A DNA stretch of 64,000 nt from Steroidobacter denitrificans (GTDB taxonomy: Bacteria > Pseudomonadota > Gammaproteobacteria > Steroidobacterales > Steroidobacteraceae). The notes under the pieces are model-generated. The model saw only the letters and a program-made list of their open reading frames with translations, searched no databases and had not been told where the DNA came from. Below, in pieces: positions 1 through 64,000 of the stretch; positions within the stretch are counted from its first letter, which is position 1; each line of letters begins with the position of its first letter. Location: positions 2,444,001-2,508,000 of the forward strand of contig NZ_CP011971.1 in the NCBI RefSeq assembly GCF_001579945.1, read 5' to 3'. The translations under genes were made by a program, and so were the position numbers.

Positions 1-1
1 T

Positions 2-496
2 GCCTACGCCTGGCTATGGTGGGTCGATCTGCCGTTTGCGGTGCTGAGCGGCGGACTTTTATGGGCATGGTGGCCACGCAGGCAGGCCATGCCGGCACTG
101 TTGCGCGTGCTGTTCGTCGGCTTCACCTGGCTGCCGATCGCATTCTTGCTGTACAGCGCCCAAAGTCTATGGTTCTGGCTGAACGGCGAATTCATCCTGG
201 GACGCGCGCCGGCACATGCCTTGTTCGTAGGCTGCTTCGGCAGCCTGCTCGTGGCGATGGTCACCCGGGTCACACAGGGTCATGCAGGCCGGCCGCTGAT
301 CCTGGGGAATATCGCCGCGTTCACCTTCATTTTCATTCAGGCAGTGGTGCTGGTGCGCATGCTCGGCGAGATCCTGCCCGACGCAATGGCATGGCAGGCG
401 ATGGCGGCTTGGGGCTGGGTCCTGGCGTTCTTGCCGTGGGTGCTGCGTTCAGCCTGGCTTTATCTGACCCCGCGCGCCGACGGCCGCCCCGGCTAA
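2..496 (+). CDS. NnrS family heme/copper membrane protein, C-terminal part
   Basis: The reading frame is already open at the left edge, so this is the last 164 residues of a protein whose family is usually near 400 residues. At least four hydrophobic segments are visible, and the stretch GRAPAHALFVGCFGS followed by TRVTQGHAGRPL is the signature region of NnrS proteins. NnrS is a polytopic inner-membrane protein linked to nitrosative-stress tolerance and found near denitrification or cytochrome oxidase genes. That fits the downstream ccoI/ccoS genes. The stop codon is 34 bases before the next gene, so both may share a transcript. The family call is good; the N-terminal half and its start are outside the window. 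Confidence 0.8.
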   Translation, partial: AYAWLWWVDLPFAVLSGGLLWAWWPRRQAMPALLRVLFVGFTWLPIAFLLYSAQSLWFWLNGEFILGRAPAHALFVGCFGSLLVAMVTRVTQGHAGRPLILGNIAAFTFIFIQAVVLVRMLGEILPDAMAWQAMAAWGWVLAFLPWVLRSAWLYLTPRADGRPG

Positions 497-530
497 GAAT
501 CTCCGGCTGAGAATCCTTTGGAGGATATGC

Positions 531-929
531 ATGGCGTTGATCGAGTTCTATCCACACATCCGCAGCGTGCACATCGCCTCGATCCTGGCCAGCGGCGCAC
601 TGTTTCTGGTGCGCGGGGCAGCACTGCAAGCCGGCGCTCGTTGGGTGATGGTCGCGCCGTTACGCTATCTCAGCTATGCGATCGACACGGTGCTGCTCGC
701 CAGCGCCATTGTACTGTGCGTGATCCTGGGGCAATACCCGATCGCACAAGACTGGCTGACCGCCAAAGTAGTACTGATGCTGGCCTACATCGTCCTTGGC
801 AGCTACGGGCTCAAGCGCGGCCGCACGCGCGCCACACGCATGGGATTTTGGCTGGCTGCGCTGGCCGTCTATGCCTTGATCATCAGTATCGCCCGCACCC
901 GCAATCCCCTGGGTGTGTTCGCGATGTAA
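531..929 (+). CDS. SirB2 family membrane protein
   Basis: A 132-residue protein with four predicted transmembrane helices and few charged residues between them. The N-terminus (EFYPHIRSVHIASILASGALF) and the length match the SirB2 family, small integral membrane proteins of unclear biochemical role named after a Salmonella invasion-gene regulator. A GGAGGA ribosome site at 520-525 lies just upstream of the ATG and supports this start. It follows the NnrS gene closely on the same strand and could be co-transcribed with it. Functional inference beyond a membrane protein is not possible from sequence. Confidence 0.75.
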   Translation: MALIEFYPHIRSVHIASILASGALFLVRGAALQAGARWVMVAPLRYLSYAIDTVLLASAIVLCVILGQYPIAQDWLTAKVVLMLAYIVLGSYGLKRGRTRATRMGFWLAALAVYALIISIARTRNPLGVFAM

Positions 930-1005
930 CCGCCGCCTTTATGCCCTGGCCCGCACCGCAATCCTTTCCTTGGGTCGTGCCCTGCGGACGGCAGGATTTC
1001 CCAAG

Positions 1006-2667
1006 CTATGGTTTCACGGTCTTGCGGTCCGATGATGCCTCCGCCTGCAGATTCACGATCCTCGCCGCCACGCGCGCCGCGGCCCCGGGGGCACGCGTAT
1101 CGACCTCGATGACGGCCCCCCGCTCGAACTCGGCGAACGGCTCCCAGGCATGTACCTGCCGGAGCATCACCGCCTCATCGGCTTCCGAGGCATCCTTGCC
1201 CGCGCGCTGACGCGCCGATAGCCGCCGGCCGAGTTCCTCCGCCGGCGCCACGCAATGCAGCAATACCAGGGGCACATCGAGTTCGTCCGCGAGCGCGCTG
1301 AATCGGTGCCGCTCGGCCTGCTTCAAAAACGCGGCGTCGACGATGACGCTCTGGCCGGCACGCAACTGCTCGCCGGCCAGATGCAGCAGGCGTTCATAGA
1401 CACGATCATTGAACGCCGAAGTATAGATATCGATCCCCGCCTGTAGCGACGACTGGTCGGCCTGCAATCCCGCCATACGCTTTCGTTCCACGTCGGAGCG
1501 GATGCGGATCGCGCCCGCTGCGGCCATCACCCGTTCGCTCAGCCACGTTTTCCCGGAGCCCGACAGGCCGCAGGTCAACACCAGAACCGCGCGCGAGCCC
1601 TGGACCAAGATCCGTGCCGCGTCCAGGTAGCGGCGAGCTTCGCCCGGCTCGCCGCCCAATAACAGCACCTTGACCCGCACCAGCGCACGATGCACGAAAA
1701 AATAGCCCAGCAGCCCGATCGCCTCATAATCGCCGGCCCTCTCGAGCCAGCCGTTCAGGAATGCATAAGCCAGATCACGACGGCCCCGGGCGACCAGATC
1801 CATGAACAAAAAGGCGGCGTCATCCAGCACATCGATACGCCGCAGGGAAATATCGAATTCCAGGCAATCGAAGGCGGTCAGGCGTCCCTCGAAGCGCACC
1901 ACATTCCCGACATGCAGGTCACCATGACACTCACGGACACGACCCAGTGCCGCCCGCCGCTCCAGCGCGGCGGCGCAGCCCGCTGCCCAATCCCGCAGCC
2001 ACCGCGCCACCTCGGCCAGCGGTTGCAGTCCACCAGGATCCTCGGGACGAGCGCTTGTTTCGGCGAGCAGCTCATCCAGATTCGCCGCCACGGTCGCCTG
2101 ACTGCGCTGCGCCATGCCAGCCGTGCTATACACCGGACAGCCTTCCTGCAACTGCGCCAGTTGCTGTCCGAACACGTTCAGCTCCTCGCACGTCACCGCG
2201 TCGCGCGCCAGCAGCGCACCGAGTTCCTGTTCGGTGTCGAACCGGTGCAGCCGGACGGCATACTCGATCGGCGCGCTCCGCGGCTCGAAAATAGGCCGCG
2301 CTGCCGTACCGTGGATGGCGACGACGTCCACGTACAAGGTCGGTGCGAATCGGCGGTTCAGTCGTAATTCATCCTCGCAAGCCTGCCGGCGCCGCTCCAG
2401 GGTGGAAAAATCGACGAAACCGAAGCGCACCGGCTTCTTGATCTTGTACGCGTACGTCCCGGCCAGCAGCACCCAGGAAATATGGGTCTGCTTCACGACC
2501 ACGGACGCCACCGGATGCGGATAGCATGCGGGTTCCCGCAGCGCCTCGATAAGCTCGCTCACGGTGCCGGGCCGGGAAACCGGGAAAATTCCCGCGCAAT
2601 CGGCTGGCCAAGCAGGGTTATTGACCGCATCATGAACGGTATCATAGGCCGTATCATAGGCCTGCAT
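1006..2667 (-). CDS. Bifunctional phosphotransferase-like / AAA-type ATP-binding protein
   Basis: About 553 residues with two fused nucleotide-binding modules. The N-terminal half resembles aminoglycoside/choline phosphotransferases: HGDLHVGN near residue 247 is the catalytic Brenner motif, followed by a metal-binding Asp in AFDCLEFD. The C-terminal half is a P-loop kinase-like domain with Walker A GLSGSGKT near residue 365. This fusion is a conserved uncharacterised family in proteobacteria; the substrate is unknown and antibiotic resistance should not be assumed. The frame stays open to 2805, but family members begin close to the stretch preceding HISWVLLAGTYAYKIKKP, and the longer form would overlap divergent ccoI. 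I chose the ATG at 2667; the start is uncertain. Confidence 0.75.
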   Translation of the reverse strand: MQAYDTAYDTVHDAVNNPAWPADCAGIFPVSRPGTVSELIEALREPACYPHPVASVVVKQTHISWVLLAGTYAYKIKKPVRFGFVDFSTLERRRQACEDELRLNRRFAPTLYVDVVAIHGTAARPIFEPRSAPIEYAVRLHRFDTEQELGALLARDAVTCEELNVFGQQLAQLQEGCPVYSTAGMAQRSQATVAANLDELLAETSARPEDPGGLQPLAEVARWLRDWAAGCAAALERRAALGRVRECHGDLHVGNVVRFEGRLTAFDCLEFDISLRRIDVLDDAAFLFMDLVARGRRDLAYAFLNGWLERAGDYEAIGLLGYFFVHRALVRVKVLLLGGEPGEARRYLDAARILVQGSRAVLVLTCGLSGSGKTWLSERVMAAAGAIRIRSDVERKRMAGLQADQSSLQAGIDIYTSAFNDRVYERLLHLAGEQLRAGQSVIVDAAFLKQAERHRFSALADELDVPLVLLHCVAPAEELGRRLSARQRAGKDASEADEAVMLRQVHAWEPFAEFERGAVIEVDTRAPGAAARVAARIVNLQAEASSDRKTVKP

Positions 2668-2794
2668 GCCCGGGATATTCGCGGGCGGCATGGAGAACGC
2701 ATTGGCATTGATTGACGTCACCGGGACCGACGTCACCGGTATCGGCGACGAATCGACTCGTTCGCCGGCGCGGCGACGGGATGAGGATAGCTGC
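2668..2794. promoter_or_regulatory. Divergent intergenic region with two 11-bp direct repeats
   Basis: Between the kinase-like gene and ccoI lie two identical copies of GACGTCACCGG at 2714-2724 and 2729-2739, 15 bases apart start to start, a spacing that could seat a regulator on one face of the helix. A 12-bp tandem duplication (GTATCATAGGCC, 2639-2650 and 2651-2662) lies just inside the kinase start region. No clear -35/-10 pair or Fnr box was found. The operator role is inferred only from the repeats and divergent layout. Confidence 0.35.
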
Positions 2795-5383
2795 GTGAGC
2801 GCCACCGCAGCAACGTCCTGCTTTCATTGCGGCGAGCCCCTCGGAGGCTCGACCTTGACGGCGCACATCGGCGCCGATGTGCGCCCCGTATGCTGCAACG
2901 GTTGCCTCGCCGTGGCCGAATTGATCGCCGGCACCGGCCTGGGCGATTTCTATCGCTTCCGCAAGACCCCCTCCGCACGACCTGCCGAGATGACCGAAGA
3001 CGTATGGGCCGGCTTTGCACACCCGGATGTTGCAGCGCAATTCGTCCGGCATGCGAATGGGCGGGATTCGGTCATCCTGATCCTCGACGGGTTGCGCTGT
3101 TCGGCCTGCGGCTGGCTGGTGGAGCAGATTCTACGCCGCACGCCGGGCGTGCACGAAGCCAGTGCCAATACCACGACAGGACGGGCACACATCGTCTGGG
3201 ATCCTGCACGCGCCAATCTCGCCGATATCATGCGAACCATCGCGCAGCTGGGCTACCAGCCTCATGCGCTGAACGATACCGACCGCGTCCGCCTGCAACA
3301 GCAGGAACATCGCAATGCGCTCAAGCGCCTGGCCGTCGCCGGCTTCGGCATGATGCAAGTCATGATGTTCGCAGTGTCGGTCTACGCCGCCGATCTCACC
3401 GGCGAAGTCATGGACGCAAGCCTGCTGCATTTTTTCCGCATCATCAGCCTGTTGATCTCCACACCGGTGATGTTCTATGCCGGTGCGCCGATTTTCGCGG
3501 GTGCCTGGAGCAGTCTGCGGCTGCGCACCGTCGGCATGGATGTCCCGGTAAGCATCGCACTGGTTCTCGCCTATGCAGCCAGCGTCTGGAACACGCTGCA
3601 AAACCACGGTGAGGTGTACTTCGATTCCGTCACGATGTTCGTGTTCTTCCTGACCCTCGGGCGCTTCGTGCAAATGAGTGCGCGGCATCGCACCACCGAT
3701 ATCACCGACGCGCTGGCACGCCAACTGCCGCCGTTCGCGCACCGCATATACGAGAACACCGTACAGGATGTACCGGCATCCAGCCTGAGTCGCGGTGACG
3801 TGGTCCTGGTGCGCAGCGGAGAAATTCTACCCGTGGATGGTGAGCTCATCGATGCGCAGGCGTATCTCGATGAGGCCATGCTGACCGGAGAATCCATGCC
3901 GGTGCTGCGCCGCGCCGGCGAGCAGCTCACGGCGGGCACGCTGAACGTGCAGGATCCGATCCGGATCCGGGCCACACAAATCGCCTCCGGCACGGTCATG
4001 TCGCATATCGTAGCGCTGCTGCGACGCGCACAAGCGCAGAAGCCGGCCATCTCCCGGGCAGCGGACGCCGCGGCGGCGCGCTTCCTGCGCTATGTGCTGC
4101 TGGGCGCCGGCCTGACCTGCGCCGCATGGCTGGCGATCGATCCGTCGCGCGCATTCGAGGCAACCCTTGCCGTCCTGGTGGTCGCCTGTCCCTGCGCATT
4201 CGCGATCGCCACACCCGCAGCCATGTCCGCCGCGACGGCACAACTGGCGCGCCGCGGTCTGCTGGTCACCCGGCCCGATGCGCTGGAAGCGTTGGCGAAT
4301 ATCGATATCGTCGTATTCGACAAGACAGGCACGCTGACCTCGGCCGAGCTGAAACTCACCGAGTGTACGACGACGGGTACCCTGGACGAATACACCTGCC
4401 GGCAGATCGCGGCCTCGCTGGAGCAGGCCTCGGAGCATCCCCTGGCGCGGGCGTTTTCCGGTATCGCACCGCTTGGCGAGGCGCGCGAGCTTCGCTGCGT
4501 GGCCGGAGCAGGCGTCGAGGGCATCGTGCAAGGACGCCACTATCGCATCGGTTCGCCCCGGTTCATTGAACAGCTGCGCTCGGCACCCTCCTCACAAAAG
4601 GATCTGTACCGCCCGGAAGACGGCACAGATCCGCTGGCCAGACCGGATGCCCCCGGCGAAAATCCCGCCGGGAAACCCGCGGCTACGACGCTGTGGCTGG
4701 GCGATGAGCAGCAGATACTCGCCCGCTTCCAACTGCACGACGCCGTGCGCCCCGATGCGGCAGAAAGCGTCGCTGCCCTGCACGAGGCCGGCATCGACAG
4801 CCGGATCCTCAGCGGCGATGGCGAAGCTGCCGTGGCTTCGGTCGCCGCAAGCTGCGGCATTACCGAATTCAGCGCTCGCTGTTCGCCGGCCGACAAACTG
4901 GCGGCCGTCCAGGCCATGCAGGCTGAAGGACGACGCGTCGCGATGATGGGCGACGGCGTCAACGATGCACCCGTGCTGGCGGCGGCGGACGTGTCGCTGG
5001 CCATGGGCCGCGGTGCCGCGCTGGCCCATGCCGGTGCAGACATGCTGTTGATAGGCGAGCGCATGCGGGCCTTGCCGGAAGCGGTGGCACTATCGCGCAA
5101 GACACTACGGATCGCCCGCCAGAATCTGTTGTGGGCGGCGACGTACAATCTGGGCTCACTGCCGCTGGCGGCGCTGGGATTCATTCCGCCGTGGCTCGCC
5201 GCCCTGGGCATGTCGCTCAGCTCCATCGGCGTGGTACTCAATGCCCTGCGCCTGCTTCCCTCTAAAACCACGAGCCGCTCGGGATCCGGTACGGGCCTCG
5301 AATGGTCCGGCACCCACACGCGCGACGTTCCCGCCGGCGCCGCCGGTGCGGATTCCGCGGCATCAGCGACCTCCGCGCCATGA
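2795..5383 (+). CDS. ccoI: Copper-translocating P-type ATPase, CcoI/FixI type
   Basis: An 862-residue P1B-type ATPase. It has an N-terminal Cys-rich segment (CFHCGEP near residue 10, CCNGC near 36), a metal-binding domain with CSACGW near 102, the membrane CPC ion-path motif (VVACPCAFA, near 467), the phosphorylation loop DKTGTLT near 508 and the hinge GDGVNDAP near 718. This is the CcoI/FixI layout: copper delivery across the inner membrane for cbb3 cytochrome oxidase assembly. The frame is open from 2666, but the GTG at 2795 has a GAGGAT site just upstream and begins directly before the first Cys motif. It overlaps ccoS by four bases. The oxidase structural genes are not in the window. Confidence 0.9.
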   Translation: MSATAATSCFHCGEPLGGSTLTAHIGADVRPVCCNGCLAVAELIAGTGLGDFYRFRKTPSARPAEMTEDVWAGFAHPDVAAQFVRHANGRDSVILILDGLRCSACGWLVEQILRRTPGVHEASANTTTGRAHIVWDPARANLADIMRTIAQLGYQPHALNDTDRVRLQQQEHRNALKRLAVAGFGMMQVMMFAVSVYAADLTGEVMDASLLHFFRIISLLISTPVMFYAGAPIFAGAWSSLRLRTVGMDVPVSIALVLAYAASVWNTLQNHGEVYFDSVTMFVFFLTLGRFVQMSARHRTTDITDALARQLPPFAHRIYENTVQDVPASSLSRGDVVLVRSGEILPVDGELIDAQAYLDEAMLTGESMPVLRRAGEQLTAGTLNVQDPIRIRATQIASGTVMSHIVALLRRAQAQKPAISRAADAAAARFLRYVLLGAGLTCAAWLAIDPSRAFEATLAVLVVACPCAFAIATPAAMSAATAQLARRGLLVTRPDALEALANIDIVVFDKTGTLTSAELKLTECTTTGTLDEYTCRQIAASLEQASEHPLARAFSGIAPLGEARELRCVAGAGVEGIVQGRHYRIGSPRFIEQLRSAPSSQKDLYRPEDGTDPLARPDAPGENPAGKPAATTLWLGDEQQILARFQLHDAVRPDAAESVAALHEAGIDSRILSGDGEAAVASVAASCGITEFSARCSPADKLAAVQAMQAEGRRVAMMGDGVNDAPVLAAADVSLAMGRGAALAHAGADMLLIGERMRALPEAVALSRKTLRIARQNLLWAATYNLGSLPLAALGFIPPWLAALGMSLSSIGVVLNALRLLPSKTTSRSGSGTGLEWSGTHTRDVPAGAAGADSAASATSAP

Positions 5384-5640
5384 ACATCCTGTATGTCATG
5401 ATTCCCTTGAGTCTGGTGCTGGTCGTGGCCGCCGGCTGGGCATTTTTCTGGGCGGTCGGCAGCGGCCAGTTCGACGACCTGGAATCGCCGGCCTGGGAGG
5501 TGCTGCGCGAACCCTCCGATACCGGCACCACCGATGTCTCCGCCGGCGAACAAACGGCAGAGATATCCGCTGCGGCCGACGCGGATCGTGTCCGGACGGG
5601 TGCCCGCAAACGGGTACCGGACGACACGCTCGCCGGTTGA
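5380..5640 (+). CDS. ccoS: Cbb3-type cytochrome oxidase assembly protein CcoS
   Basis: An 86-residue protein with one N-terminal transmembrane helix (NILYVMIPLSLVLVVAAGW) followed by the short motif FFWAVGSGQFDDLE, the hallmark of CcoS. CcoS is needed for cofactor insertion in cbb3 oxidase. The ATG overlaps the ccoI stop in an ATGA arrangement, so the two are translationally coupled. The tail after residue 45 is longer than usual, low in complexity and rich in Ala, Thr and Asp. An in-frame start further upstream exists but would lie wholly inside ccoI. Confidence 0.88.
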   Translation: MNILYVMIPLSLVLVVAAGWAFFWAVGSGQFDDLESPAWEVLREPSDTGTTDVSAGEQTAEISAAADADRVRTGARKRVPDDTLAG

Positions 5641-5721
5641 ATCAATGTTGATTTGACATCATGACGTCCATGCGTTTCCACTCCATGGCCGGCCGGCGCT
5701 GACCGCCGTGCGGATACCTTC

Positions 5722-6513
5722 ATGAGCCTGGACACGAGCGGCATGATCAGCTTGTGGGCGGCATTGATCGCCGGGCTATCGGGCAGCGCACATTGTTTTG
5801 CGATGTGCGGCGGGCTGGCCGGAGCGCTGGGCATGCGCGCTCGTGCCGCCTCCCCCGGACGCAGCGCCGGGTTGAATGCCTTGGCGTATCATCTGGGCCG
5901 CATCGGCGGATACATGCTCGCGGGTGCCTTGTGCGGCGCGTTCGGTGCAGGCTTGCAATCGGCGCTGGATCTGACACGGCTAGCGGTGAGCCTGCGTATC
6001 GCCAGCGGTGTACTGCTGATACTGGTGGCGATACGCCTTCTGTCCGCTCGAAACCTGCTGGCCTGGCTGGACGGGCTGGGAGCGCGATTCTGGCGCCGGC
6101 TGCAACCGGCGGCGCACCGGGCAGCGCGTTCGAGTGGCCTGGGCTCGGCCCTGGCCCTAGGGTTGATGTGGGGCTGGCTGCCATGCGGCCTGGTGTATTC
6201 CATGCTGCTATTCGCGGCGCTGAGCGGCACTGCCCTGCATGGCGCGACGATCATGGCCGCCTTCGGCGCCGGCACCTTACCGTCGATGCTGGGCAGCACG
6301 CTGCTCGCCTCACGCCTGCAAGCCTGGGTGTCGAAACGATGGCCGCGAGTGGTCAGCGGTACCGTATTGCTGATATTCGGCATGTGGATGGCGCTTGCCG
6401 CCATCGACCATGGAGGACATGGCCACGGCGGACAAGAAGGCCATGCGCCGGACAACGGACATGCGCATCCCCTTGCGCACGACCCCGTAGATGCGGCGGG
6501 ACATCCTCATTGA
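5722..6513 (+). CDS. TauE/SafE-like membrane protein with His-rich C-terminus
   Basis: A 263-residue polytopic protein of the sulfite exporter TauE/SafE-like group that follows ccoS in many proteobacteria. The first helix contains the conserved GLSGSAHCFAMCGGLAGAL, with Cys/Met residues suited to copper, and five to six helices follow. The last 35 residues hold nine histidines in a Gly/His/Asp-rich tail after the last helix, consistent with metal binding. Context points to copper handling during cbb3 oxidase maturation rather than sulfite export; that role is inferred. The ATG lies 81 bases after ccoS. Confidence 0.8.
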   Translation: MSLDTSGMISLWAALIAGLSGSAHCFAMCGGLAGALGMRARAASPGRSAGLNALAYHLGRIGGYMLAGALCGAFGAGLQSALDLTRLAVSLRIASGVLLILVAIRLLSARNLLAWLDGLGARFWRRLQPAAHRAARSSGLGSALALGLMWGWLPCGLVYSMLLFAALSGTALHGATIMAAFGAGTLPSMLGSTLLASRLQAWVSKRWPRVVSGTVLLIFGMWMALAAIDHGGHGHGGQEGHAPDNGHAHPLAHDPVDAAGHPH

Positions 6514-6523
6514 GCGGAGAGCA

Positions 6524-6621
6524 CTGAGCAGGGGTACCTGAGCAGGGGTGCCTGAGCAGGGGTGCCTGAGCAGGGGTGCCTGAGCAGGGGTGCCTGAGCA
6601 GGGGTGCCTGAGCAGGGGGAC
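6524..6621. repeat. 14-bp tandem repeat, seven copies
   Basis: Seven head-to-tail copies of CTGAGCAGGGGTGC. Copies 2-6 are identical, the first differs by one base and the last is imperfect. The array fills the space after the stop of the SafE-like gene and before the convergent arginase gene. The unit is not a multiple of three, so frames crossing it are not credible proteins. There are no spacers, so it is not a CRISPR. Confidence 0.95.
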
Positions 6622-6690
6622 GACTCGGGCAACGCCCACCGCCGCCGCACGATGTGCCGCTTACTGCCCGCCCCCGTGCCGTGCCGTCCA

Positions 6691-7653
6691 TCATTCACCG
6701 CGCGCGGCGCCGATGCCCCCGTCCGCGTCGACAGGCCGCATCAAAGTACTCTTGCCGAACAGCGATTCGACCAGATCCACCGCCAGCATCGCCGTCCGGT
6801 TATGCATGTCGAAGGCCGGGTTGAGCTCCATGATGTCCAGCGAACAGAGCTGCCCCGTATCGGCGATCATTTCCATGCACAGCTGCGCCTCGCGATAGGT
6901 GGGACCGCCGGGCACCGTCGTACCCACGCCAGGCGCAATGACGGGATCCAGAAAATCCACATCGAAGCTGACATGCAAGTGCGTGCGCTCATCCATGCCG
7001 GACAGCGCTCCCCGCATGGCGCGCCGCATTCCCATCTCGTCGATGTAGCGCATGTCGAAAACATTCAATCCCTGCTCATGCACAAAGCGTTTCTCCGCCG
7101 GATCCACGCTGCGGATGCCGATCTGGCGCACGGCGCGCGGTTCGATGGCGGGCACCTGCCCGCTGAGCTCCACCAGTTCCCGAGGTCCGAATCCGCACAG
7201 ACAGGCGACCGACATGCCATGGAGATTGCCGCTGGGAGACAGCTCGCGGGTATTGAAATCGGTATGCGCATCGAGCCAGAGCACACGCAGCGTTCGATTC
7301 TTTTCCCGGCAATGGCGTGCCGCCGCGCTGATCGACCCTATCCCGAGACAGTGATCCCCACCGAGCAGGATGGGCAGACGCGAGGCTTGCAGCTGAGCAT
7401 ACACCGCGTCATGCACCTGGCGGTTCCAATGCACCACTTCATGGAGGTGGCGATAGCCGTCGACAGCCGGCCGCCAGGGATTGCCGGGACCGTTGAGATT
7501 ACCCCTGTCCAGCACCTCGAGGCCGCGGCCTGCCAGCGCCTCCTGCAAACCGGCGACCCGCAGCGCCTCGGGCCCCATGGAAGCGCCTCGATCCGCCGCG
7601 CCGACATCGGTGGGCGCACCGATGAGCGCCGCCACACGCACACTTTGAACCAT
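6691..7653 (-). CDS. rocF: Arginase (ureohydrolase family)
   Basis: A 320-residue ureohydrolase with all the manganese-binding motifs of arginase: GGDHCLGIG near residue 97, DAHTDFN near 124 and SFDVDFLDP near 229. The substrate-loop region NLHGMSVACL and overall length match RocF-type arginases rather than agmatinase. It converts arginine to ornithine and urea in the cytoplasm. A Lrp/AsnC-type regulator is transcribed divergently from a shared intergenic region, the usual arrangement for a local amino-acid-responsive controller. No ornithine transaminase or urease is present in the window. Confidence 0.92.
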   Translation of the reverse strand: MVQSVRVAALIGAPTDVGAADRGASMGPEALRVAGLQEALAGRGLEVLDRGNLNGPGNPWRPAVDGYRHLHEVVHWNRQVHDAVYAQLQASRLPILLGGDHCLGIGSISAAARHCREKNRTLRVLWLDAHTDFNTRELSPSGNLHGMSVACLCGFGPRELVELSGQVPAIEPRAVRQIGIRSVDPAEKRFVHEQGLNVFDMRYIDEMGMRRAMRGALSGMDERTHLHVSFDVDFLDPVIAPGVGTTVPGGPTYREAQLCMEMIADTGQLCSLDIMELNPAFDMHNRTAMLAVDLVESLFGKSTLMRPVDADGGIGAARGE

Positions 7654-7765
7654 TTTTACCGCCTCCTCCTGCTCATAAACGACGCCACCGGTCTGCAGCG
7701 TCGTAATGTTTTAGCCAGTGTCTTGGAGCCCGGCAGCAGATGAAAGCCGATGAACTGTTCAAAAA

Positions 7766-7817
7766 TTGTTCTGCTTTGCGCAAATCACCATAAAATACTG
7801 GCGTTCTGTATGCAGAA
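7766..7817. promoter_or_regulatory. Palindromes between arginase and its divergent Lrp-type regulator
   Basis: The shared intergenic region is AT-richer than its surroundings. It contains a perfect 10-bp palindrome TTTGCGCAAA at 7775-7784 and an inverted repeat TTCTG-TATG-CAGAA at 7804-7817. TAAAAT at 7791-7796 could be a -10 for the regulator gene, but no good -35 is spaced correctly. Binding by the adjacent Lrp-family protein is inferred from position. Confidence 0.4.
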
Positions 7818-7834
7818 TGGAAGCGGAAGGCCTG

Positions 7835-8257
7835 ATGGACGATATCGACCGCCAGTTGATCGCCTTGCTGCGCGACAATGCGCGCACCTCGATCGCCTCG
7901 CTCGCCAAGTCGCTGCGGGTTGCGCGAGGGACGGTGCAAAATCGCCTGGCACGCCTGCAGGCTGCGGGCACGATCGTCGGCTACACCGTGCGTCTGCGCC
8001 CGCAGGTGGAGGAACAACGCATCCGCGCCTTGATGACGATCGCCGTCGAGGGCAACAGGACCGACGCCGTCATCCGTGCGCTGCGAGGCGACCCGGCCGT
8101 CTCCGCGTTGTTCAGCACCAACGGACGCTGGGATGTGGTTGCGGAGTTGCGCGCCGAAAGTCTGGAAGTATTCGACCGGGTACTGGGCCGGATCCGCCTG
8201 ATTCCGGGTATTTCCAATACCGAGACCAGCCTGCTGCTATCGGTACACAAGCTCTGA
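7835..8257 (+). CDS. Lrp/AsnC family transcriptional regulator
   Basis: About 140 residues: an N-terminal winged helix-turn-helix (DDIDRQLIALLRDNARTS, with GTVQNRLARL as recognition helix) followed by an RAM/AsnC ligand-binding domain (GNRTDAVIRAL, GRWDVVAEL). The ATG at 7835 has a GGAAGG site four bases upstream and gives the canonical family N-terminus; an ATG at 7817 is less likely. Divergent from arginase, so it probably controls arginine or ornithine catabolism, but the effector cannot be read from sequence. Confidence 0.85.
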   Translation: MDDIDRQLIALLRDNARTSIASLAKSLRVARGTVQNRLARLQAAGTIVGYTVRLRPQVEEQRIRALMTIAVEGNRTDAVIRALRGDPAVSALFSTNGRWDVVAELRAESLEVFDRVLGRIRLIPGISNTETSLLLSVHKL

Positions 8258-8531
8258 GTCAGCGGATCTCCGCAACGGCGCGGCATACTCCGGCACACAC
8301 GCGATCGATATCCGGAATCGCGCCCATGAAGGTCCACCGGTATGAGCGCACCCCCTTCGGCCCGCACAGCCACCCTGCTCCACGCATCCGCGCCGGCCGG
8401 CATATTCCAGGAAGGCCGCGTCATGCAAATGTGGCCGAAATCCACTCACGCATGACGTAAATACGGGCATACTTGCGCGCGCCGGCGATTATTCGCCTGT
8501 TTCGATTCAAAAAAATCAACCAAGGAACACC

Positions 8532-9404
8532 TTGCGATTCATTACCGCAAACACGCCGCTTGCCTGGCTGGCCATGATCCTGTCGATTCTGTCACCGGCC
8601 GCACTGGCCGCTGGCGCACAGCGCCCGGCGCCCGATGTGCGCTCCGAAGCCGTGCTGGTCATCGATGCCGCCGACGATTCCGTACTGCTGGCAAGAAATG
8701 CCGATATCCCCGTGCCGATCGCATCGATCACAAAGCTGATGACAGCGCTGGTGGTACTCGAAGCCGGCCTGCCACGGGATGAAGAGATCAGGATCACCAC
8801 CGAGGACCGCGCCACGAACGTCGGCGGGCCGTCGCGCATCGTCATCGGCGCCAGCCTGACGCGCGGCGAGTTGTTGCATCTTGCTCTGATGTCCTCCGAA
8901 AACCGCGCTGCGCATGCGCTGGGCCGCAGCTTTCCGGGCGGTATGCCCGCCATCCTGCGCAGCATGAACGCCAAGGCGGCGACGCTAGGCATGACACGCA
9001 CCCGTTTCGCCGATACCACCGGCCTGTCCAGCAGCAATGTCGCCAGTCCCGCCGATCTGGCAAAACTCGTCAGGGAGGCTGCCCGCCATCGGCTGATCCG
9101 CGAATACTCGACCGATCCGGATGAAACTGTAACGGTCATCCGCCATCAGGTGGAGTGCCGCAACACCAACCTGCTGGTACGCAAGCCGGAATGGGATATC
9201 CAGATCCAAAAAACAGGCTATACACAGGCGGCCGGACGTTGCCTGGTCATGCAGGCGACCATCGATGACCGCCCTATCGTGATGGTGCTGTTGAATTCCT
9301 TCGGCAAGTACACTCGTACGGCGGATGCGATTCGTATCCGCCGCTGGATGGAAGAAAGAGCGCATCAATCCGTACAACTCGCCAGCAGTCACCACGCTAC
9401 CTAG
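8532..9404 (+). CDS. D-alanyl-D-alanine endopeptidase (PBP7-like, S11 family)
   Basis: A 290-residue penicillin-binding serine peptidase. It has a signal peptide ending around AALAAGAQ, the active-site tetrad SITK near residue 65, SEN near 122 and KTG near 227. The lack of the C-terminal amphipathic domain of DacA/DacC and the short length match PbpG-type endopeptidases that cut DD-cross-links in periplasmic peptidoglycan. The start is a TTG at 8532 preceded by AAGGA; no ATG gives a full signal peptide. It stands alone, and 274 bases without recognisable features separate it from the Lrp-type gene upstream. Confidence 0.88.
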   Translation: MRFITANTPLAWLAMILSILSPAALAAGAQRPAPDVRSEAVLVIDAADDSVLLARNADIPVPIASITKLMTALVVLEAGLPRDEEIRITTEDRATNVGGPSRIVIGASLTRGELLHLALMSSENRAAHALGRSFPGGMPAILRSMNAKAATLGMTRTRFADTTGLSSSNVASPADLAKLVREAARHRLIREYSTDPDETVTVIRHQVECRNTNLLVRKPEWDIQIQKTGYTQAAGRCLVMQATIDDRPIVMVLLNSFGKYTRTADAIRIRRWMEERAHQSVQLASSHHAT

Positions 9405-9480
9405 CCGTCCGACAGTTGTCCGGCTGTCCTCATCGATCGACTATTCCGACAGTATTTCCCAGGCAGGTATTCCGGATACA

Positions 9481-9534
9481 GTGGGTACCGCCCGGCGTTC
9501 GGACGCGGTGGGTACCGTCCGGCGTTCGGACGCG
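9481..9534. repeat. 27-bp tandem duplication
   Basis: Two adjacent 27-bp copies (9481-9507 and 9508-9534), each beginning GTGGGTACCG and ending GTTCGGACGCG, with one mismatch. A decayed third partial copy may follow in GGCGGTGTCCGGGCGCTCGG. It lies between the endopeptidase and the 3' end of acpH. Confidence 0.85.
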
Positions 9535-9570
9535 GCGGTGTCCGGGCGCTCGGACCGGACTTCACCGGAG

Positions 9571-10173
9571 TCAGCCCTCGCCGCTTTCCTCCCGTGCGAC
9601 ATATTCCTGAAGCTGCGGAAAAAACTCGATGAAATCCGCGATGAAACCCTGTTCCTGCGCACGCAGGATCGCAATACTGCGCGCCAGCGCGAATTCGCGG
9701 CCCCAGCGCCGTGACAAATACGCGCTCAGCCGCGCCAGGGCGCGTTCCACGCCGGTAAGGTGCTGGTAGGATCCCAACAGGTCATTGTGCAGGATATGTC
9801 CCAAGGTCAGCTGCGCCTGTTCCGGCAGCGGCATGCCGCGGCGCTGAACGGCTGTGTAAAAGTCGGCGGTGAAGCGATTCAAGGGAACCGCCGCATATGC
9901 GCCCCAGCGGGTGGCCAATAAATGATCATAGAATATGTCGACCAGTACACCACTGAAGCGCCGGTATTCGCCGCCGATGCGTGCCCGGCTGCGAAGCACG
10001 ACCGGATGCGCATCGGTATAGCGGTCGATCGCCTTGTGGCACTGGACGCCACGCAGGAATTGTGCGCTCATGCCGCGGCGCTCGTCACCGCGCACCAGGT
10101 CCGCGAGCAAATTGCCGAGTTGGAAATCGATCTCCGCCGGCGGTGACAGGAAGACGTGCGCCAGCCAGTTCAT
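9571..10173 (-). CDS. acpH: Acyl carrier protein phosphodiesterase
   Basis: A 200-residue protein of the ACP phosphodiesterase family (DUF479). It starts MNWLAHVFLSPP and carries the conserved GNLLADLVRG, HKAIDRYTDAHP and DIFYDHLLA blocks, whose His and Asp residues form the metal-dependent HD-like active site. AcpH removes the 4'-phosphopantetheine arm from holo-ACP. Length matches the family. It is isolated, with a gene-poor repeat-bearing interval upstream. Confidence 0.85.
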   Translation of the reverse strand: MNWLAHVFLSPPAEIDFQLGNLLADLVRGDERRGMSAQFLRGVQCHKAIDRYTDAHPVVLRSRARIGGEYRRFSGVLVDIFYDHLLATRWGAYAAVPLNRFTADFYTAVQRRGMPLPEQAQLTLGHILHNDLLGSYQHLTGVERALARLSAYLSRRWGREFALARSIAILRAQEQGFIADFIEFFPQLQEYVAREESGEG

Positions 10174-10725
10174 GGATCCAAATCGAAGTTCGCCGGACTA
10201 CTGGATGCGAACGGATCCAGACCGGATGCGCCCGGTTCCGAATGCACGGCCCCGAAGTCGGGCCGCGCGTAGCGCGCGGCTGGATCGAACCAAGGAATCA
10301 TCTCTTCAGCATTCCACCAGGAAGCATCTTCCGATAGCGTCTTTCGTGTTCAACGCGGCCCGTCCGCGGGCTGCCTGGCGGCGCCCGATCATTGAAGACT
10401 AGGACCTGGATGTTGCAAGCGTCAATGTCTCCACACCGCCGTCTCTCCACGCCGCCGTGGGTGGGTGGGCGCTCCGCATCGGCCCTACGCAAGCTCCCTT
10501 CGTATTGGCCGCGGACGAACGCCCTTCCTATTGGCCATGGACGAGCGCCCTTCACACCAGCCGTGGGCGAGCTTCCCCTTCGTACCGGCCATCCGCGAGC
10601 GACCGCTGATAGCCAGAAGGCATACCCATAAAGCCAGATGCTCTTTTTTTAATCATGTTGCGGAATGCTATCGTTCCTGCCTTCGAAGCCGCGCCTGCGG
10701 CGAGTATTCTCCCAGGAGAACGACC
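10174..10725. other. Gene-poor interval with hairpins and degenerate repeats
   Basis: I see no credible gene in these 552 bases. The interval contains an 8-bp stem at 10262-10280 (GCCGCGCG-TAG-CGCGCGGC) without a U-tract, a T7 run near 10646-10652, and the degenerate 26-bp repeats listed separately. Short open frames cross the repeats in all phases and have no family resemblance. Confidence 0.6.
10496..10601. repeat. Degenerate 26-bp tandem repeat, four copies
   Basis: Four units with the pattern CCCTTC-N-(T/A)-N3-GGCC-N-GGACGAGCG: 10496-10521, 10522-10547, 10548-10573 and, after two bases, 10576-10601. The first two differ at only three or four sites; the later two are more diverged. The 26-base period is not a multiple of three, so the array is not coding. 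Confidence 0.7.
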
Positions 10726-10842
10726 ATGAGCTTGCAGAGCGGCGATAAAGCACCGGATTTCAGCGCGGGAACGCCGCCGGGCTCTACCCGGCCCCATACC
10801 CGGCGGATCGATTGCCGGCCAGTATCGGCGATATTCCAGTAA
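10726..10842 (+). pseudogene. Peroxiredoxin (Bcp/AhpC-like) N-terminal stub
   Basis: Behind a good ribosome site (AGGAGA, 10709-10714) an ATG opens a 38-codon frame whose first 13 residues, MSLQSGDKAPDFS, are those of a typical peroxiredoxin or bacterioferritin-comigratory protein. After residue 14 the resemblance stops and the frame ends without the active-site PxxxTPxCT region. It appears to be the 5' end of a peroxiredoxin gene whose body has been lost, possibly by the deletion that joined it to cysJ. The match is short, so chance cannot be fully excluded. Confidence 0.5.
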
Positions 10843-10874
10843 TCAACCCTCACTTGAGTGACTCATCCAGACTC

Positions 10875-12752
10875 ATGTCGGCCGTCATAGACACTGTCTC
10901 GCCCCTCCATGCTCTGCCTGCGGCGCCGGCACAGTCGCCGGCATGGGCGGCCGCACCGTTCGACCCGGCACTGGCCGCAGACCTGCGTCAGCTGATCGCG
11001 CGGCTCGACGGATCGCAGCGACTGTGGCTGAGCGGCTATCTGGCCGGCAGCCTGGCCCAGGCTCCGGCCGAACTGGCAACGGCTCCTGGGAGCGCACCCG
11101 CCGGTCCCCCGCTCGCAACCATCCTGTACGGCTCGCACAGCGGCAATTCGGAATCGGTGGCGCAACAGCTCGGCGAGACCCTGACGCGCCGCGGCCTGAG
11201 CTTCCGGATTCTGGACATGCTCGACTGCCGTAAGAATCATCTCCAGGAAGCGAGCAATGTCCTGGTCATCGTGAGCACCCATGGCGAGGGCGACCCGCCG
11301 GAGCGTGCCGTGCCGCTGCATGAACTATTGCATGGACGCAAGGCACCACGGCTGGATCATGTGAATTATTCCGTTCTGGCGCTCGGCGACTCCAGCTATG
11401 AGCGTTTTTGCGAAACCGGCCGGCAATTCGATGACCGCATGCAATCTCTGGGTGCCAAACGCCTGCATGATCGGGTCGAGTGTGATGTGGACTTCCAGGC
11501 ACCTGCACAGCGCTGGGTCGATGCCGTCGCCGACGCCCTGGCAGCGGCCCATCCAAGCGCCGCTCCACAGGCTACGGCTTTCTTCGCCGGCTCGGCCGGC
11601 ACGGAACGCGCTGCAAGCCCGATCGCCAACGCCTACACGCGCAAAAATCCGTTCCTGGCGCCGGTATTGCTGAATCAGCGTCTGACGGCCGGGAATTCCA
11701 GCAAAGACGTCCGCCATATCGAACTATCGATCGAGGGCTCGAATCTTCATTACGAACCTGGCGATGCACTGGGTATCGTGCCCCGCAACCAGGCGCGTGA
11801 GGTGGATGCGGTTCTGGCGGCGCTGGAGTTCGCAGCAGAGCAGCCTGTCACGGTTGGCGGCACGGAAACCAGCCTGCGCCAGGCGTTGCTGGAACATTTC
11901 GAGATCGGTCTGCTCAGCCGCACGTTCCTCGATCGCTATGCCAAGGCCGTATCCGCGCCGGCACTGACCCGCCTGCTTGCCGCACAGCAGCCGGAAATAC
12001 TGCAGCGCTACCTGCACGGCCGGCATCTGATCGACCTGATCAAGGAACATCCGCCCCAGGGTCTGGATGCCTCCGCGTTCGTCCAGTTGCTGCCGCCGCT
12101 TGCCCCGCGCCTGTATTCCCTGGCCTCCAGTCTGCAGGCAACGCCGGACGAGGCGCACCTCACGGTCAGCATCGTGAAATATCATTCACTTGGGCGGCAG
12201 CGTCAGGGCGTCGTCTCGGGCTGGCTTGGCGCACTCGAGGATGAGGATGCGCACGCCCCGATTTATCTACAGCGCAATCCGGCTTTCCGGCTGCCGGCCA
12301 GCCACGACACGCCGATCATCATGATCGGCCCCGGTACCGGTGTCGCACCGTTCCGTGCCTTTCTCGCCGAGCGTGAAGCGCTCGGCGCTCAAGGTGCGAA
12401 CTGGCTGTTCTTCGGCGATCGCAACTTCCATTACGACTTCCTGTATCAGACCGAGTGGCTGCAATGGCGCAAGAACGGTCTATTGAACCGTATCGACGTT
12501 GCATTCTCACGCGACAATGAGCGCAAGCAGTATGTTCAGCATCGTATGCTGGAGCAGGGCAAGGAATTGTTCGCCTGGCTGCAGGAAGGAGCGCACCTGT
12601 ACGTGTGCGGTGACGCACAGTCCATGGCTCCGGACGTGGACCGCGTCCTGCACCAGATCATCGAACATCATGGGGCACTGTCCAGCGACCAGGCTGTCGA
12701 ACAGGTGCTCGACTTGCAACGCCAGCGCCGTTACCAGAAGGATGTCTACTAG
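10875..12752 (+). CDS. cysJ: Sulfite reductase [NADPH] flavoprotein alpha subunit
   Basis: A 625-residue diflavin reductase. The FMN-binding flavodoxin domain begins at TILYGSHSGNSESVA and includes STHGEGDPPE and ALGDSSYERFC. A linker and FAD domain follow with RLYSLASS, then the NADPH domain with MIGPGTGVAPFRAF and FFGDRNFHYDFLY. It ends in the terminal aromatic pattern QKDVY. CysJ passes electrons from NADPH to the siroheme subunit CysI, whose GTG directly follows this stop. The frame opens at 10812, but ATG 10875 gives the usual N-terminus. No cysH or cysG lies nearby. Confidence 0.93.
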   Translation: MSAVIDTVSPLHALPAAPAQSPAWAAAPFDPALAADLRQLIARLDGSQRLWLSGYLAGSLAQAPAELATAPGSAPAGPPLATILYGSHSGNSESVAQQLGETLTRRGLSFRILDMLDCRKNHLQEASNVLVIVSTHGEGDPPERAVPLHELLHGRKAPRLDHVNYSVLALGDSSYERFCETGRQFDDRMQSLGAKRLHDRVECDVDFQAPAQRWVDAVADALAAAHPSAAPQATAFFAGSAGTERAASPIANAYTRKNPFLAPVLLNQRLTAGNSSKDVRHIELSIEGSNLHYEPGDALGIVPRNQAREVDAVLAALEFAAEQPVTVGGTETSLRQALLEHFEIGLLSRTFLDRYAKAVSAPALTRLLAAQQPEILQRYLHGRHLIDLIKEHPPQGLDASAFVQLLPPLAPRLYSLASSLQATPDEAHLTVSIVKYHSLGRQRQGVVSGWLGALEDEDAHAPIYLQRNPAFRLPASHDTPIIMIGPGTGVAPFRAFLAEREALGAQGANWLFFGDRNFHYDFLYQTEWLQWRKNGLLNRIDVAFSRDNERKQYVQHRMLEQGKELFAWLQEGAHLYVCGDAQSMAPDVDRVLHQIIEHHGALSSDQAVEQVLDLQRQRRYQKDVY

Positions 12753-14537
12753 GTGGACCTGCCACGCCGTTTCGATCTATCACGCCCACTGTCCGAACTG
12801 CATCCCAACGAACAGCTGAAATTCGACAGCCGGTATTTGCGCGGTACCTTGGAGCAGAGTCTCGAAGATGCCATCACCGGCGCCATTGGCGACAACGATA
12901 CGCAGCTCACGAAATTCTTCGGCATCTACCAGCAGGATGACCGCGAGTTACGCGAGGAACGCCGTCGCGCCCGGCTCGAACCACTCTACCAATTCATGGT
13001 GCGGGTACGACTGCCCGGCGGAGTATGTACGACCGAACAATGGCTGGCGCTGGATGCGCTTGCGCGCGAGAACGCCAATGGCACGCTGCGCCTGACGACT
13101 CGCCAGACCTTCCAGTTCCATGGCGTGTTCAAAGACAAGCTTAGACGTCATGTGCAAGGCATCTACGCGTCGGGACTCGATACCATCGCCGCCTGCGGCG
13201 ACGTCAACCGCAACGTCATCGCCACTGCCAATCCATTACTGTCGAGCGCCCGCCGGGAAGCCACGGAAACGGCGCAGCGCATCGGTGCGCATCTGCTGCC
13301 GCGCACCGGCGCCTATCGCGAAATCCTCCTGCAGCAGTCCGGCGCCGGCGAGCATCCAGCAAGCCCGCCGGCCGGTAGCTCGGCTGCGGCCAGTACCGCG
13401 ACCAGTGAAGAGCCGCTGTATGGCCACACCTATCTGCCACGCAAGTTCAAGATCGCGATCGCCGTTCCGCCGCATAACGACATCGACGTATACGCCCATG
13501 ACCTGGGCCTGATCGCCATCGTCGAAAACGGTCACATCGTCGGCTACAACGTGCTGGTCGGCGGCGGCATGGGCATGACCCACCGGCAAGTCGCGACCTA
13601 TCCTCGTCTGGGCGATGTCGCCGGCTTCTGTGAGGCCGCCGACGTCATCGAAGTCGTCGAACACACCATGTGCATCCAGCGCGACTACGGCGATCGCCAC
13701 GATCGCTACCATGCTCGTTTCAAATACACGATCGAGGATCGTGGCATCGACTGGTTCAGGGAGGAATTGGCGCGTCGGGCAGGCAAGCCGCTGCAGGCCG
13801 CACGCGATTTTCATCTCGACACCTCGGGCGATCACTACGGCTGGCAGCAGGGCGAGGATGGACGCTGGCATTACACCCTGTTCATCGAGAATGGCCGGGT
13901 GGCCGATACGCCCGGGCGTACATTGATGAGCGGCTTACGGGAAATCGCCGCATCCTTCCCCGGTTTTTTCGCACTCAGCACCAACCAGAACGTAACGATC
14001 ACGGGAATCGACACGGCCGATCGCGAGCGCCTGGAGGAAATATTACGTCGCCATAACATCGAGAACGACGTCAACCACACGGGACTGCGCCGTCATTCGA
14101 TGGCTTGCGTCGCCTTCCCGACCTGCGGCCTGGCGATGGCCGAGAGCGAACGCTATCTGCCGTCGCTGATCGACCGGCTCGACGAGGCATTGCGCAATGC
14201 GGGGCTGGCTCAGGAACCGATTTCCATACGTATGACCGGCTGTCCGAACGGTTGCGCACGTCCCTACCTCGCGGAGATCGCACTCGTAGGCAAGGCACCG
14301 GGCAAGTACAACTTGTATCTTGGCGCCAGCGCCAACGGCGATCGCATGAACGCCCTGTACCGTGAAAATATCGACGAACCCCAGATCCTGGCGGCGCTGA
14401 TCCCGCTGTTCGATGCCTATGCCGCGGAACGTCAGCCACAGGAACGCTTCGGCGACTTCGTGATTCGCAAAAACGTCGTCCCGCCCATGCTGGCGGGCAG
14501 GGATTTCCAGAAGATCGAAGCCGGCACGCCGGATTAA
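12753..14537 (+). CDS. cysI: Sulfite reductase hemoprotein beta subunit
   Basis: A 594-residue siroheme/[4Fe-4S] protein reducing sulfite to sulfide. The cluster and siroheme ligand cysteines are in ACVAFPTCGLA and MTGCPNGCARP (C-x5-C and C-x3-C) in the C-terminal half. Conserved RLTTRQTFQFHGV and HTYLPRKFKI are also present. The start is a GTG immediately after the cysJ TAG, so the two are tightly coupled. It is slightly longer than E. coli CysI because of a low-complexity Ser/Ala/Pro/Thr insert around residues 203-225, just before HTYLPRKFK. Confidence 0.93.
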   Translation: MDLPRRFDLSRPLSELHPNEQLKFDSRYLRGTLEQSLEDAITGAIGDNDTQLTKFFGIYQQDDRELREERRRARLEPLYQFMVRVRLPGGVCTTEQWLALDALARENANGTLRLTTRQTFQFHGVFKDKLRRHVQGIYASGLDTIAACGDVNRNVIATANPLLSSARREATETAQRIGAHLLPRTGAYREILLQQSGAGEHPASPPAGSSAAASTATSEEPLYGHTYLPRKFKIAIAVPPHNDIDVYAHDLGLIAIVENGHIVGYNVLVGGGMGMTHRQVATYPRLGDVAGFCEAADVIEVVEHTMCIQRDYGDRHDRYHARFKYTIEDRGIDWFREELARRAGKPLQAARDFHLDTSGDHYGWQQGEDGRWHYTLFIENGRVADTPGRTLMSGLREIAASFPGFFALSTNQNVTITGIDTADRERLEEILRRHNIENDVNHTGLRRHSMACVAFPTCGLAMAESERYLPSLIDRLDEALRNAGLAQEPISIRMTGCPNGCARPYLAEIALVGKAPGKYNLYLGASANGDRMNALYRENIDEPQILAALIPLFDAYAAERQPQERFGDFVIRKNVVPPMLAGRDFQKIEAGTPD

Positions 14538-14649
14538 AAATCTGCCCAAGCGCAGAATCACCGCTCGGCCCGCTTCGCCAGGACTCCGGCAATCCAGCTT
14601 CACGGATGATCGACTGACTTCGTCGCTCTCATTCTGGCAGACTGACAGC

Positions 14650-16023
14650 ATGCCGACACTTGCAGAACTTGCCCGACGACTCGATTCGGGCGCCACCAAC
14701 GCACGCAGTCTGGTCGAGGAGGCGCTGGAGCGGATCCAGGATCCGGCGGGAGAAGGTGCCCGCGTCTTCATCCATGTCGGTGCCGACACCGCACGTGCAC
14801 GTGCCGACGAAATCGATCGTCTGCGTGCCGCCGGACAATCCCTGCCCCCCTGGGCCGGCATCCCGATCGGCATCAAGGACCTGTTCGACGTCGAAGGTGA
14901 AGTCACACGCGCCGGGTCGCGCATCCTGGAGAACGCACCGGCCGCACGCGAGGATGCTCCCGCCGTCGCCCGCTTGCGCCGGGCGGGATTCATTTTCATC
15001 GGCCGCACGAACATGACGGAGTTCGCCTATTCCGGGCTCGGTCTGAATCCGCACTATGGCACGCCGCTCAATCCGTTCGACCGCGCGACGGGCCGCATTC
15101 CCGGCGGCTCGACCTCCGGCGGCGCGGTCGCGGTCACCGACGGCATGGCTGTCGCCAGCCTGGGCACCGATACCGGCGGTTCCTGCCGCATCCCCGCCGC
15201 ACTCACCGGCATCGTGGGCTTCAAACCCACGGCCGATCGCGTACCGCGCAACGGCACGATTCCTCTCTCGCCCACCCTGGATTCGGTGGGGCCTTTAGCC
15301 AACAGCGTAGCCTGCTGTGCGACACTGGATGCGATCCTGCGTGACGCTCCCATGCAACTCCATGAAACGCCGCCGATGGTCGCCATGAAAGACCAGCGTT
15401 TGTTGCTGCCGACGACATTCGTACTCGACGATATGGACGATACCGTCGCATGCACCTTTGAACGAGCCGTCGACGCGCTTGCGCGTAGCGGCGCCCTGAT
15501 CCAGCGCGCGCCGGTGTATGAGTTCGAGGTGATTCCCGATATCAACTTCAAGGGAGGCTTGGCCGCCGCCGAAGCCTACGCCTGGCATCGACAGTTTCTG
15601 GATCGGTACGCCGAGCGCTATGATCCACGCGTGATCGCGCGCATTCTCAAGGGACAGGAGCCCAGCGCCGAGGATATCCGGCAAATGCGCCAGGCGCGCC
15701 GCCGGCTCATCGAATCCTTCCATGCCGCAACCCGGGAATGGCATGCGCTGATCATGCCCACGGTACCGGTCATCGCACCGCCGCTATCGGCCGTCGCGCT
15801 CGATGCGGACTATGTCAGGCTCAATATGCTGATACTGCGCAATCCCGCGCTGGCAAACTTCCTGGATGGCTGCGGCGTTTCACTGCCCATCCATGCGCCC
15901 GGGGACGCGCCCGTGGGCCTGATGCTGATCGGCCGCCAAGGCGAGGACGCGCAACTGCTGGCGCTCGCAGCCACCATCGAGCAGGTATTGGCGCGCAGCG
16001 CCCCGTCGGTCACAGCCGCATAA
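14650..16023 (+). CDS. Amidase signature family hydrolase
   Basis: A 457-residue amidase with the complete Ser-cisSer-Lys triad: Lys in GIPIGIKDLFDV near residue 76, cis-Ser in GGSTSGGA near 154 and the nucleophile in GTDTGGSCR near 178. It is shorter than the usual GatA and lies far from any gatCB genes. It is therefore more likely a stand-alone hydrolase of the allophanate hydrolase/aryl-acylamidase group. The natural substrate cannot be assigned. It sits 112 bases after cysI on the same strand. Confidence 0.85.
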   Translation: MPTLAELARRLDSGATNARSLVEEALERIQDPAGEGARVFIHVGADTARARADEIDRLRAAGQSLPPWAGIPIGIKDLFDVEGEVTRAGSRILENAPAAREDAPAVARLRRAGFIFIGRTNMTEFAYSGLGLNPHYGTPLNPFDRATGRIPGGSTSGGAVAVTDGMAVASLGTDTGGSCRIPAALTGIVGFKPTADRVPRNGTIPLSPTLDSVGPLANSVACCATLDAILRDAPMQLHETPPMVAMKDQRLLLPTTFVLDDMDDTVACTFERAVDALARSGALIQRAPVYEFEVIPDINFKGGLAAAEAYAWHRQFLDRYAERYDPRVIARILKGQEPSAEDIRQMRQARRRLIESFHAATREWHALIMPTVPVIAPPLSAVALDADYVRLNMLILRNPALANFLDGCGVSLPIHAPGDAPVGLMLIGRQGEDAQLLALAATIEQVLARSAPSVTAA

Positions 16024-16163
16024 AATAATTCTCGCTGCACCCATACCTCGTCCACGCCGCCTCGCCCACACCGTGCGCTCCAGCATCGAGAGCACCCTCG
16101 GCATCCTCATTGATAACGAGTATGTTGCCGCCCAGGCGACGACGATCCTTCCTCGGTGACACC

Positions 16164-17516
16164 TCACTTCATCAAGACCAGCTCCTCGGCCATGGTCGGG
16201 TGAATGGCCACACAATCGTCGAATTGCGCCTTGGTCATGCCGGCTTTCACCGCGACGGCGACCATCTGCAGTATCTCCGGGGCTTCGGGGCCGATCATGT
16301 GGGCGCCCACGATCCGGTCGGTCGCCGCATCGACGATCATCTTGTAGAGCGCCCGCTCGTTGCGTCCGGCCAGGGTATTTTTCATAGGCCGAAAATTCGA
16401 CGTGTAGACCTTGACGGATCCCAAGGTATTGCGCGCCTGCGACTCGGTCAGGCCCACGCCCGCCAGCGGAGGATGACTGAACACGGCAGCAGGAATGCAG
16501 CGATAGTCGACGCGGACGGGCGTGCGGCCGAAAACGGTATCGGCAAAGGCCTGGCCTTCGCGTATCGCAACGGGCGTGAGCTGCACCCGGTTCGTAACGT
16601 CACCGACGGCATAGATCGACGGGCAGCTGGAACGGTTGTCCAGGTCGACCTGCACGGCACCCTGCTCATCGAGATCCACACCGGCTTCCTGCAGACCCAG
16701 TCCCTCGGTGTTCGGCAGACGCCCGGTCGCGAACATCAGCGCATCCGCCTCCAGGACCGAACCATCGCGCATACATATTTCCAGAACGCCGTCCGCACGC
16801 TTGTCGACTCGTTCGATCGCCGCGTTGAACAAGAACTGGATGCCCTTCGCCATGGAGATCTGCAACAACCGCTCGCGCAACTGCTGATCGTAGGCGCGCA
16901 GGATCTGGTCGGAGCGATTGATCAAGGTGACGCGCACGCCGAACTCGTTGAAGACACCGGCGAATTCGTTGGCGATATAGCCGCCGCCGGTAATCACGAT
17001 GCGGGCAGGCAGACGCTCCAGATGAAACACCTCGTTCGAGGTGATGCCGTATTCGTATCCTGGAAAGTCGGGTATATGCGGACGTGCGCCGCTTGCCACC
17101 AGGATGATACCGGCCTGTACTTCCCGATCACCGATCCTGACGCCATGCGCTCCGGTCACCACCGCCCGTCCCGACAGGATCTCGACCTGATGACTCTCCA
17201 GCGTCTGGGTATACAGGCCGCTCAGGCGATCCACTTCCGCCAGCACATTGTCGCGCAATATCGGCCAGTCGAACTTCATACCCTGCAGTTCCCAGCCGAA
17301 GCGCCGTGCATCCTCCAGATCCTCGGCAAAATGCGCGCCATAGACCAGCAGCTTCTTGGGCACACAGCCACGGATGACGCAGGTGCCGCCGATGCGGTGC
17401 TCCTCCGCGATCGCAACTTTCGCACCATGCGCGGCGGCGACACGCGCGGCGCGCACGCCGCCGGAGCCCGCACCGATCACCAGCAGGTCGTAGCTATGTT
17501 CAGAAGCATTCATCAC
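16164..17516 (-). CDS. gor: Glutathione-disulfide reductase
   Basis: A 450-residue flavoprotein disulfide reductase. The FAD motif is VIGAGSGGVRAAR, the redox-active pair is GGTCVIRGCVPKKL near residues 45-50, the NAD(P) motif is ITGGGYIANEFAG and the C-terminal catalytic HPTMAEEL is present. The CVIRGC spacing and lack of a lipoyl domain fit glutathione reductase rather than dihydrolipoamide dehydrogenase (lpdA, elsewhere in this window). It keeps cytoplasmic glutathione reduced using NADPH. It is transcribed divergently from marC. Confidence 0.9.
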   Translation of the reverse strand: MMNASEHSYDLLVIGAGSGGVRAARVAAAHGAKVAIAEEHRIGGTCVIRGCVPKKLLVYGAHFAEDLEDARRFGWELQGMKFDWPILRDNVLAEVDRLSGLYTQTLESHQVEILSGRAVVTGAHGVRIGDREVQAGIILVASGARPHIPDFPGYEYGITSNEVFHLERLPARIVITGGGYIANEFAGVFNEFGVRVTLINRSDQILRAYDQQLRERLLQISMAKGIQFLFNAAIERVDKRADGVLEICMRDGSVLEADALMFATGRLPNTEGLGLQEAGVDLDEQGAVQVDLDNRSSCPSIYAVGDVTNRVQLTPVAIREGQAFADTVFGRTPVRVDYRCIPAAVFSHPPLAGVGLTESQARNTLGSVKVYTSNFRPMKNTLAGRNERALYKMIVDAATDRIVGAHMIGPEAPEILQMVAVAVKAGMTKAQFDDCVAIHPTMAEELVLMK

Positions 17517-17632
17517 TCAGTCTCGACACGTTTGAAATTCGAGTATGGCGGCAGTCACGAGCCGCGACGCCGGATACAGCATCCCTCCAGGACGACAGCC
17601 GTCAATTTAAACATACCGTACAATGCCCGCTC

Positions 17633-18223
17633 ATGAGCGACCTGACGTCGGTAATCGTTACGCTGTTCATGATCATGGATCCACTGGGAAACGTCCCGGT
17701 CTTCCTGTCGATCCTGAAGGGAGTCACACCGCAGCGCCGGCGCGCGATCCTGTGGCGTGAAGTGCTGATCGCCTATGTCGTACTGCTGATCTTCCTGTTC
17801 CTGGGCAAGTATGTTCTGCAGATACTACAGCTCGATCAGGAAACGATCAGCATTGCCGGGGGCATCGTCTTGTTCCTGATCGCGCTGCGTATGATCTTCC
17901 CTGCACCCGGTAGCCTGTACCAAGATACGCCCGATGGCGAGCCGTTCGTGGTACCGCTCGCCATTCCCCTGATTGCCGGTCCTTCGACCCTGGCGGCGCT
18001 GATGCTGCTGCAGCGGTCCGATCCGGGTGCGAGTCTGCAATTGCTGCTGGCGGTCACGATCGCCTGGGCCTTGACGGCAATCATCCTGGTTGCCGCGCCA
18101 TTCCTGTATCGGGTCATGGGCCGGCGAGCACTGATCGCAATGGAACGCCTGATGGGCATGGTGCTGGTCATGATCAGTGTACAAATGACCATGAACGGGA
18201 TCAGCACCTTCCTGCATCGCTAA
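17633..18223 (+). CDS. MarC family integral membrane protein
   Basis: A 196-residue protein with six predicted transmembrane helices and the MarC/YhgN signature (FMIMDPLGNVPVFLSIL at the N-terminus and PLAIPLIAGPSTLAAL in the middle). The family is widespread; older links to multiple antibiotic resistance were not upheld and the function is unknown. A possible -10 (TACAAT, about 17612) lies upstream. It is followed by a long intergenic palindrome. Confidence 0.85.
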   Translation: MSDLTSVIVTLFMIMDPLGNVPVFLSILKGVTPQRRRAILWREVLIAYVVLLIFLFLGKYVLQILQLDQETISIAGGIVLFLIALRMIFPAPGSLYQDTPDGEPFVVPLAIPLIAGPSTLAALMLLQRSDPGASLQLLLAVTIAWALTAIILVAAPFLYRVMGRRALIAMERLMGMVLVMISVQMTMNGISTFLHR

Positions 18224-18256
18224 CCGTCTCGACACCATCGAGCGGCGACCGCCCAT

Positions 18257-18320
18257 ACCGCCCATGGTTTCGCCCGCCATGCATTCCTCTTGATGCACGG
18301 CGGGCGAAACCATGGGCGGT
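18257..18320. repeat. Long intergenic palindrome, copy 1 of a two-member family
   Basis: The left arm 18257-18276 and the right arm 18301-18320 are perfectly complementary over 20 bases, and pairing extends eight more bases inward with one mismatch, leaving a short loop. The outer block is CCGCCCATG/CATGGGCGG. It is not followed by a U-tract, so it is not a standard intrinsic terminator. A related palindrome is at 50387-50449. Confidence 0.85.
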
Positions 18321-18435
18321 ACATGGCAACCCTAAATAAATCGACATCCAGACACGACCACCCCCAATGCATCGCGATGCTGGCCGGAATCCAGTACATT
18401 GCAGCTCCCTTGTGCATCACCAGATCGAACGCCCG

Positions 18436-20754
18436 ATGAGCCAAGACAGCTCCTTGTCCGCCGACAATCCCAGCAATCTGCGGCAAGCCGCACTCGACTA
18501 TCACGAGCATCCGATCCCCGGGAAGCTGTCCGTCACACCCACCAAGCAGCTCTCCAACCAACGCGATCTGGCGCTTGCCTACTCCCCCGGAGTTGCCGCC
18601 GCCTGTGAAGCGATCGCCGCCGATCCCCTCGCCGCGTATCGCTACACGGCACGCGGCAACCTGGTCGCGGTCGTCACGAATGGCACTGCGGTCCTGGGCC
18701 TGGGGGCGATCGGTCCACTGGCCGCCAAGCCGGTCATGGAAGGCAAGGCGGTACTGTTCAAGAAATTCGCAGGTATCGACGTGTTCGATATCGAACTCGA
18801 CGTGCGCGATCCGGATCATCTTGTGGAAGTGATCGCCGCACTGGAACCCACCTTCGGCGGCATCAACCTGGAGGATATCAAGGCGCCCGAGTGCTTCATG
18901 GTCGAGCGCAAGCTGCGCGAGCGCATGAAGATTCCGGTGTTCCACGACGACCAGCACGGCACGGCGATCATCGTCGGCGCCGCGGTACTCAATGGGCTGC
19001 GGGTCGTCGACAAGGACATCCGCACGGTGAAGTTGGTCGTGAGCGGGGCGGGTGCTGCCGCGCTGGCCTGTGTCGACCTGCTGGTCGACCTCGGTCTGCC
19101 GATCGAGAACATCTGGCTCACGGATCTGGCCGGCGTCGTCTATCGAGGCCGTACCGAATTGATGGATCCGCAGAAGGAGCGCTTCGCGCAGCCAACCGAC
19201 TTGCGACAGTTGGCGCAGGTCATCCCCGATGCCGATATTTTCCTGGGCCTTTCCGCCGGCGGCGTGCTCAAACCGTCGATGGCGGCGGCGATGGCGCCGA
19301 AGCCGCTGATTTTCGCGCTGGCCAACCCCACGCCGGAGATCCTGCCCGAGGAGGTCGCCGCCGTGCGCGATGATGCCGTGATGGCCACCGGCCGCACGGA
19401 CTATCCGAACCAGGTCAACAATGTCCTGTGCTTTCCCTACATCTTTCGCGGTGCACTCGATGTCGGCGCCACGACCGTCACGCGCTCCATGGAAATCGCC
19501 GCGGTTCATGCCATTGCGTCACTGGCCCACCAAGAACAAAGCGATATCGCCGCCAGCGCCTACGACCTGGCCGGCCTGTCGTTCGGACCGCAATACCTGA
19601 TTCCCAAGCCCTTCGATCCGCGTCTGATCCTCAAGATCGCCACCGCGGTCGCCCGCGCTGCGATGGACAGCGGCGTGGCCACCCGCCCGATCGCGGATTT
19701 CGAAGCCTACGAACAAAAACTGCTGCAATTCGTTTTTCACAGCGGTACGTTCATGCAGCCGGTGTTCACCGCCGCCCGGCGCACCGCAAGCCAGGAGCGC
19801 ACCCGCATCATCTTCGCCGAAGGCGAGGAAGGCCGTGTCCTGCATGCCGTGCAGATCCTGGTGGATGAAAAGCTCGCCCGTCCCGTGCTGGTCGGCCGGC
19901 GCCATGTGATCGACAAACGTATCCAGGACCTGGGTTTGCGCCTGCGCCGCGAGGAGCATTTCACCCTGGTCGATCCGGAATACGATCCGCGCTATCGGGA
20001 ATACTGGGAAGACTATCGGCGCCTGATGGCCCGCCGCGGCGTCACCGGGCGCTATGCCCGCCTCGAACTGCGCCGCCGCACCACCTTGATCGGCGCCATG
20101 CTGCTGAAGAAGGGCGAGGGCGACGGCATGATCTGCGGCACCATCAGCGCCACTACACGGCATTTACGATACATCGACCGGATCATCGGCCGCCATCCCG
20201 GCGCGAGTGCCTACGGCGCGATGAGTGCGCTCATTCTACCGGGACGCCAGCTGTTTCTGGCGGATACCCATGTCAACCTGGATCCCACCGCCGAGCAGCT
20301 CGCGGAAATCACCCTCATGGCCGCGACCGGCGTGCGCCGCTTCGGCATCGAGCCGAAGATCGCACTGCTGTCGCATTCCAACTTCGGCACCAGCGACGCA
20401 CCTTCCGCGCTCAAGATGCGCAAGGTGCTCGAACTGGTGCGCCAACGCGCCCCTGAACTGGAGATCGACGGAGAAATGCACGGCGACTCGGCACTGGACG
20501 AGACCGTGCGCAAGACCGCGCTGCCCGAGACCACACTGAGCGGCGCGGCCAACCTGCTGATCCTGCCCGATCTCGCCGCCGCCAATATCGCCTACAATCT
20601 GCTCAAGACCGCCGCCGGCAACAACGTGGCGATCGGCCCCATCCTGCTGGGCTGCGCCGCACCGGTGAACATTCTCACACCCCAGGCGACGGTACGGCGC
20701 ATCGTCAACATGGCGGCCCTCACGGCCACACAGCACCTGAATCCGGCGCGCTGA
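18436..20754 (+). CDS. maeB: NADP-dependent malic enzyme, MaeB type
   Basis: A 772-residue two-domain protein. The N-terminal malic enzyme part has the conserved [46 protein letters not shown] and Rossmann [11 protein letters not shown] blocks. The C-terminal half from about residue 440 is the phosphotransacetylase-like regulatory domain of MaeB. It decarboxylates malate to pyruvate, yielding NADPH, and the C-terminal domain is known to sense acetyl-CoA in homologues. The frame opens at 18367, but the ATG at 18436 gives the usual N-terminus. It converges on the DAHP synthase gene with only 26 bases between them. Confidence 0.92.
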
Positions 20755-20780
20755 TTTCCGCTCTCCCGCGGCTTGTCGCC

Positions 20781-21863
20781 TCAGGCTGCCTCTCCGGCGC
20801 GACGCGGACTTCCGCGACGACGACGCTGCACCGCCAGAGCCAGCCGTTCGAGCACCTGGACGGAGCTGTCCCAGTCGATGCAGCCGTCCGTGATGCTCTG
20901 GCCATAGCGCAACGGCTGCCCGGGACACAGATCCTGGCGACCGGCGACCAGATGACTTTCCACCATGACTCCGGCGATGCGCTGTTCACCGGCCTCGACC
21001 TGGCGCGCCACCTCGTCGATGACGGCGGGCTGATTCTCGGGCTGTTTGCGGCTGTTGCCATGGCTGACGTCGATCATGATCCGAGGCGGCAAACCCGCTC
21101 CCACGAGCGAGGTACACACGCTCTGCACGCTCTGCGGATCATAGTTCGGCGCCTTGCCGCCGCGCAGGATCACATGACAGTCCGTATTGCCCGCCGTACT
21201 GGCGATGGCGCTGCGCCCCTGCTTGGTAACGGCCAGGAAATGATGGGCATGCGAGGCCGCCTGAACGGCATCGATCGCGATCTTGACGTTGCCGTCCGTG
21301 CCGTTCTTGAAGCCCACGGGACAGGACAGGCCGGAGACCAACTCGCGATGCACCTGACTTTCCGTGGTGCGCGCTCCGATCGCGCCCCAGCTGACCAGAT
21401 CGGCGATGTACTGCGGCGTGATCATGTCCAGAAACTCGCAGCCGGCCGGAAGCCCCATCCGGTTGATATCCACCAGCAGCCCGCGCGCCAGGCTCAGTCC
21501 CTTGTTGATATTGAAACTGCCGTCCAGATCCGGATCATTGATCAGCCCCTTCCAGCCGACGGTGGTGCGCGGCTTCTCGAAATACACCCTCATGATGATC
21601 TCGAGCGTATCTCCCAATCGATCACGCTGTTCCTTGAGGCGGCCGGCGTAGTCGCGCGCGGCGGCGACATCATGGATCGAGCAGGGGCCGATGACGACCG
21701 CGAGGCGGTCATCGCGTGCATGCAGGATATCCTGCAGCGCGCGCCGCCCCCGGTCCACCGTGGCCGAGGCGTCCTCGACACAGGCATGTTCACGCATCAA
21801 TGTTTCAGGGGTGCTGAGCTCCCTGATGTCGCTGATTCGAAGATCGTCGGTGCGAATTGTCAC
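20781..21863 (-). CDS. aroG: 3-deoxy-7-phosphoheptulonate (DAHP) synthase, class I
   Basis: A 360-residue AroF/AroG/AroH-type enzyme condensing phosphoenolpyruvate with erythrose 4-phosphate, the first step of the shikimate pathway. Conserved blocks include VVIGPCSIHD, YFEKPRTTVGWKGLINDP, GARTTESQVHRELVSGLS, GFKNGTDG and MIDVSHGNS. The start is a GTG at 21863 with GGAG five bases upstream. Which aromatic amino acid inhibits it cannot be told, so the symbol is generic. Its upstream region carries a leader peptide and terminator that look like an attenuator (separate entries). Confidence 0.9.
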   Translation of the reverse strand: MTIRTDDLRISDIRELSTPETLMREHACVEDASATVDRGRRALQDILHARDDRLAVVIGPCSIHDVAAARDYAGRLKEQRDRLGDTLEIIMRVYFEKPRTTVGWKGLINDPDLDGSFNINKGLSLARGLLVDINRMGLPAGCEFLDMITPQYIADLVSWGAIGARTTESQVHRELVSGLSCPVGFKNGTDGNVKIAIDAVQAASHAHHFLAVTKQGRSAIASTAGNTDCHVILRGGKAPNYDPQSVQSVCTSLVGAGLPPRIMIDVSHGNSRKQPENQPAVIDEVARQVEAGEQRIAGVMVESHLVAGRQDLCPGQPLRYGQSITDGCIDWDSSVQVLERLALAVQRRRRGSPRRAGEAA

Positions 21864-21904
21864 AATGGCTCCGGTTGTTTGCCTTGTCTACCTTCGCCGG
21901 GGCC

Positions 21905-21932
21905 AAAAAAAACCGCCAGCGGAGGCGGTTTT
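21905..21932 (-). terminator. Intrinsic terminator between leader peptide and DAHP synthase
   Basis: On the minus strand a perfect 9-bp stem (AAAACCGCC / GGCGGTTTT) with a 6-base loop ends in eight consecutive Ts. It stands 42 bases upstream of the DAHP synthase GTG and 30 bases after the stop of the aromatic-rich leader ORF, the position expected for an attenuator. It would also stop read-through from tamB. Confidence 0.85.
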
Positions 21933-21961
21933 CCTGGGAATGCTTGCTTGTTACTGGATCT

Positions 21962-22042
21962 TCAGATCGAGTGCAGCCCCGGCTCCGCCCTTGAGGGGAA
22001 GGCCCAATACGTAAAAAAATAATAGCGGCTGGACGCGATCAT
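21962..22042 (-). CDS. Leader peptide of a putative DAHP synthase attenuator
   Basis: A 26-codon ORF (ATG at 22042, TGA at 21962-21964) lies in the gap between tamB and the DAHP synthase gene. Residues 7-15 read YYFFTYWAF: three Tyr, three Phe and one Trp in nine codons, exactly the end products of the pathway. The terminator begins 30 bases after its stop. The segment GGCGGAG near the end of the ORF can pair with CTCCGC or CCGCC in the 5' arm and loop of the terminator, giving a candidate antiterminator. No normal ribosome site precedes the ATG (GGGAG is about 21 bases away), so initiation may be weak or from a near-leaderless transcript. Not computationally folded. Confidence 0.7.
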   Translation of the reverse strand: MIASSRYYFFTYWAFPSRAEPGLHSI

Positions 22043-22054
22043 GGTGGAATAAGA

Positions 22055-22082
22055 AATATCACACTCTCCCGGTCGAATACAA
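22055..22082 (-). promoter_or_regulatory. Possible promoter for the leader-DAHP synthase transcript
   Basis: On the minus strand TTGTAT (22082-22077) and GATATT (22060-22055) are separated by 16 bases, each four of six matches to the sigma-70 consensus. A start about seven bases downstream would place the leader ATG very near the 5' end of the RNA. Confidence 0.35.
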
Positions 22083-22113
22083 CCACGGACGCGACATTCG
22101 CACATTTCAGCGC

Positions 22114-25100
22114 TCATTTCTCGAGCCGATACTCGATCCCGGCGCGAGTTTCGCTCGAACCCCGAGCCGTCTGTACCGATAGTGCCTCGGTGAGCCGGTA
22201 ACGCAAGGTGATGACTTCGCCGGGATCGAACAGACCCACGCCATAGCTCAGGTACAGCCTGGGCGACAGATACTGGCCCACCGTGAAGGTGGCTCCACCC
22301 ACCATGTCGTTACTTTCGATGCCGACCTCATCGAGGCCCAGCCGGCCGCCAATGCTTTTGGCCAGCAGGCCTCCACCCGCCGTACCGATCGAGCGTGCGG
22401 CGCTATGCAAGGCGTCGGCATCCCCCTCGCTACTGCCGATCCGCTCCAACGGCCGCCCCGTGACCAGATAGGCCAGCGCCTCGGACTGGGTCATGACAGG
22501 GTCGGAAAACACGGACAGCTGGGGACTGCGGGCGGTGCCTTCCACCTTCAAGCCGGCGGTGACCTGCTCCACCTTGCGCACGGCAACGATATTGAGTCCG
22601 GGATCATCGAGCGGTGTGCTGGCGAACAACAGCTGTCCGCGCTGAATGCTCAAATCCTGTCCGTAGGCCTTGTAGGCTCCCTCGACCTTGATATTGCCGG
22701 TGCCGACCGTCGGCGAGTCGGGACGCTCCTGAATGTTCAGCCGGCCGCCTACCCTGGCATCGAGACCGAATCCGGCGAGTTTCACCGCATCGCCCAGGAT
22801 GATCGTGATGTCGGCCTGCAGCGGCACCGCCTGTGCCTCCTGTACGGCATCTTCATCATCGAGCACCACCACATCCGGTGAGGCCCGCCGGCCGCCGGCA
22901 CCCCCTGCAGGAAGCTTGCTCAGATCCACATCGGCGCGGGGAATACTCACTTCACCGCTCAGGCGCATGCGCTGCTCGTCACGCTCGAAGGCCAGCTCCG
23001 GCGCCACGATGACATGTGCCGCGGGAATGTCGGCGGCCAGGAAATCCCGGCCCTTCACGTTCGCCTGGATCCGCCCCTCGGGCGTCAGGCGCCCGGTGAA
23101 TGCCAAGGTGCCCGTTCCTGAATGGATCTCCCCGTCGAGGCTGATCACGCCCTCCGTATCCGGAGTGGCGGATACCCTGCCATCGGTGAGCTTCAGCCCC
23201 AGCTCGGGAATCTGAGCCGCCAGCTCGCTGGCCTGTAGTTCGCCGCTCAGCCGCGGCGCTTCCAGCGTCCCCGCGACGCTGGCACGCAAATCGACGCGTC
23301 CCGCGACCTCCGCAAGCTGGGGGATGAATGCCGCCAGCGGCGACAGGCTGGGAATCGACACGAACAACTCGCCATCGAGTTCCGATGTCGGCTGTTCCAA
23401 TCCCCGCAGCCAAACACGGCCCTCAAGTCTCCCGTCCTCCGATGGACGGTCCTGCGCAACCTCCCCCAGGCGTCCGGAGAGCGTCGCCCGCGCCTCGGCA
23501 CCGGTCAGTTCGGCCTGGAGCCGCAGTTGCGCATATTCCAGCAGCGTCTCCCCGGCCGGTGCGTCCGGCGGCGTTTGGGCCGGGGTGATCCTGCCGCCGG
23601 GCAGTTCGATGCCGGCCTGCCCGAACAGTTCGCCCTGCGCCGTGCGCCGCAACTCGCCGCGGCCTTCGATCGTGCCGCTCACAGCCACCGGCAGCGCCGG
23701 CACCAGCGCATTGGCGAGCGCCAGCCGCAATCCTTCCAGGGCATAGCTCGCCTGCAGAACGCCATCCGCCTGCCGGGTCAGTGCCGCGCAAAACCGCATT
23801 TCATCGCCGGACAGGCAGGTCTGCCGCAGCTCCATGGCGCCCTGTGCGTCGATCTCGAGCGCCGCCGGCGCCTCCAGCGACAGGCGCGCCACTTCGGGAA
23901 CCGTCAGCTGCAATCGTTCGATCGAGCCGGACCAGCCGGCCTCGGACTGTGTACCCCTCATTTCCAGATCGGTGTTCAGACGCTCGCCCAAGGCCGTCAA
24001 GGTCAGCCGATGCATCTCCTGGTCGCCATCCACCCGCAACTGCAGGCTGCCGAACTCGAATCCCGCCGCGCCGACGCCGGACAGATCGAGGCGCACCTGA
24101 CCGGAAGGCTTCGAGACATTCCGGACCTGGAGCTGCAGATCGAGCGCGTCGCTGCGCAGCTGCGCCAGTTGCAGCGCCTGGCTTTGCGCCGCCACCTCCA
24201 GATCCAGTGCCGGCCAGGTGCCACGCACCTCGGCGCGGGCACGCAGGCGACCCCGGGCGCCCGGCATCCAGTCATCGAGGCTGCACACATCCAGCTGCGC
24301 ACTGGCCTCCAGGGTACCCGCTCCTCCCGCGGGCGCGGCATGCAGATCGATACGGCTGTCGCCGGAACGCAGCGCCACACGGCCCCTGAGAGTCGGCTGC
24401 CCGGCAGCGCCCAGACCGCTGAAATCCATGTCGGCGCGCCCTTCGACCGGGCGGTCGCGCAAACGTCCGCGCAGGTTGCGCAGCACCAGAGTACCGTCTG
24501 CGCCCCGTTCACCCATGCGCCCTTCGGTATCGAGCTGGAAACTCACCCGCCCCGGCCAGTCGGCCGCCAGCGCACCGGGATCGAAGGTTTTCGCCGCCGC
24601 GGCGAGGTGCCAGCCGATCACCGGCTTCAGTGCCACCCGCCCCAGGGCCGTGAGTTCACCGGCGGATTGTCGCAGCGCGAGCTCCTTGACCTCGATCGCA
24701 GCATTGCTGCCCGTCACATCGAGCGCGATATCGACCGGAGCGCGGGGCGGGCCGATCTGCAACTGTCCCAGCGCCGTATAGGCATCCATATTGCCACGCA
24801 CCTGCAGCCGTCCCCGGCTGTGCAGCTGCTGCCCGGCCCAGCGCGCGGGAATCTGCAGATCCTGCCAATCCACCTCGGCGCTCACCCGGAGCGCCGGCGC
24901 GGATGACAGCACGCCGCGCACCACCAGGGTTCCAGCCGCGGGCGAACCCTCGGTATCCTCGGCCCCGGCATCCCCGGTTCCAGGCCCCTCGGCTTCGGCA
25001 TCCTCGGTTCCAGAGTCCCCGGCTTCGGAATCTTCGCCTCCGGAACTCCCGCCTAGGAAAATCTTCAAGGGATCCAGGGTGATCTCGTCTTCATCGCGTG

Positions 25101-26139
25101 TGAAACGCAGCGGCTCGATCCGCACGGGGACACCGTCCAGATCGATCCTGCCGCGCACTTCGCCCGCAGCCGAGTTGCCTTCGCCACGCAGGGAAGCCGC
25201 CAGACGCCGCATGCCGGACTCCGGCAAGACCGTCTTTCGGGGATCGAATGCCGGTACATCCAGCACGAATCGCCAGGGCCAGTCGCCTGCTTGGCGCAGC
25301 GAGGCATCGAGCCGCGCCGGCAGCGGCGCACTGAGCTGCAACACCAGGTCCGCGCGCTCCTGCTGCGTCACCGCCCGCAGATCGCCCGTCAGGTGCTGCT
25401 GCCCGGCCTGCCAGTGGAACCGGCCCTGCGCCTCACCCTCGTAGACATCGCGCTGCGCCAGCCGTCCGCTGAAATGCAGCTCGCCCTGGGCCGCCAGGAC
25501 ATCCAGCTGTCGCAGCACGATAGCCGCTTTCGTCCATTCACCCGCCAGCTCGGCGTGGATGAGCTCGAGCAATGGCGCGGGCGATGATGCCGACGGGGAC
25601 GACACCACCGCATCCTCCAGCCGCAAGCGATCCATGCTGATGTCGATCGGGGGTTGCAGGGAAAAAGGCGTCGATTCGGCTTCGGCGGAAGACGGCGACG
25701 ATGCGCCGAGCACCACTCGCACGCCGCGCAACCGCGCATCCCCGATCCGCACCACACCGCGCAACAGTGCCAGCCAGCGCAGATCGACCTGCAGTTGCTC
25801 GATCTCGACCGTCAGACCGCTGAGCGGATCCATATAGCGCAGCCCCTCCAGCGTCAAGGGTCCGGCCAGCGTGCCGGCCGGTGCCTGAATCGACAGGCGC
25901 TCCTGCAGCAGACCGCCGGCAAGCTCCGCCGCCCAGCGCGCACCCTGCTGGGTATTCACCAGCCATAACAGACCGCATAGCACGGCGGCCATGATCACCG
26001 CCGCACCCAGCCCCATCCAGCGCAGCAGCGCACGCACCGGACCGCGTGCCATTCCAGCCGTGGCGACATCGGCGCCGCGCATGCCGCCGGGTGCCTTGCC
26101 CGAGGTGCTCTCGGCATACGATTCGTTCATGCCGCTCAC
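22114..26139 (-). CDS. tamB: Translocation and assembly module subunit TamB
   Basis: A 1341-residue AsmA/TamB-family protein. One N-terminal transmembrane helix (residues ~37-56, MGLGAAVIMAAVLCGLLWLV) anchors it in the inner membrane. A very long beta-rich region then spans the periplasm, ending in the DUF490 domain with GRLGLDEVGIES and a C-terminus ending EYRLEK. TamB works with the outer-membrane protein TamA in envelope protein or lipid transport. Its ATG overlaps the tamA stop by four bases. An acidic Glu/Asp/Gly/Ser-rich insert near residues 363-403 is encoded by short imperfect repeats (GCATCCTCGGTTCC-like) and is unusual for the family. Confidence 0.92.
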   Translation of the reverse strand: MSGMNESYAESTSGKAPGGMRGADVATAGMARGPVRALLRWMGLGAAVIMAAVLCGLLWLVNTQQGARWAAELAGGLLQERLSIQAPAGTLAGPLTLEGLRYMDPLSGLTVEIEQLQVDLRWLALLRGVVRIGDARLRGVRVVLGASSPSSAEAESTPFSLQPPIDISMDRLRLEDAVVSSPSASSPAPLLELIHAELAGEWTKAAIVLRQLDVLAAQGELHFSGRLAQRDVYEGEAQGRFHWQAGQQHLTGDLRAVTQQERADLVLQLSAPLPARLDASLRQAGDWPWRFVLDVPAFDPRKTVLPESGMRRLAASLRGEGNSAAGEVRGRIDLDGVPVRIEPLRFTRDEDEITLDPLKIFLGGSSGGEDSEAGDSGTEDAEAEGPGTGDAGAEDTEGSPAAGTLVVRGVLSSAPALRVSAEVDWQDLQIPARWAGQQLHSRGRLQVRGNMDAYTALGQLQIGPPRAPVDIALDVTGSNAAIEVKELALRQSAGELTALGRVALKPVIGWHLAAAAKTFDPGALAADWPGRVSFQLDTEGRMGERGADGTLVLRNLRGRLRDRPVEGRADMDFSGLGAAGQPTLRGRVALRSGDSRIDLHAAPAGGAGTLEASAQLDVCSLDDWMPGARGRLRARAEVRGTWPALDLEVAAQSQALQLAQLRSDALDLQLQVRNVSKPSGQVRLDLSGVGAAGFEFGSLQLRVDGDQEMHRLTLTALGERLNTDLEMRGTQSEAGWSGSIERLQLTVPEVARLSLEAPAALEIDAQGAMELRQTCLSGDEMRFCAALTRQADGVLQASYALEGLRLALANALVPALPVAVSGTIEGRGELRRTAQGELFGQAGIELPGGRITPAQTPPDAPAGETLLEYAQLRLQAELTGAEARATLSGRLGEVAQDRPSEDGRLEGRVWLRGLEQPTSELDGELFVSIPSLSPLAAFIPQLAEVAGRVDLRASVAGTLEAPRLSGELQASELAAQIPELGLKLTDGRVSATPDTEGVISLDGEIHSGTGTLAFTGRLTPEGRIQANVKGRDFLAADIPAAHVIVAPELAFERDEQRMRLSGEVSIPRADVDLSKLPAGGAGGRRASPDVVVLDDEDAVQEAQAVPLQADITIILGDAVKLAGFGLDARVGGRLNIQERPDSPTVGTGNIKVEGAYKAYGQDLSIQRGQLLFASTPLDDPGLNIVAVRKVEQVTAGLKVEGTARSPQLSVFSDPVMTQSEALAYLVTGRPLERIGSSEGDADALHSAARSIGTAGGGLLAKSIGGRLGLDEVGIESNDMVGGATFTVGQYLSPRLYLSYGVGLFDPGEVITLRYRLTEALSVQTARGSSETRAGIEYRLEK

Positions 26140-27929
26140 AGATCCGGCCCCACGATCACGTGGATGCGAAAGCCGTCGCCGAGTTCAGTCACCACCGGCT
26201 TGGCGACGTCCAGGCGCACGATGCCGATCGGCGATTTCCAGCGCAAGCCCACACCGACGCCGAGATTCAAATCGAAATCCGTATCGAAGGCGTCGCCTGC
26301 ATCGGCAAAGACCGCGGCACCCCAGTTCGGCACAAAGTAATGCTCATACTCGGCACCGGCGTAGGCCAGGAATTTGCCGCCGATCACCCCACCCGCGGCA
26401 TTCATCTCACCGATCTCCTTGAAGTCGAAGCCGCGCACCGAACGATCGCCCCCAGTGAAAAAGCGCAGCTCGGGCGGCAGCGCCCCGAAATCATCAACCA
26501 GCATCGCGCCCGCGCCGCCGTGAACGATGACACGGCCCTTGTCGCCCGCGCGGCGTATCCATTTGGCGTCCATGCTGATCTGCGCGAAGCTGGTATCGGC
26601 CAGCAAAGTCTCGAGCGCGCCGCGCGCCGCGAAGGTCAGCGAATAGCCCCGGGTCGCAAAAAAGAAATCGTCCGCCCGCTTGCGGCTCAATACGCCCTCG
26701 GCAAACAACAGGCTGGAGTTGTGTCGTTCATCGGCGATCTCGAAATCGCCCGCCAGATACTGCAGTCCAAGGGTGCGCACGAAGCCGCGCCAGTCGCGCG
26801 AGTCGTTCGCCGCCAGCCGCAGCATGCGCGAGCGGCTCGAATCCGTCTCTTCGTCGCGATATGCCGCACCGAAGTTGTAGCTGCGGTTGTCCGGCCCTGG
26901 CCGCGGGATCGTGTACTGGGTGCCGATCCCCTGGACGCGCTGTGAATACTCCATGTCGGCCTTGAACTTGTGACCCTTGCGGTTGACCCAGCGCCGGTCG
27001 ATGCCGAAGCGCACGCCCGGCCCGGTGTCGGTACTCATGTAGACACCGGCGGTGTACAAGGTGCGCTTGGCGGGGATCACCAGTACATCGACCGGCACCC
27101 GGCCATCCGCCGCCGCCTCGATCACGGGCTGGACGCCGACACTGGAAAAATAGTCCGCATCGACCAGGCGCTGCTGGAACACGAGCAACTGATCGGCCGA
27201 ATAGAAATCGCCTTCCTCCCAGGGAATGTAGCGCTCCAGGAAACCCTCGCGGAACTGTGCGGGCGAGAAGCGCACCTCCGAGAACCGATAGCGCTCGCCC
27301 GTTGCCCATTCCAGGTCGATGTCCGCCGTGGCATCGCGACGGGACACGCCGACACGATGTGTGATCAACTGAACATCCAGGAATCCCGACTCGCGCAGGG
27401 CGGCGTCGATCCGAGCCTTGCTGGCCTCGTACAGACCATGGTCCAGTATCTCGCCGATACCGGGCTCGAACGCCTGGATGGCGGCCTGTACGGAGGGCAG
27501 CTGCGCCGCGGGGAAGCCGGCACCCGTCCGGCCTTGGTTCGCGCCGTCCGGCGCCGAGGAGTCTGCGCTCATCCGGATATCCCGCTGCACGACCTTCACC
27601 GGAGCGCCTGCATCGACCACGAAGAGCGCCCTGAAGAGCCCCCCGTCCGCAGCCTTCAATTCACTCCTGACCTGCGCCTGATAGTAGCCGTACGGCTCCA
27701 GCGCCTTGCGGATCTGTTCCTCGCCACGAATGAAAAGCCGGTGTATCTGGGCCGGTGAGGGGTCGCGTCCAATGTACTGGGTGAGTTCCAGACCGGCGCG
27801 GGCCGCCGCATCGAGTTCAGCGGGCAGCCCTTGGATATCCACACCGATTCCCGCACCCTGCGCTTCCAGAGTACCTGCCAGCAACAGGATCGCGAGGCGC
27901 GTATTGTAGAACCGGAAAAAGTCGAGCAT
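26136..27929 (-). CDS. tamA: Translocation and assembly module subunit TamA (Omp85 family)
   Basis: A 597-residue outer-membrane protein: a signal sequence (RLAILLLAGTLEAQG), three POTRA-type periplasmic repeats across roughly residues 30-270, and a C-terminal Omp85 beta-barrel with FFTGGDRSVRGFDF as the conserved lid-loop VRGY/F motif. The frame opens at 27995, but the ATG at 27929 puts the signal peptide at the true N-terminus. It is coupled to tamB by an ATGA overlap. The 285 bases between this start and putA show no gene. Confidence 0.9.
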   Translation of the reverse strand: MLDFFRFYNTRLAILLLAGTLEAQGAGIGVDIQGLPAELDAAARAGLELTQYIGRDPSPAQIHRLFIRGEEQIRKALEPYGYYQAQVRSELKAADGGLFRALFVVDAGAPVKVVQRDIRMSADSSAPDGANQGRTGAGFPAAQLPSVQAAIQAFEPGIGEILDHGLYEASKARIDAALRESGFLDVQLITHRVGVSRRDATADIDLEWATGERYRFSEVRFSPAQFREGFLERYIPWEEGDFYSADQLLVFQQRLVDADYFSSVGVQPVIEAAADGRVPVDVLVIPAKRTLYTAGVYMSTDTGPGVRFGIDRRWVNRKGHKFKADMEYSQRVQGIGTQYTIPRPGPDNRSYNFGAAYRDEETDSSRSRMLRLAANDSRDWRGFVRTLGLQYLAGDFEIADERHNSSLLFAEGVLSRKRADDFFFATRGYSLTFAARGALETLLADTSFAQISMDAKWIRRAGDKGRVIVHGGAGAMLVDDFGALPPELRFFTGGDRSVRGFDFKEIGEMNAAGGVIGGKFLAYAGAEYEHYFVPNWGAAVFADAGDAFDTDFDLNLGVGVGLRWKSPIGIVRLDVAKPVVTELGDGFRIHVIVGPDL

Positions 27930-28214
27930 GGACCGGCGCGAAACCTGGAACGATGTCTGGGGAATGACACCGAGCCCCGGCAATCCCATGGGCAAGCGGC
28001 GAGAGGTTCGAAGAGTACCTGAGTTGCCGCGGCCGATTCCAGCAACGTCCGCTCAGGGACGATGGGGCAAGACGCTGTACCGCTGCCGGCAAGCGGCACT
28101 AGATCCTTCCGGCCGTCCGCACGCGCAAGCGTGCCGACCATGTTCCACGTCGGGGTCGGGGCAAACACGCCTGGAGCCGTTCGCCCCATCCAGCACGGCC
28201 GGGAAAAGAGTTGC

Positions 28215-31200
28215 TCAGTCATCCCCCAGGCGCAGCAAGGTGATATTGCCGCCCGTCGCCGCGGTATTGACCGATAAGACCCGCTCGGCGGCGAAGCGCG
28301 GTAGATACAGCGGCCCGCCCGCCTTGGGCCCGGTGCCCGACAGGCCGTGCCCGCCGAAAGGCTGCACACCGACGACCGCCCCGATCATATTGCGGTTGAC
28401 ATAGACATTCCCCGCCATGGACGCATCGAATATCCGGCGCGACATGGCTTCGATCCGGGTGTGCACGCCCAGCGTCAGGCCAAAGCCGGTGGCGCGCAGC
28501 TGCGCCAGATGCTTCTCCAGATCGCGCAGGCGAAAGCGCACCACGTGCAGCAGCGGACCGAAGTGCTCCTGCTCGAGCCGGCGGATGGAGTCGATCTCGA
28601 ACAAATGCGGAGCGACGAACGTACCGCGCGCGCAGGCTTCGCCCAGGCGCGAGACATGCAGCAGCCGCCCCTCCGCCTGCAACGCCTCGACATGCGCCAG
28701 CAGAGCCTTGCGTGCCGGCTCGTCGATGACCGGTCCGACATCGGTCGACAGCAGCCCCGGATCGCCGACGCTCAGTTCATCCATGGCGCCCGTGAGCATC
28801 TCGATGATGCCGTCGGCGACCTCGTCCTGCAGATACAGCACGCGCAAGGCCGAGCAGCGCTGACCGGCGGAGTGGAAGGCCGAGCGCACGACATCGTCGA
28901 CGACCTGTTCCGGCAGCGCCGTGGAATCCACGAACATGGCATTCTGGCCGCCGGTCTCCGCGATCAGGGGAATGATCGCACCGCGCCGCGCCGCCAGCGT
29001 CTTCGCGATCAGCTTGGCCGTCGCCGTCGACCCTGTCAGAGCCGCTCCCGCGATGCGCTCATCCGCCACCAGCGCCGCGCCGACCATCTCGCCCGTGCCC
29101 GGCAGCAGATGCAAGACGTCGTACGGCACACCGGCGCGATGCAGCAGCTCGATCGCCTCGGCGGCGATCAGCGGCGTCTGCTCTGCGGGTTTGGCCAGCA
29201 CCGCATTACCCGCAGCCAGGGCGGCCGTCACCTGGCCCAGAAAGATGGCCAGCGGGAAATTCCAGGGACTGATGCAAACAAAGGCGCCGCGCCCATGCAG
29301 ACTGTACAGGTTCTGCTCCCCCGTCGGCCCCGGCAGTAGATGCGCCGCACCGAACCGGCAGCGCGCCTGCTGCGCATAGTAACGACAGAAATCCACCGCC
29401 TCGCGGCACTCGGCCAGCGCATCGTCCACGGTCTTGCCCGCCTCGCGCACCAGCAGCGACAAGAATCGCTCGCGGCCGGCCTCCAGCGCATCGGCGGCAC
29501 GCTCCAGCACCGCGGCACGTGCCTCCGCCCCCTGGGCATCCCAGGCGGCATAGTTGCTCACCGCGGCATCCAGTGCCCGGTCCAAATCGGCGGATGTCGC
29601 ATCCCATACATGGCCGACGATATCGGTATGATCGGCTGGATTGGTGATGGCCAGGCGGCCTCGCCCGGTGACCGCACCCGAAACGATCGGTCCCGCCGCC
29701 CACTGCCGATTCTTCAGCGCACCCAGCTTCGCCAGCAGCGCAGCCGTTTCCTGCGGATCGTTCAGATCCAAACCTGTCGAATTGCGCCTTGTTGACAAGT
29801 TATCGGACAGGAATGGATTTTCCGCATTGATATCCTGGCCGCAGGGCGCTTCTGCAGACGCTCCCTCATAAAGCGCGCAAGGCAGCGGGATCTTCGGATT
29901 CGGGAGTGAGGGCAGCGAAAGAATCCGGGCGACCGGATCCTCGACCAGCCGCTCGATCGCAGTGCGTTCGTCCATGAAGCGATTGACGAAGGAACTGTTC
30001 GCGCCGTTCTCGAGCAGGCGGCGGACCAGGTAGGCCAACAAATCCCGGTGAGCGCCGACCGGCGCATAGACACGCACCTGCGGTAGATCCGGCACCTGAT
30101 CGCGAACCGCCGAGTACAGCAGCTCACCCATGCCATGCAGGCGCTGGAACTCGAAGTCGCGGCGTTCGCCCGCCATCTGCAGCACGCCGGCGATGGTGTG
30201 CGCGTTGTGGGTGGCGAACTGCGGATAGAACACCTCCGGATGTGCCAGCGCCTTGCGGGCGCACGCCAGGTAGCATAGATCGGTCGACATCTTGCGAGTA
30301 AAGACCGGATAACCCGCCACGCCCAGTTCCTGGGCACGCTTGATCTCGGTATCCCAATAGGCGCCCTTCACCAGGCGCAGCATGAAGCGCCGGCCGGTAT
30401 CGCGCCCCAGCGCGATCAGCCAGTCCAGCAAGGCCGGCGCGCGCTTGGAATAGCATTGCACTGCCAGCCCGAGCCCCTGCCAGTGCGCCAACTCGCGATC
30501 CCGCGCCAGCGCTTCGATGAATTCCAGCGATAGATCCAGGCGCGCAGCCTCCTCGGCATCGATCGTCATGGAGATGCCGCCGGCGCACGCCTGCAGCGCC
30601 AGCCGGCGCAGCCGCGGCAGCATCTCCCGCAGTACACGTGTTTGATTGGCGTAGTCGTAGCGAGGATGCAGCGCCGACAACTTCACGGATACGCCGTGTG
30701 CGGCATAGACATCACCGCGGGCCGCCGCTGCCGTCACGTCGATGGAACGGCTGTAGGACTCGAAGTAGCGCTGCGCATCCGCCGCCGTGCGCGCGCCCTC
30801 ACCCAACATGTCGAACGACGCCACGCAGTGCGTCTGCTGCGCCTTGTCCAGGGCTTCCTCGATCGTTCGTCCCAGTACGAACTCGTTGCCCATGATCTTC
30901 ATGGCCTGGCGTGTCGCGGCGCGCACGACCGGCTCGCCCAGTCGATTGACCAGCGAGCGCAGCAGACCGTTGTCCTGACCCGATAGGCGCGTATCCAGCG
31001 CCACGATGCCGCTCGACAGCATCAGTGCACGAGTCGCCGCGTTGACGACGGTCGAATCCGATTGCGAGCGATGTGCCGACCATGCGCCCGAGCGCAACTT
31101 CTCGGCGATCAGATTATCGGCCGTCTGGGCATCAGGGACACGCAGCAACGCCTCCGCCAGGCACAGCAACGCGATACCCTCATCGCTCGACAAGCCGTAC

Positions 31201-31514
31201 TCCTGCAGAAAGACTTCCAGCACGCCACGCTCTCCTTTGCGCGCACGTGTCCGGCTCACGAAGCGGCTCGCCTGCGCCACCATCCGCGTACGGTCGGCCT
31301 GCGACAACTGCACGGCCGCAAGCAATGCGTTCACGGCCTGCGTCTCCTCCGTATACAACGCCGACCGAAACGCGGCCCGCAAGGCAGCCAGATTTCCGGG
31401 ACGTGGGTGTTCGGACGGCGGCGGCACCGCAGGATGCAGTGCCGCAGGGACAGAAGAGACGGGGCGCACGGGTGATGACGGCGGCGGCGGAGTTCGAGGA
31501 GGAGGCGTATCCAT
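28215..31514 (-). CDS. putA: Bifunctional proline dehydrogenase / P5C dehydrogenase PutA
   Basis: A 1099-residue PutA oxidising proline to glutamate. The FAD-dependent proline dehydrogenase barrel occupies roughly residues 190-490 (RLVKGAYWDTEIKRAQ). The aldehyde dehydrogenase half follows with ALTGSTATAK, LIAETGGQNAM and catalytic Cys in SAGQRCSAL near residue 884. The E. coli N-terminal ribbon-helix-helix DNA-binding domain is absent; instead the first 40 residues are Pro/Ser-rich. The protein should therefore not repress its own gene, and the divergent Lrp-type regulator is the probable controller. Confidence 0.93.
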   Translation of the reverse strand: MDTPPPRTPPPPSSPVRPVSSVPAALHPAVPPPSEHPRPGNLAALRAAFRSALYTEETQAVNALLAAVQLSQADRTRMVAQASRFVSRTRARKGERGVLEVFLQEYGLSSDEGIALLCLAEALLRVPDAQTADNLIAEKLRSGAWSAHRSQSDSTVVNAATRALMLSSGIVALDTRLSGQDNGLLRSLVNRLGEPVVRAATRQAMKIMGNEFVLGRTIEEALDKAQQTHCVASFDMLGEGARTAADAQRYFESYSRSIDVTAAAARGDVYAAHGVSVKLSALHPRYDYANQTRVLREMLPRLRRLALQACAGGISMTIDAEEAARLDLSLEFIEALARDRELAHWQGLGLAVQCYSKRAPALLDWLIALGRDTGRRFMLRLVKGAYWDTEIKRAQELGVAGYPVFTRKMSTDLCYLACARKALAHPEVFYPQFATHNAHTIAGVLQMAGERRDFEFQRLHGMGELLYSAVRDQVPDLPQVRVYAPVGAHRDLLAYLVRRLLENGANSSFVNRFMDERTAIERLVEDPVARILSLPSLPNPKIPLPCALYEGASAEAPCGQDINAENPFLSDNLSTRRNSTGLDLNDPQETAALLAKLGALKNRQWAAGPIVSGAVTGRGRLAITNPADHTDIVGHVWDATSADLDRALDAAVSNYAAWDAQGAEARAAVLERAADALEAGRERFLSLLVREAGKTVDDALAECREAVDFCRYYAQQARCRFGAAHLLPGPTGEQNLYSLHGRGAFVCISPWNFPLAIFLGQVTAALAAGNAVLAKPAEQTPLIAAEAIELLHRAGVPYDVLHLLPGTGEMVGAALVADERIAGAALTGSTATAKLIAKTLAARRGAIIPLIAETGGQNAMFVDSTALPEQVVDDVVRSAFHSAGQRCSALRVLYLQDEVADGIIEMLTGAMDELSVGDPGLLSTDVGPVIDEPARKALLAHVEALQAEGRLLHVSRLGEACARGTFVAPHLFEIDSIRRLEQEHFGPLLHVVRFRLRDLEKHLAQLRATGFGLTLGVHTRIEAMSRRIFDASMAGNVYVNRNMIGAVVGVQPFGGHGLSGTGPKAGGPLYLPRFAAERVLSVNTAATGGNITLLRLGDD

Positions 31515-31651
31515 ATCGAAGTACCTGGGTCGAGATGCCTGGATCGAAATGCATCGTTAAGATGCCACCAGTCACAGAGAATAGTTCTCCATTTAATAAT
31601 CTTGAGTAGTCATTTATCCTATAAATACACTCGAGAAAGGGAATCATTCCA
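31515..31651. promoter_or_regulatory. AT-rich divergent control region of putA and its regulator
   Basis: The 137-base intergenic segment is clearly AT-richer than the genes around it, especially 31585-31630 (TTTAATAATC, CATTTATCCTATAAAT). That suits a Lrp-family binding region serving both promoters. The regulator has a good ribosome site (AAAGGGA). No -35/-10 pair was spaced convincingly on either strand. Confidence 0.4.
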
Positions 31652-32158
31652 ATGAAGCGGGAACCGCGGCTGGATCTCATCGATCGCAAAATTCTGCAAA
31701 TCCTGCAACGTGACGGACGGATCGCCAACGTGGACCTGGCGCGGCACATCCACCTGAGTGCTACGCCATGTTTCGAACGGGTGCGGCGGCTGGAAGACAG
31801 CGGCTACATTCAGCGCTACGTCGCCCAGCTCGACCCGCGGAAACTCGGTCTGGGGCTGCTGGCTTTCGTCGAAGTATCCCTGGACAAGACCAATCCCGAG
31901 GCGTTCGCCGCCTTCGGCAGAACCATAGCCGACATGCAGGAAGTCCAGGAATGCCACATGGTTGCCGGCGGGTTTGACTATCTGCTGAAGCTGCGTGTGA
32001 CGGACATGTCCGCCTATCGCCGTTTTCTCGGCGAGCGTGTTTCCTCACTGCCCGGTGTGAGCCGCACCCATACCTATTTCGTCATGGAGGAAGTCAAGGC
32101 CACACAAGAAATCGCCATAGCGGCATCGAACCCGAAACCGCTTCCGGCGGCGGGATGA
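31652..32158 (+). CDS. Lrp/AsnC family regulator, putative activator of putA
   Basis: A 168-residue regulator. The N-terminal helix-turn-helix is LDLIDRKILQILQRDGRI with recognition helix SATPCFERVRRLE, and an AsnC effector domain follows (MVAGGFDYLLKLRV, SSLPGVSRTHT). The sequence is close to the Lrp/PutR/BkdR group that activates divergent proline or branched-chain amino-acid catabolic genes. The divergent putA supports a proline-responsive role (inferred). The tail after residue 150 is short and Ala/Pro-rich. Confidence 0.88.
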   Translation: MKREPRLDLIDRKILQILQRDGRIANVDLARHIHLSATPCFERVRRLEDSGYIQRYVAQLDPRKLGLGLLAFVEVSLDKTNPEAFAAFGRTIADMQEVQECHMVAGGFDYLLKLRVTDMSAYRRFLGERVSSLPGVSRTHTYFVMEEVKATQEIAIAASNPKPLPAAG

Positions 32159-32163
32159 AACTT

Positions 32164-32193
32164 CCGGCAGCGCGTCGACCGGCAGCGCGTCGA
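32164..32193. repeat. 15-bp tandem duplication
   Basis: Two perfect adjacent copies of CCGGCAGCGCGTCGA just after the Lrp-type gene, followed by a decayed third copy (CCGGCAGCAGATCG). The 140 bases between convergent genes show nothing else. Confidence 0.8.
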
Positions 32194-32298
32194 TGCTCCC
32201 GGCAGCAGATCGTTACTCCCGCCGGCTGACCAAAAATCGACGACCCTTACAGCAGGTCGATGATCCTCGTATCTATCCTTACAAGATCAATTGACGAA

Positions 32299-33303
32299 TC
32301 AATCGACACTCAAGACGATCTTGCCGATATGCTGGCCACTTTCCATGTAGGCATGCGCCTGCGCGGCCTGCTCCAGGGGAAAAACCTTGTCCACCACGGG
32401 CCGCAGCCTGCCGTCGGCAAGCCTCGGCCAGACATGCTGCAGCAGCTGCGCCTTGATCTCCCGCTTGAACGCCGCCGGACGCGGCCGCAGGGTTGAACCG
32501 GTAATCGTCAAGCGCCGCTGCATGACGCGCAGCACATCGACCTCGCCCTTGATACCCCCCTGGGTGGCAATCATCACCAGGCGGCCTTCATCCGCCAACA
32601 CCTGTACATTGCGCGACAAATAACTGCCGCCGATCATGTCCAACACCACATCGACGCCGCGATTCGCAGTCAGAGCGGCGATCTCGGCGACGAAATCCTC
32701 GCTTTTGTAGTTGATCGCGCGTGTCGCACCCAGTTGTTCGCAGTATCGGCAGCGTGCATCCGTGCCCGCCGTAACATAGGTCGTATGCCCCATCGATGCC
32801 GCCAGCTGGAGCGCCGTCACCCCGATGCCGCTGGCGCCGCCATGAATCAGCAGGCTCTCCCCCTGGCGCAGCCGGCCGAACATGAACACATTGCTCCAGA
32901 CGGTAAAGTAGGCTTCCGGAAGACTGGCCGCCTCGATCATGCCGAGCGAACCTGGGACGGGCAGCACCTGGCCGGCATCCACGGTGCAGTACTGCGCATA
33001 GCCGCCGCCTTGCAGCAGCGCACATACCGCATCGCCAGCGGTGAATTCCGTAACTGCATCACCCACCGCCACGATCCTGCCCGCCGCTTCCAGGCCGGGA
33101 TTCGCCGGCGCGCCCGGCGGTGGCGGATAGCGCCCGCGCCGCTGCAAAAGATCGGCGCGGTTCAGGCCCGCAGCCGCCACCCTGATGAGCACCTCCGTCG
33201 GCTCCGGGGCGGGTACCGGGCGATCGAGAAACTCCAGCGCTTCCGGTCCACCCGGTTGCGGCGCATCGATCACCTTCATGCTCATCGGCAAGTCGCTCAC
33301 CAC
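32299..33303 (-). CDS. NAD(P)H quinone oxidoreductase, zinc-independent MDR family
   Basis: A 334-residue medium-chain dehydrogenase/reductase. The N-terminal part has GLNRADLLQRRGRYPPPPGAP, typical of the PIG3/TP53I3-like quinone oxidoreductase branch, and lacks the structural-zinc cysteines. The nucleotide-binding motif is LIHGGASGIGVTALQLA. It reduces quinones using NADPH. A GTG at 33303 with AGGGAAG upstream gives the best start. It is 65 bases upstream of the lpdA stop on the other side and is probably unrelated to the PDH genes. Confidence 0.85.
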   Translation of the reverse strand: MVSDLPMSMKVIDAPQPGGPEALEFLDRPVPAPEPTEVLIRVAAAGLNRADLLQRRGRYPPPPGAPANPGLEAAGRIVAVGDAVTEFTAGDAVCALLQGGGYAQYCTVDAGQVLPVPGSLGMIEAASLPEAYFTVWSNVFMFGRLRQGESLLIHGGASGIGVTALQLAASMGHTTYVTAGTDARCRYCEQLGATRAINYKSEDFVAEIAALTANRGVDVVLDMIGGSYLSRNVQVLADEGRLVMIATQGGIKGEVDVLRVMQRRLTITGSTLRPRPAAFKREIKAQLLQHVWPRLADGRLRPVVDKVFPLEQAAQAHAYMESGQHIGKIVLSVD

Positions 33304-33367
33304 TATGCTTCCCTGTATTTTCCAACGCCGCGAATATTACATTCGAGCGTTTGACGTAAAACTCAAC

Positions 33368-35155
33368 CTATTTCTTTCCTGGGATATAGAGATCCGTCAA
33401 CACGCCCTCGAAGGCTTCCGCCGCGAACATGATCGTCTCGGACAAGGTCGGGTGGGGATGAATCGTCAGGCCAAGATCGTGGGCATCGCTGCCCATCTCG
33501 ATGGCCAACGCCACCTCGGAAATCAAATCTCCGGCATGAGGCCCCACGATGCCGCCGCCGATGACCCGGCGCGTCACCGGATCGAACAGCAGCTTGGTGC
33601 TGCCCTCCTCGCGCCCCAGCGACAAGGAACGGCCGCTGGCGGCCCAGGGAAAGCTGGCCTTTTCATACGGAACGCCCTTCGCCCTGGCATCCGTTTCGGT
33701 CAGACCCACCCAGGCGATCTCGGGATCCGTGTAGGCCACCGATGGAATCACGCGCGCATCGAAGGCGCGCTTTTCGCCGTGGGCCACTTCGGCGGCGATC
33801 TTTGCTTCATGGGACGCCTTGTGAGCCAGCATCGGTGGACCGACGATATCCCCGATCGCGAAGATATGCGGCACGTTGGTGCGCATCTGCAGATCGACCG
33901 GGATGTAGCCGCGCTCGTCCACATGCACGCCTGCGACCTCGGCGCCGATGTTGCGGCCGTTCGGACTACGCCCCACGGCGATCAGTACCTTGTCGTAGAT
34001 CTCGGGCTGCGGCGCCGACTCGCCTGCGAACGTGACTCGCAGACCTCGCTTCAACGCCTCGATCTTGGCGAGCTTGGTCTTCAACAAGATGCGTTCGTAG
34101 CGTTTCTCCAGGCGTTTCTGTAGAGGCCGCACCAGGTCGCGATCGCAGCCGGGTATCAGCCCGTCCGTCAGTTCCACGACGCTGACATTCACGCCCAACG
34201 CCTCATAGACCGTCGCCATTTCCAGGCCGATGATGCCGCCGCCCACGACCAACAGACGCTTGGGCAGATCCAACTCCAGCGCGCCGCTGGAATCGATGAT
34301 ACGAGGATCATCCGGCAACCCGGGCAGGCGGATCGGCTCCGAGCCCGCCGCGATGATGCATTGGCCGAAGCTCACGCGGCACACGCCGTCCGCGGACCTG
34401 GCTTCCTGCGGCGGTGTCGCGCCCGTGGGGAGATGATCCTCGGCAACTTCGATCTCATGCGCCGACACGAATCGCCCGCTGCCGCGGATCACCTGCACCT
34501 TGCGCTGCTTCGCCAGCCCCGCCAGGCCGCCGGTCAGACGCGCGATGATCCCGTTCTTCCAGTCCCGCAACTTGGATGCATCGATCTTCGGCTTGCCGAA
34601 AGTGATACCGGCACGCTCGATCTCCCGCGCCTCCTCGATCATCTTCGCCGCATGCAGCAACGCCTTGGACGGGATACAGCCGACGTTCAGACATACACCG
34701 CCCAGCACCGGCCAGCGCTCGATGAGCGCCACCTTCATGCCTAGATCCGCGGCACGGAATGCAGCCGTGTAGCCGCCCGGTCCCGCGCCCAGCACCACCA
34801 GATCATAATCATGGCTCGTCGCGTGATGCCCCGCATCTGATACCCCCGCGCCCCTTGCAAGCGCATGCTGCGTACCGGCGTCAGGCACGGCAGCGGTCGA
34901 AGATGCGGCCAGCGCCGGCGGCGACGCCTCCAGGATCAGAATCAGGCTGTCCTTCGACACCCGGTCGCCTTTTTTCAGCTGGATCGATTGCACGATGCCG
35001 GCTACCGGCGAGGGCACGTCCATCGCGGCCTTCTCGGTTTCCAGCGTGATCAGCGGGGTTTCCGCAGCAACCTGATCTCCCGGCTCTACCAGCACATCGA
35101 TGACTTCGACATCCTTGAAATCACCGATGTCGGGAACGCGGATTTCACTGGTCAT
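33368..35155 (-). CDS. lpdA: Dihydrolipoamide dehydrogenase with N-terminal lipoyl domain
   Basis: A 595-residue E3 subunit. Residues 1-78 are a lipoyl domain with the modification Lys in LETEKAAMD. After an Ala-rich linker comes the flavoprotein: FAD motif VVLGAGPGGYTAAFRAAD, redox pair GGVCLNVGCIPSKALL near 152-157 and the NAD motif VVGGGIIGLEMA, ending with HPHPTLSETI. It reoxidises the lipoyl groups of the pyruvate dehydrogenase complex. The frame reads far upstream into aceF, but the ATG at 35155 begins the lipoyl domain. It follows aceF by 32 bases. Confidence 0.93.
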   Translation of the reverse strand: MTSEIRVPDIGDFKDVEVIDVLVEPGDQVAAETPLITLETEKAAMDVPSPVAGIVQSIQLKKGDRVSKDSLILILEASPPALAASSTAAVPDAGTQHALARGAGVSDAGHHATSHDYDLVVLGAGPGGYTAAFRAADLGMKVALIERWPVLGGVCLNVGCIPSKALLHAAKMIEEAREIERAGITFGKPKIDASKLRDWKNGIIARLTGGLAGLAKQRKVQVIRGSGRFVSAHEIEVAEDHLPTGATPPQEARSADGVCRVSFGQCIIAAGSEPIRLPGLPDDPRIIDSSGALELDLPKRLLVVGGGIIGLEMATVYEALGVNVSVVELTDGLIPGCDRDLVRPLQKRLEKRYERILLKTKLAKIEALKRGLRVTFAGESAPQPEIYDKVLIAVGRSPNGRNIGAEVAGVHVDERGYIPVDLQMRTNVPHIFAIGDIVGPPMLAHKASHEAKIAAEVAHGEKRAFDARVIPSVAYTDPEIAWVGLTETDARAKGVPYEKASFPWAASGRSLSLGREEGSTKLLFDPVTRRVIGGGIVGPHAGDLISEVALAIEMGSDAHDLGLTIHPHPTLSETIMFAAEAFEGVLTDLYIPGKK

Positions 35156-35187
35156 GAGAACTCGATCACAATCACCGTAATGACGAT

Positions 35188-36624
35188 CTAGGGAACCGCT
35201 TCCAGCAGGCCATTCACATCGGCGAGCTTGCGCGCCAGAAAACTGGTGAAACGCGCACCGGCCGCGCCATCGATGACGCGATGATCGTAGGCCAATGTAA
35301 ACGGCAGAATCAGGCGCGGCACGAACTGCCCCTCCTGCCAGACAGGTTTCATGCTGGCGCGCGCCACGCCCAGGATCGCAACTTCCGGCGCATTGATGAT
35401 GGGCGTGAAGGAGGTACCGCCGATGCCGCCGAGACTGGACACCGTGAAACTCGCACCCTGCATGTCGGCGGCCGACAGCTTGCCCTCGCGGGCCTTCTGC
35501 GACAACGTGCCAAGCTCGCGTGCCAGTTCGTAGATATCCTTCTTGTCCGCATCGCGGATCACCGGCACCAGCAGCCCTTGGGGTGTGTCCGCGGCAAAGC
35601 CCAGATGCATGTACTTCTTGAGCACAAGATTGGCGCCCGAGGCATCCAGCGAGCTGTTGACGAACGGAAACTCCTGCAGCGCCTGCACACAGGCACGCAG
35701 AATGAAGGCGAGCGGCGTGAGTTTGATGCCGGCATCGAGCGCCTTCTGCCTCGATTCGATGCGCGCCGCATCCATCGCGGTGATGTCTGCCTCGTCCATC
35801 TGCCAGACATGAGGAATATTGAGCCAGCTTGCCTGCAGGTGCGGTCCGGAAATCTTCTGGATACGGCCGAGCGGCTGACTCTCGATCGGACCGAACTTGG
35901 CAAAATCGATCTCGGGGATCTTGGGCAGCGCACCACCACCGGCCGAAGAGACGCCCGAGGCCAGGGTGCGCTTCACCCAAGCCTTGACGTCGTCAGGCGT
36001 GATGCGGCCTTTCAGGCCGGAGCCTTCGATCTGCGTCAGATCGACGCCGAGTTCGCGCGCAAAGCGGCGCACCGAGGGACTGGCATAGGCACGCGCGAAA
36101 CCGGCTTCGCCCATGACGAACGAGGATGCGGCGGTTAAAGACACCGGCGCCTCGCCCTTCCCGTCCTTGTCATCCGGCACGACATCCGCCCCGACAGGCG
36201 AGCGGCTTGCAGCCGCCGGCGAAGTTGCCGTCGGGGCGCCTGCATCGCCGAAGACCGCTGCCGGCGGCTGGAGCGCCGAGGGCGACTCGGCCGAGGCCGG
36301 TTGAGCTGCTGCCGGCGAAGCCGCCTGGGATACCGTCTGGGATACCGTCTGGGAGGCTTCCTGGATCCGCTCGGTCGAAGCCGCAGGCACGCCGGCTTCG
36401 AACTGCGCAATCAAGCTGCCCTTGGATACCCGATCGCCTTTTTTCAATGCCACCGCGGTGATCGTACCGGCCACCGTCGAGGGCACATCCATCGTCGCCT
36501 TTTCGGTTTCGATGGTGATCAGCGGCGTATCGACTTCAATGACATCGCCCGGCGTGATCAGCACGTCGATGACTTCGACGTCCTTGAAGTCGCCCAAATC
36601 AGGAACGGTTATGTCTTGCGCCAT
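35188..36624 (-). CDS. aceF: Pyruvate dehydrogenase E2, dihydrolipoamide acetyltransferase
   Basis: About 478 residues: one lipoyl domain at the N-terminus (IETEKATMDVPS), a long Ala/Pro/Ser linker, a peripheral subunit-binding domain (ASPSVRRFARELGVDL) and the catalytic acetyltransferase domain with DHRVIDGAAGARF near residue 446. E. coli AceF has three lipoyl domains, so this is a single-lipoyl form; the second lipoyl domain of the cluster sits on LpdA. A start seven codons upstream (36645) is possible. It follows aceE by 81 bases. Confidence 0.93.
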   Translation of the reverse strand: MAQDITVPDLGDFKDVEVIDVLITPGDVIEVDTPLITIETEKATMDVPSTVAGTITAVALKKGDRVSKGSLIAQFEAGVPAASTERIQEASQTVSQTVSQAASPAAAQPASAESPSALQPPAAVFGDAGAPTATSPAAASRSPVGADVVPDDKDGKGEAPVSLTAASSFVMGEAGFARAYASPSVRRFARELGVDLTQIEGSGLKGRITPDDVKAWVKRTLASGVSSAGGGALPKIPEIDFAKFGPIESQPLGRIQKISGPHLQASWLNIPHVWQMDEADITAMDAARIESRQKALDAGIKLTPLAFILRACVQALQEFPFVNSSLDASGANLVLKKYMHLGFAADTPQGLLVPVIRDADKKDIYELARELGTLSQKAREGKLSAADMQGASFTVSSLGGIGGTSFTPIINAPEVAILGVARASMKPVWQEGQFVPRLILPFTLAYDHRVIDGAAGARFTSFLARKLADVNGLLEAVP

Positions 36625-36705
36625 GCTCTGCCATTCATTCGCCATGAGCCGGACACCGTGCCCGGCCCTTCGATCGAATTCGTCTGCCTGATTCCCTGAC
36701 GCCGT

Positions 36706-39375
36706 TTACTGGGTCACTGGATTGGGACTGTCGGGATCGATATGAAACTTCATCATGCAACTCTTGACGGTCGCCATGTCGAGCTTGCCTTCGTCCGCGA
36801 GCGCCCGCAGCGCGGCGACCACGATGTGCTGATGATCGACCTCGAAATGCCGGCGAAGTTGCGCGCGCGAATCCGAGCGGCCGTAGCCATCCGTACCCAG
36901 CACGATGTAACGTCCTGGAACCCACTGCCGGATCTGGTCCGGCACGATCTTCATGTAATCGCTGGCGGCGATGAAGGGACCGGTACGATCCCCCAGGCAC
37001 CGGCGTACATAGGGCTGCTGCACGGCGGCGTGTACGCTCAATATATTGCGCCGCTCGACATCGAGTGCTTCACGGCGCAGCTCCGAATAGCTCGGCACGC
37101 TGAAAACATCCGCAGGCACGCCATAGTCCCTCTCGAGAATACGTGCTGCCTCCAGCACCTCACGCAGGATCGTGCCCGAACCCAGCAGATTCACGCGTAC
37201 CTTGCCGGGTCCGCCCGGCTGCAGCAAATACATGCCTTTGAGGATGCCCGGTGCGGCGCCTTCGGGCATGGCGGGATGGCTGTAGTTTTCATTCATGCAG
37301 GTGATGTAATAAAACACATCCTCCTGCTCGGCATACATGCGCCGCAGTCCGTCCTGCACGATGACCGCCAACTCATACGCGAAGGTCGGATCGTACGAGA
37401 TGCAATTGGGTATGGTCGTGGAAACCAGGTGGCTATGCCCGTCCTGATGCTGCAGTCCTTCACCGGCGAGCGTGGTACGGCCGGCCGTGGCGCCGACCAG
37501 AAAGCCGCGCGCCTGGCTATCGCCCGCAGCCCAGATGAAGTCGCCCACTCGCTGGAAACCGAACATCGAATAATAAATGTAGAACGGCACCATATTGACG
37601 CCGTCGGTGGCATACGCCGTCCCCGCCGCGATGAACGAGCACAGTGCACCGGCCTCGTTGATGCCTTCCTGCAGAATCTGTCCCTTTTTGTCTTCCTTGT
37701 AGAACATGAGCTGATCGGCATCCTGCGGCGTATATAGCTGCCCCACCGATGAATAGATACCGATCTGCCGGAACAGCCCTTCCATGCCGAAGGTGCGCGC
37801 CTCGTCGGCGACGATGGGCACCACATACGGTCCCATGTTCTTATCCTTGAGGAGCGCCTGCATGATGCGCACCAGTGCCATCGTGGTCGAAAACTCGCGC
37901 TCGCCGGAGCTCTCCAGCAGCGAGGCGAAGGCATCCAGCCCCGGCACCTTCAGCGGCGGCGCCTTGCTGCGCCGCTGCGGCAGATAGCCGCCGAGCATCT
38001 GGCGGCGCTCCTGCAGATACTTCATCTCCTCACTGTCGGGAGCCGGCTTCTTGAAGGGCGCGTGCTTGATCTCCTCGTCCGAGATTTCGATGAAGATACG
38101 ATTGCGAAACTCCTTCAGCGCCTCGTCGTCGAGCTTCTTCTGCTGATGAGTAATATTCTGGCTCTCGCCCCAGCGCCCCATCAGGAAACCCTTGACGGTC
38201 TTGGCCAGAATCACGGTCGGCTGTCCCTTGTGATTCACGGCAGCCCGATAGGCGTTGTAGACCTTCTTGTAGTCATGACCGCCGCGATTCAGACGCCAGA
38301 TATCGCTGTCGGTCATGTTTGCGACCATGGCCTTCAGTTCGGGATGCTTGCCGAAAAAATGCTCGCGTGTGTAAGCGCCGCCCTTGGCCTTGTAGTTCTG
38401 GTATTCGCCGTCCACGCACTCTTCCATTACGCGCTGCAGCAGACCCTTCGTGTCCTTGGCGAACAAAGGATCCCAGCGAGATCCCCAGATAATCTTGATG
38501 ACATTCCAACCGGCACCCAAAAAAGCTGCTTCCAACTCCTGGATGATCTTGCCGTTGCCACGCACGGGTCCGTCCAGGCGCTGCAGGTTGCAATTGATGA
38601 CGAACACCAGATTGTCGAGCTTCTCGCGCACCGGCATGGTGATCGCGCCCATCGACTCGGGCTCGTCCATTTCGCCATCGCCCAGAAATGCCCAGATCTT
38701 GCGATCGCCGGCAGGCGCCAGACCACGGTTCTCCATGTAGCGCTGAAAACGCGCCTGATAGATCGCCATCATCGGACCCAACCCCATGGACACGGTCGGA
38801 AATTGCCAGAAATCCGGCATCAGCCACGGATGGGGATAGGAACTCAGACCATGCTCGGGGCTGAGAACCTCCTCGCGAAAGTGTTTCAGGTGCTCCTCGG
38901 ACAGCCGGCCCTCCAGGAATGCCCGCGCATAAATGCCGGGGGATGCGTGTCCCTGGAAGTAGACCAGGTCGCCGGGATGCTGCTCGGAGGGTGCGCGCCA
39001 GAAATGATTGAAACCGACTTCGTACAAAGTCGCGGCGGACGCGTAACTGGCAATATGCCCGCCATACTCGGAACTTTGCCGATTGACTTGCACGACCATC
39101 GCCATCGCGTTCCAGCGCAGATATGCCTCGATACGCCGCTCGATCGAGCGATCGCCCGGGTATTCCTCTTCATGGCCTGCAGAAATGGTATTGACGTAGG
39201 CCGTATTGGGCTTGAACGGCAGGTAGGTGCCGGAGCGGCGTGTAAAATCGATCAGCCGCTCGAGCAGAAAATGTGCCCGCTCCGCGCCATGGCTCCTCAG
39301 AACCGAATCCATCGATTCCAGCCATTCGCGAGTTTCCTCGGGATCGAGATCGTCGAATCGGGAAGCTTCAGACAT
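36706..39375 (-). CDS. aceE: Pyruvate dehydrogenase E1 component, homodimeric type
   Basis: An 889-residue thiamine-diphosphate enzyme decarboxylating pyruvate and acetylating E2. Recognisable blocks: DDLDPEETREWLESMDSV at the N-terminus, the GHASPGIYARAF region, the ThDP motif GDGEMDEPES and INCNLQRLDGPVRGNGKII, and GEGLQHQDGHSHL toward the C-terminus. Length matches E. coli AceE (887). The ATG at 39375 aligns with that N-terminus; in-frame upstream starts to 39432 would overlap the divergent peptidase. It leads an aceE-aceF-lpdA cluster with no pdhR beside it. Confidence 0.94.
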   Translation of the reverse strand: MSEASRFDDLDPEETREWLESMDSVLRSHGAERAHFLLERLIDFTRRSGTYLPFKPNTAYVNTISAGHEEEYPGDRSIERRIEAYLRWNAMAMVVQVNRQSSEYGGHIASYASAATLYEVGFNHFWRAPSEQHPGDLVYFQGHASPGIYARAFLEGRLSEEHLKHFREEVLSPEHGLSSYPHPWLMPDFWQFPTVSMGLGPMMAIYQARFQRYMENRGLAPAGDRKIWAFLGDGEMDEPESMGAITMPVREKLDNLVFVINCNLQRLDGPVRGNGKIIQELEAAFLGAGWNVIKIIWGSRWDPLFAKDTKGLLQRVMEECVDGEYQNYKAKGGAYTREHFFGKHPELKAMVANMTDSDIWRLNRGGHDYKKVYNAYRAAVNHKGQPTVILAKTVKGFLMGRWGESQNITHQQKKLDDEALKEFRNRIFIEISDEEIKHAPFKKPAPDSEEMKYLQERRQMLGGYLPQRRSKAPPLKVPGLDAFASLLESSGEREFSTTMALVRIMQALLKDKNMGPYVVPIVADEARTFGMEGLFRQIGIYSSVGQLYTPQDADQLMFYKEDKKGQILQEGINEAGALCSFIAAGTAYATDGVNMVPFYIYYSMFGFQRVGDFIWAAGDSQARGFLVGATAGRTTLAGEGLQHQDGHSHLVSTTIPNCISYDPTFAYELAVIVQDGLRRMYAEQEDVFYYITCMNENYSHPAMPEGAAPGILKGMYLLQPGGPGKVRVNLLGSGTILREVLEAARILERDYGVPADVFSVPSYSELRREALDVERRNILSVHAAVQQPYVRRCLGDRTGPFIAASDYMKIVPDQIRQWVPGRYIVLGTDGYGRSDSRAQLRRHFEVDHQHIVVAALRALADEGKLDMATVKSCMMKFHIDPDSPNPVTQ

Positions 39376-39445
39376 GTGCGTGTGCTGTTGGAGTAGGCCG
39401 CGTATCATCGGAGTTTGAAAATTGCCGGTCAAGGAATCTCACCTG

Positions 39446-41155
39446 GTGGAACTGCTTCCCGCACAGCGCAACATTCGTATCCTGCAGGAACGTGCGGAAT
39501 TCACGGACAATATGCTGCGGACACATGATGCAGCCATCATGGTCTGTGAACATGAGCACGCAGAAATACTACTCGAGAAGCTGCCTCTGGGTTCCACCTG
39601 GCGCCAGTTGTACCGGCAGGCCAAGGCTGCCGGCCCGGTCGGCGTACTGGTCACATCGCTGACAATCGCGAACACGCCATCCACGCGCGGCAGCGCGCGC
39701 GCGGCCGGTAGCGCTCGGGCCAACGGCCGAGCACCTGGACAGGCACGCGTGCTGCCGCTGGTGCTGGCGTTCGCGAAGGCCGATTTGTCCGCCTTCGAGC
39801 GGCTGAACCTGGCCGCCCGGGCCTGGAAGGCACTGGCCGCTCCATCCGGCGCTCGCATCGTGCTGAGTGCCCACGGACTGGCGCCGGCATCCGCCGCCGG
39901 AATGCTCGAAGCCCTGCTGGCCGCTGCACTGGCCGGTTCCGCCCCCATGCCGACATGCAAATCCCAACCTCGAGACAAAAACACTCCATCACGATTCATA
40001 CTGGCCGGCGCCACGGCCGAGAAGGTGGATACGGCACGCTGCAATGCGATCGACCGCGGCAATCATCTGGCGCGCTGGCTCACGATGCTGCCGCCGAATG
40101 TGCTGGATTCCGCCAACTACCCACGTATTTTGCGCCGGTTGGCGCGACAGCACGGCTGGCAGTGTTCCTTCCTGGACGAAACCGCACTCAGGCGTTTGGG
40201 CGCCGGCGCCTTCCTGGCCGTCAGCCGGGCGAATCGGCATCGTCGTGCAGGTATCGTACGCTTGCACTACCGCGGCACCGGCAGGCGCGCCGCAGCTGCC
40301 GAAACGCTGCGATCCCTGGCGCTGGTCGGCAAGGGCATCTGCTTCGACACCGGCGGCATCAATCTCAAGACCCATAAAGGCATGTATCGCATGCACGAGG
40401 ACATGCAGGGCAGCGCCGTCGCCGTCGGCACCTTGCTCGCACTCAGTGAACTGAAAGTTCCCTACGACATCGACTGCTGGCTGGCAATCACCGAGAATGA
40501 GATCGGTGCACATGCCTTCAGACCGCAAGAGGTCGTACAGGCGGCCAATGGCACCAGCATCCAGATCGTGCACAGCGATGCCGAAGGGCGCATGGTGCTG
40601 GCCGATACGCTGGCGCTGGCCGCCGGCGCCCGGCGTATATCGCGTACCGGCATGCCGGCTGCAAGGCGACCCGATCTGCTCATCGATTTTGCCACGCTGA
40701 CCGGAGCCTGCATCGGCGCGCTGACCGAGCGCTACAGCGGTATTTTTACGAATCGTGCCGACTGGAACGGCGTGCTGGAACGGCATGGGCGCGATTGCGG
40801 CGAACGCGTCTGGCCGTTTCCAATGGACGAGGATTTCGACAGCGAACTGGAATCCCCGATTGCCGACATACTGCAATGCGCAATGGACGGCAAGGGCGAT
40901 CACATCCTGGCAGCCCGCTTCCTGAACCGCTTCGTACCGGCCGAAATCCCCTGGATCCACCTGGATCTCGCGGCTGCCAATCGTACCGGCGGATTGGGGC
41001 ATATACCGACGGACTGCACGGGTTTCGGGGTACGCTACGTCACCACGCTGCTGCTGGAACGGAGTCTATGGCCGCCGCACGGTACAGCGCGCCGCCCGCG
41101 CACCCGCCGTGCGCCAGCCACAACGAGCAACACACGGATCGGGGCGAGCACATGA
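39446..41155 (+). CDS. Leucyl aminopeptidase family (M17) metallopeptidase
   Basis: About 569 residues. The C-terminal catalytic domain has the M17 metal motifs LVGKGICFDTGGINLK and HSDAEGRMVLADTL, plus GACIGALTERYSGIF. The N-terminal domain is diverged and carries an Ala/Arg/Gly-rich low-complexity stretch near residues 80-105. It hydrolyses N-terminal residues from peptides in the cytoplasm. A GTG at 39446 with AAGGA upstream is the best start; a TTG at 39422 is possible. Its stop overlaps the pyrC start by four bases, so it heads a three-gene coupled unit. Confidence 0.88.
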   Translation: MELLPAQRNIRILQERAEFTDNMLRTHDAAIMVCEHEHAEILLEKLPLGSTWRQLYRQAKAAGPVGVLVTSLTIANTPSTRGSARAAGSARANGRAPGQARVLPLVLAFAKADLSAFERLNLAARAWKALAAPSGARIVLSAHGLAPASAAGMLEALLAAALAGSAPMPTCKSQPRDKNTPSRFILAGATAEKVDTARCNAIDRGNHLARWLTMLPPNVLDSANYPRILRRLARQHGWQCSFLDETALRRLGAGAFLAVSRANRHRRAGIVRLHYRGTGRRAAAAETLRSLALVGKGICFDTGGINLKTHKGMYRMHEDMQGSAVAVGTLLALSELKVPYDIDCWLAITENEIGAHAFRPQEVVQAANGTSIQIVHSDAEGRMVLADTLALAAGARRISRTGMPAARRPDLLIDFATLTGACIGALTERYSGIFTNRADWNGVLERHGRDCGERVWPFPMDEDFDSELESPIADILQCAMDGKGDHILAARFLNRFVPAEIPWIHLDLAAANRTGGLGHIPTDCTGFGVRYVTTLLLERSLWPPHGTARRPRTRRAPATTSNTRIGAST

Positions 41156-42192
41156 CGACGTTGAGAATTCTACGGCCGGACGACTGGCACCTGCACGTGC
41201 GCGACGGTGCTCATCTGACCAGTATCGTGCCGTTCACCGCCAAACGGTTTGCGCGCGCCGTGATCATGCCGAATCTGAAGCCACCGGTGACCCATGTAGA
41301 CATGGCTCGCGCCTACCGAGAGCGCATCCTCGCGGCCGTCCCCGCAAACCTGACGTTCGAACCTCTGATGACTCTCTATTTGACGAACACTACTTCCGCC
41401 GCCGACCTGCGGGCAGCGCGAGACAGCGGTTTCGTCATCGGCGCCAAACTATATCCGGCGGGCGCCACGACCCATTCGGATGCCGGCGTCAGTGCGATCG
41501 AACGCATTTATCCGGCGCTCGAAGCCATGCAGGAATACGATCTGGTGCTGCAGGTGCACGGTGAAGCGACCGATGCCGCAGTCGATGTGTTCGATCGGGA
41601 AAAAGTATTTATCGAGCGCGTGCTGGCGCCGCTGGCGGAGCGCTTCCCGGCGTTGCGCATCGTGTTCGAACACATCACTACACGCGAGGCCGTGCAATTC
41701 GTGCACTCGGCACGCACGGGCGTAGCCGCGACGCTCACGCCGCAGCATCTGCTGCTGAACCGCAATGCACTATTCCAGGGCGGCATTCGTCCGCATCACT
41801 ACTGCCTGCCGGTGCTCAAGCGCGAAGCCGACCGCCGCGCCCTGATCGACGCGGCAACCAGCGAGGATGCGCGCTTTTTTCTGGGTACCGACAGCGCACC
41901 GCATGCCCGGCACACCAAGGAAAACGCCTGCGGCTGCGCGGGCGTCTTCTCGGCACACGCCGCTATCGAACTCTATGCGGAGGCCTTCGAGGAGGCCGGC
42001 TGCCTGGAACGCCTGCAGGCATTCGCCGCGGAGCGAGGCGCCGATTTCTATGGTCTGCCGCGCAATACCTCCTTCATCACGCTCGAACGAGCTACATGGA
42101 TGCCGCCGCCCGCATATCGCTTCGACCAGGACGAACTCGTGCCATTTCGCGCCGGCGAATCGATCCGCTGGCGCCTCGTCGAGGAATCATGA
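41152..42192 (+). CDS. pyrC: Dihydroorotase, E. coli PyrC type
   Basis: A 346-residue amidohydrolase making dihydroorotate in pyrimidine synthesis. It has the binuclear metal motif [10 protein letters not shown] near residue 10, the carboxylated Lys in [16 protein letters not shown], and [15 protein letters not shown] near the C-terminus with the catalytic Asp. Length matches E. coli PyrC (348). The start overlaps the peptidase stop (ATGA), and its own stop overlaps the rnt start in the same way. Confidence 0.94.
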
Positions 42193-42836
42193 TCTTGAAG
42201 GACCTCAGTCCGACTCCGCCGTTCGTTCATGGCAAAATGCCGATGGCACACCGTTTCCGAGGATTCCTGCCGGTCGTCATCGACGTGGAATGCGGCGGCT
42301 TCAACCCGAATACCGATGCGCTGCTGGAAATCGGCGCAGTGCTGGTCGAGATCCAGGCCGACGGCACGCTGCTGCCCGGGGAAGGCTGGCGCTACCACGT
42401 GAAACCCTTCGAGGGCGCCAATATCGAGGCCGCATCGCTCGCGGTGAATGGCATCGATCCCTATCATCCGCTGCGTCCGGCGCTGTCCGAAAAGGAAGCG
42501 CTGACCCGCATGTTCCAGGAGGTGCGCAAGGCCATGAAGGGCAACGATTGCACCCGCGCCGTCCTGGTCGGGCACAATGCCATGTTCGATTTGAATTTCC
42601 TCAACGCCGCCGTTGCACGCACCGACATCAAGCGAAATCCATTTCATCCATTTTCGAGTTTCGACACGGCGACGCTGGCAGGCGTCGCCTACGGCCAGAC
42701 CGTACTGGCGAAGGCGCTGCAGGCCGCCGGTATCGAGTGGGATTCCAGCCAGGCCCACTCGGCGCTTTACGACGCGCAGCGCACCGCCGAATTGTTCTGC
42801 AAGATCTGCAACGCGTTTCGTAGAAAAACTACTTAG
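42189..42836 (+). CDS. rnt: Ribonuclease T
   Basis: A 215-residue DEDD exonuclease trimming the 3' ends of tRNA and other stable RNAs. Exo motifs: [11 protein letters not shown] (DxE), the conserved [24 protein letters not shown], then [12 protein letters not shown] and [11 protein letters not shown]. The ATG overlaps the pyrC stop by four bases and matches the length of homologues. Its 3' end overlaps that of convergent grxD by eight bases. Confidence 0.93.
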
Positions 42837-43140
42837 TGCCGCTGACGAGCTTCTGCAGTTCGCCGCTATTGTACATCTCGATAATGATGTCCGAGCCGCC
42901 GATCAGTTCGCCGTTTACATAGAGCTGTGGATATGTCGGCCAGTTCGAGTATTGTTTGAGCGCCTCGCGCAGTTCCGGTTCCTCGAAAATATTCACATGC
43001 GCATAGCTGGCGCCCACTGCGCTCAGCGCCCGCACGGCTGCCGCAGAAAAGCCGCACTGCGGAAACTCCGGCGTGCCTTTCATGTACAGCACGACAGGGT
43101 TGGAAGACAGCTGCGACTTGATGCGTTCAATGATGTCCAC
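42829..43140 (-). CDS. grxD: Monothiol glutaredoxin Grx4 family
   Basis: A 103-residue glutaredoxin with the monothiol active site CGFS at residues 29-32 ([16 protein letters not shown]) and the glutathione site [16 protein letters not shown]. Such proteins bind [2Fe-2S] clusters and serve in iron-sulfur trafficking. The frame is open further upstream, but the GTG at 43140 has AGAGG eight bases before it and gives the standard N-terminus. Confidence 0.93.
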
Positions 43141-43749
43141 GACTCTACCTCTCGACTCTTGCGTCTTTGCAATCCGTATCCCGGCACCGTACCCCGGAAA
43201 CCGTGTCTCTCGATCTATGGCTCTGAATCTGCCTTGGGAGCGCCTCGCCAGGGGAGCGCCTGCATCCGCTGCGCCGCATTCCATCGGATCCCGGGCACTG
43301 CTCGACCGTTATGCCTGAGCAAACCGTGATCTCGCCCGGGAACCATCCGCAGTCAATGCATATCTGCCCGGCATCGAGCATGCACGGTGGCACAGGAGAA
43401 TTCGACCGGCTCGGTACGCCATCGATGGCCTCATGGGCGAAGGCGTCCAGAACACTCTCGCAGGAGCCACTCCAGCCGGGATGCTCCCGTCCAGGGCTGT
43501 CTGAATCGAGGGTCGTCCGGTCGGGAAAATCTGCTCTGGATCGATGGAATCCGGGATCATTACGGTCGGGCGTCGGCATGACATTATGCGGACCTCGCGA
43601 CTATTCTTCAAATGCTTTCCAGTCCTGCCTGCAGGATTTGATGATCCTGCCGGGCACACACCGAGCGCCGTTATCGCATGCCTGACGCCACGCGTGATCT
43701 TGCAGCTGCTCCGTTTTCTTTTTGAGCACAGCACGCCACACTTCACCAC
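43141..43749. other. Gene-free interval between grxD and nadC
   Basis: These 609 bases contain several overlapping open frames on both strands (for example 43311-43685 plus and 43145-43579 minus), but none resembles a known family or has a convincing ribosome site. The only structure noticed is a 7-bp hairpin GCAGGAT/ATCCTGC near 43632-43651 without a U-tract. Confidence 0.5.
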
Positions 43750-44604
43750 ATGGACGCCTTACTTCGTGATCATATTACCCGGACCGTCAGCCTGGCCTTG
43801 CAGGAAGATATCGGCGACGGCGATCTGACCGCGGCGCTGATACCCGAGCGGCACCGGGCCAGTGCCATCTTGATGACCCGCGAGGATGCCGTGCTGTGCG
43901 GCTCCGCATGGGTGGATGAGGTGTTCCACCAGCTCGATGCCCGAATCGATCTGCGCTGGACGGCCGGTGACGGCGAGTGGGTACGAGCCGGGGAAACCCT
44001 GTGTCATCTCGAGGGGCCGGCGCGCGCGCTGCTGACCGGTGAGCGCACAGCCCTGAATTTTCTGCAATTGCTGTCGGCAACCGCCAGCGTGGCACGCCGG
44101 TATGTCGAGGCGCTCGCAGGGACCGGCTGCCGCATCCTGGATACACGCAAGACGATTCCCGGGCTCAGACTGGCACAAAAATATGCCGTGCGCTGCGGCG
44201 GCGGCGTGAATCACCGCATCGGCTTGTTCGACGCCATTCTGGTCAAGGAAAACCATATCGCAGCCGCGGGCTCGATCGCTGCCGCCGTCGGCGCGGCGCG
44301 CCAGCTCGACCTGCGCAATGGGCCGGTCATGGTCGAGATCGAAGTGGAAAATGCCGAGGAACTGCGCCAGGCGCTGGATGCCGGCGTCGACCGGATCCTG
44401 CTGGACAACTTCCCACTGGAAAATCTGCGCGCCGCCGTCGCAACGCGCAACGCTCATGCCCACTCATCCACCGAGCTGGAGGCTTCCGGCAACATCTCCC
44501 TGGAAACGCTGCTCGATATCGCCCGCACCGGCGTGGACTTCATTTCAGTCGGCGGTCTCACCAAGCACTTGCGCGCGATCGACTTGTCGCTGCGCTTCGG
44601 CTGA
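43750..44604 (+). CDS. nadC: Nicotinate-nucleotide pyrophosphorylase (carboxylating)
   Basis: A 284-residue quinolinate phosphoribosyltransferase converting quinolinate and PRPP to nicotinate mononucleotide in NAD synthesis. Conserved blocks: EDIGDGDLTAALIP, GERTALNFLQLLSA, ILDTRKTIPGLRLAQKYAV, GGGVNHRIGLFDAILVKENH and ILLDNFPLENL. Length matches bacterial NadC. The ATG at 43750 starts the family N-terminus. It is not next to nadA or nadB here. Confidence 0.94.
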   Translation: MDALLRDHITRTVSLALQEDIGDGDLTAALIPERHRASAILMTREDAVLCGSAWVDEVFHQLDARIDLRWTAGDGEWVRAGETLCHLEGPARALLTGERTALNFLQLLSATASVARRYVEALAGTGCRILDTRKTIPGLRLAQKYAVRCGGGVNHRIGLFDAILVKENHIAAAGSIAAAVGAARQLDLRNGPVMVEIEVENAEELRQALDAGVDRILLDNFPLENLRAAVATRNAHAHSSTELEASGNISLETLLDIARTGVDFISVGGLTKHLRAIDLSLRFG

Positions 44605-44630
44605 CGGATGGGAAGACGGGCGGAGGTTCC

Positions 44631-47456
44631 TCAAATCGCCGCGCGCAATACGCGCTGCGGCGTATCGATTCCATAGCCCTGCGCGTAATCCACTCCCAGG
44701 CTGCGCAGCATTTCGATGATTTCGCCGTTCTCGGCGAACTCCGCGATGGTCTGCTTGCCGGTCAAATGGCCGATTTCATTGATGGAACGCACCATCTCCC
44801 GATCGATGGGATCGCGCAGGATTTCCTTCACGAAAGAGCCGTCGATCTTCAAAAAGTCGACCGGAAAATGCTTCAGATAGCCGAACGACGACAACCCGGT
44901 ACCGAAGTCGTCCAGTGCAAAACGGCAACCCAGCTCCTTGAGCGCATGTATGAAGCGATTCGCCTGGGAAAAACTGGCGATCGCAGCAGTCTCGGTGATC
45001 TCGAAACAGATCTTCGAGGCATCGATGCCGCTGCGATGGAAGTGATCGATGACGAACGGCAGGAACTTGTCATCACCGAGGCTCTGGCCCGACAGATTGA
45101 TCGAGCACATCTCGAGTTTCTCGCGTTCGTCGGCTTCCGAAACCAGCCAGCGCAGCGCATGCTCGACCATCCATCGATCGATATTGGACGTCAGCCCATA
45201 GCGTTCGGCTGCGGCAATGAACTGATCGGGCGTGACGATCTTGCCGGCCTCATCGCGCATACGCAGCAACAACTCGTAATGCAGGCCCGTATGTTGCTGC
45301 TGTAGAGGATGAATGATCTGACGAAAGATCTCGAAGCGCCCGTCCTCGAGCGCGTTATTGATGCGCGCCGCCCACTGCATCTCCCGCCGCCGACGCATCA
45401 GATCGATATCGTTTTCCTGGAAACTGTAAATGCGGTTGCGTCCCCCTTCCTTGGCTGCGGCACAGGCGCTGTCCGCGGCGGAAATCAGGGCCGCGACATC
45501 CTCATTATCCGGAGAGATCGGCACGACGCCGATGCTGGCGCCGAGACGGAAGGTACGCTCTTCCCACACGAATTTATAATTGCGGATCGCCTCACGCAAC
45601 GATTCCGCATTGCGCACGGCTTCCTCCAGCGTACAGCTCTCCAGCAGCACGCCGAATTCATCCCCACCGAGCCGTGCAAGCGTATCCCGCCAGCGAATCT
45701 TGGATTTCAGCAAGGCGCCGACCTGCCCCAGCAATGCATCGCCGGCACTGTGGCCACAGTTGTCATTGATGATCTTGAACTGATCGAGATCGATATGGCA
45801 CAGCGCATAGGATGCTTCCCGCGCCCGCGCGCTCTTCAGCGCGCGCTCCAGCCGCGCCTCGAACTCATGACGATTGACCAGCCCCGTAAGGATGTCGTGA
45901 CTGGCGTGGTAGGACAATTTCCGATTCAGCTCGCGGCTTTCGCTCACGTCATGGAATACCAGTACGCCGCCGCTGACCTCGCCGGAGCCGTCGCGTATCG
46001 GCGATGCACAGCTTTCGATATAGAGTTCATTGCCGTCGCGCCGGATCAGCAAGGTCGGGCGTACCGACTTGATGGCGCGAGTGCGGCGGATTGCCACGGC
46101 CAGAGGGTTTTCCAAGGGCTCGCAGGTTTCTTCATGAAAGCTGCGGAAGATCTCGTCGATCATGCGTCCTTGGGCGTGCTCCAACCGCCAGCCCGTCAGT
46201 TGCTCGGCGACCGGATTCAGGTATTCGATTCGACATTTGGCATCGGTCGTGATGACCCCATCACCGATCGACTGCAGAGTGATCTGGGCGCTCTCCTTCT
46301 CCTTGTGCAAGGCATCCTCGAACAGCTTGCGCTCGGTAACGTCCAAGTCGACGCCGACGATACGGCGTGCCCGCCCCCCCTCGTCGGTTCTTGCCTTGCC
46401 GCGGCTAATGACCCAGACCCAGGCGCCGTCGCGATGCCTGAGACGGTGTACGTTCTCGAATATCGGATTCTTGCCGGCAATATGCTCACGCATTGCCTGG
46501 CGCAGGCGTTCGCGATCGTCCGGATGGACCAGGCTTTGCCAGTCCGACGAGTCGAGACTACCCTCATCGTAGCCCAGCATCTCCAGCCAGCGCGGCGAAA
46601 GATAGGTACTGCGCCGGTCCAGGTCGATATCCCACAAGCCGTCGTTCGCGCCGAATAGCGCAAGCGCATTGCGCTCCTCGATCACGCCGAAATAACGCTG
46701 ATAACGCAGCCGCTCGATGCCGGTCACGTAGCTGGAACCGATCAGCTTGAGCATCAGATGCAGATTCGCATCCCAGCTGTCGCGCGGCAGGCTGGAGCAC
46801 AATGCCATGAAGCCGCGAATACGGCCCTGAATGGCGATTCCCATGATCAGGGCCGCACCGACGTGCAGACTGGCCAGACGAATGGCCTCCGGTGTCAGAT
46901 GACGACGGGGCTGGGACGTATCACGGATCTCCACGATACGCAGATGTTCGAGACGTTCATGCAGATACGGCAGCCGGTCGAGCGCATCACCGCACAGGGC
47001 TCGTGGATCGAAGGTGCTGAACAGGCTGGTCGCCGCGATCACGCTGTCGATCGTGGTATCCGCATCATCGAAAAGGGCGATCAGTACACAATCCAGTCCG
47101 GTAGCGTCCCGCAAGGACTCCAGGATCCGTACCAATCCGGGATCATCCTGCTCCTGGCCGAGATTCTGCAGATCGATGACGGCCTTGGTGAGCAGAACGT
47201 CGAGGCCGATCTTGGACTTGCGCGCCGAGAGCATCCGCGAAGAAAACGAAGAAAACAAGGATGTACCGAAGACGGATCCCGGTCGTTCGTCAGGGGTCTC
47301 GGAAGAGCGGCTAGCCACGAAACATCGATCCAATCGGCCACCGCGGTACAGCGCGTCTGCCCGACAGGGAGGCCTGGCCGATATCCGGGCAGGCGATACC
47401 GGAACAGGTCCCGCGAGCAGGTGCCTTCCGGCGAACGATGACAGCCGAGGTGGCAC
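44631..47456 (-). CDS. GAF-PAS-PAS-GGDEF-EAL cyclic-di-GMP regulator
   Basis: Up to 941 residues. A GAF-like domain (about 80-230) is followed by two PAS domains (about 265-375, with HPDDRERL, and 385-505, with SIGDGVITTDAKCRIEYLN). The GGDEF domain has an intact active site RLGGDEFGV and an I-site RWRD five residues before it, so product inhibition is likely. The EAL domain reads YELLLRM at the signature and retains SINLS, FEITET, LDDFGTG and LKIDGSF residues, so phosphodiesterase activity is plausible. No transmembrane helix: a cytoplasmic sensor. The start is uncertain (GTG 47456, or internal ATG 47234). Confidence 0.88.
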   Translation of the reverse strand: MPPRLSSFAGRHLLAGPVPVSPARISARPPCRADALYRGGRLDRCFVASRSSETPDERPGSVFGTSLFSSFSSRMLSARKSKIGLDVLLTKAVIDLQNLGQEQDDPGLVRILESLRDATGLDCVLIALFDDADTTIDSVIAATSLFSTFDPRALCGDALDRLPYLHERLEHLRIVEIRDTSQPRRHLTPEAIRLASLHVGAALIMGIAIQGRIRGFMALCSSLPRDSWDANLHLMLKLIGSSYVTGIERLRYQRYFGVIEERNALALFGANDGLWDIDLDRRSTYLSPRWLEMLGYDEGSLDSSDWQSLVHPDDRERLRQAMREHIAGKNPIFENVHRLRHRDGAWVWVISRGKARTDEGGRARRIVGVDLDVTERKLFEDALHKEKESAQITLQSIGDGVITTDAKCRIEYLNPVAEQLTGWRLEHAQGRMIDEIFRSFHEETCEPLENPLAVAIRRTRAIKSVRPTLLIRRDGNELYIESCASPIRDGSGEVSGGVLVFHDVSESRELNRKLSYHASHDILTGLVNRHEFEARLERALKSARAREASYALCHIDLDQFKIINDNCGHSAGDALLGQVGALLKSKIRWRDTLARLGGDEFGVLLESCTLEEAVRNAESLREAIRNYKFVWEERTFRLGASIGVVPISPDNEDVAALISAADSACAAAKEGGRNRIYSFQENDIDLMRRRREMQWAARINNALEDGRFEIFRQIIHPLQQQHTGLHYELLLRMRDEAGKIVTPDQFIAAAERYGLTSNIDRWMVEHALRWLVSEADEREKLEMCSINLSGQSLGDDKFLPFVIDHFHRSGIDASKICFEITETAAIASFSQANRFIHALKELGCRFALDDFGTGLSSFGYLKHFPVDFLKIDGSFVKEILRDPIDREMVRSINEIGHLTGKQTIAEFAENGEIIEMLRSLGVDYAQGYGIDTPQRVLRAAI

Positions 47457-47773
47457 CCCGGCCAGTGGCGGTCATTCCGACATCCTCCCGTAGCCGCCGA
47501 TTCCCGATACGGCGGAATCAAGCAAGGGCGTGAGTCGATTGTGGCACAGCAATATTGACCTTTGAAGTATGGCCTGCCTGCCCAAGCGATGCCAAGCGAT
47601 CATTAATTTATCACTTTGCGATAGCGCAAAAATCACCAAGATTAAATCCATGGCGCCAAACCATGATGCCAACGCCAAGACAGCGCTCCGGAGGCCGACC
47701 CGGAGCCCCTGCGGTGCTTGTATTGGCCCTGCAGGGCCTTATGCTGGTCATTATGAACGCTCCCAGGGTTCCG
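47457..47773. other. Intergenic region with a palindrome upstream of the CDF gene
   Basis: This region holds the divergent starts of the GGDEF-EAL and CDF genes. The AT-rich stretch 47601-47650 contains the inverted repeat TTTGCG-ATAG-CGCAAA (47615-47630), a plausible operator, followed by AATCACCA. The frame of the CDF gene is open from 47555, but that extension has no family resemblance. Confidence 0.4.
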
Positions 47774-48724
47774 ATGCGGGACAGGCGTAGCCCTCACTAT
47801 GACCATCATCATGATCATGTTCACGATCATGGTTCGAGTTCCAGCCGCATACTAGGCTTTGCGCTGGCGCTGACCAGCATCTTCATGGTGGTGGAATTCA
47901 CCGGCGGTCTGCTGGCGAACTCTCTCGCCTTGCTGGCCGATGCCGGGCATATGCTGACGGACGCTGCCGCGCTGGCGCTGGCTTGGGCGGCAATCCGCAT
48001 CGCGGCGCGGCCTGCCGATACACGCCGATCCTTCGGCTACCAGCGTCTGCGAGTACTGGCGACGTTCCTCAACGGCTGCGCCTTGCTGATCATCGTCGCC
48101 TGGATCGCGGTCGAGGCCGTACAGCGGCTGCTCAATCCATCACCGGTCAACGCCTGGGCCATCCTGTGGATCGGTAGTATCGGCTTCGCGGTCAATCTGA
48201 CTGTATTTGCACTGCTCCGGAGCAGCGATCGCCATGACATGAATATCGCCGCCGCCACCTTGCATGTCATCGGCGATCTGCTGGGTTCGATGGCGGCGAT
48301 CATCGCCGCCGTCGTGATCCTGGTCACCGGTTGGCTACCGGTCGATCCATTGCTGTCGATCCTGGTGGGTGCGCTGATCGTGCGCAGCGCACTGGTGCTG
48401 GTACGCCGGTCGGCGCATATATTGATGGAAGGAACGCCGGATTGGCTGGATCTGGGCGAGTTGCGTAAATCCTTGGAACAACAGATCCCTACGATACGCG
48501 ATGTACACCACGTACATGCCTGGCTGATCAGCCCTCAGGAAGCCTTGCTGACCATGCATGCCACGGTCAGTCCGGCAGCCGACCATGCGCAGGTGCTACG
48601 CGAAGCCAAGGCGCTGCTGGCTCAGCGTTACGGCATCACGCATGCCACCATTCAGATCGAGATCGAGGGATGCCCGGATGAAAGCTGCGATCAGGATTGC
48701 GATCGAGCCATCCGCGCTCCGTGA
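47774..48724 (+). CDS. Cation diffusion facilitator metal exporter
   Basis: About 316 residues. A His/Asp-rich cytoplasmic N-terminus (seven His in residues 9-20) precedes six transmembrane helices. The second helix has the metal site LLADAGHMLTD and the fifth TLHVIGDLLGS, the HD pairs typical of zinc transporters of the CzcD/ZitB group. A C-terminal cytoplasmic domain follows (DVHHVHAWLIS). It exports Zn or similar divalent ions by proton antiport. The ATG at 47774 has AGGG five bases upstream; ATG 47753 is an alternative. The C-terminal end has a CPDESCDQDC cluster that may bind metal. Confidence 0.88.
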   Translation: MRDRRSPHYDHHHDHVHDHGSSSSRILGFALALTSIFMVVEFTGGLLANSLALLADAGHMLTDAAALALAWAAIRIAARPADTRRSFGYQRLRVLATFLNGCALLIIVAWIAVEAVQRLLNPSPVNAWAILWIGSIGFAVNLTVFALLRSSDRHDMNIAAATLHVIGDLLGSMAAIIAAVVILVTGWLPVDPLLSILVGALIVRSALVLVRRSAHILMEGTPDWLDLGELRKSLEQQIPTIRDVHHVHAWLISPQEALLTMHATVSPAADHAQVLREAKALLAQRYGITHATIQIEIEGCPDESCDQDCDRAIRAP

Positions 48725-48795
48725 GCGGCCCGCAACGCCGCCTGATCCCGATGATGGATCGGGTGAACGGTCTCGCATCGCTGACATACCGTCGG

Positions 48796-49656
48796 CTATA
48801 GCGCCGCCCGGGCCTTCTGGAACGTCATCAACAGGCGACGCTCCACTTCGCGCTGAGCCGCCTGCATTTCGGCCTCCTGCATTCGCTTGGGTGGGAAGTA
48901 AGGCTCGCCGATCGCGATGCGAATTTTTGCAAAGGGAGGAACCAGGACGAACTTGTCCCAGGTTCCGAGCAGACGCGCCGGCTTCGCGGCGTAGGCGATC
49001 GGCACCAAGGGCTTGCCGGTGATCTGCGCTGTAAAGATTGCGCCTGGCTTGAGCACGAAACGTGGCCCGCGTGGACCGTCGGGCGTGATACCGGACGAGA
49101 TGCCCCGCTTGACGATCGCATGATGGACGCCACGCACGGCGCGCACGCCCGTATAGGAACCCGAACCGCGCACCACATGTGCGCCATATAATTCCGCGAG
49201 CATGGTCGGCGCCTGGCCATCCACTGAAGGGGAAATCATGAATCCGGGCTTGAAGCCCTCGACGCCTGTACCCACCAGGTAGCGCGAGCAGATCAACAAA
49301 TGCTGATGCCAGAACGTCGGCACGACGGCGCCATGTTCCTGGATCAGCGCAACCAGCCGATCGCCGTCGACGACCTTCACCCGGGCGGTACGCCAGATAA
49401 GCTCGATAAAGGCTGCTGCAAGCCAGACTGCCAGGTGATAGCCGAACATGCGCACCGGTGTCAGCCGCCGCTTGGACCGTGTGACCTGAGTGGGCTGGGC
49501 GGTCCCTGGGGCGAGTCCCGTGCCGGACTCGGTGATGAGTTCTGTAGTCGGCCCAGTGGTCGATCCTGTGGTCGGCCCTGTGGTTGCATTGGGCTTTTCG
49601 AACGGCAACGAATCAGTCAAACAGGACTCCTTCGGACACGAATGCCCACTGCTCAA
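48796..49656 (-). CDS. DUF374 lysophospholipid acyltransferase family protein
   Basis: A 286-residue protein of the DUF374 branch of lysophospholipid acyltransferases, often linked to lipid A or phospholipid acylation. The family core is SGITPDGPRGPRFVLKPGAI with FWHQHLLI further upstream. A hydrophobic segment (YHLAVWLAAAFIELIW) near residue 73 may anchor it. The first 60 residues are unusual: a Thr/Gly/Pro-rich stretch (TTGPTTGSTTGPTTEL) encoded by short repeats around 49545-49590; translation may begin at the Met before FGYHLAVW instead. Confidence 0.8.
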   Translation of the reverse strand: MSSGHSCPKESCLTDSLPFEKPNATTGPTTGSTTGPTTELITESGTGLAPGTAQPTQVTRSKRRLTPVRMFGYHLAVWLAAAFIELIWRTARVKVVDGDRLVALIQEHGAVVPTFWHQHLLICSRYLVGTGVEGFKPGFMISPSVDGQAPTMLAELYGAHVVRGSGSYTGVRAVRGVHHAIVKRGISSGITPDGPRGPRFVLKPGAIFTAQITGKPLVPIAYAAKPARLLGTWDKFVLVPPFAKIRIAIGEPYFPPKRMQEAEMQAAQREVERRLLMTFQKARAAL

Positions 49657-49750
49657 GCCGCTCGTAACGCATGCAACCGCCGCGTCGACCGACCCCTGCC
49701 GATCGAGCCGGGCCGAACAACCCAGCCTGACATTATAAAGAATGGAGACT

Positions 49751-50263
49751 TCACCCTGGTGGGCTGACCCGCATCACATACGATGCTGTCCCCTCCAGTG
49801 ATGACCAGCTCACGGAAATGACGTAGCTGACCGGGATCGTCGAGAGATCGCGCCTGATCTTGCCCTGGCTACTGGGCAACTTTCGCGCCACTTCGTCCTC
49901 CCAGCATGCGGCCACCAAGGCAGCGACATCGATGGCCAGCCTGGGCCGGCCATCCCCTTGGGGAGACACCTGCCTTCCTGGGGCCAGCCCCTCACGGTAT
50001 CGGTCCTCTGGACCGCAGACCACGCCGATCGTGGTGGAAAAGCCCTCACGGCCTTCCCGGGTAGCCAGGATGCGCTCAGCGATAATATCGACAAGCTCGG
50101 CCGCCTCCTGACGCCATCGCGCTCCTTTTCGAGGCACCTGATCCGAGTATAGTGCAGCGATCCCGAGGATCCCCACGGCAACGACCAGCAACGCCGCCAG
50201 CCCCTCGGCCACCGTGAAACCCCGTGCCGCCGGGCGGGACAGCCTCCTCAAGAACGAATCCAT
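49751..50263 (-). CDS. Orphan type IV prepilin (PilV-like minor pilin)
   Basis: A 170-residue protein with a class III signal: the basic leader MDSFLRRLSRPAARG is followed by the cleavage site G/FTVAE, with Glu at +5, and a hydrophobic helix GLAALLVVAVGILGIAAL. The segment LLVVAVGILGIAALYSDQ matches minor pilins of the PilV type. The rest is not conserved enough to name. The ATG at 50263 has a GGGGAAG site eight bases upstream. No other pilus gene lies in the window, which is odd because minor pilins usually come in clusters. Confidence 0.7.
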   Translation of the reverse strand: MDSFLRRLSRPAARGFTVAEGLAALLVVAVGILGIAALYSDQVPRKGARWRQEAAELVDIIAERILATREGREGFSTTIGVVCGPEDRYREGLAPGRQVSPQGDGRPRLAIDVAALVAACWEDEVARKLPSSQGKIRRDLSTIPVSYVISVSWSSLEGTASYVMRVSPPG

Positions 50264-50386
50264 GCGGCATCTTCCCCGGCAGCTCTCCCGGCCGCAACCC
50301 CAAGGTGACAAGCCGCAACCGAGACGCTGTACCCCCGGATCAATACCACCCGGCCGGAAGACCTCGTGATCACACGCAAGTATGGT

Positions 50387-50449
50387 CCCGCCCATGATGC
50401 TTGTCCGCCGTGCCTTCGGGATTCAGGGCGGACAAGCATCATGGGCGGG
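50387..50449. repeat. Long intergenic palindrome, copy 2 of a two-member family
   Basis: Perfect 23-bp arms (50387-50409 and 50427-50449) around a 17-base loop GTGCCTTCGGGATTCAG. The outer block CCGCCCATG/CATGGGCGG and inner block CCGCC/GGCGG are identical to those of the palindrome at 18257-18320, whereas the middle block differs but stays self-complementary. It lies in the 350-base divergent region between the prepilin and the Fur-family gene, which otherwise shows nothing. Confidence 0.85.
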
Positions 50450-50613
50450 GCCGTCACCCCAGCACGGTCGTGAGCAAGAGAACCGCCGCAATCCATGAGA
50501 TACCGCACATCGGATCAACGCATACCCGTGATACTCTCGCTTCGAGGTGGCCGGTGCGGTATTCTGCAGCGGTACTCCGCCTTGCGGTATGACGACAAAC
50601 CTCGGGATTGAGC

Positions 50614-51120
50614 GTGAGTTTCAAGTATACCGATACGCTTCCGCCCCCAGTGCGGATCGCCCATGAGCTGCATCGGCACGGTCTGAAGCCGACCAAGCAG
50701 CGGCTGCGTATCGCGGAAATTCTCATGAACGAGCCCACGCACATGACGGCGGATCAGATTCTTACCGTCTTGCGCCGCGATGGCGACCACGTCTCCAAGG
50801 CGACGGTCTACAACACGCTCAAGGTACTCGCCCAACGCGGCCTGGTGCGCCAGATCAATATCGATCCGGAACGCGCCGTATACGACTCCACGCGCATTCC
50901 TCATCATCATTTCTATGATCTGGAAACCGGCGAGCTATACGACATCAATCCTTCCGAAATCGAATTCAGCCGCTTCCCCGCATTACCTGAGGGCATGGAA
51001 GCCGACGGCGTCGAACTCGTCATCAAACTGAGGAAGAAGCGCCCCGCCCCGACAGACTCGGGTCCGATGGCCCTCAGTTCGATGAAATTCGATCCGATAG
51101 ACCGCGGCCCGGCAGAATAG
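50614..51120 (+). CDS. Fur family metal-responsive regulator without cysteines
   Basis: A 168-residue Fur superfamily regulator. The winged helix reads GLKPTKQRLRIAEILMN and SKATVYNTLKVLAQRGLV. The dimerisation and metal part includes HHHFYDLETGELYDI and EIEFSRFPALPEGME. The protein contains no cysteine at all, so the structural-zinc CxxC pairs of classical Fur and Zur are missing. In this it resembles the Irr-like/short-Fur branch. The 25-residue tail is extra. The GTG at 50614 has GGGA six bases upstream; the TTG at 50608 is less likely. Iron, manganese or heme response cannot be told apart. Confidence 0.85.
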   Translation: MSFKYTDTLPPPVRIAHELHRHGLKPTKQRLRIAEILMNEPTHMTADQILTVLRRDGDHVSKATVYNTLKVLAQRGLVRQINIDPERAVYDSTRIPHHHFYDLETGELYDINPSEIEFSRFPALPEGMEADGVELVIKLRKKRPAPTDSGPMALSSMKFDPIDRGPAE

Positions 51121-51244
51121 CCTCGCAAAAACCCCAGCTCGACCGCCCGCAGACGCAGTTCTTCAGCTGCATGTCGACGGCGGCCAGCCGACGCCTTTAC
51201 GCGCTTTTTCGATGTGTACAGTAGTTCGGCTGCGCTGCTTTCCG

Positions 51245-51250
51245 TATACT
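51245..51250 (+). promoter_or_regulatory. -10 element of the tRNA-Thr promoter
   Basis: TATACT ends 10 bases before the tRNA 5' end, giving a transcription start a few bases upstream of it. The -35 region (around 51222) is weak. Confidence 0.5.
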
Positions 51251-51260
51251 GCGTCCCCTC

Positions 51261-51336
51261 GCCGGAGTAGCTCAGCTGGTAGAGCAGCGCATTCGTAATG
51301 CGCGGGTCGGGAGTTCGAGTCTCTTCTCCGGCACCA
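51261..51336 (+). tRNA. tRNA-Thr (anticodon CGT)
   Basis: A full cloverleaf of 76 bases including an encoded CCA. The 7-bp acceptor stem is GCCGGAG/CTCCGGC, the D arm is GCTC-AGCTGGTA-GAGC, and the anticodon stem GCGCA/TGCGC encloses the loop TTCGTAA. The T loop is TTCGAGT. Anticodon CGT reads ACG. An intrinsic terminator follows at once. Confidence 0.97.
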
Positions 51337-51347
51337 TCCATCACCCG

Positions 51348-51376
51348 ACGCCCCGTCTCATCGGCGGGGCGTTTTT
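51348..51376 (+). terminator. Intrinsic terminator after tRNA-Thr
   Basis: Eight-base stem ACGCCCCG/CGGGGCGT with a 9-base loop followed by TTTTT, 11 bases after the tRNA. It may also serve ispH from the opposite strand. Confidence 0.85.
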
Positions 51377-51395
51377 CTACGGATGAGCGTCTTTT

Positions 51396-52382
51396 TCAGG
51401 AATCGATACCGCCTGTCTCGGCACCCTGCGAAGACAGGGATGAGGAATGTCCACGCAGTTCGCGCGGCAGACTGAACACCACATTCTCGGCCTGGCCCAG
51501 TACATTCTGCGGCACCTCCCCGCCCCAAGCGCGAATCTGCTGTACGACGCGTTCCACCAACACTTCAGGCGCGGACGCACCGGCGGTCACACCGACCGAC
51601 TGCTTACCCGCAAACCACTCTCGCTGCAGATCCTCCGGTCCATCGACCAGATAACCGGGAATGCCGGCTTTTTCCGCAATCTCGCGCAACCGGTTGGAAT
51701 TGGAGCTATTGGGCGAGCCGACGACCAGGATGATGTCGCATTGCTCGGCCAGGCGCTTCACCGCATCCTGACGGTTCTGGGTGGCATAGCAGATATCTTC
51801 CTTGCGCGGGCTGGCCAGATCTGGGAAGCGCCGGCGCAACGCCTCGACGATCTTGCGCGTGTCATCCACCGATAAAGTGGTCTGGGTCACGAACGCCAGG
51901 CGCTGCGGGTCGCGTATCTGCAAGCGCTCCACGTCCTGCGGGGTTTCCACCAGCAGGATGCGTCCACCGGCGGAGGTATCGAATTGTCCCATCGTGCCCT
52001 CCACTTCGGGATGCCCCTGGTGGCCGATCAGGATGACGTCGCAGCCCTCGCGAGCGTAGCGCAGGACTTCCATGTGGACCTTCGTCACCAGCGGGCAGGT
52101 TGCATCGAAGACCCTCAAGCTGCGCCGGCGTGCCTCTTCCTGCACGGCACGCGAGACGCCGTGGGCGCTGAAGATCACCGTGGCGTCGTCAGGCACCTCG
52201 GCCAGTTCGTCGACAAAAACCGCGCCCAGGCCGCGCAGGCGCTCGACCACGTAACGATTGTGCACCACCTCGTGACGCACATAGATCGGCGCGCCGAAAA
52301 ACTCGATGGCGCGTTCGACGATGCCGATCGCGCGATCGACGCCGGCGCAAAAGCCACGAGGATTGGCAAGCAGGATGCGCAT
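51396..52382 (-). CDS. ispH: 4-hydroxy-3-methylbut-2-enyl diphosphate reductase
   Basis: A 328-residue iron-sulfur enzyme, last step of the non-mevalonate isoprenoid pathway. The three cluster cysteines lie in [13 protein letters not shown] (residue 12), DATCPLVTK (near 96) and [11 protein letters not shown] (near 196); EVVHNRYVV and [11 protein letters not shown] are also conserved. It closes a murJ-ribF-ileS-lspA-ispH series. The fkpB gene found between lspA and ispH in E. coli is missing. Confidence 0.95.
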
Positions 52383-52412
52383 GATCGATGTCTCTCCCGG
52401 GACTGCGTGCGG

Positions 52413-52964
52413 TTACTTCGGCGATGCACCGGACGCCTTTCGCCCGGCTTTCTTCTCCTGGCCGCTTTCACGGAAAGCATCGATCAGCAGACAGCCTGCC
52501 CCGATCGAAATCGCCGTATCCGCAATATTGAATGCCGGGAAATACCAGCTGCGCCAATGAAAGAAAATAAAATCCACGACGTAGCCGTGCATGACCCGGT
52601 CGATGACGTTGCCCAGCGCACCGCCCAGTACCAGCGACAAACCGACCGCCAGAAACCGCTGATCGGAGCGAATGCGGCGCAGCCACACCATGAGCACGAC
52701 GCTGACACCCAGGGCCAGCACGATGAAAAACCAGCGCTGCCAGCCGGAAGCCTGGGCAAAGATGCTGAAGGCAGCGCCGGTATTCTCCAGATATACGATC
52801 TCCAGGAAGGGCAGCAAGGCGATCGTGTCCTGCAACTTCACGGTACCGATGACCAGCGCCTTGGTCGCCTGGTCCAGCAGAATCACGAAAATCGACAGCC
52901 ACAGCCAGTTGCTCGCCCCGCGGGTGGGCGTGAACCAGATCTTCGCCAGCGAATTGGAATTCAT
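52413..52964 (-). CDS. lspA: Prolipoprotein signal peptidase (signal peptidase II)
   Basis: A 183-residue aspartic membrane peptidase with four transmembrane helices, removing lipoprotein signal peptides. Catalytic Asp residues are in GGALGNVIDRVMHG and FNIADTAISIG. ILLDQATK is the usual N-terminal helix motif. The frame is open up to a TTG overlapping the ileS stop, but the ATG at 52964 has GGAG six bases upstream and gives the family length. The C-terminal tail is basic (QEKKAGRKASG). Confidence 0.93.
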   Translation of the reverse strand: MNSNSLAKIWFTPTRGASNWLWLSIFVILLDQATKALVIGTVKLQDTIALLPFLEIVYLENTGAAFSIFAQASGWQRWFFIVLALGVSVVLMVWLRRIRSDQRFLAVGLSLVLGGALGNVIDRVMHGYVVDFIFFHWRSWYFPAFNIADTAISIGAGCLLIDAFRESGQEKKAGRKASGASPK

Positions 52965-53059
52965 CAGCGCTCCTGCAGAAAGCATCAAGTTCCAAGACTT
53001 CGATCCGGAAGTTCGGCCGTAAATTCCAGTTTCGGGCAACGGCAAATCCCGGGTCGGTT

Positions 53060-55894
53060 TCAACCGAAGCAGCGACGCTCACCCGGTCCTTCTATATTGA
53101 TCACACAACGTCCGCACAATTCCGGATGCTGCGCGCAGCTGCCCACGTCGGCCCGCTTGTGCCAGCAACGCACACATTTCGGCGCGGCGCTCGGTGCCGC
53201 TACGATCCAGACGTCATTGTCATCGCCGTCCTGTGCCGCAACGGCCTGCGCGGGACGCTGATCCGCGGCATACACGCGCGCCTCGGAGGTGATGAAAACA
53301 AAACGTAGTTCCTCGCCGAATATCTGTAAGGTCTGCAGCACCGGCGCGGTGCAGTACAGATCGACCTGCGCATCGAGCGGTGCACCGATGGCGCCCGCGT
53401 TGCGCAATTTTTCCAGTTCGCGCGCAATGGCGCCGCGCACCCGCAGCAGCGCATCCCAATCGATGGCCGGACGCTGTCCCGCCCCTTGCGGCAGCGCCGC
53501 CCAATCCGTGAAGAACACCGACTCGCTGCGTTCGCCGGCGGCTGGCGCAGGCATGAATCGCCAGATCTCCTCGGCTGTGAACGACAGAATCGGCGCCAGC
53601 CAGCGCACCAGCGCCTCGATGATCCATGACATCGCGGTCTGCGCCGAGCGGCGCGGGTGGCTGCCGGCGCCCGTCGTATACAGCCGGTCCTTGAGCACAT
53701 CCAGGTAAAAGCCGCCCAAATCGACGCTGCAGAAATTATGGAGCTTCTGATAGATCAAATGGAATTGATAGTTGCGGTAGGCCGCAGTGATTTCATCCTG
53801 CAACTGCTGAGTGCGCCACAGGGCCCAGCGATCGATCGCCACCAGTTCCTCGAGCGGCACCTGGTCGTGCGCCGGGTCAAAGCCAGTCAGGTTACCGAGC
53901 AGGAAACGCGCGGTATTGCGGATACGCCGATAGGATTCCGCGACCCGTTTCAGAATCTCATCCGAGAGACTCATCTCGTTGGCATAGTCGGTCGCGGCAA
54001 CCCACAAACGCAGGACATCCGCCCCCAGCGTCCCCACAACCTTCTGCGGCAGGATGACGTTGCCCAGCGACTTCGACATCTTGCGTCCCTTGTCATCGAT
54101 CGTGAAGCCGTGGGTGAGTACCCCACGATAGGGCGCATGACCGTGCAGCGCGCACGACACCAGCAGCGAACTATGGAACCAACCGCGATGCTGATCGGAG
54201 CCTTCCAGATACAGATCAGCGGGAAAACGGATCTCGGGACGAGTCTTGGGCACGCAGTAGTGCGACACCCCCGAATCAAACCAGACATCCATGATATCGG
54301 TGACTTTTTCATACTCCGGCGCCTCGGCACCCAGCAGTGCGACCGGATCCAGGTCGTACCAGGCATCGATGCCCTCCGCCTCGATGCGATCGGCCACGGC
54401 ATCCATCAGCTCCGCGGAGCGCGGATGCAGCTCGCCGCTGACCCGATGAGTGAACAAGGCCAGCGGTACGCCCCACATACGCTGGCGCGAAATGCACCAA
54501 TCGGGGCGATCGGCAATCATGCCCCCCAGACGGCTCTCGCCCCAGGCGGGCGTCCATTTCACCTTGCCGATCTCGCGCAAGGCCGTCTTGCGCAGACCGG
54601 CCTGCTCCATGCCGACGAACCATTGGGCGGTCGCCCGGAAGATCACCGGAGATTTGTGGCGCCAGCAATGAGGATAGCTATGACGCAGGCTTGCCTGGTG
54701 CAGCAGCGCGCCGCGCTGCTGCAATACTGCGACAACGTGAGCATTGGCGTCGAACACCCGCTCCCCCCCGAACAACGGCGTATCGGGCAGGAAACGCCCG
54801 TCGCTGCCGACCGGATTGTCGATCGTCAGCTTGTATTTCCGGCCTACGACATAGTCTTCCTGACCGTGTCCGGGCGCGGTGTGCACCAGGCCCGTGCCCG
54901 CATCCAGCGTAACGTGATCCCCGAGGATCACCGGCACCCTGCGCTCATAAAAGGGATGCGACAGCAGCAAGCCTTCCAGCGCCTCGCCCGTCGTCTCGCC
55001 TATCCCCTCGGCCTTGCCGGAGGCATCCTCGATGCCGGCCCGCTCCAGGACCTTCGGCGCCAGTTCGCTCGCCAGTATCAGCAGTTCTATGCCGGTGTGG
55101 ATCAAACGGTAGCGAATGCTCGGCCCCACGGCGACCGCTTGATTCGCCGGCAAGGTCCAGGGTGTGGTGGTCCAGATCACCACGCTGGCCGGCACGTCCG
55201 GCACGCTGGCCAGAGCGAAGCGCCGGGCCAGCTCGGCCGGGTCCACGATCGCGAAGCGCACGTCAACAGCGGGCGAAGTACGTTCCTCGTACTCGACCTC
55301 CGCCTCGGCAAGCGCCGAACGGCAGTCCAGGCACCAGTGCACTGGCTTCAAACCCTTATAGATGTGGCCATTGCGCAGGATCTGTGCCACCGCGCGCAAC
55401 TGGTCGGCTTCGTAGCGCCGATCCAGTGTGAGATAGGGACGCTCCCAATCGCCCATCACGCCCAGGCGCTTGAAGTCCTTGCGCTGTGCGTCGATCTGCT
55501 CCAATGCATATTCGCGGCAGGCTTGGCGAAAGGCCCGCGGCTCGAGCATTTTGACCGCCTTGCCGTGCGCCTTCTCGATCTGATGCTCGATCGGCAGCCC
55601 ATGACAATCCCAACCGGGTACGTAGGGAGCATCGAAGCCGTCCAGGCCGCGGGATTTGACGATCACATCCTTGAGAATCTTGTTGATCGCATGACCGAGG
55701 TGTATCGCACCATTGGCATAGGGGGGGCCGTCGGCCAGAATAAACGTCGGGCGGCCGCGCGCCACGTCGCGCAGTTTTGCGTAGATGCGCTGCTCTTCCC
55801 ACCATTTCTGGATTTCGGGCTCGCGGCGGGCGAGATCGGCCTTCATGGGAAAGCCGGTCTTCGGCAGGTTGATCGTGCCCTTGTAATCGCTCAT
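53060..55894 (-). CDS. ileS: Isoleucyl-tRNA synthetase
   Basis: A 944-residue class I synthetase. The HIGH motif appears as [16 protein letters not shown] near residue 60 and KMSKS as [12 protein letters not shown] near 603. The editing domain has [15 protein letters not shown]. The C-terminal zinc knuckle is [14 protein letters not shown] and CGRCV, the E. coli-like form. It charges tRNA-Ile. It follows ribF by 20 bases and precedes lspA in the operon. Confidence 0.96.
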
Positions 55895-55914
55895 GCGTGC
55901 TCAGCCATCGTCAT

Positions 55915-56850
55915 TCATGTCATCGTCTCGCGCGCCAGGATCTCGCGCGCCTGTGCGGCATCGCGATGCATCTGTTCGACCAGCGCGCCGATATCCGGGA
56001 ACCACTTTTCATCGCGCAGGCGGGCAATGAAATCAACGTGCAGGGTACGTCGATACAGGTCGCCGTCGAAATCAAAGATATGCGCCTCCAGCAACAGTTC
56101 CTTGCCATTCACGACCGGGCGGGTGCCGAGGCTGGCCACGCCAGGCGCATCATGCAAACCGGCGCCCGATACGCGGATCGCGAACACCCCCGCCAGCGGT
56201 GTCGCACGCCGCAGGGGCAACAGGTTCGCAGTGGGGAAACCCAGCCGTCGGCCGAGTTTCGCGCCCTGCACGACCTTGCCCGTCATGCGATAGGGCCGGC
56301 CCAGCAATCGGGTCGCACTCGCCATGTCGCCGGCCTCCAGGGCCAAACGGATACGCGTACTGCTGACACGCTCCCCCCCGATCTCGAACGGCGGCACTTG
56401 CGTGACCTCGAATCCAGCCGTCGGTCCGAGTGCCAGCAATGTGCCGATATTGCCGGTCAAGGCACGGCCGAAGCTGAAGTCATGGCCCACGACCAACTCC
56501 CGCGCTCCCAAAGCCCGTACCAGCACTTCTTCCACGAACACTTCCGCTGGTAGATTACGGATCTGCTTGAAGCGCAGGCAGACGAAACGCTCGACGCCGT
56601 AATGGCACAGTGCATCCACTTTTTCGCGAAAGCGGGTCAAACGCGCGGGCGGGGCGTCGCGCGCGAAAAATTCACGCGGGAGCGGCTCGAAGGATAGTAC
56701 CACTGCCGGCAGACGATGCGCCGCGGCGCGCTCGCGCAACACCCGGATCATCTCCTGGTGACCAAGATGAATACCGTCGAAGGCGCCGATCGTCAGCACG
56801 CAACCGCGGTGCCGATCATGCAGACTGTACAGGCCGCGAATGAGTTCCAT
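55915..56850 (-). CDS. ribF: Bifunctional riboflavin kinase / FAD synthetase
   Basis: A 311-residue two-domain enzyme making FMN and FAD. The N-terminal adenylyltransferase domain has LTIGAFDGIHLGHQEMI (nucleotidyltransferase GxxHxGH) and VVGHDFSFGRALTG. The C-terminal kinase has GRPYRMTGKVVQGAKLGRRLGFPTAN and LLLEAHIFDFDGDLYRR. Length and order match the family. It lies between murJ (85 bases) and ileS (20 bases). Confidence 0.95.
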   Translation of the reverse strand: MELIRGLYSLHDRHRGCVLTIGAFDGIHLGHQEMIRVLRERAAAHRLPAVVLSFEPLPREFFARDAPPARLTRFREKVDALCHYGVERFVCLRFKQIRNLPAEVFVEEVLVRALGARELVVGHDFSFGRALTGNIGTLLALGPTAGFEVTQVPPFEIGGERVSSTRIRLALEAGDMASATRLLGRPYRMTGKVVQGAKLGRRLGFPTANLLPLRRATPLAGVFAIRVSGAGLHDAPGVASLGTRPVVNGKELLLEAHIFDFDGDLYRRTLHVDFIARLRDEKWFPDIGALVEQMHRDAAQAREILARETMT

Positions 56851-56934
56851 CGTGGCCTCGCACTCTCGCCCACCGGAAAAACGGCATTATATTATAGGAA
56901 CGCCGCCGCCGGCCCGATTGCTTTCGTCATCGGT

Positions 56935-58521
56935 TCAGCCTGCCGCCGCCGGCACCTGCAGACGGAACTGCCGCGGACGTACGCCCAACAGCCACAGGAT
57001 GCCGAAATACGCACCCGCGCCGCCGGCCACCAGGGCGGTGAGCCAGACGACGCGATGCGTCCTAGGCGCATCCAGCCAGTCGGTGACGCCCCCGCCGAAC
57101 CATAGCAGCAGCGCCGCCATCACCATGCTGGCAATGAATATGCGTAGCAACAGCAGGCCGCCCAGGGACTGTCCGGGACGCAGGATCTGCCGGCGCACCA
57201 GGCCGGTGTACAGCAGCGCAGCATTCAGCAGCGCGCCGACGCCGTTGGTCAGGGCCAGCAGGGCATGCGCGCCCGGAGACTTCAGCAGCCCCATCAGCCA
57301 CAGCCCCAGGACCACGATCACATTCAAAGCCATCGTCAGACCCAGCGCCCGCATCGCGACGCGCACCGGACCGCGGGTATCCTGGCGGGCGTAGTAGCCG
57401 GTCGCCAACACCTTGATCAGGCTCCAGCCCAGCAACGCAAAGGAAAAAGCCATCAGCGCCAGGCGGGTCATTTCCACGTCGACAGGAGTGAACTTCCCAT
57501 GGTGGTACAGCACGACGGTCAACGGCCCGGCGAGCACAAACAATGCCACGGAGGCCGGAATCACGATCAGGCAGACCAACCGCACCGCCCAGGCCAAGGT
57601 TGCGGAGAACTCATCGGAACTGCGCAGCGCATGCTGAGCCGACAGGCTGGGCAGGATCACCGTGGCCAGCGCGATGCTGAACACGCCCAGCGGAAACTCG
57701 ACCAGCCGGTCGGCGAAATATAGCCACGTCATGCTGCCGTCGGCCAGCAGCGAGGCAATACCGGTACTGACCATGACGCTGAGTTGGCCCATCGAGGAGC
57801 CGATGATGGCGGGTCCCATCAATACGGCGATACGGCGTACTGCCTCGTGCTGCGGGTTCCAGCGCGGCAGGCGCAACACGCCCAGGCGCAGCAGGGCGGG
57901 AATCTGGATCGCCACCTGCAATATGCCGCCCACGAAGACACCGACGGCAAGCGCCACCACGGGCTGCTCGAAGTAGGGCGAAACCCAGGCGGCAAATACG
58001 ATCATGACCAGGTTGAGCACCACCGAGGAGAACGCGGGCAGTGCGAATCTGCCGTAGCTGTTGAGTACCCCCCCGGCCAGGGCCGTGAGTGAAACGAACA
58101 GCAGGTAGGGAAACGTCCAGCGCAGCATTTCCACGGCCAGCGCATACTGGCCCTCCCCCTTGGCCAGGAAGCCGGGAGCGCAAATCAGCACCACGAGGGG
58201 TGCGGCCAGGACGCCGATGATCGAGATCAGGGCCAGGACGGCACCCAAGGTACCGGCGACCGAATCGACCAGGCCGCGCACCTCCTCGAGACTGCGCTGG
58301 CTGCGATATTCGGCCACCACGGGCACGAAGGCCTGCGAGAAGGCGCCTTCCGCGAACAGGCGGCGCAACAGGTTGGGAATCTGGTTCGCAAGGACGAAAA
58401 CCTCCATCGCCACTGCCGGCACAAAGGCGGCGTACACGACATCCCGTGCCAACCCGGTAATCCGGGACAGCAGGGTCGTGATTCCAACGATGGCGGTACT
58501 GCGAAAAAAGCCGCGAGTCAT
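56935..58521 (-). CDS. murJ: Lipid II flippase MurJ
   Basis: A 528-residue MOP-superfamily protein with about 14 transmembrane helices that flips lipid II across the inner membrane. The conserved start STAIVGITTLLSRITGLARD is followed by RRLFAEGAFSQAFVPV. Arg residues lining the central cavity are present in those two blocks. It is transcribed divergently from rpsT with 190 bases between, the arrangement seen in many Gammaproteobacteria. Confidence 0.94.
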   Translation of the reverse strand: MTRGFFRSTAIVGITTLLSRITGLARDVVYAAFVPAVAMEVFVLANQIPNLLRRLFAEGAFSQAFVPVVAEYRSQRSLEEVRGLVDSVAGTLGAVLALISIIGVLAAPLVVLICAPGFLAKGEGQYALAVEMLRWTFPYLLFVSLTALAGGVLNSYGRFALPAFSSVVLNLVMIVFAAWVSPYFEQPVVALAVGVFVGGILQVAIQIPALLRLGVLRLPRWNPQHEAVRRIAVLMGPAIIGSSMGQLSVMVSTGIASLLADGSMTWLYFADRLVEFPLGVFSIALATVILPSLSAQHALRSSDEFSATLAWAVRLVCLIVIPASVALFVLAGPLTVVLYHHGKFTPVDVEMTRLALMAFSFALLGWSLIKVLATGYYARQDTRGPVRVAMRALGLTMALNVIVVLGLWLMGLLKSPGAHALLALTNGVGALLNAALLYTGLVRRQILRPGQSLGGLLLLRIFIASMVMAALLLWFGGGVTDWLDAPRTHRVVWLTALVAGGAGAYFGILWLLGVRPRQFRLQVPAAAG

Positions 58522-58712
58522 AGGGATCCGGCATCATTTCGCATGGCGGGGCCGTAGTTACAGATTTTCATGGCGGCCATACTGAAGTCATGACGTGGAT
58601 TATCCATGAACATCGCTCCAGTATTCGATGCCTATAGCGATCCTGACCGTACCTCTTGCCTTACCGTGCCTATAGGGGCAGAATTCGTGTTCCATTTTTG
58701 GAACCTCGATCC

Positions 58713-58985
58713 GTGGCCAATATCAAGTCATCAGAAAAGCGAGCTCGCCAGACGGTCAAGCGCCGCGCCCATAACATGGCTGCCCGCTCGAAGCTGCGCA
58801 CCGCCATCAAGAGTGTCGTGAATGCCGTCGCCCTGGGCGATAAGGATGCTGCAGCGGCCAATCTCAAGGTAGCCGGTCCGATCATCGATTCGGCCGTGAA
58901 CAAGGGGCTCATCCATCGCAACAAGGCATCCCGGCACAAGAGTCAGTTGAATGCGCGCGTGAAGGAATTGAGCCAGGCAGGCTGA
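58713..58985 (+). CDS. rpsT: 30S ribosomal protein S20
   Basis: A 90-residue, Lys/Arg/Ala-rich helical protein with the canonical start ANIKSSEKRARQTVKRRAHN and NKGLIHRNKASRHKSQLN near the C-terminus. The start is a GTG at 58713; weak starts are usual for rpsT, where S20 controls its own translation. The frame upstream has no family similarity. A strong terminator follows. Confidence 0.96.
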   Translation: MANIKSSEKRARQTVKRRAHNMAARSKLRTAIKSVVNAVALGDKDAAAANLKVAGPIIDSAVNKGLIHRNKASRHKSQLNARVKELSQAG

Positions 58986-59034
58986 ACCTCACACCGGCTT
59001 CCGGCCGCCGGGACGGTGGCTTTCGAAGAAGCTC

Positions 59035-59062
59035 AAAAGCCGGGTAATACCCGGCTTTTTTG
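59035..59062 (+). terminator. Intrinsic terminator after rpsT
   Basis: A 10-base stem AAAAGCCGGG/CCCGGCTTTT with loop TAATA and a run of six Ts, about 50 bases after the rpsT stop. Confidence 0.92.
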
Positions 59063-59142
59063 TTTCTACGAATCTGCTGAGACGGCATGGATCAATGCCG
59101 AGGCCGGCGCGCCGAATCGGCATTCAGGCATTTTCACCCTAT

Positions 59143-60213
59143 TCACCACTGCAGGCTACGCCGTACCTCGTCCTGGGACGGCGGCTGCTCCTGCGGCTCG
59201 CGCCGAATGTCCTCCAGGCGATTCATGAGCGCCTGGCACAGGGCCTCCGTGCCTCGATGCGCCAGCCCCGAAATCCGATACACCGGCCCCTTCCAGCGCA
59301 GGCGGCGGACGATGTCTTTACAGCGCCGCTCGGCCTCCTCAGGCGCCAGCAAATCCACCTTGTTCAGCACCAGCCAGCGCTCCTTGGCAGCCAGATCGGG
59401 ACTGAATTTCTTTAATTCCCGGACAATCGATCGCGCATCCCGGACCGGATCGGCCTGCGGATCGGGAGGTGCGATGTCGACCAGATGCAGCAATATCCGG
59501 GTACGCTGCAGATGCTTCAAAAAGCGGATACCCAAGCCGGCACCCTCGGCCGCGCCTTCGATCAATCCCGGAATATCGGCCATGACGAAACTGCGATGAA
59601 TCCCCACGGAGACGACACCGAGATTGGGATACAGGGTGGTGAAGGGATAATCGGCAACTTTCGGCTTCGCTGCCGATACGCTACGAATCAACGTTGATTT
59701 ACCCGCATTCGGCAGACCCAGCAGGCCAACGTCCGCCAAGACACGCAATTCCAGGCGTAGCTCCCGCTGCTCTCCGGGCAATCCGGGCATGGCCTTGCGG
59801 GGGGTGCGATTCGTGCTGCTCTTGAAACGAACATTGCCCCAACCGCCCTTGCCACCTTTCGCCACCAGCAGGCGATCACCGGGCTGCAGCACATCGCCGA
59901 GTTGTTCTCCGGTATCGATGTCGATCACCACCGTACCGATGGGAACGGGAATATCCAGATCCTTGCCGCCGGCTCCGGTACGCTCCTGGCCTGCGCCGGG
60001 TGTGCCGTTTTGTCCTTTGAAACTGCGGTGGTAGCGAAAATCCGCCAGCGTGTTGATGCCGGACGTGCCCACCAGGTACACGTCCGCCCCTTTGCCGCCG
60101 TCGCCACCATCCGGACCGCCGAAGGGAATGAATTTCTCACGGCGAAAGCTAGCCGCGCCACGTCCGCCGTGACCGGCCTGGATCCTGATCTGTGCTTCGT
60201 CGACGAATTTCAT
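59143..60213 (-). CDS. obgE: GTPase ObgE/CgtA
   Basis: A 356-residue Obg GTPase. The glycine-rich Obg fold takes up residues 1-160 ([31 protein letters not shown]). The G domain has the P-loop [11 protein letters not shown], the G3 element DIPGLIEGA and G4 NKVDLL. It acts in 50S ribosome assembly and stress response. It follows rpmA on the same strand, the usual rplU-rpmA-obgE order, but a hairpin terminator lies between. Confidence 0.95.
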
Positions 60214-60236
60214 GGCATGGCAGGGCCTTGCTGACG

Positions 60237-60264
60237 AAAAAGCCCCGGACTGGCCGGGGCTTTT
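60237..60264 (-). terminator. Terminator between rpmA and obgE
   Basis: A 10-base stem (AAAGCCCCGG/CCGGGGCTTT) with a 5-base loop and T-runs on both strands. On the minus strand it ends rplU-rpmA transcripts with GCTTTTTC, allowing lower expression of obgE than of the ribosomal genes. Confidence 0.8.
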
Positions 60265-60290
60265 GGGATGACCTGCGTCCGATCGCGAAC

Positions 60291-60548
60291 TTATTCGGGC
60301 ACGATGCTCACGTAGGTACGCTGCTCGAGACCCTTCTTGCGGAACTGAACCCGGCCCGGCGCCGTCGCGAACAGGGTGTAGTCCGTACCCACGCCGACAT
60401 TGTCGCCGGCATGGTACTGGGTACCGCGCTGGCGTACCAGGATGTTACCGGCCAGCACCTGCTGTCCGCCGAACTTCTTGACACCCAGCCGCTTGGACTG
60501 TGAATCGCGGCCGTTCTTGGTACTGCCGCCTGCCTTTTTATGTGCCAT
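60291..60548 (-). CDS. rpmA: 50S ribosomal protein L27
   Basis: An 85-residue protein beginning [20 protein letters not shown], the classical L27 N-terminus that reaches the peptidyl transferase centre, followed by [17 protein letters not shown]. Length is standard. It lies 79 bases after rplU. Confidence 0.97.
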
Positions 60549-60627
60549 GACACAACTCTCTAAAAATAGATTTCGATATGCCGAGCGTACAAGCCTTTCC
60601 AGGCGTCGGCAGTTTCCAGGCGTCAGC

Positions 60628-60942
60628 TCAGGCGCCGACGATGCTCGTGATTTTCACTTCCGTGTAGGGCTGGCGGTGATTGCCCTGGCGCAGATAATGT
60701 TTGCGTCGGCGAAACTTCACGATCCGCACCTTGTCGCCCTTGCCATGACCCTGCACCGTGGCCACGACCTTACCGCCGTCGAGAAACGGGGTGCCGACCT
60801 TGATCTGCTCACCCTGCCCCACCAGTAGTACCTGGTCGAACTCGATATCGGCGCCAGCCTCGGTCTCGAGCTTTTCGATTCGCAGAACCGAGCCTTCGCT
60901 GACGCGATATTGCTTTCCACCCGTGGTGATTACGGCGTACAT
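60628..60942 (-). CDS. rplU: 50S ribosomal protein L21
   Basis: A 104-residue protein starting [17 protein letters not shown] and containing [20 protein letters not shown], both diagnostic of L21. The ATG at 60942 is chosen over one eight codons upstream because it matches the family N-terminus. It is divergent from ispB with 156 bases between. Confidence 0.97.
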
Positions 60943-61098
60943 GATCTTGAGGGAACTCCAGCGCACCGGGAGCCCCCGGCGAATAAAGGGCGTAAAGTTT
61001 ACGGATTAGGCTGGCGCGGGGCAAGAGCAGACATATAAGTCCGCCCGACGGCAGTCTTTCCGCTACCATGCGCCGTCCGAATTTCCCCATTAGCATAC

Positions 61099-62064
61099 AT
61101 GAGCTTCGAGTCCATCAAAGCCCTGGTCGAAAACGATCTCCGACAGGTCGATCAGGTCATCAGAGACCGGCTGGCCAGCGACGTGGTGCTGATCAACCAG
61201 GTCGCGGAGTACATCATCGGCAGCGGCGGCAAGCGGCTGCGGCCGCTGGTCGTGCTGGTGGCTGCGAAAGCCTGCGGCTGCGAGGGTATGCGCCACGCTG
61301 AAGCGGCTGCCATCATCGAATTCATCCATACCGCCACGCTGCTGCACGATGACGTCGTGGACGGCTCCACGCTGCGGCGCGGCCGAGATACCGCGAACGA
61401 GATCTGGGGCAACGAGGCCAGCGTCCTGGTCGGCGATTATGTCTACTCACGGTCTTTCGAAATGATGGTCGCCCTGGGTGACATGCGCATCATGGACGTC
61501 ATGGCCAGCGCCACAAACCAGATCGCGGAAGGCGAAGTCCTGCAGCTCATGAATACACATGACCCGACCACCACGGAAGAGCGCTACTTCGAGGTCATCT
61601 ACCGCAAGACGGCCAAATTGTTCGAGGCAGGTTCCCAGGTCGCCGCCCTGCTTGCCGGCGCTCCGCCTTCCCTGGAAGCGGCCATGGCCGCCTACGGCAA
61701 GCACCTGGGTATCGCCTTCCAACTGGTCGACGACGTGCTCGACTACTCCGGTTCAGATCGGTTGGGCAAGAACGTCGGCGACGATCTTGCCGAAGGCAAG
61801 CCCACCCTCCCCCTCATTCATGCACTGCGTCATGGACTGCCGGAGCAGCGCGAAATCATCCGGAAGAGCATCGAGCAAGGCAGCGCCACCGAACTGGCCC
61901 GGATCACCAAGGCGATTGAATCGACCGGAGGCCTTGCGTACACCGCGCGCCTTGCGCGGCGAGAGGCCGCTCTTGCCATCGAGGCGCTCGCCGAACTTCC
62001 CGCATCGGCTTACAAGCAGGCCTTGCGTGAGTTGGCGGATTTCGCGGTCGAGCGTACTTATTAG
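61099..62064 (+). CDS. ispB: Octaprenyl diphosphate synthase (long-chain polyprenyl synthase)
   Basis: A 321-residue trans-polyprenyl synthase making the quinone side chain. The two Asp-rich motifs are LLHDDVVDGSTLRRG near residue 82 and LVDDVLDYSG near 210; SGGKRLRPLV is also present. Length and the divergent position beside rplU match ispB of Gammaproteobacteria. Chain length (eight or other) cannot be proven from sequence. Confidence 0.94.
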   Translation: MSFESIKALVENDLRQVDQVIRDRLASDVVLINQVAEYIIGSGGKRLRPLVVLVAAKACGCEGMRHAEAAAIIEFIHTATLLHDDVVDGSTLRRGRDTANEIWGNEASVLVGDYVYSRSFEMMVALGDMRIMDVMASATNQIAEGEVLQLMNTHDPTTTEERYFEVIYRKTAKLFEAGSQVAALLAGAPPSLEAAMAAYGKHLGIAFQLVDDVLDYSGSDRLGKNVGDDLAEGKPTLPLIHALRHGLPEQREIIRKSIEQGSATELARITKAIESTGGLAYTARLARREAALAIEALAELPASAYKQALRELADFAVERTY

Positions 62065-62259
62065 TGAGTCGCCGGCCGGCCCGGCGTACCCAGGCCAGAG
62101 CCACTGGTCCATCTTGCCACCGCTCTTAACGTCGGCGAGATCGAATTCGGGATGTGGCTCAGCCTGTCGCTCTATCTCCAGCACCGGAGCACGCACCCCG
62201 GAGAATAGCGCTCGAGAACGCTGCGCATGAACCGTTGCGATGGAGCTTGTCACTGCTGA

Positions 62260-62535
62260 CTCAGGTATCCCATCCCCATCGTCATCCCGGCCCCCATGGC
62301 GGTAAGCCGGCAGAATCAGGGTCGCGGCATCGGCACAGGGCTACTGCAGGACGCGATCCGCCGCACCCTAATCGTCGCCGAACAGGCTGGTATCCGGGCA
62401 CTGTTGACGCACCCGATTGATGAAGAAGCCTCGCGCTTCTACCTACGTTTCGGTTTCGAAGCGTCACCCGCCCGCGAACAGCAATTGCTGTTGCTGCTCA
62501 AGGATGCGCGTCGGCATAGCCGTGAGCTTCGGTGA
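62260..62535 (+). pseudogene. GNAT acetyltransferase toxin (TacT-like), C-terminal remnant
   Basis: The frame is blocked by a TGA at 62257. From there it reads LRYPIPIVIPAPMAVSRQ, then the acetyl-CoA site NQGRGIGTGLLQDAIRRT, then GIRALLTHPIDEEASRFYLR and FGFEASP. These are the C-terminal half of a GNAT toxin of the TacA-TacT class. The catalytic N-terminal half is missing, and no antitoxin gene is beside it. Some upstream sequence in another frame (around 62154-62240) may be decayed N-terminal coding. An ATG at 62296 could still yield a 79-residue fragment, unlikely to be active. Confidence 0.7.
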
Positions 62536-62621
62536 CGATGACCTAAAGCACCGGACGCCGAACCTCCATCCATCTCGGATTGCCATGGCAAAGGGTTTTG
62601 TGCCCGGTTAGGACCGTGAGT

Positions 62622-62698
<77 letters not shown>

Positions 62699-62817
62699 AA
62701 ACATCCATGCATGCCTGCGTGGATCTCACGTCGCGATGTCAGGCGGGGACAGGTCGGGAAACCTGCCCACATCGCACCGCTCTGACGGTCGCAGGACCGG
62801 CCAGCGCGGGGCCGCGT

Positions 62818-62846
62818 AGTGTACGGGATGAGTTGGGCCGGTTCAA
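62818..62846 (-). promoter_or_regulatory. Sigma-70 promoter of tRNA-Pro
   Basis: On the minus strand TTGAAC (62846-62841), a 17-base spacer and TACACT (62823-62818), a near-consensus promoter about 110 bases upstream of the tRNA 5' end, giving a long 5' leader to be processed. Confidence 0.75.
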
Positions 62847-62940
62847 TTAAATTGCGCCGCGATACACCTCTCCAATCGGGTCCGCCTACACTCGTCCTTG
62901 GGATACCGTTCACCGATGGAGTTCGAGCAGGCCCGCAGCC

Positions 62941-63012
62941 AACCAACGGGTGTCCACTTTTTCGTTGGAGCTCTCGCCGTGAAGCGGTATCGGCTTGAAT
63001 GAATCGCTAGGC
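62941..63012 (-). mobile_element. attC-like recombination site (integron cassette half)
   Basis: On the minus strand GCCTAGC, then GATTCATTCAAGCCGA, then TACCGCTTCACGGC closely follows the 5' half of classic integron attC sites (R'' box RYYYAAC with one mismatch, the L'' segment CAAGCCGA, then a CCGCTTC-type hairpin top). The 3' half is diverged: an inverted pair CCAACG/CGTTGG encloses GTGGACACC, and GTTGGTT at 62947-62941 is only a poor R' match. It lies directly at the end of a small decayed ORF, with the TAG stop inside the R'' box as in real cassettes. Confidence 0.55.
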
Positions 63013-63210
63013 GCGTCCACACTTGTAGGCCCAATAGTCATGAACTCTATTGAACTCGGATATCCAGCAGACCAGCGAATCCTTAGTGTCCTTACCCAGT
63101 GACTTAGCTAGCTCGAAGAAGCTTGGCCCTACAGTGACGTCTCGCCACCGATGTTACTGAAGATGCGATGCAATCTGGATTCAGTTCAACCGGCGGTTAG
63201 TAGTCTTCAT
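63007..63210 (-). pseudogene. Decayed small cassette-type ORF
   Basis: Behind the site AAAGGA an ATG at 63210 starts a frame that runs 67 codons to a TAG at 63007-63009 but is broken by TGA at codon 10 and TAA at codon 19. The C-terminal 48 residues, including GPSFFELAKSLGKDTKD and NRVHDYWAYKCGRA, look like real protein but match no family I know. Base composition is lower in GC than the neighbouring genes. Its stop lies inside the attC-like R'' box, so I read it as a lost integron cassette gene. Confidence 0.4.
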
Positions 63211-63244
63211 CTGTCCTTTTTCTCTTCGATAGCGCAGTCGATCA

Positions 63245-64000
63245 ATGCTCCATGAATTCTTCCAGGGATTCGTTTCCCGATACTTGCGTTCGCTTTATGT
63301 TCTGCCGACAGTCTTTGCGGTCGCGGCGCCCATTGAAGGGTTGGCGGCGACCCAATGCGTCAATCCGGAAGCTCCGGCCCCATTGGAGGTCTGCGTCGAG
63401 GATTCAGGCGCCCCGGGCGTATGGGTCGATCAGCCGAATGGACGGTGGCAGCAGTACTATAGCGGACACTCCTGGGGCTCGCTGGTCTGGCTGGACGGCC
63501 TCAATACCAGCATGCGCTTCGGCAGCGGCTATCTCGGCGGCACCCCCTGGAGCACGCAGTCCAATACGACGACCGGCACGGGCGCTGCGAACGACCCTTA
63601 CGTGATCACGACCATCGCCGATCTCGGCGCAACCAATGTGCGCTTCACCCAGAAGATCTCCTATGTCAATGGCGATCGCAGCATCCGCAAGACTTGGTCG
63701 TTCGAGAACACCGGCGAGACGACCTTCGATGACCTGCGCTTCTTTCATGGCGGAGATACCTATTTCGGCGGTCAGGACTCCGCTCGCAGCTGGTATGACA
63801 GCGGCAATGCCATGGTGTATGTCACCAATTCTGATTTCACCAATTCCGGCTATATGGGGTTCTATCCCAACCCGGCAACGCCCGCGGCGCGCTATTTCAG
63901 CGGGCGCTACAGTACCGGAAGAACGCAGGCGATGGCAGGGGAGTTATCCAACACCGCAGACTCGAGTTTTCTGGATGCCGGCTATGTCCTGCAGTGGAAT
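63245..64000 (+). CDS. Secreted protein of unknown function, N-terminal part
   Basis: The ATG at 63245 opens a frame that runs 252 codons off the right edge. Residues 1-36 form a signal peptide with hydrophobic LYVLPTVFAVAAPIEGLAA and a likely cut after GLAA. The mature part is rich in Gly, Ser, Thr, Tyr and Trp with beta-strand patterns (WSFENTGETTFDDLRFF, GGDTYFGGQDSARSWYD). That suggests a surface or extracellular beta-rich protein, perhaps with a C-terminal sorting or anchor domain beyond the window. No family is recognised. A frame starting at 63252 is a shadow. Confidence 0.7.
   Translation, partial: MLHEFFQGFVSRYLRSLYVLPTVFAVAAPIEGLAATQCVNPEAPAPLEVCVEDSGAPGVWVDQPNGRWQQYYSGHSWGSLVWLDGLNTSMRFGSGYLGGTPWSTQSNTTTGTGAANDPYVITTIADLGATNVRFTQKISYVNGDRSIRKTWSFENTGETTFDDLRFFHGGDTYFGGQDSARSWYDSGNAMVYVTNSDFTNSGYMGFYPNPATPAARYFSGRYSTGRTQAMAGELSNTADSSFLDAGYVLQWN

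Follow-up and report, generated by a model that had tools for sequence, protein, structure and literature searches.

In Steroidobacter denitrificans, the aroG gene for type I DAHP synthase is preceded by a short open reading frame carrying a block of Phe, Tyr and Trp codons and by an intrinsic terminator, a leader-terminator architecture that is conserved far above chance. Judged from sequence, the best explanation of this architecture, to which we assign a probability of about 0.9, is ribosome-mediated transcription attenuation of aroG by the charging of Phe and Tyr tRNAs, with or without that of Trp tRNA. Three features of this attenuator class are present, namely a run of codons for end products, an intrinsic terminator between the leader and the biosynthetic gene and, by computation, an antiterminator.

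The aroG leader region

The window, by which we mean the whole stretch of 64,000 nucleotides that was analysed, comes from a genome of 3,467,246 bp in one contig. aroG occupies positions 20781 to 21863 on the minus strand, starts with GTG at 21863 and encodes 360 amino acids; in a protein family search, the enzyme matched TIGR00034 aroFGH (1.4e-157; 524 bits, cut-off 173) and NF006723 AroG (1.1e-163; 544 bits, under that family's own 568-bit cut-off). Because the genome also encodes a type II DAHP synthase outside the window (PF01474, 626 bits; G000:C1:1788813-1790120, locus L185), the attenuator would govern one of two entry enzymes. No aromatic leader was found upstream of the type II gene, and none that was convincing before the two chorismate-binding (trpE/pabB-like) genes or pheA of the same genome.

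The leader peptide ORF (MIASSRYYFFTYWAFPSRAEPGLHSI), recognized as an open reading frame and by its conservation, covers positions 21962 to 22042 on the minus strand with 26 codons followed by TGA, and has no Shine-Dalgarno sequence. Its residues 7 to 15, YYFFTYWAF (21998 to 22024), are the putative control codons and correspond to the core codons of the leaders in relatives. The frame stays open in the 5' direction as far as an ATG at 22117 (51 amino acids); we favor 22042 as the true start because of the conservation, the promoter position and the leader length in relatives. The intrinsic terminator (21905 to 21932, minus strand) consists of AAAACCGCC (region 3), the loop TCCGCT and GGCGGTTTT (region 4) followed by TTTT. 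Its nine perfect base pairs (21932 to 21909) begin 29 nucleotides 3' of the leader stop, and the run of eight Ts extends to 21905, from where 41 nucleotides lead to the aroG GTG. The first-pass annotation had described this ORF, with its aromatic residues, and the succession of hairpin, T tract and DAHP synthase start correctly. A generic promoter and terminator scan of the window returned nothing here; the hairpin probably escaped it owing to the continuation of the stem into the T tract. The whole-leader fold of the single window sequence showed no unusual stability (z = -0.71), a value that is uninformative as evidence.

A promoter for the leader is predicted at 22055 to 22082 on the minus strand, with TTGTAT as the -35 element (22082 to 22077), a 16-nucleotide spacer and the extended -10 element TGT-GATATT (22060 to 22055). 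It is a weak match to the consensus, with a homologous -10 element in relatives. The window -10 hexamer ends 12 nucleotides before the leader ATG, which predicts a 5' untranslated region of about 5 nucleotides. In 41 of 85 loci, the distance between the end of the best -10 hexamer, often TGTGYTATCAA, and the leader ATG is 6-8 nucleotides, where about 5 loci would be expected at a random position; in the Burkholderia and Massilia relatives it instead lies some 25-40 nucleotides upstream. A Shine-Dalgarno-like site precedes only 3 of the 85 leaders versus 77 of the 85 aroG genes. With the -10 element so close to the ATG and Shine-Dalgarno sequences missing, many of these leaders are probably leaderless, or nearly so, at their predicted transcription starts.

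The position of the leader ORF before aroG in the same orientation could also mean that it couples translation to aroG, through re-initiation or sequestration of the aroG Shine-Dalgarno sequence. We consider such translational control very improbable, as an intrinsic terminator with its U tract stands between the two reading frames, the leader stop lies about 98 nucleotides from the aroG start in the window, and aroG has its own Shine-Dalgarno sequence downstream of the hairpin (GGAG at 21869 to 21872 in the window, separate from the terminator).

Conservation of the leader and its codons

An aromatic-rich ORF, defined as one with at least five Phe, Tyr or Trp residues in ten, was present in 86 of 102 aroG upstream regions, that of the window included. 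The same definition was reached by chance in 59 of 2040 dinucleotide shuffles (3%) and in 27 of 3562 control windows (0.8%) taken from these loci. The window leader has seven aromatic residues in ten, and none of 2000 dinucleotide shuffles of its 300-nucleotide upstream region reached at least that number. The first-pass annotation had staked its attenuator proposal on conservation in relatives, and this was borne out: the leader ORF, the terminator and the antiterminator copy are kept with aroG in alpha-, beta- and gammaproteobacteria.

Several loci that first scored negative carry aromatic leaders on inspection. Three of these leaders (AYWYF in L017, TYWYF in L069 and RYFAFHF in L072) fall below the cut-off or are changed in frame, and a fourth, in Candidatus Burkholderia humilis (L062), has an FYFYF leader with a later frameshift. 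Two further negatives (L026, L068) are truncated contigs. Clear absence of the leader among close homologues, at about 60% identity or more, is confined to four MAG loci (L022, L024, L059, L070), which have neither leader nor terminator and whose enzymes are 65-71% identical. None of eight type I DAHP synthases that belong to the same order but are more distant, at 50-55% identity (L099-L106), was found to have the leader. The Candidatus Burkholderia humilis leader lies about 180 nucleotides upstream of aroG and loses its frame after KFYFYF, with the terminator and region 2 retained, an apparent decay of aroG control in an endosymbiont.

Phe, Tyr or Trp accounts for 540 of the 551 core codons beginning with T in 80 distinct leaders, and the Leu, Ser and Cys codons that begin with T are nearly absent; the block is therefore not a mere consequence of U-richness. 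At loci with GC3 above 0.8, the ratio of TTT to TTC is 150:35 in the leaders versus 17:334 in the adjoining aroG genes. This pattern in the sequences indicates that codon-level selection acts on the aromatic block of the leader. Phe codons occur in 84 of 84 leaders and Tyr codons in all but one, and Trp codons occur in 63, being missing from the leaders of Alcaligenaceae and most of those of Oxalobacteraceae. The earlier suggestion that one leader mixes all three aromatic residues thus holds for Phe and Tyr, with Trp as an optional member.

A covariance model of the element scored the window site at E = 1.8e-15 and found no second copy in the same genome, all other matches there having E values of at least 0.29. 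Across the 398 genomes of the phylum searched, a DAHP synthase gene follows each of the 30 best matches and also the further inspected matches down to about 1e-8, among them a group that had no part in the training set and has leaders such as MSSRIAFDFFYFWFSVPGGREASA. Matches weaker than about 1e-8 were not counted as members, since leaders of pheA, pheST and trpE (the genes confirmed by protein families) and bare terminators appear below that level. The putative attenuator was found in Xanthomonadales, Burkholderiales, Devosia, Bradyrhizobium and other groups. At two loci (L157 and L159, in genomes G391 and G411), pheA has a Phe-rich leader, of which MKIFNTRFLFGFFFIPPL is one example. The L157 P-protein carries a fused DAHP synthase domain of the B. 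subtilis type, and the Phe leader there may govern a DAHP synthase activity too.

At the element, neither the window nor any of 20 relatives gave a match above the threshold of an Rfam family. RF01859 (Phe_leader) scored 17.5 bits in the window against a gathering threshold of 55, essentially on the terminator part, with no match in the 20 relatives. The only Rfam matches at gathering level within the window are tRNA genes at 51261-51333 (plus strand) and 62625-62698 (minus strand). Strong conservation of the leader RNA and terminator would also be expected if the terminated RNA were under non-ribosomal control, by a metabolite riboswitch or a TRAP-like protein, with the ORF incidental. We give this explanation hardly any weight, given that the conserved upstream part consists of codons, the stability of the whole-leader fold is ordinary and no Rfam family matches.

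Alternative RNA pairings and the proposed mechanism

The aroG loci share a terminator core of the form [A/G]CCGCCAG-loop-CTGGCGG[C/T]. In an alignment of 54 sequences, the terminator helix is 93.8% paired and covaries, with 28 double-change cells, mainly exchanges between AU and GC at a single pair (20 GC/AU compensatory exchanges). Within the leader itself, the sequence of the terminator 3' arm occurs once more, as a third copy that is usually CTGGCGG, is translated as P-L-A-E and is complementary to the 5' arm. This region 2, the 5' strand of the candidate antiterminator, is CTGGCGGA in most relatives versus GGGCGGAG in the window (21983 to 21990, minus strand).

The helix of regions 2 and 3 is 77.6% paired, compared with 16-53% when the strands are slid against one another, and it has 18 double-change cells versus 8.9 expected from shuffles; because most core pairs hardly vary, the covariation support is moderate. 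In 48 of the 84 loci, the window among them, its duplex energy is better than that of shuffled leaders (p<=0.05). In folds computed with a ribosome occupying the control codons and before the 3' arm exists, the 5' arm CCGCC paired with the leader in all 84 cases, as against 391 of 860 with shuffled leaders. In addition, GGCGG is retained in four loci where its reading frame differs (L086, L089, L095, L098), and this persistence across frame shifts suggests that selection acts on the RNA and not on the end of the peptide. Computed in these ways, the leader copy and the terminator 5' arm constitute a predicted antiterminator that is mutually exclusive with the terminator.

In the window, the complementarity of GGCGGAG in the leader to the terminator 5' arm and loop, as noted in the first-pass annotation, gave a best duplex of -18.3 kcal/mol versus a shuffle mean of -12.1 (p=0.025). 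Across loci, the antiterminator proposed there takes the form of the conserved third copy of the terminator 3' arm; in this genome, the element is degenerate compared with relatives, with AAGGGCGGAG opposite ACCGCCTCCGC. Despite this degeneracy, the window antiterminator folds as predicted prior to the appearance of the 3' arm. Even when a stalled ribosome is in place, the terminator remains the fold favored at equilibrium, and the switch must therefore be kinetic, as it is in classic attenuators. A local hairpin of regions 1 and 2 is predicted in the window; as a protector or pause hairpin it is unsupported, being no more stable across loci than shuffles (mean z +0.23). Nor was there support for a region 1 located 5' of the aromatic block, with a partner at p<=0.05 in only 9 of 84 loci.

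Because the leader lies directly 3' of tamB, a gene of the same strand with its end at 22114, the hairpin could be taken merely as the 3' terminator of tamB and the ORF as a chance product of a U-rich tract, but this explanation, with scarcely any probability left to it, is largely refuted by the absence of a TamB homologue from the fetched flank of every other relative locus, where leader and terminator travel with aroG, by codon conservation beyond U-richness, and by the conserved antiterminator complementarity and promoter just before the leader.

For attenuation by tRNA charging, we infer that the leader is translated, that ribosomes stall on it and that the co-transcriptional switch responds to amino acids in the following manner. 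RNA polymerase would start at the leader ATG or a few nucleotides before it, and a ribosome would load on the 5' end that lacks a Shine-Dalgarno sequence. With charged Phe, Tyr and Trp tRNAs plentiful, the ribosome would pass the aromatic codons and reach the stop, allowing the terminator (regions 3 and 4) to form before aroG. Under-charging of one of these tRNAs would stall the ribosome in the YYFFTYWAF block and free region 2 (GGGCGGAG), about 10 nucleotides past the last aromatic codon, to pair with newly made region 3. This pairing would precede synthesis of the 3' arm, so that no terminator would form and aroG would be transcribed. Across loci, the median distance from the last aromatic codon to region 2 is 10 nucleotides, which fits a stalled ribosome that just fails to cover region 2.

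Relation to known attenuators

Leaders that respond to several amino acids are familiar from the ilv and thr operons, and control of the aromatic entry step in E. coli is the textbook case of TyrR/TrpR repression.

Attenuators of DAHP synthase genes have already been reported. The closest is aroR-aroF of C. glutamicum, in which an aromatic leader peptide (Phe-Tyr-Phe) precedes the DAHP synthase gene and stalling raises transcription; it is described as responsive to Phe and not to Tyr (Neshat et al. 2014 as described in PMC11802643; PMC4046766). It is actinobacterial, the descriptions of it give an FYF leader and mention no Trp, and the likeness drawn from them is functional. In Acholeplasma, the uORFC-13-1 motif upstream of aroF was predicted from 24 sequences with at least one Phe codon (PMC8632094), and shares with the present element a predicted upstream ORF, a terminator and a DAHP synthase gene; its lineage is unrelated and no mixed aromatic block is described for it. 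Putative aroF/aroH leaders were predicted in Shewanella (PMC2659441), and attenuation-type control was proposed for the Vibrio DAHPS-tyrA operon (PMC1173090) and, as cited in PMC8632094 and PMC2659441, for E. coli aroF (Camakaris 1980). These are predictions or hypotheses without the mixed Phe/Tyr/Trp leader and CCGCCAG/CTGGCGG architecture.

Among the other attenuators, pheL-pheA and pheM-pheST (RF01859) resemble the aroG element in their run of aromatic (Phe) codons and intrinsic terminator, and appear among the weaker covariance-model matches, but have other target genes and mainly Phe codons. The ORF of rhizobial trpL (rnTrpL) is leaderless and starts at the AUG of the transcript (PMC10117765), a leaderless start being probable for many of the aroG leaders too, and a leader before trpE (MNIGNWWWARFARP) is a weak covariance-model match. 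It differs in having Trp codons only and controlling trpE(G), and a trans-acting RNA and peptide are known for the rhizobial system. By extension, a single leaderless mRNA start might act as a sensor of all three aromatic amino acids by summing the charging of Phe, Tyr and Trp tRNAs, and might be the ancestral default by which aroG is controlled in lineages other than the enteric one with TyrR/TrpR, with the terminated RNA of about 140 nucleotides or its peptide acting in trans on other aromatic genes as in rhizobial rnTrpL; we regard this as unlikely.

Our literature search found no description of the proteobacterial aroG leader presented here, and subscription papers (e.g., Lopatovskaya 2010, Vitreschak 2004) could contain one. 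The attenuator reading of the first-pass annotation is supported by conservation, and the C. glutamicum and Acholeplasma systems make the leader less novel than that reading implied. The proteobacterial aroG leader is a new and widespread addition to a long-known type of switch, distinguished by its mixed Phe/Tyr/Trp block and, likely, by its leaderless start, and it is absent from Rfam. A conserved attenuator implies that much of the phylum would control the aromatic entry step by tRNA charging and not by TyrR/TrpR repression. The leader also predicts the amino-acid specificity of each clade, Phe and Tyr versus Phe, Tyr and Trp, and would lend itself as a target for the deregulation of shikimate flux in laboratory and industrial strains.
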